Source: a virus. Taken from it: a DNA stretch of 32,309 nt. Every line of letters begins with the position of its first letter. Positions within the stretch are counted from its first letter, which is position 1. This document shows positions 1 through 32,309 of this stretch, piece after piece. The notes below the pieces were generated by a model, which saw only the letters and a program-made list of their open reading frames with translations, searched no databases and was not told the DNA's origin. The position numbers were made by a program, and so were the translations under genes. Location of the stretch: IMG/VR virus record IMGVR_UViG_3300025098_000167, positions 1 to 32,309 of that record, one strand, 5' to 3'.

Positions 1-2
1 CT

Positions 3-383
3 TCAGTTGCCGAAAGGAAGAAGCAATCAGACTCATATACGACACTAATAACAGAAAACTCCGACAGTAGCGGAAAATATGAATACATAGTAGATGAAGT
101 AGCAGATACTATTTTTAGAACTACTGAGTCAGGAGACAAAATGTTTCCACAAGGAAGAAAAGCGGTAAAAGTTGTGTATACTTCAGGATATGCAGCAACA
201 CCGGAAGATTTAAAACTAGCGTGTTTTGATTTAGTTAAGTACTATTTAAAAGATGAGAGAAAACAAAATTTAACTATTTCAGGTGCACAGATACAAAATC
301 CTGTATCAACAAGTTTAAGGGAAAACATAGGCTTTCCAGACCATATTAAACGTATACTGGATTTTTATAAAATACATAAATAA
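3..383 (+). CDS. Head-tail connector protein (gp6-like), 5' truncated by window edge
   Basis: The reading frame is open from base 3 with no stop before TAA at 381-383, so the ATG at 141 is an internal methionine and the gene begins upstream of the window. About 126 residues are visible. The segment around VKVVYTSGYAATPEDLKLAC, followed by a helix ending KYYLKDER, is the signature of the HK97 gp6-like connector family. These small helical proteins form a dodecameric ring beneath the portal and join head to tail. This position, directly before the neck and tail genes, is where the family normally sits. The stop overlaps the next start as TAATG, implying coupled translation. The family call is from recognition of the motif and synteny; no alignment was run. 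Confidence 0.75.
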   Translation, partial: SVAERKKQSDSYTTLITENSDSSGKYEYIVDEVADTIFRTTESGDKMFPQGRKAVKVVYTSGYAATPEDLKLACFDLVKYYLKDERKQNLTISGAQIQNPVSTSLRENIGFPDHIKRILDFYKIHK

Positions 384-1981
384 TGGCTCTTAATATAGTA
401 GAAAGAGATATTAGAGCTGCTGTAGACAGATACTCCGATAGTGAACTAAGAAAGAAAATGGGGCAAACTTATTTACATGATATAAGAATAAGCTCTGAAA
501 ACGCAAGTGTAGCATTTCAACAAGGAGTTGTAAATGTTATGGAAGGTATGAAGTTTACTCAAGAAGAGATGAACCAAATAAACCAAAGCTATAATTCAAC
601 TTCAAATTGGAAAAATATAGTAAATAAATTATTTGGTCAAATGTCAAGAATGAGTACTGTAGTAGAAACAAATCATGAGATAAGAAGTTTCAGGCAGTTT
701 TATAAACTAGGAGTAGCAAGTAGTAGAGGTATATTTTTATTAAAAGGGTCTACTAAAGATAAAATAATAATTAGACTATATAATAATTCAAGTGAATATA
801 AAGGTACGGGCTTAACTAAGTTTAATAAGGAATTAAGAAAAGTAGCTTGGAATCTTTGGAAGGAAACGTACTTACAAGGTGTTAATACATCAGAAGGTGA
901 AAAATTACAGAATATAAGTTTAGAGAGTAGATTACCTCCTAAAAATCCAAAGTCAAAGACAGGAACAAGCGTAGCATCAGCTTTTGGAAGAGGTACTCCT
1001 TTTGCACATGATTCTGAAACAGCAGTTGGAACTTTCGGACTAGAAGAATTAGAGCAAGATTTAAGAACTAACCAAGATTTTACAGCAGCGTTAGGAGCTT
1101 TACAGACATATGGAATAAGTGTTGATGTAGTAAAAAGTGTAAAAAATAGCTTAGATTTGACTTTTGAAAAGCAAATAATTGTTATGCCCGATGGGGCAGA
1201 AGAAGAAGTCAGAGTAGTAAAAGGATCAATTAGAAAACAAGGTAAAGAGCCTGGTGACTGGACAAACATAAAACAAGACATTTTAGGAAGTAAAAGTAAT
1301 AAGAAAGAAGGAAGTTTAGCAAGGTTTTTAGATAGTGCAAATGCAAAAATAAGGGCATTAGACCCGGCAACTGCTGCAGATGCAGAAGCCAGTGAACCTT
1401 ACTCAAAAAGAGCAGGTAAAAGAGCTGCAGAAAGAATTGTAAAAGCAGCTTTAAAAGCAGAAGGAGCAAAAAGAACTAAAGGAAAAGCACCTAAGAAAGC
1501 AAAATCAGGAACTCAGTCTACTAAAATAAAAATGAGTACAGGCCTTTCTACTGTTGCAAAAGCTCAAATACTTACTATAGCAGGAGGAGCAAAACTAAGT
1601 GCTCGAAAAGGCAGAAGTAAGAGTAAGGAAGAAAAAGGCGGAAGTATAAGTCTACCTAAATTAAGAACAAACATTAATAGATCTTTAGGTGCTGAAATAA
1701 GAAGGAATATGGGGAAACCTGCTTTAACAAATAGAACAGGAGAATTTTCAAATAGTGCAGAAGTATTAAATTTAAGAGACACTGGAAGAACAATAACAGG
1801 TGAATATACTTATACCTTGACAGGAGGCGGAAAAAGTAGTAATAGGTCTCAAGTATATTCTACGTTTGAGAATTCAGGTAAGTGGCCTTCGGGGTATAAT
1901 CCGAAGCCTTTAATAGCTAAAAGTATAAGAAACTTAGCTTTAAGATATACAGAAAGAAAATTTACACTTAGGAGAGTATAA
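383..1981 (+). CDS. Virion structural protein of unknown fold (neck/tail-completion position)
   Basis: A 532-residue protein starting at a TAATG overlap with the connector gene. I do not recognise a named family over its full length. The first 190 residues are mixed helical. Residues about 300-420 are very rich in Lys, Arg, Ala and Ser and look flexible. The last 90 residues (from NRTGEFSNSAEVLNL) form a compact-looking module with TGEYTYTL, YSTFENSGKWP and a basic end, RKFTLRRV. A similar C-terminal pattern (tested-for-growth sequence, aromatic beta strand, KSIRxLA helix, RRV end) is familiar from virion structural proteins of marine phages. Lying between the connector and tail terminator, it may be a neck or head-closure component (HK97 gp10 position). 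That role is inferred from synteny only. Confidence 0.5.
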   Translation: MALNIVERDIRAAVDRYSDSELRKKMGQTYLHDIRISSENASVAFQQGVVNVMEGMKFTQEEMNQINQSYNSTSNWKNIVNKLFGQMSRMSTVVETNHEIRSFRQFYKLGVASSRGIFLLKGSTKDKIIIRLYNNSSEYKGTGLTKFNKELRKVAWNLWKETYLQGVNTSEGEKLQNISLESRLPPKNPKSKTGTSVASAFGRGTPFAHDSETAVGTFGLEELEQDLRTNQDFTAALGALQTYGISVDVVKSVKNSLDLTFEKQIIVMPDGAEEEVRVVKGSIRKQGKEPGDWTNIKQDILGSKSNKKEGSLARFLDSANAKIRALDPATAADAEASEPYSKRAGKRAAERIVKAALKAEGAKRTKGKAPKKAKSGTQSTKIKMSTGLSTVAKAQILTIAGGAKLSARKGRSKSKEEKGGSISLPKLRTNINRSLGAEIRRNMGKPALTNRTGEFSNSAEVLNLRDTGRTITGEYTYTLTGGGKSSNRSQVYSTFENSGKWPSGYNPKPLIAKSIRNLALRYTERKFTLRRV

Positions 1982-2427
1982 TGGCACTTAGAACAAAAAG
2001 AAAGAAAATAGCCGAAGCTCTTGTAGGTAAGATAAAAGAAATTGACGGGAATCACCCTTTTAATTCAAACATCTTTCAAAATGCTGATTCACGATTAGTA
2101 TTTTTAGATGAAATTCAACAATACCCAAAAGTATGCGTTGTAGCAGGAGATGAGATAAGACAATATCAACCTGGCGGATTTAAATGGAGATTTATAACAA
2201 TAACAATTAGGGCATATGTAGAAGATGCAAATGACCCTCAAGAAGTTTTGTCACTATTACTTGAAGACCTCGAAAGAGTAATTGACGATAATGACATACT
2301 AGTGTATGACGATACAGTATCGCCAAACCTACAAACAACATCTGCAACTATTACTTCAATAAGTACAGATGAAGGAGTCATAACTCCTTTAGGTATAGGC
2401 GAAATGGTAGTCGAAGTACGATATTAG
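1981..2427 (+). CDS. Tail terminator / tail completion protein (gpU-like position)
   Basis: A 148-residue protein whose start overlaps the previous stop (TAATG) and is preceded by a good Shine-Dalgarno (GGAG at about 1971-1974). It opens with a basic helix, then shows alternating strands such as KWRFITITIRAYVED and a helix with LEDLERVID, and ends in a strand (GEMVVEVRY). This size, alpha/beta pattern and position immediately before the tail-tube gene match tail terminator proteins (lambda gpU type), which cap the tail shaft and bind the neck. No catalytic motif is present. The assignment rests on synteny and secondary-structure pattern, so minor tail or neck protein remains possible. Confidence 0.6.
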   Translation: MALRTKRKKIAEALVGKIKEIDGNHPFNSNIFQNADSRLVFLDEIQQYPKVCVVAGDEIRQYQPGGFKWRFITITIRAYVEDANDPQEVLSLLLEDLERVIDDNDILVYDDTVSPNLQTTSATITSISTDEGVITPLGIGEMVVEVRY

Positions 2428-2491
2428 GAAACAGGTAAAGCAGAAAATTCTAGCTAAACCCTTTCCAAAGTAAATATAGGAGATAAGCAAA
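2428..2491 (+). other. Short intergenic leader before tail-tube gene
   Basis: A 64-bp gap, one of only two longer than 50 bp in the window. It carries a clear Shine-Dalgarno, AGGAG near 2478-2482, about nine bases before the ATG at 2492. I see no convincing promoter hexamers or terminator hairpin in it. The strong ribosome site fits high expression of a major tail protein. Confidence 0.5.
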
Positions 2492-4045
2492 ATGGCTTTA
2501 AATCTATCAAGAAATACCTCGGTATTCGTCTCAACTGGTAATGGAGTACACTCAAGCGGTGGTTCAGTATTAAGTGTGGACGGGTTCACAGGAGGTTCAG
2601 GACATGCTGTAGGAGATGTTCTTACTTTAGGTACAACTTCTGGAAGCGGAACAGGATTAAAAGTAGTAGTAAATGCTGTTAATTCAGGAGCCGTAACTTC
2701 AGTAGCACTTATAAACAACTTTAGAGGAGCAGATTTCGTAAATGATGAAACTGCAACTCAAACAGCATCAACAGGTACAGGTACATCTTTCGCATTAGTT
2801 GTAGATGGAGTTAGCGCTCTAACTGCAGAAGGAAGTAGATTACCTACAGGACTTTTTAAAGGTAATGGCACAGATGCAAATACCTTCAAATTAGGTGTAT
2901 TAGACGGATATAGTTTCTCACAGGGTAGTGACGCTACTGATGTAACAATTAGTGAAGCAGGTGCTGCTCCAAATAGAGGCTCAAAAAGATTCAATGACTC
3001 TTTACCACCAGCAGAATGGTCTTTCCAAACTTATGTAAGACCTTTTAAACATGGTACACATAGTCACAGATCAAGCGGTACTCATGACATGGTAGAAAAT
3101 ATTCTTTGGGCTGCAATCGCAGGTAAGGATATTACTGGAGGTTCTTTAAGTGGGACTTCAGCAACTGCTGTAGTGTGTGACGCAACAGATGCAGATGTAT
3201 CTTTCGCAAGGTCTGACCACCATGAATTATTGAAACTTTCAATATTCTTTGCGTTAGAAAACACAACATACAGATTAAATGAGTGTCAAGTAAACCAAGC
3301 AGAAATTGACTTCTCAATTGATGGTATTGCTACTATCTCTTGGTCAGGAAATGCAACAACAATCGACCAGGTAAGTACCGCTGTCGAAGACCCATCAAAA
3401 GCTATAACAGTTGTTACTGATGGAACTGAAACAGTAAGTTCAGCAGCTACTTATACTGAAGCGTATAACTATGTTGATAATACTGCACCGGGCGATGGCG
3501 ACTACTTAAGAAATAAGTTATCAACTTTAAGCTTAACGCACACCAAAAACTCAGCGGGAGTATTAGAAGTTGGAGCATCAGATAGTACAACTACTTATGA
3601 TATTAATATCACAGGTGGCTCACTAACTATTGCTAATAATATTACTTACGTAACACCAGAAACTTTAGGTCTTGTAGATGTTCCAGTAGGGTCATTCTCA
3701 GGAGCTAGACAGGTTAGTGGCTCTTTGACTATGTATTTAGATACTAAGGCAAATGGCTCTAACTCGTTATTATCTGACTTAACAGCAGCTACTGACTTAG
3801 TTAATAATGCATTTGATATGAGTCTATTTATGGGCGGCGCGTCTTCTTCTACTCCAGTAGTTGAATTTGACTTACCAAAAGCTCATTTACAGATACCTAC
3901 AATTGAAACAGCAGATATTATTTCAACAACTGTTGAGTTTGCTGCTCAAGGTACTGACTTATTAACAGGGGATGAGATGACAGTTAAATATAAAGGTTTA
4001 ACAAGTCATTCTGATTCTGCATATGAAACAGACGTCACTGTATAA
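2492..4045 (+). CDS. Tail tube-like protein 1 with N-terminal beta-rich insertion
   Basis: A 517-residue, Thr/Ser/Gly-rich, strand-dominated protein beginning MALNLSRNTSVFVSTGN, a start typical of phage major tail (tube) proteins. Residues about 27-104 form an extra Gly-rich module (GGSGHAVGDVLTLG, then GAVTSVALINNFRGADFV) like the GSGY/VGDTLT-type decoration modules found in phage structural proteins. The rest contains segments that match the next gene in order: DGYSFSQ near residue 139, LNECQVNQAEIDFS near 262, NNITYVTPETL near 382 and RQVSGSLTMYL near 406. Position between tail terminator and assembly chaperones supports tail tube. A strong Shine-Dalgarno precedes the ATG. Which of the two copies makes the bulk of the tube cannot be told from sequence. 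Confidence 0.7.
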   Translation: MALNLSRNTSVFVSTGNGVHSSGGSVLSVDGFTGGSGHAVGDVLTLGTTSGSGTGLKVVVNAVNSGAVTSVALINNFRGADFVNDETATQTASTGTGTSFALVVDGVSALTAEGSRLPTGLFKGNGTDANTFKLGVLDGYSFSQGSDATDVTISEAGAAPNRGSKRFNDSLPPAEWSFQTYVRPFKHGTHSHRSSGTHDMVENILWAAIAGKDITGGSLSGTSATAVVCDATDADVSFARSDHHELLKLSIFFALENTTYRLNECQVNQAEIDFSIDGIATISWSGNATTIDQVSTAVEDPSKAITVVTDGTETVSSAATYTEAYNYVDNTAPGDGDYLRNKLSTLSLTHTKNSAGVLEVGASDSTTTYDINITGGSLTIANNITYVTPETLGLVDVPVGSFSGARQVSGSLTMYLDTKANGSNSLLSDLTAATDLVNNAFDMSLFMGGASSSTPVVEFDLPKAHLQIPTIETADIISTTVEFAAQGTDLLTGDEMTVKYKGLTSHSDSAYETDVTV

Positions 4046-4047
4046 CA

Positions 4048-4956
4048 ATGACAGCGTACAATCTACTTCGAGAAAGTAGTGTACACATCGTACACAATGG
4101 GAGTCGTTATTTAATTAAAACGACTCCTGAGGTGTCGTTCTCACAAACATTCGCGGAAGATGCATACGAAGTAAAGACTTTGCACGATCAAACAAAGATG
4201 TTTCAGGGAACAAGTATAACAAAAGCAAATCCTGCGAACTTTAGTTTTGCAGTTCATCTAACTCAAGAGAAAGATGAATCAATCGTAAAAAGTCTTCTAA
4301 CAGATTACGATACAAGTAATGGAGAACAATTATTAAAATCGTTTGACTTATATATCGTAACTGGAGAAAGCACCTTCAAATTAGAAGGTTGCGTAATTAC
4401 TCAAGGAGAGTTTAATTTAGCAAAAGGCTCACCACTTATATTAACTGTAAGTGGAGCTGCTCAAAAGCTAAATAGAGTAGGAAATGCTAGTTATTCGTTG
4501 CCAGGTTCACTGGTAAACACCAGTTCAACTAGAACTCCCACCCTATCACTTATAGATGTAGAAGTGGATTCAGTAGATGTACCGAATCTTGCTGCCACAA
4601 CTTTACAAGTGCAAAACAATATCAATTGGACTCCTTTTGAGACTTTACAAAATAGTTTGTCAGTTACTAATGCAAGTAATGCAATGTACCCGACAACTTA
4701 TACCTTAGGAGATAGAGTAGTAAGCGGAAATATTACACAATTTTTAACAAGTAATAATTCTGCTACTTTTCAATCATTTGATACTTCAGCAAATGTAGGA
4801 ATTAAGACAATAGTAAATAATTCCACTTTTTTAAATGCCAACTTAACAGGTTGTATGTTTACAAAAAGAAGCAATGTTGCTGAAGCTTACACGCAGACAA
4901 TTGACTTCCGTTTAGTTAATAGTCCCGCAAATTTAGGAACCATTATAACATATTAG
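4048..4956 (+). CDS. Tail tube-like protein 2 (paralogue of the preceding gene)
   Basis: A 302-residue beta-rich protein starting two bases after the previous stop. It matches the upstream tube-like protein in the same order: PEVSFSQ near residue 28, LEGCVITQGEFNLA near 113, NNINWTPFETLQ near 191 and RVVSGNITQFL near 223, but lacks the N-terminal insertion. Its two halves also resemble each other (strand-rich, each with a SFSQ/TPFET-like start and an xxFSF/VSGNI strand), which would fit a duplicated tube domain like phage T5 pb6, known to form trimeric rings. Two hairpins lie just inside the coding region (see separate entries). It may be an alternative tube subunit, a tube-tip or neck-proximal ring; function within the tail is inferred. 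Confidence 0.6.
   Translation: MTAYNLLRESSVHIVHNGSRYLIKTTPEVSFSQTFAEDAYEVKTLHDQTKMFQGTSITKANPANFSFAVHLTQEKDESIVKSLLTDYDTSNGEQLLKSFDLYIVTGESTFKLEGCVITQGEFNLAKGSPLILTVSGAAQKLNRVGNASYSLPGSLVNTSSTRTPTLSLIDVEVDSVDVPNLAATTLQVQNNINWTPFETLQNSLSVTNASNAMYPTTYTLGDRVVSGNITQFLTSNNSATFQSFDTSANVGIKTIVNNSTFLNANLTGCMFTKRSNVAEAYTQTIDFRLVNSPANLGTIITY
4079..4095 (+). other. Stem-loop 1 in start of tube protein 2 gene
   Basis: GTGTAC (4079-4084) pairs with GTACAC (4090-4095) across a five-base loop. It lies about 30 bases after the ATG at 4048 and four bases before a second, stronger hairpin. Confidence 0.4.
4100..4127 (+). other. Stem-loop 2 in start of tube protein 2 gene
   Basis: GGAGTCGTT (4100-4108) is the exact reverse complement of AACGACTCC (4119-4127), giving a nine-pair stem with a ten-base A/T loop, unusually stable for this AT-rich DNA. 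It is not followed by a T run, so it does not look like an intrinsic terminator. A role in tuning translation is possible but unproven. Confidence 0.45.
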
Positions 4957-4966
4957 GAGAAAATAA

Positions 4967-5413
4967 ATGGATTTAAAATCATTACTGGTAGACAGTAAAA
5001 CTACTTGGGCTGAGTTCCCAGGATTAGATGGATTTGAAGTAGAACTTGCAAATTTATCGAGAAAAGAATTAGTAAACTTAAGAAAAAAGTGTACTTCAAA
5101 CAAGTTCAATAGAAAGACAAGAGCATTTGAAGAGTCTTTAGATGATGAAAAGTTTGTAAAAGAATTCACAGAAGCAACTGTTAAAGGGTGGAAAGGGTTA
5201 AAATTAGGATATCTTGAAGATTTAATACTTGTGGATTTAAAAGGACAAGATCCAGAAATGGAAATGGAATTTTCTGAAGAGAACGCTCAAATACTAGTAG
5301 AAAACTCATCAGAGTTTGATAACTGGCTCAATGAGGTAGTCTTTGATTTAGAAAACTTTCGCACGAAGCAACAAGGAAAAGTTATTAAAAAGTCTGGAGA
5401 CGTTTCTAAATAA
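4967..5413 (+). CDS. Tail assembly chaperone, first component (gpG-like)
   Basis: A 148-residue protein with a good Shine-Dalgarno (GGAG near 4955-4958) before the ATG. The pattern is typical of tail assembly chaperones lying between tube and tape-measure genes: a short strand-rich N-terminus (WAEFPGLDGFEVELANLSRK), a helix with RKKCTSNKF, then a TVKGWKGLKLGYL segment and an acidic helical C-terminus (FSEENAQILVENSSEF). In lambda, gpG coats the tape measure and the frameshifted gpGT recruits tube protein. The next gene is in the +1 frame and lacks a good ribosome site, so the C-terminal tail of this protein may be swapped by recoding (see separate entry). Confidence 0.75.
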   Translation: MDLKSLLVDSKTTWAEFPGLDGFEVELANLSRKELVNLRKKCTSNKFNRKTRAFEESLDDEKFVKEFTEATVKGWKGLKLGYLEDLILVDLKGQDPEMEMEFSEENAQILVENSSEFDNWLNEVVFDLENFRTKQQGKVIKKSGDVSK

Positions 5414-5427
5414 TAAAGATATAGGTA
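5352..5427 (+). other. Candidate +1 programmed frameshift window between the two chaperone genes
   Basis: The frame of the downstream chaperone is open from 5352 (after a TAG at 5349-5351), 25 codons upstream of its ATG. The first chaperone reads AAC TTT CGC at 5354-5362. Slippage of tRNA-Phe from TTT to TTC (5358-5360), while waiting at CGC, a codon rarely used here, would enter that frame. The resulting linker would begin ARSNKEKLLKSLETF, which looks protein-like. No classical -1 heptamer can serve, since the shift needed is +1 or -2. Confidence 0.4.
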
Positions 5428-5759
5428 TGTCAAAAGATCAGTACTTGCTTATGTGTGAGCAAACTGGAGAAGAAGTAGACTGGGATAAATGCCCCCCTGA
5501 TTGGGAGGATTTTCCAGAGTTTATAGTAACTGTTTTAAATATATTTAATAGTTTAGGTGATAGGATTTATGGAGATGTAGGTTATGTGGGCAAAGATTTC
5601 ACTAACTTACAATTCCTTATAGAATTGAATGGTATAGAGCAACATCAAATGGATTTTCTTTTTGATGTAGTACTGTGGTTAGACAGTAGAGCTATCGAAA
5701 AATCTCAGAAAAGATTAAAAGCTGAGTACGATAAGATGAAAAATAAAAATGGCAGATAA
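5427..5759 (+). CDS. Tail assembly chaperone, second component (gpT-like)
   Basis: A 110-residue acidic protein whose start, MSKDQYLLMCEQTGEEVD, followed by PPDWEDFP and a helix with IFNSLGDRIYG, is the recognisable pattern of the second tail assembly chaperone or the T half of G-T fusions. It sits directly before the tape measure, as expected. The ATG at 5427 has no convincing Shine-Dalgarno: AGG lies only two bases away. Reading upstream in this frame stays open to 5352, so it may be made largely as a frameshift extension of the previous gene, or by reinitiation after the stop at 5411-5413. Its end overlaps the tape-measure start by 11 bases. Confidence 0.7.
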   Translation: MSKDQYLLMCEQTGEEVDWDKCPPDWEDFPEFIVTVLNIFNSLGDRIYGDVGYVGKDFTNLQFLIELNGIEQHQMDFLFDVVLWLDSRAIEKSQKRLKAEYDKMKNKNGR

Positions 5760-8700
5760 TAAAGTAATAATTGAACTACTGATTTCCGAAAAAGGGAAGA
5801 AAGTATCTATGGTTGAAAAACAGACTGCCAAACTTACTGAAACAACTAAAAAACATAGAAAAGCACAAAAAGACTCCACTAAAGAAGGAGGAAAATACCA
5901 CACTCAACAGAAAGCAATACATCAAACTAACTTATCTTCTGCAAAAGGTTTTTCAAAAATGAATCAAACCATCGGAGAAGGTGGTTCATCAGGTTTAGTA
6001 GGGGCATATGCTACTTTAGCAGCTAACGTCTTTGCGGCAACTGCTGCTTTCAATGCTTTAAGACAAGCGTCTCAAGTACAACAATTAGTAGAAGGGTTAG
6101 AGGCTCTAGGAAGAGCTTCAGGAGATAATTTAACTCTATTAGCGGATAGAATAAAAGATGCTGCAGGACAAGCCATTGCATTAGACCAAGCACTAAGAGT
6201 TGCATCTGTTGGTGCTTCTGCCGGTTTTAGTGGGGAGCAATTAGAAGGACTAGCTACCGTTGCTAGATCTGCTGCTATAGCACTAGGTAGAGATGTAGGA
6301 GATGCGATTGACAGACTAGCAAGAGGTGCCGCAAAACTAGAACCAGAAATTTTAGATGAATTAGGTATCTTTGTTAGACTAGACGATGCTTCCGCAAAAT
6401 ATGCTGCCAGTATAGGTGTAGCTACTTCTGAATTAACTAGATTCCAACAAAGACAAGCTTTTGCTAATGAAATTATAGAACAAGGAGGACAAAAGTTCTC
6501 AGAGATTGGAAATAATGTTGATGTATCACCTTTTGACGCCTTAGCTGCTACCTTAGGTGACTTATCTCGTACTTTTACAGATTTCTTTAATACTGTACTA
6601 GGTCCTATAGCAAGTTTCTTTTCTAATAATACTATTGCTTTAACGGGTTTCTTTATGGCTATAACAAAAGGCATAATGAATCAAGCGTTACCTATGCTTA
6701 ACCAATTTGCTGCTTCAGCTCAAAGAGGTGCAATGTTACAAGTTAAGCAAGCTCAAGCTGCGGGTAGACGAATTGATAAAGAAATACAAGGACAGAGAAA
6801 TTTACTCAAACCTATAAAAAATAGTGAACTAGCCTACAATCAATTGTTTGGAAAAATGAAACAAGGTACTGCAACAGCTGCAGAACTAAAGTTAATGGAA
6901 CAAAGTCTAGCAAAATCTATAAGACAAAGACAAGCAGCACTTTTAGGTGGCAGTGCAAAAACTCTTGCAGCAAGACAAGCAGAGTTAGCAACTACAGTAC
7001 AACAACAACAAGAGTTACAAAAGTTAATAAAATTAGAAAATAGTAGAGCAGGTAAAACTGGGGACATAAGAACAGCAACTGCAGGAGCAAAATCAAAAAG
7101 AAGCGAACAAGCAGTATTTAGAGAATTAGATAAAGACCCGAGTTTTAAAGGGTATATGAGAGCTTTTGGACTATCAGGCCAAGCCCAGAAAAAGTATAGA
7201 AAGAATTTAGGAGACTCAATAAATTCAACTAAGCTGTTTGGATTTAATTTAGGATTTTTAGGCAAAGCAGCAAATAAAGCTAGACCTGCAATTTTTGGAT
7301 TTGGACTTACATCAAAAATAGCAATTAAAGGAATATTTACCGCAATACCTGTTATAGGACAATTACTATTTGCATTAGATTTACTAATCGTTGGCCTTAA
7401 AAATACAATTAAATTCTTTGCAGGATTTCGTGGTGAAGCAAGTAGATTAGAAAAAGCAACAGATGCTTTAAATTCCCAAACACAGTTTTATGCAGAAACT
7501 CAATCTGCTTCAGCAGAGGCAACAAAAAATATGTCAGAATCTTTACTGACCTCTTCAAAAGCAACTGCAGAGTTACTTAATACTACAAGAGAGTTTTCAG
7601 TAGCACAAGAAGAATCTCGTAAAAAGAGTACTGTATTTGGAAAAGTTTTACAAGGAGCTTTTGTAAATATTAATTTTGTTTGGAAACTTTTTACCACAGC
7701 TTTTAACGGTTTTGATGGCATACTAGAAAGAATAGGTATTAGATTTCAGATGTTTGCAATAGATGCAGTAAAAGACTTACGATTCCTTTTAAATTTATAC
7801 ATACGTGCAACTAACTTAATGAATAGAGGAACTGGCATAGAGCCAATTGAACTAATATCAGCAGAAGGACAAGAAGCAAAACTAGAAGCCTTGAAAAACA
7901 GATTAAAAGAAATGACAGTAGAAAGAACAAAATTAGCTACAGCATCTACTCTTGCAATATTTGGAAAACAGGCAGTTTCAAGTGCAGAATTAGAATCTTT
8001 TACAACAGTATTACAATCAGGGGGAGCAGCAGCTAAGGAACTACAAGAATTTTTAGGTACTGATAATATTAATAAATTTGCTCAACAAATAGCTGAGGCA
8101 AACTCAAGCAACAGTCTTGCAGGTTTTTCTCCTGCAATACAAAAAGTAATAGAAAATCTTGGGTTGATGGAAGATGGCACTATATCAAGCGCAGAAATAA
8201 TAACTCTACTATCTTCTTCTCTAGAAAACGGAACAAAAAATACTATTGACCAAGGAGATGCAATAAATTCTTTAGGTGAAACCTTTAAAAATAGTGGTCA
8301 AAAGATAAATGAATTTTTAAATAGTTTTAATAAAACTACCTCAGTCACTACATTTAATGGACTTCTAAAAACTATTAATGATGATTTTGAAAGACTTGAT
8401 ACACAAACTGCAGGAGCAGCTATATTCCAACAGTTTGAGGGAGCTAACGCTTCTTTTAAATCTTTAGTAAGTAATGGAGAGACTCTTGCACCTTTGTTGG
8501 AAAAACAGAAAGAAGAACTCAAAAAAATCAGCGATGCAGGTGGAAAAGTTACAGATAAAGTAAAAGAAGAGATAGCAATAAGATTAGGAATACCTGCAGC
8601 AATAAAAACTGAAATAAATTCATTAGAAAATTTAGTAGGTACAATAAATAAAGCTTTACTTTTTGATAAAGCTAGATTAGACACTTTAAAGCAGCAAGAA

Positions 8701-10431
8701 CAGGCAGTATCTAAACAGGCAAAAATGAATGCTTCAGCGACAGCAGCACAAATTACTCTTTCTAATCAACAAACACAGATTAATTTAAGTAGACTACAAA
8801 ATGAAGCAAAACTACAAGAACAAACCTTAGGACTTACTGCTGGACAATTTAAAACTGAATCCGAGCTTGCAGAAATGACTAGTGAGGAGCAACAGAAGTA
8901 TGCTACCTTACTTGAAAAACGAGTAGAAATAGGAAAACAATCAGAGAAACAAATAGGAACAGAGGAAGAGTTAGCATTAATAGGACTTCAGGCAAATGCT
9001 CTTGCAACAGCTCAACTTGCAACTATAAAACAGAAACAAGCATTTTTAGCTACGGAACTAAAGACAACTCAAATATTATCAAATGTAAGTAAAGGACTTG
9101 GTGGAAAACTATCACCTGCACAACAATTAGAAGCACAGAAAAAACTAGCTCAAAATAAGATAAAGAATTTTGAAGACGAATTAGCGTTATTGAACTCAAG
9201 ATTAGCTTTTGAAATAACAATAGCAGATGCAAGACTTACCGCAGCTGGAGTAGATAAAACAATTCGAGAAGAAATTATAGCAGATTTAAAAGAACAACAA
9301 GCAATCCAAGCAGATATATTAGGATTAAAAGTTAAAGGAGCAAAAGAAGAGGCAAAAACAGTCGGAGCAAGTAACTTTACAGGATTATTAAGCACAGGTA
9401 CTTTTGCAGACCAAAATACAGCAGCTGAGACAGCTAAAACTGAGTTAGATACAACGGCTGGAGGAACTACTCAAGGTAAATTAGAAATAATGAATGAGTT
9501 TATGAGTCCAATGAGGGATGCTTTAAGTGAACTTGGACCTGGAGGAGATTTAATAAATGCAGCTCAAGAAGGAATCTTAACGTTAGCAGCCGCTTTTGAT
9601 GTTGTGGGAAGTTCTACTTCTACAGCAGCAGATAAGATGGCAGCAGTCGGAGCAGCTGTAACAGCTATAAGTGCAATAATGCAAGCAAGTTCTAAAGCCC
9701 AAGTTGCAGAGATAGATAATCAGATAAAAGCAGAAAAGCAAAGAGACGGTAAGTCAAAAGAATCTGTAAGTAAGATAGCAGCAATGGAGAAAAAGAAAGA
9801 AGGTATCCAAAGAAAAGCTTTTGAACAAAAGAAAAAGATGGATATTGCTTCAGCAGTAATTAGTACAGCTTTGGGTGCTGCAAGAAGTATGGAAATGGGC
9901 GGAATTATAGGACCTATACTAGCTGCTATGACTATAGCTATGGGTATGGCTCAAGTAGCAATAATTAAAAAGCAACAGTTCCAAGGAAGCTCAGGCGAAG
10001 TTTCTGCTCCAAATACTGCTCTACAATTAGGTAAAAGATCAAATAGAGTTGATATATCCAAAGAAGCAGGAGCAGGAGAAGCTTCGTACTTACGTGGCGG
10101 ACAAGGAGTAGGCTCTAATGCTAATAACTTTACAGGAATGTCGATGGGTAAAAAAGGGTATGCTAATGGTGGAGAAGGTATAGTAGTCGGAGAAAGGGGA
10201 CCTGAAGTTATTGCACCATCAGAACCTGTAGATATTATACCAAACTTTGCGTTAGGCGGACAAGGACAAAATATTACTTTTAACATAAACGCTGTAGACG
10301 GACAAAGTGTACAAAATATGTTAATGGATCAACAAGGAACAATTGTAGGCGTAATTAGAGACGCCGCAAACTCATATGGTGAGGACTTCTTACCAGATGT
10401 AAATATTGGTTATGACATGGGAGGTTCATAA
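5749..10431 (+). CDS. Tail tape measure protein
   Basis: A 1560-residue protein, the second largest here, that sets tail length and is expelled during DNA entry. Residues about 83-290 hold the conserved core: an Ala-rich segment (GAYATLAANVFAATAAFNAL), LGRASGDNLTLLADRI, SVGASAGFSGEQLEGLA and LEPEILDELGIFVRLDD, as in many tape measures. Long Gln/Lys/Glu-rich helical stretches follow. Hydrophobic segments lie near residues 523-561 and 1364-1405, possible membrane-active parts. The C-terminus carries GIVVGERGPEVIAPSEPVDI near residue 1477, a common tape-measure ending. At roughly 1.5 angstrom per residue the tail would be about 230 nm long. No lysozyme or peptidase domain was recognised. The ATG overlaps the chaperone gene by 11 bases and lacks a strong ribosome site, implying coupling. 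Confidence 0.93.
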   Translation: MADNKVIIELLISEKGKKVSMVEKQTAKLTETTKKHRKAQKDSTKEGGKYHTQQKAIHQTNLSSAKGFSKMNQTIGEGGSSGLVGAYATLAANVFAATAAFNALRQASQVQQLVEGLEALGRASGDNLTLLADRIKDAAGQAIALDQALRVASVGASAGFSGEQLEGLATVARSAAIALGRDVGDAIDRLARGAAKLEPEILDELGIFVRLDDASAKYAASIGVATSELTRFQQRQAFANEIIEQGGQKFSEIGNNVDVSPFDALAATLGDLSRTFTDFFNTVLGPIASFFSNNTIALTGFFMAITKGIMNQALPMLNQFAASAQRGAMLQVKQAQAAGRRIDKEIQGQRNLLKPIKNSELAYNQLFGKMKQGTATAAELKLMEQSLAKSIRQRQAALLGGSAKTLAARQAELATTVQQQQELQKLIKLENSRAGKTGDIRTATAGAKSKRSEQAVFRELDKDPSFKGYMRAFGLSGQAQKKYRKNLGDSINSTKLFGFNLGFLGKAANKARPAIFGFGLTSKIAIKGIFTAIPVIGQLLFALDLLIVGLKNTIKFFAGFRGEASRLEKATDALNSQTQFYAETQSASAEATKNMSESLLTSSKATAELLNTTREFSVAQEESRKKSTVFGKVLQGAFVNINFVWKLFTTAFNGFDGILERIGIRFQMFAIDAVKDLRFLLNLYIRATNLMNRGTGIEPIELISAEGQEAKLEALKNRLKEMTVERTKLATASTLAIFGKQAVSSAELESFTTVLQSGGAAAKELQEFLGTDNINKFAQQIAEANSSNSLAGFSPAIQKVIENLGLMEDGTISSAEIITLLSSSLENGTKNTIDQGDAINSLGETFKNSGQKINEFLNSFNKTTSVTTFNGLLKTINDDFERLDTQTAGAAIFQQFEGANASFKSLVSNGETLAPLLEKQKEELKKISDAGGKVTDKVKEEIAIRLGIPAAIKTEINSLENLVGTINKALLFDKARLDTLKQQEQAVSKQAKMNASATAAQITLSNQQTQINLSRLQNEAKLQEQTLGLTAGQFKTESELAEMTSEEQQKYATLLEKRVEIGKQSEKQIGTEEELALIGLQANALATAQLATIKQKQAFLATELKTTQILSNVSKGLGGKLSPAQQLEAQKKLAQNKIKNFEDELALLNSRLAFEITIADARLTAAGVDKTIREEIIADLKEQQAIQADILGLKVKGAKEEAKTVGASNFTGLLSTGTFADQNTAAETAKTELDTTAGGTTQGKLEIMNEFMSPMRDALSELGPGGDLINAAQEGILTLAAAFDVVGSSTSTAADKMAAVGAAVTAISAIMQASSKAQVAEIDNQIKAEKQRDGKSKESVSKIAAMEKKKEGIQRKAFEQKKKMDIASAVISTALGAARSMEMGGIIGPILAAMTIAMGMAQVAIIKKQQFQGSSGEVSAPNTALQLGKRSNRVDISKEAGAGEASYLRGGQGVGSNANNFTGMSMGKKGYANGGEGIVVGERGPEVIAPSEPVDIIPNFALGGQGQNITFNINAVDGQSVQNMLMDQQGTIVGVIRDAANSYGEDFLPDVNIGYDMGGS

Positions 10432-11147
10432 TGGCAAGTTTTAGTACTTTTGCAAACAGACTACCGGACCCAAATTATGGAGTATCAGAATTTGGAAATA
10501 ATGTAAACAGCGCGGTTAACTATGGCCCTGGCTTTGCTTCAGTCAAATATTCTGCTGAATATCCAACCATGGTTTCTAGAACAAATAGTGGCAGAGTTGT
10601 TACCAGGTCAATAGTAGGACAAAAATTAAAAATAGCAATAACTTATAATCCACTAACTAGAGATCAGTTTGAACCAATATACTCTTTTTTACAAGAAAAG
10701 AAAGGTAGACTAAAACCTTTCTTTGTAGTACTACCACAATATACTGACCCTAGAGATACTACTTGGTCTGGAAGCATAACTGTTGATGGTTCAATTACTG
10801 CAGGTACTGATAACTTTTTAGCAGACCACTCTTCTTTAACAGGACAACCAAAAAGAGGAGATGTTTTTACTATTACAGATTCTGGAAACAGTAATCATAA
10901 GAAACTTTACACAGTAACAAGAGTACAAGATAATTCAACTTACTATAGTGGCGAATCTCAACCTTCAGCCTCTCAATACCGAATCTATTGTTCCCCAAAT
11001 ATTTTATATGATGTAACAGACAGTTCGATTTTAAAGTTTGAATCACCGGAAATAAGAGTAATTCAATCAGGAGATGTTAGAGAATATAGCCTAGGAACAA
11101 ATAACTTATATAGTTTTTCACTTAATTTAGAAGAGGCTTTACCATAA
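10431..11147 (+). CDS. Distal tail / minor tail protein (gpM-like, Dit)
   Basis: A 238-residue protein right after the tape measure, starting at TAATG. The segment LTRDQFEPIYSFLQEKKGRL followed by PFFVVLPQY closely follows the lambda gpM pattern of a helix ending in a Gly, then an aromatic strand with a P-x-Y. The last strand (YSFSLNLEEALP) is also like the gpM family end. Between them lies an extra beta-rich insertion of about 90 residues (from DTTWSGSITVDG to YRIYCSPNILY) that could be an OB-fold or carbohydrate-binding-like decoration. The family joins tape measure and shaft to the tip hub. The insertion makes it about twice the length of gpM. Confidence 0.7.
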   Translation: MASFSTFANRLPDPNYGVSEFGNNVNSAVNYGPGFASVKYSAEYPTMVSRTNSGRVVTRSIVGQKLKIAITYNPLTRDQFEPIYSFLQEKKGRLKPFFVVLPQYTDPRDTTWSGSITVDGSITAGTDNFLADHSSLTGQPKRGDVFTITDSGNSNHKKLYTVTRVQDNSTYYSGESQPSASQYRIYCSPNILYDVTDSSILKFESPEIRVIQSGDVREYSLGTNNLYSFSLNLEEALP

Positions 11148-14100
11148 TGGCAACCGAAAGAGATATAAATAGTACAATTAGATCTATGCTTATAGATAAT
11201 GAAGCATTTGAATACGCACACCTAATAAAATTTGAAAGACCTCAATTACCTGGTGCTAATAATACATTTTCAACAAATGCAAATAGATTCGCATATATCA
11301 CAGATGGAACTAGAGACCTTTCTTTTGATGATGGCTCTACTAATGATGCGGGTTCGGCCAATGGTACACAAATATATAGAGCTAATAAACTTTTAAATAT
11401 ATCAGGGTATAAAGAAAGTATACAAGCAAAAGCTGATACAATGACACTCACCTTAGCTTCTGAAGTATTAGGTACTACGGTACCTGCTAATTTAACTTTT
11501 ACAAGTAATACAATTACTACCAATACTGTAGGAGTTGACTTTGTAGAAGAAGGTTTAAAAGAAGGAGATAAAATAAAATTAGAAGCTAACGATGGAGCTG
11601 GGTCAAATCATAATAAACATTTTCTAATTACAGGATTCTCAAATTCAAATCAAAGTATAGCAATAGAAACTTTAGATGATTCTTTTACTGCAAATAGTAC
11701 TGGAGAGCTTTATAATGTATCTATTCAATCAGAAGAAATTAAAGGGCCTCTACTCGCTAGAGGTACAGATTTAGCTAATCCAAGTTTTTTAAATAAAAAT
11801 GTTGAAGTACATAAAGTATTCCTTGACCCTGAAACAGGTCAAATAAAAGGAAATGCAAGTATATTAATATTTAAAGGATTAGTCACCAAAGCTAATATAA
11901 CAGAAGATCCTACTAGGTCAAGTAGAGTTCAATGGACACTAAGTAGCCACTGGGCAGATTTTAATAAAGTTCAAGGAAGAATGACATCTGATGAAATACA
12001 TAGAGCTTTAAATGCTAGTGGTAGTCCTCAGAGAGACGCAGCATTAAAAAAAGAATACGCAGATGATATGGGATTTATGCACGCAGATACAAGTGTAAAT
12101 CTTGTTGCTACCTATAAAGAAAAGTATCAAGAAATGGAAGTAAAAACTTCTAAGCACGGGTTGTTTGGTTTAAAAACTAAAGTCCAGACAAAGATGGTAG
12201 ATAAAGTTAGGGATAGAGATGTCGACTTAAAAGTTGATTTAGTGTCTAAATATCTTCCTGTTGTATATGGTGTTCGTAGACTTCCTGGTATTCCTGTATT
12301 TGCAGACACTCCTTCTAATGACCCAGATACACTTTATGTTCTCTACGCTATAGCGGAAGGAGAGGTAGAGGCTATATATGATATCTATATTGATGGAGAG
12401 CCTTTAGTATGTTTAAATAAAGAAGACCAAGATAGTAGAAGCATTACAGGAAGTAATGCGGATAGTAGTGGAGTTTTATGTGCGGGTAGGGCAGATAGAG
12501 GAGAAACAATTAGAGGAACTAGTAGTTACTCGTCAAGTTTACAAAATTATGCTACAGGAAAGCAATCGAAATTTAACGATACTGAAAGAGCTTTTGATAA
12601 AAACTTTTATGACCAGTATGATGTACAAGAAATCGATTATTTAGTAGATTCAGGAAGTTATTATGACTATTATAACTCAGGTAGTGCTACATCTTATACT
12701 GGAAACACTCAAAATACTGTCGGTATAAGAGACGGACAAACATTTCAAATAAGCGTTCCACAACCTATTAAATTATGGTTTCATGCAGGAAAACACGACC
12801 AAACAGCAAACTCAAAACTTATAGATATAGCAACAGGAGCAACAAAATTTAAACGCCAATTAGACTACTTTAATAACTCAAATGGAGAAGAGTATTGGTC
12901 AACAAATCATAGATTACTAGACACAGCATATGTACTAGCAGAAATAACTGTAACAGAAGAAAACTCTGATATACCAGAACTGGAATTTGTTGTTAGAGGT
13001 AGAATACACGAAGGGTATAACTATGACTTTACGTATAGACATGATGATAAAGCATATTCAAGTGAAAGCTCTGCTAATTTTACTTTAGGAGAGTCAGTAA
13101 CTTTTTATAGAACAAGTGATGATACAGCTTTAAATACCACTACAGTAAGAGATGTATATGAAGAAACGGATCCAAGAACAGGATTAGTTTATAGTAAGAT
13201 TAGATTTGCAGATAGACCTTTTAATTCTACTAATTTTACTTATGTAGATGGAGCACCAGTACATACTGAATTTTATGCAAAAGATTCAAGTAATAATATG
13301 TGGCACATGCTAACTTGGAACCATAACGATATAGATAGTTCAGATGCATATTTACCTAATCAAGGGTCTAATATTTCAAATATTGCAAGAAACTCTTCTA
13401 CAGGAAAAATAGAATTGAGTGTTGGAGATACTAATTTAAGTGGAGAGACAAAATTCAAAATAGTAGGTACAGGTAGTGGACAATTAGAAGATATTGAAAA
13501 TTCTACCCTTACAGGAACCTACTCGAACCAAGTAGTAACTTTAGATGTCTACGTAGGTACTTTATCTGGAAGCGACACTATTTCTAGTGGCAGACTTATT
13601 GGAGCTAAACAAGTTAAATTGCCTTCATCTGCTTCTTCTACAGATGATTTCTATAACGAACAATTTATTGAAATAACTTCAGGTCAAGGTGTCGGAGAGA
13701 AAAGAAGAATTACTGATTATAATGGTACTACAAAAGTTGCTACTTTAAAAACCAATTTTATTGACCATCCTAATGGAAGCAGTGATTATAAAGTATTTGG
13801 AAGAGGAAGTGATTTACGTTCAGGTAATAACCCAGCACTACACACATTAGACTACTTAACAAACGCAACTTTTGGAAAAGGTTTAGAACTAGAAAAAGAT
13901 ATTGCTTTAGATACTTTTACTAATTCAGCAAGAACTTGCGATTCACGTTCAGATGTTACTATAGCAACTACTTCTTCGCCAACAGTCGGAGATGAGTATA
14001 TATTAACAGATGATGGAACAAGTTCTGGAAATATACTTGCAAGAGGAAAAATTAAAAGCTCTACATTAAATGGAACACATTATTCAGTAGTACTAGAAAA

Positions 14101-17100
14101 TGTTATAGGACAATTTCAAAGAATATGGCAAAAATGGATATACTACGAAGTAGGGGATATTATTTACACAAATTCAGGAGATTTATTCAGAGTTCCTTCT
14201 TCAAAAGGTAATGGATATATTGACGTACAGCCTACAAATGGAAGCAGACAAGGTTTAAGTTTTATAAACAATATTACATTATATAAAGCAAATTCTTTAT
14301 CAACTACTCTTACAACCTTTGGCAAAAAGTATATAGAAAACTATAGTTTATATGACTCTGATTTCGTGCAGTATTGGAGATGGGTTGGTTGGGAACACGA
14401 TCATCAAAGGTGGTGCACTCGACACCAAATGAATTTAGTAGTTGAAACAAGCACTTCTGTCTTTCAAAATACTACTAATATATTAGAGCATTTCAATGGG
14501 ATTCTTAGTTATTCAAATGGAAACTATGAACTAGAAGTAGAAGCGCAGGAAGATTCTCCTAGCGATAATAGTCCTTATCATATAAAATATGAGGATATAC
14601 TAGGTTCTTTGAAAGTTACTGAAGACCCGAGCAGAAAAAGTTTTAATACTATAAATGCAAGTTTATCAGATCCTGGAAACAAATGGTCTAGTACTTCTGT
14701 TGCTTTTTATAATTCAAACTTTGTAAAATCAGATAGGAATGTAGTAAAAACAGGAAATTTACAGTTCTCTGGAATAACTAACTATTGGAATGCAAGAATA
14801 AATGCAGAAAGATTTTTAACAGAATCTCGTTTTCCTTTACAAATATCTTTTACTACAATGCCAAAGGGCGTAATATTAAAAGCAGGACAAGTATTAAAAA
14901 TAGACTATGATAGATTTGGATGGAGCAATAAACTTTTCCGTATACAAGACTTATCTATAAATCCAGATTGTTTGGTAAATATTTCAGCAGTTGAATATGA
15001 TGATTCAATGTATCTAATATCAAATACAAGAACATCAGCAGTAAGTAGTACAGAAAATCCAGGAGCTCCTGGTACAGGCACTCCTACAGCTCCTACAGCT
15101 TTATCTGGTTCTACAGATAAGCAAGGAGTTTCAATACTTACGTGGTCAAATGCAAGTAATTTTATTAACTCAAGTGACTCTACAGAGATTTGGGCTTCTG
15201 ACGATAATAACAGATCAAATGCTGAAAAAATAGGTGAAGCAGACAACGAAACTACATTTAACCACGCTTTAGGTGAAGAAGCAGCAAAGTACTATTGGAT
15301 TCGACATAAAAGAGTTATTTCAAAAAGAAAGTCAAAACAAAAGACAACAATATTTTCAGCATACCATCCAAGTGGTACAACAGCAGGTGTTCCTGCCACA
15401 GCTAAATCTCCAGCACAAATAACAGTTAACTTAACAAATCCTAGCATGACCTTGCAACAAACAAACGCAGGTTCTATAAATTATGCTGCAACTGGAACTG
15501 ATATTCAGGTTATACTTGGAGAAAATATACTTACAAATGACCAATCGGGCAGTCAAGCAAATAGTAGCTTTAGAGTTGCAGTTTCTGCTGCAAATATTAC
15601 AGCAGGTTCAGAAAGTACTGTTAATGATGCAAACGGAAATGCAACAATATTTAGAATAGGAAATCACGGTAATGCAACTACAGACACTCCTGTAATCACT
15701 TATACGATTACAGTAAAAGACGGAGTAGGCTCAACAACAACTTTAAATCGTTTTCAACATTTTGCAGTTGCACAAGATGGAGCACCGGGAGATGACGGCT
15801 TTACAATTACAGGTACAAATACAAATCATACTTTTACGGGAAATAGCACAGGAGCTGCAAGTGCTACAGGATTTTCTTGTGACTTTGTAATCAGAGAAGG
15901 CGCAACTACATGGACATATGACGGCTCCTCTCCTTACTCTTCTAATTCTTATAGATACGGTTCTTTAACAGATTCAAATGTTTCTTCTAGTGTTGCCTCA
16001 GATGGCACTATTACAATTGCTTCAAATTCTGCACTTCTATCTGGAACATCAACAGTAACAGGAAGTATAATCGTACCAATTTATGATAATTCAGATAACA
16101 CTTTACTTACTACTGCAGTAATTAGTTTAAACAAAACTATAGAAGGATTAGATGGGCAAGACGCAAAATCTGTACGACTATCTGCAAGTTCTTTAGTATT
16201 TACTGAAGCAAAGAATGGAACTTTAAGCCCAAGCTCAATAACTCTTACCGCCAACAGACAAAATGTCTCGAGCAGTTCCAGTTTTAGTACTAGTCCAAGT
16301 GTAACCTTAACAGGTAGTGGAGACACTAGAGCTTTATCTTCTGCAAATTTTGGGTCAAATGACTCAGTAACAATAACAGTAAGTGCTGACACAGTTTCAG
16401 ACACAGTGACTCTTGTTAGAGTAGAGGAAGGGTCTGACGCACTTACAATTGTAAATTCAAATCCTGCACATACTGTTCCTGCTACAAATACAGGAGTTGT
16501 TAATTCAGGAAATCTAACAGGAAGTGGCACTACTATAAAAGTATTCGAAGGAGCTACTGCACTAGATTATGACGCCAGCGGTACAACAGCAGGGCATTGG
16601 ACAGTATCTGCATCACAGAGCCCTAGTTCAACTCTTTCCACTACAAGCATTTCTGACAGTAGTAATGATGCAGTTGTAGCTAATTATACTTCAATGGCTA
16701 CTGGAACAGATAATGTAGTAGTTACTTACACAATAACAGGTAAAAGATTGAATGGAGAAAATTTCTCTTTACAAACCTCACAAAGTATTGCTAAATCTAA
16801 AACAGGTACTGCAGGTGGGGCAGGAGTTCGTGGCGGAAGTATATTTACTTTTGAGGAGTCTACTACAAGTGGAATAAGCGCTTCAGATGCTTCTGACTTT
16901 GCAGGAACTTTAGATACTGGTACAGCTCGAGCAGTAGCAGCAGCAGTAATTGCAGCAGCGTCTGATGGCACAATAAGACCAAATGATAGAATAACCGTAA
17001 CAGATAATAGCGCAGATAAAGCAGGTACAAGAGTATATACAGGAAGTGCAACAACTTCATCTTCTTCTGTAGGAACAAGTGACTATAGTTCTTTAGTTGT

Positions 17101-17761
17101 AGAAACATTCAATGGCTCTGTGATTGTAGACGGAACACTATCTGCATCTAAATTAACAGCAGATACTACATTAACAAACAATCTAAATGTTGGAAGCAAC
17201 ATGAAACTTTCTAGTGGAGGTAAATTCTTTTCACAAAATAAGACAAGTTTTACTGATACAGATGCAGGTTTCTATATGGACACTACAGGTGATTTTCATG
17301 CAGGAGACAGCGCAAGTTTTATTAAGTTTGATGCAAGTGCAGGAACAGTTGCAATAAAAGCTGATTCAATTCAATTTAGTTCTGGTACAAGTGTTTCAAC
17401 TTTTGATGGAGCATATGGTAGTTTAAGTGGAGCACCTTCTTTATTCGATGGAGCATATGGGAGTTTATCCGGGACGCCTACTTTTGGAACTTTAACAATT
17501 AATGGTACAAGCTTTACTCCTACAGGGAGCAATGTGTCTATTACTCCCAGCGGTTTGGGAATTAGCACAAGTTATATTGAAGGCGAGCTAGGAGTAAGTA
17601 ATATTGTAGGATTTGGAAACACAAATATTAGTGGAGGAAGAATAACTTTAACTGGAACAACTATGAACTTCAATACTACCAGTAGTTCTACAACAATAAG
17701 CACTGGCGGCATAGATATAAATGCTTTTACACAACAAATTATAATTTCGGACGGTTCATAA
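11147..17761 (+). CDS. Tail tip hub and central fibre, gpL-J-like fusion
   Basis: A 2204-residue protein starting at TAATG. Residues 1-300 look gpL-like (N-terminal helix, beta barrel, then a RMTSDEIHRAL/DDMGFMHAD stretch), but only two cysteines follow rather than the four that bind iron-sulphur in lambda gpL. Residues about 300-1290 are J-like, including LLDTAYVLAEITV with ELEFVVRGR near 590-620, and a hub region at 1076-1290 ending SAVEYDDSMY. An FN3-type domain spans about 1313-1405. Ig-like modules follow, punctuated by DGAPGDDG (near 1542), LDGQDA (near 1667) and TAGGAGVRGG (near 1888). The C-terminus has a DUF1983-like stretch, SASKLTADTTL to GTVAIKADSIQF, and a repeated FDGAYGSLSG fibre end. 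It should form the trimeric hub and central spike, contacting the host. Confidence 0.85.
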   Translation: MATERDINSTIRSMLIDNEAFEYAHLIKFERPQLPGANNTFSTNANRFAYITDGTRDLSFDDGSTNDAGSANGTQIYRANKLLNISGYKESIQAKADTMTLTLASEVLGTTVPANLTFTSNTITTNTVGVDFVEEGLKEGDKIKLEANDGAGSNHNKHFLITGFSNSNQSIAIETLDDSFTANSTGELYNVSIQSEEIKGPLLARGTDLANPSFLNKNVEVHKVFLDPETGQIKGNASILIFKGLVTKANITEDPTRSSRVQWTLSSHWADFNKVQGRMTSDEIHRALNASGSPQRDAALKKEYADDMGFMHADTSVNLVATYKEKYQEMEVKTSKHGLFGLKTKVQTKMVDKVRDRDVDLKVDLVSKYLPVVYGVRRLPGIPVFADTPSNDPDTLYVLYAIAEGEVEAIYDIYIDGEPLVCLNKEDQDSRSITGSNADSSGVLCAGRADRGETIRGTSSYSSSLQNYATGKQSKFNDTERAFDKNFYDQYDVQEIDYLVDSGSYYDYYNSGSATSYTGNTQNTVGIRDGQTFQISVPQPIKLWFHAGKHDQTANSKLIDIATGATKFKRQLDYFNNSNGEEYWSTNHRLLDTAYVLAEITVTEENSDIPELEFVVRGRIHEGYNYDFTYRHDDKAYSSESSANFTLGESVTFYRTSDDTALNTTTVRDVYEETDPRTGLVYSKIRFADRPFNSTNFTYVDGAPVHTEFYAKDSSNNMWHMLTWNHNDIDSSDAYLPNQGSNISNIARNSSTGKIELSVGDTNLSGETKFKIVGTGSGQLEDIENSTLTGTYSNQVVTLDVYVGTLSGSDTISSGRLIGAKQVKLPSSASSTDDFYNEQFIEITSGQGVGEKRRITDYNGTTKVATLKTNFIDHPNGSSDYKVFGRGSDLRSGNNPALHTLDYLTNATFGKGLELEKDIALDTFTNSARTCDSRSDVTIATTSSPTVGDEYILTDDGTSSGNILARGKIKSSTLNGTHYSVVLENVIGQFQRIWQKWIYYEVGDIIYTNSGDLFRVPSSKGNGYIDVQPTNGSRQGLSFINNITLYKANSLSTTLTTFGKKYIENYSLYDSDFVQYWRWVGWEHDHQRWCTRHQMNLVVETSTSVFQNTTNILEHFNGILSYSNGNYELEVEAQEDSPSDNSPYHIKYEDILGSLKVTEDPSRKSFNTINASLSDPGNKWSSTSVAFYNSNFVKSDRNVVKTGNLQFSGITNYWNARINAERFLTESRFPLQISFTTMPKGVILKAGQVLKIDYDRFGWSNKLFRIQDLSINPDCLVNISAVEYDDSMYLISNTRTSAVSSTENPGAPGTGTPTAPTALSGSTDKQGVSILTWSNASNFINSSDSTEIWASDDNNRSNAEKIGEADNETTFNHALGEEAAKYYWIRHKRVISKRKSKQKTTIFSAYHPSGTTAGVPATAKSPAQITVNLTNPSMTLQQTNAGSINYAATGTDIQVILGENILTNDQSGSQANSSFRVAVSAANITAGSESTVNDANGNATIFRIGNHGNATTDTPVITYTITVKDGVGSTTTLNRFQHFAVAQDGAPGDDGFTITGTNTNHTFTGNSTGAASATGFSCDFVIREGATTWTYDGSSPYSSNSYRYGSLTDSNVSSSVASDGTITIASNSALLSGTSTVTGSIIVPIYDNSDNTLLTTAVISLNKTIEGLDGQDAKSVRLSASSLVFTEAKNGTLSPSSITLTANRQNVSSSSSFSTSPSVTLTGSGDTRALSSANFGSNDSVTITVSADTVSDTVTLVRVEEGSDALTIVNSNPAHTVPATNTGVVNSGNLTGSGTTIKVFEGATALDYDASGTTAGHWTVSASQSPSSTLSTTSISDSSNDAVVANYTSMATGTDNVVVTYTITGKRLNGENFSLQTSQSIAKSKTGTAGGAGVRGGSIFTFEESTTSGISASDASDFAGTLDTGTARAVAAAVIAAASDGTIRPNDRITVTDNSADKAGTRVYTGSATTSSSSVGTSDYSSLVVETFNGSVIVDGTLSASKLTADTTLTNNLNVGSNMKLSSGGKFFSQNKTSFTDTDAGFYMDTTGDFHAGDSASFIKFDASAGTVAIKADSIQFSSGTSVSTFDGAYGSLSGAPSLFDGAYGSLSGTPTFGTLTINGTSFTPTGSNVSITPSGLGISTSYIEGELGVSNIVGFGNTNISGGRITLTGTTMNFNTTSSSTTISTGGIDINAFTQQIIISDGS
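17402..17473 (+). repeat. Tandem 14-residue repeat FDGAYGSLSGxP in the hub C-terminus
   Basis: Two copies of FDGAYGSLSG are encoded at 17402-17431 and 17444-17473, a 42-base period with near-identical DNA. This resembles the YxSLTGTP-type repeats of phage fibres, which usually form triple-beta shafts. Confidence 0.7.
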
Positions 17762-20700
17762 TGGCGAGACGAGTATTACTAGGAAAAGAAAGTGGGTCTG
17801 ATTTTGTATTAAAAATTTCAAAGCCAGGAGATGACATAATTGATGATACTATCAATGATAGAGACTTATTATTTAATTCAGAAATATATCGAGCAGGAAT
17901 TATTCGTTCCAATACTAGTTTTACTTCTTTAGGTTCAGGGTCTTATAAAACTTTTGAAAGTACTACAGATGCAAACGGCAATCATTATATTCCTGCATAT
18001 TTAATTTCAGAAAATGGAACACAGTTTGCAACCGCAGTATTTGACTATGGGTATGCATCAGTTACCTCTGGCGAAGACTATTATGGTAGAGTAGTGGCAG
18101 GCCTTCCTACGGGTGGAGGGGGAGGTCTTTATGAGTTCAGTCTCGCAAGTTCAGGCAGTAATAGAAATAGATTAAAATTACAATATATAAATATTGCAGA
18201 TGCAGATGACCCAAGACCTGGACAAAACACAGGATACCCTTTTATAGAAGATAGAAGTTTATCAACTTCTGATAGTGTTACTGTAAAAGTAGACATTTTA
18301 GGTATTCCTTGTCAGTATGGAAAAATGGTAAATAATACTACTGTTTTTGGAAACTCTTTATTAACAGGAACTGCTTCAGGAGGAGGAGGAGGTAGTGGAG
18401 GCACAGTTTCTGCACCAGCAGATCCCACAGTTACTTTTGTATCAAGAACTTCTACTGTAGACAACTTGACAGTAACTTCAACAGCAGGTACAGGTAACAC
18501 AGCAACAATTCAATTTATAGCAACAACTGCAGTAAGTCCTGTACCTAATATAGCAGCTTCCGGTTGGCAAACTTCAGGCAGTTTTACTCAACCTAGAGGA
18601 ACTACTAGATGGTATTGGGCTAAACAAGGTAGTTTTGTCTCAGATGTAAATGCTCAAGGCGGGTATGTTTCTCCTGCTTATGATAATACTCCTACTGCTT
18701 TTGATTTAGGAGGACCTCAAACTAATGCAGCTCTTAATACATATTTTCAATCTGCTGAAATTACAGTAGCTGGACTAGATAATTCAGATTTTGCACTTGT
18801 CTCAGTAACTGGAGCTCAATTAAGTAAGAATCAAGGAGCCTATACAACAAATGGCACTATAGCAGTAAATGGAGATGATTTTAGAATAAGAGTGCTATCC
18901 AGCTCTTCTAATGGTACCTCTACATCAGGAACTTTAACTATTGGAACAGTGAGTGACACATATCAAGTAAGTACAGGACAAGATACAACAGTTGATTCTT
19001 ATGACTTTACAAATCAAAACAGCTTAGAATTAAGTACTTTAGTATATTCAAATACTGAAACAATAACAGGGATCAGCACAGGCGTCAGTGTATCTATTAG
19101 CGGAAATAGTGCTGAATTTAGTATAAATGGGGGAAGCTATGGAACTTCGGGAACTATTACAAATAATCAAACTTTAAGATTACGAATGAATACGAGCGGA
19201 AGTTTTTCAACTAATACATCTACTACTGTAAATGTAGGCGGAGTTACAGATACTTGGACAATTACAACAAGAGGTCAAACTCCTGTTACTACTCCAGGTT
19301 CTATAACAGCAACGCAAATTACGAATACAACGGCAACTGCACAAACAGTAGATGCAACAGCAGCTCATCAATTTTTAGGTTCAGGTACTTTACAAGTATC
19401 AAACAACAATTCTACTTACTCAGCGAATGGAACAGACTTTAGTCAAAATAGAAATACAACAGTAACTTACTATGCTCGTTCTTTAGGTGGAGACGGTAAT
19501 ACTAGTAGTACTATTAATGTAGATAAATTTGTACCTCCAGTTGTAACAGTGGGAGGAATAGGTAATTTTGTAGGATACCCTGCAGCAGGATTTAATTATA
19601 CTTATAGCGTATCTGTTCAGAGAGGTCAAGGAAACTATAATACATATAGCAGCTATTGGGGAACTACAACTACAAGTATAAGCAATAATTCGGGAGGGTG
19701 GTTAAGTACTTCTATTACTAATTCTTCTGCCGGAAATTTTAATTTAACCGCAACAGCAAATACTACAGGAAGCGCACGAACAGCAACTGTAACATATACT
19801 ACAAGTACTACTTTTGGTGCGTCACATACAATGACATTTACAGTAAATCAGTTAGCTCTTGACGGAGTTCCAGATCAATTTACGTTTACAGATCTTACAA
19901 ATCAAAGTCTAAGTTCTTTAGCTTATGCTTCTGCTACAATAACAGGAATTGCTACAACAGTAACAGCTTCTTACTCAGGGGATACTGGAGGATTTAGAAT
20001 TGGAAATAGTGGCTCCTATACAACAGCGGATAAAACTTTAACAAATAATCAAGTAGTACAAGTACAGTTAAGTACTTCTGCGAGCCATGGAACAAGTACT
20101 AATGCTACAATAACAATAGGAGGAGTTTCAGATACTTTTACAGCAACTACTATAGCTGCAGATACTACTCCAAATTCTTTTACTTTTATTGACCAACCAG
20201 CTGCAGCAGCAAATACTTTAGTGTATACTAATATAATAACAATAGCAGGAATAAATACTTCTGTTACAGCTTCTATAAGTGGAAATTCTGCTGAAATGCA
20301 AGTTAATAGTGGTAGCTATACTTCTTCAAATCAAACAATTTCAGTTGGAGATACAATACGATTGAGGATGACTTCAAGTGCTACTGCAGGTGCTACAGTA
20401 AATACTACTTTAACTGTTGGAGGAACCTCAGATACTTGGTCAGTTACAACTACAACAGCAACCCTTCTTTGGTCAGTAGGATTAGCTCTTGGAAGTTTTA
20501 GTGCTTTTGGATTTCTATCTCAAGGATTTAGTACTTATATAGGAGGAGGTCATGGAACTGCAACTGATACTTCTTGCGATTTATATAATGGTCAAACTAC
20601 ATGGGGATTTAGTGACCAAGAAAGCTCTGCACAAAATACGTTTTTTCATGTAAGTGGAGTAACCTCTAACTCTGGTTGGACGACTTTAAAAATATATAAT

Positions 20701-20844
20701 GGAACAAGCAACTCTGCTACTCTATTAGCAACAAGAACAAGATCTTCTTTAACTTATAGTAATTCAGGAGGTAGTTTTGCAAGTTGGGATATGGGTTCTG
20801 ATCTTACAGGCGGAACAGGTAATTTATTTTTGGAGTTCTTTTAA
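17761..20844 (+). CDS. Tail fibre with docking module and four Ig-like repeats
   Basis: A 1027-residue Ser/Thr/Gly-rich fibre starting at TAATG. Residues 1-45 (MARRVLLGK ... ISKPGDDII ... DLLFNSE) form a module shared with the proteins at 21396 and 21857, probably an attachment domain. A Gly-rich linker lies near 203-215. Four copies of a roughly 95-residue Ig-like repeat lie at about 311-410, 411-504, 704-799 and 803-899, with the pattern ITGI..V..SISGNSAE, INxGSY, TLRLRM and VGGVTDTW. The repeat type is widespread in phage fibres and bacterial surface proteins. A different beta region (about 505-700) separates the pairs. The last 128 residues, from LLWSVGLALGSF, are distinct and aromatic-rich and could bind the receptor. 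Host contact is inferred. Confidence 0.75.
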   Translation: MARRVLLGKESGSDFVLKISKPGDDIIDDTINDRDLLFNSEIYRAGIIRSNTSFTSLGSGSYKTFESTTDANGNHYIPAYLISENGTQFATAVFDYGYASVTSGEDYYGRVVAGLPTGGGGGLYEFSLASSGSNRNRLKLQYINIADADDPRPGQNTGYPFIEDRSLSTSDSVTVKVDILGIPCQYGKMVNNTTVFGNSLLTGTASGGGGGSGGTVSAPADPTVTFVSRTSTVDNLTVTSTAGTGNTATIQFIATTAVSPVPNIAASGWQTSGSFTQPRGTTRWYWAKQGSFVSDVNAQGGYVSPAYDNTPTAFDLGGPQTNAALNTYFQSAEITVAGLDNSDFALVSVTGAQLSKNQGAYTTNGTIAVNGDDFRIRVLSSSSNGTSTSGTLTIGTVSDTYQVSTGQDTTVDSYDFTNQNSLELSTLVYSNTETITGISTGVSVSISGNSAEFSINGGSYGTSGTITNNQTLRLRMNTSGSFSTNTSTTVNVGGVTDTWTITTRGQTPVTTPGSITATQITNTTATAQTVDATAAHQFLGSGTLQVSNNNSTYSANGTDFSQNRNTTVTYYARSLGGDGNTSSTINVDKFVPPVVTVGGIGNFVGYPAAGFNYTYSVSVQRGQGNYNTYSSYWGTTTTSISNNSGGWLSTSITNSSAGNFNLTATANTTGSARTATVTYTTSTTFGASHTMTFTVNQLALDGVPDQFTFTDLTNQSLSSLAYASATITGIATTVTASYSGDTGGFRIGNSGSYTTADKTLTNNQVVQVQLSTSASHGTSTNATITIGGVSDTFTATTIAADTTPNSFTFIDQPAAAANTLVYTNIITIAGINTSVTASISGNSAEMQVNSGSYTSSNQTISVGDTIRLRMTSSATAGATVNTTLTVGGTSDTWSVTTTTATLLWSVGLALGSFSAFGFLSQGFSTYIGGGHGTATDTSCDLYNGQTTWGFSDQESSAQNTFFHVSGVTSNSGWTTLKIYNGTSNSATLLATRTRSSLTYSNSGGSFASWDMGSDLTGGTGNLFLEFF

Positions 20845-21032
20845 TGGAAACTTTTAATAACAATGGACAATTATATGTAAGAAAAGTATATGATACAGAT
20901 TTTATCATAGAAATTCCTGCAGTTTTAAATGAGGATGGCTCTTTGAACGAGTCTCAGACCACTACTAATTTAGACACTACTTATGAAATTCATAAGGTGA
21001 ATAAGGAGACATATGAAACTTATACATCATAA
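20844..21032 (+). CDS. Small hypothetical protein in tail-fibre block
   Basis: A 62-residue protein starting at TAATG with the 1027-aa fibre stop. It is polar and acidic, begins METFNNNGQLYVRKVYD, and has a central strand (TDFIIEIPAV). No family is recognised. Its last seven codons overlap the next gene. Its placement within the docking-module gene group suggests a small structural or assembly partner, but nothing in the sequence shows it. Confidence 0.5.
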   Translation: METFNNNGQLYVRKVYDTDFIIEIPAVLNEDGSLNESQTTTNLDTTYEIHKVNKETYETYTS

Positions 21033-21399
21033 TTCTTTAATAAATATTCCTTATTCCTTGCAAAAGTATGTAAAATCTTTTCAGCAGTGGGACAAAATTC
21101 ATGCTTTTAATATTGAGTCTGCATTGAGTTACGAAGCATTTCTATCCGTATGTGAATCAAATAAAATTATGGGAAATTATTATATTATAAATAGTAGTCT
21201 AAAGGCTAATAAAAATTTACAAATTAAGACATTCGAAGAGTGGAAAACAGTAGGCACTCTTAAGATTGGAGATTATATTTTTAATGATAATTATAAATAT
21301 ATAAAAGTTGATAGTATAGAACAAGTTTCAGAAAGTGTTGAAGCAGTTGAAATAGAAACAACAGCAAATTATTTTTTAGAGAGGTATTTAGTAAAATGA
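21013..21399 (+). CDS. Hint-domain-like (hedgehog/intein fold) relic protein
   Basis: A 128-residue protein with a real ribosome site (GGAG at 21004-21007, five bases before the ATG), overlapping the preceding gene by 20 bases. Residues about 55-128 follow the order of Hint blocks: NYYIINSSLKANKNLQI (block B position, normally with T-x-x-H), FEEWKTVGTLKIGDYIF (W-x-x-A-x-x-L-K-x-G-D turn) and VEAVEIETTANYFLERYLVK (block F/G position, normally NYFANGILVHN). The block-A Cys/Ser, the block-B His and the terminal His-Asn are all absent, so protein splicing is not expected. The N-terminal 50 residues are not recognised. A structural or decoration role is possible. The fold call is my reading of motif order, not an alignment. 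Confidence 0.5.
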   Translation: MKLIHHNSLINIPYSLQKYVKSFQQWDKIHAFNIESALSYEAFLSVCESNKIMGNYYIINSSLKANKNLQIKTFEEWKTVGTLKIGDYIFNDNYKYIKVDSIEQVSESVEAVEIETTANYFLERYLVK

Positions 21400-21857
21400 G
21401 TAGACGAGTATTATTAGGTAAAATTGATAGTAATGACCATGGATTACTTATTTCAAAAGTAGGAGTAGACGTAATAAATAGTTCAGGCGTTGTCGCAAAT
21501 AAAGATTTATTAGTCTTTGACAGTCGTGAAAAAGGGTATGCCCAGGTTATTGCAAGAGGTAGTACAACTGTAACACGTACTGGTTCAAATGCAGGTACAT
21601 CTACGGTCACTTTTTCAACTGTAGCAATTCCTAATGCTGTAGTAATTACTTATCCTGATGATAATATTACAAATTCTCCATATTATGAAATAACTTCAGT
21701 AAGCACTACAGCAGTACAGTTTACAGTTCCTGCAACATATGCGGATTTTTCATCTATATATGGAGTTAATTTTAGTTATTTTCAGAATTTCGGTAGTGGA
21801 ACAAGTACTCCAACTTCTACAACAATAAACTATATAGTTTTAAGGGGGCATGCATAA
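21396..21857 (+). CDS. Short tail appendage protein with RRVLLGK docking module
   Basis: A 153-residue protein whose ATGA overlaps the previous stop. Residues 1-45 (MSRRVLLGK ... LLISKVGVDVINSS ... DLLVFDSRE) match the N-termini of the proteins at 17761 and 21857. The remaining 105 residues are Thr/Ser/Val-rich strands (TVTRTGSNAGTSTVTFST, PNAVVITYPDD, YFQNFGSG, TINYIVLRGHA), suggesting a small beta-sandwich head. It is likely a minor tail-tip appendage or adaptor that docks where the long fibre does. The closing YIVLRG strand is typical of phage small structural beta domains. Function beyond this is unknown. Confidence 0.6.
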   Translation: MSRRVLLGKIDSNDHGLLISKVGVDVINSSGVVANKDLLVFDSREKGYAQVIARGSTTVTRTGSNAGTSTVTFSTVAIPNAVVITYPDDNITNSPYYEITSVSTTAVQFTVPATYADFSSIYGVNFSYFQNFGSGTSTPTSTTINYIVLRGHA

Positions 21858-22465
21858 TGGCAAGACGAGTATTATTAGGAAAAGCGGGAAGTGACCAAGG
21901 ATTTTTTGTATCTAAATCAGGTACCGATGTTGTAAATAGTTCGGGTGTTTTAACAGGCGGAGAGAATTTACTATTTGATAGTAGAGTAGGGATCGGGAGC
22001 TTGCCTCTTAAATTCCATGGAGAAGGGTTACTAGGAGTACCACCTAATGTGGGCAATAGTTCGGGTCAAAGTATTCAAATCGAACAGGAATTTGTTAGTA
22101 GTACAAAAGCTACAATTACACATAATTTAGGGTATAAACCATATTGCATAGTACAATGGTGTTTTCAATCAGATTTAGACTCTAATGGTATTGCAACAAA
22201 AATGTACCCAGTAACTCACACAAACTATCAATTAGAAGCAGAACAATCCGACTATGGACAAAGAATAGAAGAGTTTAGAACTGAAGGAGTTCTAGGGGTG
22301 TGGTATGAAGTAACTACTACACAGTTAATAATTTATAATAATATGCAAGGCGAATACGGCTACGAAACCCTAGATAATGTAGTGCAGTATACTCAAGGCG
22401 TTAGTGGAAGGTCTATAGCATACGCATTTTTAATTTTTGATGTACAAGGAGTAGATACAATATGA
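21857..22465 (+). CDS. Tail appendage protein with RRVLLGK docking module
   Basis: A 202-residue protein starting at TAATG. The N-terminus (MARRVLLGK ... FFVSKSGTDVVNSSGVL ... LLFDSRVG) is the third copy of the docking module. The rest contains ATITHNLGYKPYCIVQW, a strand-turn-strand pattern common in phage tail-associated beta domains, then EVTTTQLIIYNNM and a C-terminal strand (IAYAFLIFDV). Two Cys-free halves and aromatic content suggest a globular beta domain that could bind host surface or cap the tip. Its first 20 codons are close at DNA level to those of the 21396 gene, implying recent duplication or recombination. Confidence 0.6.
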   Translation: MARRVLLGKAGSDQGFFVSKSGTDVVNSSGVLTGGENLLFDSRVGIGSLPLKFHGEGLLGVPPNVGNSSGQSIQIEQEFVSSTKATITHNLGYKPYCIVQWCFQSDLDSNGIATKMYPVTHTNYQLEAEQSDYGQRIEEFRTEGVLGVWYEVTTTQLIIYNNMQGEYGYETLDNVVQYTQGVSGRSIAYAFLIFDVQGVDTI

Positions 22466-22788
22466 GCAAAATTACAACAGCAACAACAGGAGTTGGAACA
22501 ACAGAAACAACTATTTATACTTGCCCTACAGGCAAAGAAACAACAATATCAAGATTTAGTATAACAGGAACAAAAGATGTTACTGATTTAAAACTTAAGT
22601 ATTACAATTCATCATCCTCATCTATTATAGCTTTAGTTGATAGCGGTGTAGTAAATTCAGGAGATACAGTTAGTTATATAAGTAATTCAAATACTCTAAC
22701 TATGAATCCAACTGACTACCTTAGTGCATTATCAAATGTTGACAATTCATTAGATATAATTGTAACATATGAGGAAACAGATGCTTAG
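22462..22788 (+). CDS. Small beta-sandwich tail accessory protein
   Basis: A 108-residue protein with ATGA overlap to the previous gene. It begins MSKITTATTGVGTTETTIYT and continues CPTGKETTISRFSITGTKD and LKLKYYNSSSSS. The TTIYTxPxGK start followed by ISRFSITG is a well-known pattern in small phage proteins near fibre genes, usually a single beta-sandwich. Such proteins are thought to decorate or cap fibres, but no biochemical role is established that I can name. It is the last gene before the only convincing promoter in the window. Confidence 0.6.
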   Translation: MSKITTATTGVGTTETTIYTCPTGKETTISRFSITGTKDVTDLKLKYYNSSSSSIIALVDSGVVNSGDTVSYISNSNTLTMNPTDYLSALSNVDNSLDIIVTYEETDA

Positions 22789-22813
22789 GCTACATAGGTT
22801 CAAAAAACAGTTC

Positions 22814-22850
22814 TTGACAAGAGGTTATAAAATTTGGTATAATTAAGACA
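22814..22850 (+). promoter_or_regulatory. Consensus sigma70 promoter for the downstream fibre operon
   Basis: TTGACA at 22814-22819 and TATAAT at 22838-22843 are both perfect hexamers with an 18-base spacer, and TGG directly before the -10 gives an extended -10 (TGn). Transcription would begin near 22850, leaving a leader of under 20 bases. GGAGG at 22853-22857, ten bases before the ATG at 22868, serves as the ribosome site. No operator-like inverted repeat overlaps it. Confidence 0.85.
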
Positions 22851-22867
22851 TTGGAGGTATAAAAGAT

Positions 22868-23203
22868 ATGTCAGCAGGAAGCTACAATTTCACATTAGAA
22901 CAGGGAGCAACATTAGACAGAACTGTTACAGTACAGGAAAGTGGCTCGGCTATGGATTTGACAGGATATACTCCAAGAATGCAAGTTAGAAGTACACACG
23001 ATTCTTCAACTGTATTACTTACTGTAACTTGCAGTATTGCTAACGCTTCAGGAGGTATAATACGTCTACAAGGCAGTGCAAGTACTACAGCTTCTATTGA
23101 AGAAGGAATATACGTATACGACTTAGAAATTGAGTCAAGTACTGGAGTTGTTACTCGTTTATTACAGGGTAATGTAACAGTCACTCCAGAAGTAACAAGA
23201 TAA
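22868..23203 (+). CDS. Small Ig-like virion protein (BppU N-terminal-like)
   Basis: A 111-residue protein with an excellent Shine-Dalgarno (GGAGG) and the first gene after the sigma70 promoter. The pattern SYNFTLEQGATLDRTVTV, MDLTGYTPRMQVRS, then a strand with YVYDLEIESSTG and LLQGNVTVTPEVTR is a widely distributed phage single-domain protein resembling the N-terminal Ig-like domain of baseplate upper protein (BppU). It lacks any long C-terminal helix or fibre, so it is a stand-alone domain. It probably decorates the virion or links appendages. Family recognition is strong, but the exact role is unknown. Confidence 0.65.
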   Translation: MSAGSYNFTLEQGATLDRTVTVQESGSAMDLTGYTPRMQVRSTHDSSTVLLTVTCSIANASGGIIRLQGSASTTASIEEGIYVYDLEIESSTGVVTRLLQGNVTVTPEVTR

Positions 23204-23204
23204 C

Positions 23205-23603
23205 ATGGCTATTACAGTAACGGTTAATGAAGAGCCGACTTTCGTAACAGTAAACGAAACTAATACCAATGTTACAGTAAATCAAACAGACAACCCTATA
23301 ACTGTGCAAACAAGTCTAGCACTGGTTACAGGAGTATTAGCCTCTGCATCAGAAATAACAGCAGATGCTCATGGGTCTTTTGGGGGTGGTACGCTTCAAG
23401 CAGCTATTAACCATCTTGCAGACCAATTTTTTAGACAATCAACAACCCCTACTGGGGCTTCATTAGGAGAAGGTGACCTATGGTATGATACTGATAATGA
23501 TCAGCTAAAAGTATATAGAGAAACTTCAACTAATAACTTTGAATTCGTACCCCTTGCCGCAGCAACGGATACAATGGACAATCTAGACGGAGGACAGTTC
23601 TAG
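23205..23603 (+). CDS. Small tail-fibre-associated protein with 9-residue repeats
   Basis: A 132-residue protein starting one base after the previous stop. Residues 5-36 consist of four nine-residue repeats with core VTVN (5-8, 14-17, 23-26) and ITVQ (32-35), which suggests a short beta-solenoid or stacked strands. Then come EITADAHGSFGGGTLQAAIN, a helical stretch with a possible trimerisation role, and TPTGASLGEGDLWYDTDNDQ, a motif found repeatedly in phage fibres. The C-terminus ends DTMDNLDGGQF. It is likely a short fibre or adaptor at the tail tip. Function is inferred. Confidence 0.6.
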   Translation: MAITVTVNEEPTFVTVNETNTNVTVNQTDNPITVQTSLALVTGVLASASEITADAHGSFGGGTLQAAINHLADQFFRQSTTPTGASLGEGDLWYDTDNDQLKVYRETSTNNFEFVPLAAATDTMDNLDGGQF

Positions 23604-23623
23604 AAGTCAAATAGGAAAACATT

Positions 23624-25228
23624 ATGGCACAAACAATTAAAATCAAAAGAAGTAGTAGCGCGGCGGCTCCTGGTAGCGCCTTAGCTGCGGGTGAACTGGC
23701 CTATTCCTTTAATTCCAGTAAGTTATTTATAGGTGACGGTTCCGCTAATGATATCATAGGTGGTGAGTTATTTGTAAATATGCTCGACCACACAGCGGGT
23801 ACTTTAACTGCAAGTTCAGCAATCATTGTTGACTCAAATAGTAAGATAGACCAATTAAAAACAGCTAATCTTACAATAGGGGCAAACTCTATTACTGCAG
23901 GTTCAGGTAATGTTCAAATAGTATCAGCAGCAGATTTAGACTTAGATCTAACAGGTGGTTCAATAGACACAAGTAGTCAAGCTACAGAAATCCTAATTAT
24001 AGATAACAATGCAAACGCATTTGAAATCAAAGAAGGAGTAACTTCTTACTTAACTTTCGATACTACTAACTCAGCAGAGAAAATAACACTCGGAGCAAAG
24101 CTCGAAGCAGGTTCTGTAGAAATCGAAGGTACAAACTTTGACATTAATGGCGGTACTATTGATGGTACAGTTATTGGCGGTTCTTCTGCTACAGCAGGTA
24201 CATTTACTAATTTAACAGGCACAGGCACAATAAACTTTGCAGGTGCTACAGTATCTAATGGTGGTTCAGTAACTACTGTAGATATTAATGGTGGTACTAT
24301 TGATGGTGCAGTTATAGGCGGTGCAAGTGCAGCAGCTATAACAGGTACTACAATTACTGCTACAACACTCACAGACGGTACAGCAAGTATCAGCAGTGGA
24401 GATATTACAGGTGTTACTTCATTAGCAGTAGATAATGTTACTGTAAATGGTAATGACATCTCTACAACAAATTCAAATGGTAATTTAACACTATCACCCA
24501 ATGGAAATGGCACAGTAACAGTACCTTCAGGATATAAAGATAGAACTGGATTTGGAGCTACTTCTCTTGTATCAAAAGAATATGTAGATGCAGTTAAAGT
24601 TGGTTTAGACTTTAAAGATTCAGTAAGAGTTGCTACTACAGGTAATATTTCGATTTCAACTGCACCAGCTGCAATTGACGGAGTAACTCTTTCTAGTGAT
24701 GATAGAGTACTTGTAAAAGATCAGTCTACTGGCTCACAAAACGGTATATATGTATTTAACGGTTCTGGTTCAGCAATGACAAGAGCTACTGATGCTGATG
24801 CTAACGCTGAAGTAACATCAGGTATGTTTACTTTCGTAACAGAGGGTAGTGTAAATGCTGATAGTGGTTTTGTACTAACAACAGACGGTAGTATTACAGT
24901 CGGCAGTACAGCTCTTGCTTTTGCTCAATTCTCAGGTGCTGGTCAAATAACTGCTGGTGCAGCAATGACCAAAACCGGTAATACTCTTGATGTAGAAGTA
25001 GATGGACAATCATTAGAAGTAAGTTCAGATGCTTTAAGAATCAAAGGTATTACACAAACAGCAACTGGTGACTTAATATTTGGTAATACAAATGGAGCTA
25101 ATTCAGGTTATCAAAGACTAACAATTGGAACATATGATTCTACAAATAGTGTAGGACAAATGTTACAAGTCGGAGCAAACAGTACAGTTACTTGGACAAA
25201 CACAATAGATGGGGGAACATTCTCCTAA
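23624..25228 (+). CDS. Tail fibre with Mtd-N-like start and shaft repeats
   Basis: A 534-residue fibre with Shine-Dalgarno AGGA at 23613-23616. Residues 1-50 (MAQTIKIKRSSS, ALAAGELAYSFNSSKLFIGD) resemble the N-terminal domain of major tropism determinant-type fibres and match the next gene. A Gly/Thr-rich shaft carries a repeated INGGTIDGxVIGG unit (nucleotides about 24144-24186 and 24285-24327). Residues about 334-455 form a widely seen fibre domain: DGVTLSSDDRVLVKDQ, NGIYVFNGSG, RATDADANAEV, SGFVLTTDGSITVGS and ITAGAAMTKTGNTLDV. The protein ends shortly after this domain with no clear separate receptor-binding head. It may be a shaft component paired with the longer fibre downstream. Confidence 0.75.
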   Translation: MAQTIKIKRSSSAAAPGSALAAGELAYSFNSSKLFIGDGSANDIIGGELFVNMLDHTAGTLTASSAIIVDSNSKIDQLKTANLTIGANSITAGSGNVQIVSAADLDLDLTGGSIDTSSQATEILIIDNNANAFEIKEGVTSYLTFDTTNSAEKITLGAKLEAGSVEIEGTNFDINGGTIDGTVIGGSSATAGTFTNLTGTGTINFAGATVSNGGSVTTVDINGGTIDGAVIGGASAAAITGTTITATTLTDGTASISSGDITGVTSLAVDNVTVNGNDISTTNSNGNLTLSPNGNGTVTVPSGYKDRTGFGATSLVSKEYVDAVKVGLDFKDSVRVATTGNISISTAPAAIDGVTLSSDDRVLVKDQSTGSQNGIYVFNGSGSAMTRATDADANAEVTSGMFTFVTEGSVNADSGFVLTTDGSITVGSTALAFAQFSGAGQITAGAAMTKTGNTLDVEVDGQSLEVSSDALRIKGITQTATGDLIFGNTNGANSGYQRLTIGTYDSTNSVGQMLQVGANSTVTWTNTIDGGTFS

Positions 25229-25240
25229 GAATTAAGTTCC

Positions 25241-25252
25241 GCGTATATACGC
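25241..25252. other. 12-base perfect palindrome in intergenic gap
   Basis: GCGTATATACGC is perfectly self-complementary and lies in the 46-base gap between the two MAQTIK fibre genes, about 20 bases before the next ATG. No T run follows, so it is not an intrinsic terminator. It could be a protein-binding site, or chance. Confidence 0.35.
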
Positions 25253-25274
25253 ATAGAAAAGGAATACCATAAAT

Positions 25275-28200
25275 ATGGCACAAACGATTAAATTAAAAAG
25301 GTCTGCGACTCAGAACGCAGTACCTTCCACATCATCATTAGCATTAGGTGAAATAGCACTTAATACCTACGATGGTAAGTTATTTATTAAGAAAGATGTA
25401 GGCGGAACAGAATCAATAGTTACTATAGGAGCAGTCGGAGCTGGGTCAATCGGACCTACCGAATTAGCTTCAACAGCAGTAACAGCAGGTTCATACGGGT
25501 CTACAAGTGCCATACCAGTAATAACAATAGATGCAGATGGAAGGATAACAAGTGCTTCCACTGCAACAATCTCAGGCTTATCAGCCAACTCAGTAACATC
25601 TACAGAAATTGCGGCAAACGCTGTAGGTATCTCTGAGCTTGACGTTACGGACGGAACAGATGGTCAAGTACTTACAACAGACGGAAGTGGTACTCTTACT
25701 TTTGAAACTCCAACAGGAGGAGCTGCTTCTGCAAATGCTTTTGCTACTAATATAGCAAGTGGTGATGGTAGTACAGCAACTTTTACACTTTCTAGTACGC
25801 CAAGTGCAGAGTCAAAGATTATAGCATTTATTAATGGTGTATTCCAAAATCAAGACGCTTATACGATCAGTGGTACAGACATAACTTTTGATACTGCTCC
25901 AATATCTGGAACAAATAATGTAGTTGTATATGTAATAGGAGATGTCTATAGTGGAGAAAGTGTACTTATAAGTAACTTTGATGGTAATGGTAGTACAACA
26001 GCTTTTACACTCTCTAATAATCCTGGAAATGAAAACAATACACAAGTATACATAGATGGTGTATACCAGCAAAAAACAACATATAGTGTAAGTGGAACTA
26101 CTCTAACATTTAACACTGCACCTCCAACTGGTACAGCAAATATAGAAGTTGTAATGTTAACTTCTACAACTGTAAATACTCCAGCAGCAGGTTCTGTTGT
26201 AACAGCTTCTATGGCTGATGATAGTGTTACAGGTGCTAAGATAGTAAGTAGTGCGGTAACAACAGCGAAGATAGCAGATGCAAATGTTACTACAGCAAAG
26301 ATAGCTGATGCAAATGTTACTACAGCAAAGATAGCAAATGACGCAGTAACTTTAGATAAGATCGCTGACGCAGTATTTGTAACAGAATCAGAAGGTATAT
26401 CTTCAAACGACAATGACACTACTTTACCTACTTCAGCGGCAGTAAAAGATTACGTTGATGGAAAAGACTTTGAGACAGGTTTAGCAGGAGATAGTGGAAC
26501 AGGTACAGTAAATACAAGTCAAACTCTTACATTTTCAGGAACAACAAACGAAGTAAATACTTCCGTGTCTGGCCAAACAGTAACAGTAGGACTACCAAAT
26601 AGTGTAAACTTAACAAGTAACTTAACTGTAGGTGGTTACATAGCTGGACCTGCTTCTTTTACAATTGACCCTGCAGGAGTTGGAGATAACACTGGAACAG
26701 TTGTTATTGCAGGCAACTTACAAGTAGATGGAACACAAACAATAATTAACTCTACTTCTATGTCAGTAGACGACTTAAATTTAACTTTAGCAAGTGGTGC
26801 AGCGAATGCGGCCGCAGCGAATGGTGCAGGTCTTACTATCGATGGAGCAAGTGCTACTTTATTGTATGCTTCTTCAGGAGATAAATTTGTCTTTAATAAG
26901 ACGGTAGACGCTACAATAGGAACAGCAGCACAGCCTAATATTACAAGTGTTGGAACTTTAACCTCTTTAAATGCCAGTGGTAGTGTTAAGTTAGATAAAA
27001 GTTTTGCTTCAAGTGATTTTTTAGGTGATGCTAATATATACTCATTAAGATTAACAAATGATAACACGACCGCAGGAAATGTTGTAGGCTTAAGTTTTGG
27101 CCAAGGTGGCTATAATTTTACAAACTTTATTGCAAGTGTAAGGACAGGAACAGGAGCTAATCCCAAAGGTGATTTAGTATTTGGTGGCCGACCATCAGAT
27201 GGTTCTGCATTTGTAGAAAGAATGAGAATACAAGCAAATGGCCATGTTGGTATCGGAACAGATAATCCAGGTTATGCATTAACCATATCAAATACAACTT
27301 CAGGCAAGCTTAGTCTTGCAGGCGGAACAAATCAAAATGGAATAAGATTCGAGGCTGCAGGGAATGATGGAGTATCAAGTTCGCTGTATTATCTTGGAGC
27401 CGGCTCAGACCTAATGAGTGGTACCGATTATGGTGCCGTATTCTTAGATGTTACAAATAACCGTTCAGTATTATACGATGACCAAAGTAATAGTAGATTA
27501 GGCTTTTATAATAATAACATGGTTATTGATGCTTCTGGAAACGTTGGAATTAAACGAACAAGTATAGCTCAACCAAGTGCAGGTGCTACAACACTTGCTA
27601 TACAAGGAACAGATAATAATAAAGCTGGTGCAATTAGATTATATTCAGCTAATGATTCAGTTGCAGCTTACATATATCCTGATAGCGTAAATGGTTTATC
27701 TATTAATACAAGTACAAGCCATCCTATGGTATTTAGAACTGCAGGTGTAGAAAGACTAAAGATTGGTTCTGATGGTTTGGCTGAATTTACTTCTACTAGA
27801 AATGAATGGGCGATGCGATTAACTTCTGGTTCAAATCGCGGAGGTATAGTATTAGATAAGCCTGGAACATCAACTATAATGGGAAGCATGTTAATGCTGG
27901 CGTCAGATGAAACATTTAGACTTGGTACGGCCTCTAATTATCATATCAGAATGACTCAAAATGGTAGTACATTCTTTGGTGATACCGCAAATACTCATTT
28001 TTCAAGCAGTGGAAATCTCTACATGGGAACAACTACTAATTTTATAGCATATAACACAATTCCTGGGTCACAATGGACTACAATAGCTGAATCAATAAAT
28101 TATGGTTCACATGGTTATAGTTCTTCTCAAAGATATTGGCATCATCTAAAATCAGCTGGTGGAACACATATCACAGTTAATACTGATGGAGCAGTAACTG

Positions 28201-29237
28201 CTTCTGAAAATGCATTTGATGATTTTGTAGTTTGGCAAGGAACACAGGATTCAGGCGAACCATTGTTCAGAGTTTCAAATGCTGGTAGAGTAATTGCTAA
28301 ACGTAATTATGAAATTGGTAATCATAAAACAAATAAAGAAGAGTTTGGGGTCAGTGCAATAAACACTGTTGATACAGCAACTTCAGACATTAATACAACT
28401 ACTACAAATACATATGAAAATAGACCGGGTGTATATTGGTTAAATTATAACAGTAAAAGATTTAGAGCATTTATAAAACCAAATTGGTTGCAAAATAGAA
28501 ACTGGGTATTGGCTGCAAAATTCTTTCACCATTCTGATATGCCGGCAGGCTCAAGTTTATGGACTAATGATGCATCATGGAACGCAGGGGATTTTGACTT
28601 AAATAACGGTCATTTTTCTAAATATGGAATGCCTTGGAGATATTTTGGATTCACTAGGTTAGCGATGCAAATGGGGGACAGAATTGCTCCAATTATGCAA
28701 TTTAACTCAACACAAACTTTATATGGAGCATTTAGTGGAGGATTAGCTAATAATTCAGGAATTACAGCAGACAGTACAGATCCTGCAATGACGGGAACTG
28801 GAGTAACATACCATAATATGACAAATTATGCAGGTCCTGACTTTACAGATTTAGGCGGCCTAGAAGATAGAATGCAGTCTTATGGGTTAAATAAATGGAT
28901 GGGAAGTTCAACAAATTCTACTTCATCAAATAATCAAAGTTCTTTCAATAAAAATGGAACTGTAAAAGGCCATCAATTAACAGTAGAAGACTCACATCCA
29001 AATATTGGAGGTAATGTTGCTCTGGGTCGTGCAGGAGCATGGATTGGCTGTCCACTGGATGAAGGAGGTTCTACCCAGGGCAATGCAACGGGTAACGGTG
29101 GTGCAGATTCTGCCTTTGGCTTTGGTGGGGGTTGTGGTAATAATGCAAGAACTTGGACATCAGGAATTGCTGAATGGGGTAGAGGCAATGAAGTTGCTAA
29201 CTATCACCCTGCTTATATTTGGTTAAGCATAGACTAG
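25275..29237 (+). CDS. Large tail fibre with possible fibrinogen/intelectin-like C-terminal domain
   Basis: A 1320-residue fibre. Residues 1-48 (MAQTIKLKRSATQ, SLALGEIALNTYDGKLFIKK) are the Mtd-N-like start shared with the preceding fibre. Two copies of an INGVFQ/IDGVYQQ beta unit lie near residues 181-300, then a TAKIADANV repeat at 329-357, a shaft segment with ASGAANAAAANGAGLTIDGA, and a GIGTDNPGYAL repeat near 658. Residues about 1050-1320 are different: GVYWLNYNSKRFRAF, NWVLAAKFF, LWTNDASWNAGDF, two cysteines (WIGCPLDEGG and GGGCGNN), and a HPAYIWLSID end. The order of aromatic motifs recalls fibrinogen-related/intelectin lectin domains, so this may bind host glycans. That fold call is tentative. 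A weak Shine-Dalgarno (AAGGA, 25259-25263) precedes the ATG. Confidence 0.75.
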   Translation: MAQTIKLKRSATQNAVPSTSSLALGEIALNTYDGKLFIKKDVGGTESIVTIGAVGAGSIGPTELASTAVTAGSYGSTSAIPVITIDADGRITSASTATISGLSANSVTSTEIAANAVGISELDVTDGTDGQVLTTDGSGTLTFETPTGGAASANAFATNIASGDGSTATFTLSSTPSAESKIIAFINGVFQNQDAYTISGTDITFDTAPISGTNNVVVYVIGDVYSGESVLISNFDGNGSTTAFTLSNNPGNENNTQVYIDGVYQQKTTYSVSGTTLTFNTAPPTGTANIEVVMLTSTTVNTPAAGSVVTASMADDSVTGAKIVSSAVTTAKIADANVTTAKIADANVTTAKIANDAVTLDKIADAVFVTESEGISSNDNDTTLPTSAAVKDYVDGKDFETGLAGDSGTGTVNTSQTLTFSGTTNEVNTSVSGQTVTVGLPNSVNLTSNLTVGGYIAGPASFTIDPAGVGDNTGTVVIAGNLQVDGTQTIINSTSMSVDDLNLTLASGAANAAAANGAGLTIDGASATLLYASSGDKFVFNKTVDATIGTAAQPNITSVGTLTSLNASGSVKLDKSFASSDFLGDANIYSLRLTNDNTTAGNVVGLSFGQGGYNFTNFIASVRTGTGANPKGDLVFGGRPSDGSAFVERMRIQANGHVGIGTDNPGYALTISNTTSGKLSLAGGTNQNGIRFEAAGNDGVSSSLYYLGAGSDLMSGTDYGAVFLDVTNNRSVLYDDQSNSRLGFYNNNMVIDASGNVGIKRTSIAQPSAGATTLAIQGTDNNKAGAIRLYSANDSVAAYIYPDSVNGLSINTSTSHPMVFRTAGVERLKIGSDGLAEFTSTRNEWAMRLTSGSNRGGIVLDKPGTSTIMGSMLMLASDETFRLGTASNYHIRMTQNGSTFFGDTANTHFSSSGNLYMGTTTNFIAYNTIPGSQWTTIAESINYGSHGYSSSQRYWHHLKSAGGTHITVNTDGAVTASENAFDDFVVWQGTQDSGEPLFRVSNAGRVIAKRNYEIGNHKTNKEEFGVSAINTVDTATSDINTTTTNTYENRPGVYWLNYNSKRFRAFIKPNWLQNRNWVLAAKFFHHSDMPAGSSLWTNDASWNAGDFDLNNGHFSKYGMPWRYFGFTRLAMQMGDRIAPIMQFNSTQTLYGAFSGGLANNSGITADSTDPAMTGTGVTYHNMTNYAGPDFTDLGGLEDRMQSYGLNKWMGSSTNSTSSNNQSSFNKNGTVKGHQLTVEDSHPNIGGNVALGRAGAWIGCPLDEGGSTQGNATGNGGADSAFGFGGGCGNNARTWTSGIAEWGRGNEVANYHPAYIWLSID
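26277..26335 (+). repeat. 29-base direct repeat, 30-base period, encoding TAKIADANV
   Basis: The same 29 bases occur at 26277-26305 and 26307-26335, encoding DANVTTAKIA twice; flanking diverged copies encode GAKIVSSAVTTAKIA and NDAVTLDKIA. This is a ten-residue shaft repeat in the fibre, not a CRISPR. Confidence 0.8.
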
Positions 29238-29245
29238 GAGATATT

Positions 29246-29473
29246 ATGATAAATTGGGAAGATGTAAAAACACAATCAATAACAAATATAAATGATATTG
29301 TTGATAATGCAGGTGTAGTTTTATTAGATGGATTAACAGAAACTAAAAAGGCTGGAGTTGATTTACAAGAGCAATGTAAAGTTGCTTTAGATAATTATAA
29401 GTTAGCATGTACTCAATTATCCATAACAGAAGATTCAAGCGTAATTAATAAAGCAAGTACATATATAGGATAA
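29246..29473 (+). CDS. Small helical hypothetical protein between fibre genes
   Basis: A 75-residue protein. I chose ATG 29246 because GGAG at 29237-29240 lies five bases upstream; the in-frame TTG at 29219 would overlap the fibre gene and has no ribosome site. The sequence (MINWEDVKTQSITNINDIVD, then LLDGLTETKKAGVDLQEQ) is polar and probably mostly helical, with two cysteines (QCKVALD and LACTQL). No family is recognised. Lying between two fibre genes it may be a fibre-assembly or linker protein, but there is no direct evidence. Confidence 0.6.
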   Translation: MINWEDVKTQSITNINDIVDNAGVVLLDGLTETKKAGVDLQEQCKVALDNYKLACTQLSITEDSSVINKASTYIG

Positions 29474-29476
29474 AAA

Positions 29477-32309
29477 ATGGCAAAAACAACAGTACCAGGA
29501 TTATACATAGCAGATGGCGCAATAACAGCAGCCAAGCTTAGTAGCACCCTCGATTTATCAGGAGTTACTATTACTGTTGCAACAGCCAGTACAGGAGATA
29601 ATGATACTACAGTAGCTTCTACAGCTTTTGTACAGCAAGAAATAGCTGCTCTTGTAGATAGTTCTCCAAGCGCACTCAATACACTCAATGAATTAGCTGC
29701 AGCGATCGGAGATGACGCAAGTTTTAGCACTACTGTAACAAATAGTATTGCTACTAAACTACCTTTAGCGGGGGGTACTCTTACTGGTAATCTAATAATT
29801 AATACTACAGGGTCTATACAGATACCAGTAGGTACAACGGCACAAAGACCAACAGCCGCACAAGGACAACTAAGATTTAATACTACTACAAGTAAGCCAG
29901 AAATATACAGTGGCTCAGCTTGGACAGATGTAGGTGGCGGTGTAGAATCCGTAAATAGTGCAACTGGAGTAGTTGTTCTAACAACAGCAAACATTACAGA
30001 GAACACAAACTTATATTACACAGACGCAAGAGCAGACGCCCGTATCGCAGCAGCAGACACCGATGATCTAAGCGAAGGCTCAACTAATTTATACTTTACT
30101 ACTGCGAGAGCAAACTCCGCATTTGATGGCAGACTTTCAGGAAGCACTGGAGTTACTGTATCAAATGGAGCAGTTTCTATTGGACAAGATGTTGCAACGT
30201 CTACAAGTCCTACTTTCCAGAACTTAACACTAAGCGGCACAGATTCAATTAAAGTTCCTTCAGGTACTACAGCACAAAGAAGTGGCTCACCTGCAAATGG
30301 AATGTTAAGATATAATTCTAGCACTAACGAATTTGAAGGATATGCAGACAGTGCCTGGGGTGCAATCGGTGGAGACACAACTTCCAGCGTAGACTTATAT
30401 ACAGCAACTGGGAATGGTAGTACTGCTACTTATGACACAGGTAAGAACCCACAGTCAGAAAACAATACATGGGTATTTGTGGGTGGAGTATACCAACCAA
30501 AATCAACATATAGTTTCAGTGGTACACAAATTACACTTTCAGAAAATTTACCAAATGGGGAAGATCTAGAGGTAATCACTGGAACGGTTTCAACATACAA
30601 TCCAACGGATGCTATCTTGGGTCAGTATAACACAACTACATCAAATACCGCGTCCTATGACACAAGTTTGACGACTGAAAATGAAAATAATGTTTTCGTT
30701 TTTGTTGATGGAGTATATCAGCCAAAATCTTCATATACTTATAGCGGAAGTACTTTGACTTTAGATGCAGTTCCTACATCAGGAATGGCACTAGAAGTAT
30801 TGGTTACACGTTCAATGAATGCGGCAACAGTAACAACGGGCTTTCTTGCAGACGATGCTGTAACGACAGTAAAGATATTAGATGCCAATGTAACTGCGGG
30901 CAAACTTGCTTCGTCTTTAGACTTGACTGGAAAAACAGTAACAGTTGCAACAGCGAGTACAGGAGACAATGATACTTCTGTAGCTTCGACTGCATTTGTA
31001 CGACAAGAAATAACGGCTTTAGTCGATAGCGCACCCGCTGCAATGGACACATTAAATGAATTAGCAGCAGCTTTAGGCGATGACGCTAACTTTAGTACTA
31101 CTGTAAATGCAAGTATAGCTGCAAAATTACCTTTAGCTGGCGGAACGATGACTGGTGATTTAATATTAGGAGATAATGTTAAATTAGAAATTGGCTCAGC
31201 TTCAGGCGGCGATTTACAGATTTATCATGATGGTACTAACAGCTTTATTAAAGATACAGCTGCTAATTTGGTTTTAAATACTGATTCTTTATTAGTATCT
31301 AATGCAGCAAATACAGAAAATATAATAGTTGCACAGGGTGATGGTGCTGTTACCTTATATCATAATAATTTAGCTAAAATAGCCACAACCTCAACAGGCA
31401 TAGACGTAACAGGTACAGCCACAATGGATGGGTTGACTGTTGATGGTTATATTCAGTTTACTGATTCAGGCTCAAGTAATCGTAATGTTTTATATTTAGA
31501 TGGTTCAAACAATGTAGTTTTAGCGACTGGAACTACAGCAGGAGCAAGAGGAATAGATTTATATACCAATAATAGCAAAAGTCTTTCTGTTGCCGAGGGC
31601 GGAGACATCTCCTTCTACGAAGACACAGGCTCAACAGCTAAGTTCTTTTGGGATGCAAGTGCTGAACGATTGGGTATTGGAACTACTAGTCCTAATGGTA
31701 AGCTAACTATTTCAAATAGTAGTGCTGAAGGATTTGAATTTAGCCCAGGGGTTACTAATTTTGGTGTTGCAAATACAAACTATATTGCTTCATACGATAG
31801 AAATGCAAGTACCTATAGAGATATATCTTTTGATGTTGGTGGTACAGCAGGAACCGCTATAAGATTTAAAGCAGGAGGCTCGGTTGGTATTGGAACTAGT
31901 AATCCTGAAAGTAAATTAGCTGTTAAAGGAAGTTCAGGAAACGCAGATTTATTTAGTATAAGTGATATTACAGTGCCGACTAGTGGTGTTGAATATGGCA
32001 CAGCTATGATTAAAACAAACTCTACTGAATATGCTTTAAATATTACAAGTTATAATGCAAATGGTAAAGGTCTAAGAATCTACAACAATGGTGGACAAAA
32101 TGCTTTTCTAATCAGTCAAGCAGGTGGAGATAGGTTTGTTGTAGATGGTTCAGGCAATGTTGGTATCGGAGAGGACGACCCGCAAACAAAATTACATGTA
32201 TTTGGTACTGACCCAGTAGTAAGAATTTCTGACGATAGTACAAGTGGTTTTCCTACTTTAGAACTAAGACAACAAAATACAAATACTGAAGGTTCAGAAC
32301 TGATGTACG
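29477..32309 (+). CDS. Large tail fibre protein, 3' truncated by window edge
   Basis: Starts at ATG 29477 (AGGA at 29467-29470) and stays open to the end of the window: 944 codons are visible with no stop. It begins MAKTTVPGLYIADGAIT, without the Mtd-N-like start of its neighbours. It contains a 91-residue internal duplication (29522-29793 and 30890-31161), TTAQRP/TTAQRS shaft units, NLYYTDARADAR and NLYFTTARANS units, and two VxGVYQPKS beta units related to those in the previous fibre. From about 31660 on it has GIGTTSPNGKLTI, VGIGTSNPESKLAV and VGIGEDDPQTKLHV repeats. These repeats commonly lead to an S74 endosialidase-type intramolecular chaperone, expected beyond the window. It is likely a trimeric side fibre for host recognition. 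Confidence 0.85.
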   Translation, partial: MAKTTVPGLYIADGAITAAKLSSTLDLSGVTITVATASTGDNDTTVASTAFVQQEIAALVDSSPSALNTLNELAAAIGDDASFSTTVTNSIATKLPLAGGTLTGNLIINTTGSIQIPVGTTAQRPTAAQGQLRFNTTTSKPEIYSGSAWTDVGGGVESVNSATGVVVLTTANITENTNLYYTDARADARIAAADTDDLSEGSTNLYFTTARANSAFDGRLSGSTGVTVSNGAVSIGQDVATSTSPTFQNLTLSGTDSIKVPSGTTAQRSGSPANGMLRYNSSTNEFEGYADSAWGAIGGDTTSSVDLYTATGNGSTATYDTGKNPQSENNTWVFVGGVYQPKSTYSFSGTQITLSENLPNGEDLEVITGTVSTYNPTDAILGQYNTTTSNTASYDTSLTTENENNVFVFVDGVYQPKSSYTYSGSTLTLDAVPTSGMALEVLVTRSMNAATVTTGFLADDAVTTVKILDANVTAGKLASSLDLTGKTVTVATASTGDNDTSVASTAFVRQEITALVDSAPAAMDTLNELAAALGDDANFSTTVNASIAAKLPLAGGTMTGDLILGDNVKLEIGSASGGDLQIYHDGTNSFIKDTAANLVLNTDSLLVSNAANTENIIVAQGDGAVTLYHNNLAKIATTSTGIDVTGTATMDGLTVDGYIQFTDSGSSNRNVLYLDGSNNVVLATGTTAGARGIDLYTNNSKSLSVAEGGDISFYEDTGSTAKFFWDASAERLGIGTTSPNGKLTISNSSAEGFEFSPGVTNFGVANTNYIASYDRNASTYRDISFDVGGTAGTAIRFKAGGSVGIGTSNPESKLAVKGSSGNADLFSISDITVPTSGVEYGTAMIKTNSTEYALNITSYNANGKGLRIYNNGGQNAFLISQAGGDRFVVDGSGNVGIGEDDPQTKLHVFGTDPVVRISDDSTSGFPTLELRQQNTNTEGSELMY
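29522..31161 (+). repeat. Internal 272-base duplication in the last fibre gene
   Basis: Copies at 29522-29793 and 30890-31161 are separated by 1368 bases and align without gaps at protein level: TAAKLSSTLDLSG against TAGKLASSLDLTG, STGDNDTTVASTAFVQQEI against STGDNDTSVASTAFVRQEI, and LPLAGGTLTGNL against LPLAGGTMTGDL. Confidence 0.8.

Follow-up and report, generated by a model that had tools for sequence, protein, structure and literature searches.

A T5-type tail tube protein and its p140-type paralogue in an uncultured siphophage lineage

Results

The locus carries a T5-type series of tail genes

The window, the whole stretch of DNA analysed here, is an IMG/VR record of 32,309 bases. Two tandem forward genes (2492-4045 and 4048-4956), separated by a gap of 2 bases, encode proteins of 517 and 302 residues, with coordinates and lengths as given in a preliminary description of this DNA. 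Around them lies a series of predicted tail genes (Table 1). Terminator, tube, end ring, chaperones, tape measure, distal tail protein, hub and p132-type gene follow one another in the order seen in four T5-like isolates. The pb3-type hub has a long C-terminal extension, and the interval between hub and collar gene holds five ORFs (108-1027 aa) in the window versus one fibre gene in the isolates. The putative collar protein matches the same two PHROGs as p132 of Enterobacter phage KKP_3711. In a five-sequence file it matches two of the four T5-like proteins in the place of p132 (phmmer E 2.5e-6 and 1.8e-5), and a phmmer search with it among solved chains did not recover T5 p132. The terminase, HNH, portal, protease plus capsid and head-tail adaptor genes upstream in the close relative L001 have the PHROGs and the order of KKP_3711; protease and capsid form a single 693-aa ORF in L001 versus two genes in KKP_3711, and where the tail completion protein is expected L001 encodes a protein without a family match. 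Judged by these sequences, the window encodes the tail and tip of an uncultured siphophage lineage with a T5-type tail.

Table 1 Predicted features of the window discussed in the text
Feature	Position	Strand	Basis
T5 p142-type tail terminator	1981..2427	+	Pfam PF23818 E 1.5e-34; phrog_3907 E 6.5e-33
pb6-type tail tube protein, 517 aa	2492..4045	+	phrog_3575; phmmer T5 pb6
Inserted domain of ~105 residues (residues ~19-127 of tube protein)	2546..2872	+	first beta hairpin
First tail tube domain, pb6-type protein	2873..3391	+	alignment to 8hqz_p
Second tail tube domain, pb6-type protein	3512..3991	+	alignment to pb6
p140-type baseplate tube protein, 302 aa, no decoration	4048..4956	+	PF23779; phrog_3889; model
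Tail assembly chaperone (first)	4967..5413	+	phrog_313 E 1.6e-16
Tail assembly chaperone (second)	5427..5759	+	phrog_3914 E 3.3e-17
T5 pb2-type tape measure protein, 1560 aa	5749..10431	+	phrog_3779 E 1.5e-95
T5 pb9-type distal tail protein	10431..11147	+	phmmer T5 pb9 E 9.6e-8; phrog_1302 E 2e-13
T5 pb3-type baseplate hub, 2204 aa	11147..17761	+	phmmer T5 pb3 E 9.5e-95
T5 p132-type collar protein	22868..23203	+	phrog_1084 E 9.7e-32; phrog_3304 E 2.1e-14

Searches of IMG/VR gave 197 confirmed related stretches for the 517-residue protein and 156 for the 302-residue protein, and the best 80 of each were kept. A search for relatives in genome contigs yielded 19 pattern matches, none of which was confirmed, and we therefore propose no host.

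The 517-residue protein belongs to the pb6 family and carries an insert

The 517-residue protein matches PHROG 3575, “major tail protein”, at E 2.4e-78, and the solved T5 pb6 in two stretches at E 3.1e-62 (phmmer). With tblastn it matches 903 phage records, and among the matches listed (40 + 40) every one begins at residue 113-130. Residues 122-300 align with residues 16-185 of the DT57C pb6 homologue 8hqz_p, and residues 345-498 with pb6 residues 198-351; the pb6 core is matched over both domains and in order. The protein is thus predicted to be a single-chain fusion of two tail tube domains. Because its own structural model is poor (pLDDT 47.4, pTM 0.35), the assignment of its fold rests on pb6 homology, and the structure matches of that model were used only as support for pb6. 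Matches to elongation factor Tu (phmmer E 0.018 and worse) were taken as chance.

The N-terminus of this protein departs from that of T5 pb6. In an ungapped comparison, the N-termini of all nine T5-like pb6 proteins best match the first residues of the 517-residue protein, and the match picks up again near residue 128; about 105 residues are therefore inserted in the first hairpin. MAFFT put the T5-like N-termini on the far side of the insert, and the ungapped comparison and insert-free relatives were used instead. Ahead of V136 lie 129-146 residues in all 76 distinct family proteins, the one in the window included; in T5-like pb6 proteins 31-34 residues lie ahead of the matching strand. From E472 to the C-terminal end there are 46-62 residues in the same 76 of 76. 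By these lengths, the insert is a general feature of the close family, whose tube proteins do not end in an Ig domain. The count covers proteins of at least 500 aa and replaced a strict-motif count that lost 30 of the 76; three shorter ORFs were dropped, one in L111 that is cut by the end of the locus and two that are pieces of a split gene in L103. The insert is absent from the nine T5-like isolate proteins, and the distant uncultured tube proteins of loci L192, L194, L199 and L200 have the same N-terminal strand and a hairpin without the insert.

Among 30 representatives, mean pairwise identity is 0.55 in the insert versus 0.77 and 0.70 in the tube domains. The insert is modelled as a beta domain (block pLDDT about 70-87). 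It could be assigned to no family: tblastn gives no phage match at E 1, and PHROG matches come only at E 0.3 and above. It is probably an outer decoration, which would place it on the outside of the tube. The C-terminal Ig-like decoration of the pb6 family is missing from the 517-residue protein, as it also is from three of nine sampled T5-like tube proteins (375, 381 and 383 aa), and T5-like tube proteins without an Ig domain have been described (PMC5717097).

The 302-residue protein belongs to the p140 family

The 302-residue protein matches Pfam PF23779, Baseplate_Tube_p140, at E 4.2e-24 (85.6 bits against a curated cut-off of 27) and phrog_3889, “base plate tail tube protein”, at E 5.1e-23. 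The direct match to the solved T5 p140 is weak (phmmer E 7.5e-4), and the 191 phage records matched all lie below 60% identity. The model of this protein (pLDDT 74.7, pTM 0.75) aligns over residues 4-302 with two-domain T5 proteins at Z 19-22: with T5 p140 (9ioz_A) at Z 22.2 and 4.3 Å over 271 residues, and with T5 pb6 (9iny_A) at Z 21.6 and 4.9 Å over 278 residues. Over residues 5-302 it aligns with the tube proteins of P74-26 (Z 20.8) and SH-Ab15497 (Z 20.1). The structure list holds eight full-length matches, followed by Z 10.9 and below, and single-domain tubes such as lambda gpV align with about one half of the model. These comparisons are a VIA-align re-examination of Foldseek matches, and a family missing from them is not thereby excluded. 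The model thus predicts the pb6-like two-domain fold without decoration that marks the p140 family; the gene lies between the tube gene and the chaperones, and a p132-type collar gene is present. The tight turn of the first hairpin is kept in 71 of 72 distinct p140-type proteins and shortened in one.

The two proteins are full-length homologues

The preliminary description had called the two genes tandem tail-tube paralogues and had pointed to four motif pairs. Short motifs alone are weak evidence, because direct BLASTP between the two proteins gives E 0.087 and a comparison of profiles built from the close family of the window gives Prob 9.5 and E 0.0034. Profiles were then widened by adding nine T5-like isolate proteins to each side. 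With p140 as query, the widened profiles match at E 2.8e-5 locally and 1.4e-8 globally (1-302 with 108-500); with pb6 as query, the values are 5.4e-4 and 6.7e-7 (1-302 with 108-483). In each of four settings, none of 100 column shuffles reaches the real score. Reversed profiles give E 0.41-0.73, and control comparisons with terminator and distal-tail profiles give no E below 0.007. The homology extends over the full length, beyond the short motifs, and the four motif pairs stand in register in the profile alignment; the claim of paralogy is borne out. In 22 of 49 further loci, a p140 model also picks up the adjacent pb6-type protein with E of 1e-3 or less (for example E 1.1e-5 in L198 and 9.2e-5 in L182), and tblastn with the 302-residue protein hits the neighbouring tube gene in one of ten relatives (E 3e-4).

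The halves of the 302-residue protein had also been described as alike. This is true of the fold, given the two-domain model, and does not extend to the sequence: the N and C halves of the p140 type match at E 0.16, with 8 of 50 shuffles as good locally and 3 of 50 globally. For the halves of the pb6 type, the corresponding shuffles number 11 and 17 of 50. Between the two types, N half matches N half at E 2.6e-5 locally and 7.3e-7 globally, and C half matches C half at 0.0059 and 0.018, in both cases above all 50 shuffles. The C half of p140 against the N half of pb6 is equalled by 37 of 50 shuffles locally and 45 of 50 globally. The N half of p140 against the C half of pb6 is equalled by 4 of 50 locally; globally it gives E 0.017, above all 50. 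Since the global match between C halves is no better than this last one, it is the N halves that carry the argument for fusion before duplication.

Some pb6-type tubes have no adjacent p140

A p140 gene adjoins the tube gene for 139 of 144 distinct pb6-type proteins, counting those of at least 340 aa with at least 1.1 kb downstream; L193, with broken tube-gene frames and no tube ORF of 340 aa, stands outside the p140 counts. The five tube genes without adjacent p140 fall into three groups. L196 stands by itself at 36-41% identity to the rest, and L197 carries its protein too; L235, L240 and L288 are mutually 67-89% identical; and L292 is 36% identical to the rest. In these loci the tube gene is followed after 106-126 bases by an ORF that shares 40-57% identity with the first chaperone of the window and with those of the other groups. 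Five records of these groups (G011, G020, G021, G022 and G023), searched whole, hold no p140-family match within their incomplete contigs. A literature search, mostly outside subscription papers, found no description of T5-type tubes without p140, and the three uncultured groups, as recognized by sequence, are apparently new.

The tips of two such groups differ from that of the window. In L226, the record of L197, the tube protein without p140 matches phrog_3575 at E 3.5e-95, and the tape measure belongs to the T5 family at residues 25-528 and to another family at 1256-1618. Downstream of it lie lambda M/L-type minor tail proteins (PF05939 E 1.7e-25, PF05100 E 5.7e-59), then proteins of phrog_30 and phrog_32, named K and I, and then an ORF of more than 3000 aa. 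The L288/L293 tape measure has a T5-family match only at residues 60-369, and the two genes that come next fall in unnamed PHROGs.

The joint count of p140 and distal tail proteins took in 34 distinct loci that extend 7.5 kb or more downstream and left out 235 shorter occurrences. In 32 of the 34, p140 occurs together with a pb9-type distal tail protein, and in two, L226 and L288, both are absent. Because these 34 loci are relatives of one another, the count amounts to two losses, not 34 independent trials. The two negatives are two groups on incomplete contigs, and p140 may sit elsewhere in those genomes. By record, the phrog_1302 distal tail protein is found in eight of eight that bear p140 and in neither of two without it. 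As the absence of p140 coincides with that of the T5-type distal tail protein, we argue that p140 belongs to the tip, and on these two losses it appears to have been replaced together with the tip.

A coupling of p140 to the p132 collar was also considered and is not borne out. A strong p132-family match occurs in 8 of 17 records, with one more weak and partial, and all eight carry p140. The eight are among 15 p140 carriers, and most of the other seven end before the usual place; G013, which carries p140 and reaches past that place, has no strong p132-family match.

Discussion

We read the gene pair as a T5 pb6-type tube protein together with an ancient p140-type paralogue that makes a single ring at the tip, and give this reading a probability of roughly 0.93. 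The T5 tube consists of 40 stacked pb6 trimers, followed by a p140 trimer inside a p132 dodecamer, a pb9 hexamer and a pb3 trimer (PMC10038345). The DT57C tip has the same layout, with the p140 homologue as a single trimeric ring beneath the final ring of the tube (PMC10713586). By analogy, the 517-residue protein would be expected to form trimeric rings, three copies in each, stacked along the tape measure. The 302-residue protein would be present in three copies per virion, as one trimeric ring joining the tip to the first tube ring. Below this ring the tip would consist of a distal tail protein hexamer and a hub trimer, with a p132-type collar probably around the ring, and the ring may perhaps seed tube growth. 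We infer ring symmetry, copy number, virion position and seeding alike. Scaling by the tape measure (1560 aa versus 1218 aa in KKP_3711, with the 40 rings of T5) gives an estimate of about 51 tube rings, hence a copy ratio of roughly 150 to 3. The preliminary description had offered a mixed tube, a special end ring or a T5 pb6-like trimeric ring organization; the last is right for the 517-residue protein and the end ring for its neighbour, given the matches to T5 pb6 and PF23779.

The mixed tube, in which both proteins would alternate or form separate stretches of the shaft, draws on the two-domain tube fold common to both and on their tandem genes. We consider it very improbable and unsupported, since the homologue is a single ring in the T5 and DT57C structures (PMC10038345, PMC10713586), three groups have a tube gene without adjacent p140, and in the groups with visible tip genes p140 and the T5-type distal tail protein are lost together. 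Still less probable is that the 302-residue protein serves as a neck ring or a second terminator, at the end of the tube nearest the head: its undecorated tube fold would suit that end too, but a T5-type terminator is already encoded upstream of the pair (Table 1) and the p140 homologue sits at the tip in T5 (PMC10038345). The pair might also be two unrelated tube-type genes, adjacent by chance, that converged on the tube fold. Pairwise sequence similarity is indeed very low, and a CASP14 paper describes T5 p140 as without sequence homology to pb6 (PMC8616854). Against convergence stand the full-length profile homology that no shuffle equals, the correspondence of N half to N half and the finding of the pb6-type neighbour by a p140 model in 22 of 49 further loci, so that we give it as little weight as the mixed tube.

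For the tip-ring reading, a likely order of events can be proposed. A single domain would have been duplicated and fused, the fused gene would then have been copied in tandem, and the two copies would have specialized, one as the tube protein and one as the protein of the tip ring. That fusion preceded duplication is argued mainly by the sequences of the N halves. The tube copy of this lineage would have gained its first-hairpin domain afterwards. A duplication of the pb6 gene has been inferred by the T5 authors from structure, at 9% identity (PMC10038345); they explain the lack of an Ig domain in p140 by the surrounding collar. We think it fairly probable that p140 is a tip-side adaptor that is swapped with the tip. 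T5-type tubes could then dock without p140 on tips of the lambda type or of other types, with a tape measure whose C-terminal part has been replaced as well; wherever the T5-type distal tail protein persists, the ring would be retained, and it would stay undecorated even when the decoration of the tube shifts.

The pair itself is already known from T5, and the impression of an unusual double tube is thereby corrected. An uncultured virus group with many metagenome records now has its tail identified as T5-type, and the pb6 and p140 types are both present in a distant uncultured lineage with a T5-type order of structural genes. What is apparently new by sequence in this lineage is a tube protein with a hairpin insert and no Ig domain beside an end-ring sister with a tight turn. 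The natural relatives without p140 provide a way to test the function of the ring.

Comparison with known systems

Like T5 pb6 (PDB 5NGJ, 7QG9, 9INY), the 517-residue protein has two fused tube domains, belongs to PHROG 3575 and is encoded in the same place, with about 35-39% identity to the best listed T5-like records over some 375 residues. Unlike T5 pb6, it has the first-hairpin insert and lacks the C-terminal Ig domain. The 302-residue protein resembles T5 p140 (TTMP in DT57C; PDB 7QG9, 9IOZ, 8HQZ) in length, two-domain fold, membership of PF23779 and phrog_3889 and position directly after the tube gene, but shares only about 18-20% identity with it in structural alignment. The two-domain tube proteins of P74-26 (8ED0) and SH-Ab15497 (8XAN), which align with the full length of the 302-residue model, are titled in the PDB as major tube proteins, and that of P74-26 has two domains and forms rings of three copies (PMC10034513). 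A published mosaic is Alishewanella phage LSH1, with a T5-type two-domain tube, a decoration placed unlike that of T5 and tail end proteins matching lambda models (PMC13243795, 2026); the word p140 is absent from the main text of that paper. Compared with the LSH1 mosaic, the tube of L226 that stands without p140 matches the pb6 family directly.

The hub protein of the window has 2204 aa, compared to 949 aa for the solved T5 pb3, and so carries a long C-terminal extension; this may be the central fibre as part of the same polypeptide. The 532-aa protein whose gene occupies the position of the tail completion gene in T5 has no family match above chance.

Coordinates of the window genes and of loci in other records
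Record	Positions	Feature
Window	383-1981	protein at tail completion place
Window	11147-17761	hub protein
L103	1954-3535	tube gene in two ORFs
L292	7420-8541	pb6-type tube gene
L226	G011:C1:16000-35823	mosaic tail
L001	5054-7135	single head-gene ORF
PQ773600.1	10536-11555	tube gene (match H15)

Three tails or tail groups of related uncultured viruses are without p140, the T5 baseplate tube protein. The tail of L226 is a mosaic in which the terminator, the tube, the chaperones and the N-terminal part of the tape measure are T5-type. Downstream of these come minor tail proteins of the lambda type, along with one very long ORF. The second group, L288 and L293 (both G020), has a tape measure of 2442 aa, and the genes next after it belong to the unnamed PHROGs 8917 and 8610. 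The third, L292, is a short contig that stops before the tip.

L281, an uncultured T5-type record with p140 on a 108,868-base contig of about T5 size, encodes a tube protein of 383 aa, leaving no room for an insert or Ig domain. In L103 the two ORFs of the split tube gene (383 and 112 aa) reflect either a true frameshift or an assembly error. The 41-kb PQ773600.1, named as a Corynebacterium phage, contains a tube gene resembling those of enterobacterial T5-like phages; the record is possibly mislabelled or contaminated.

In the T5-like Enterobacter phage KKP_3711, the tail completion protein has 255 aa, less than half the length of the window protein at that place. Its protease and capsid genes are separate, whereas in L001 a single ORF of 693 aa appears to encode the head protease fused to the major capsid protein.
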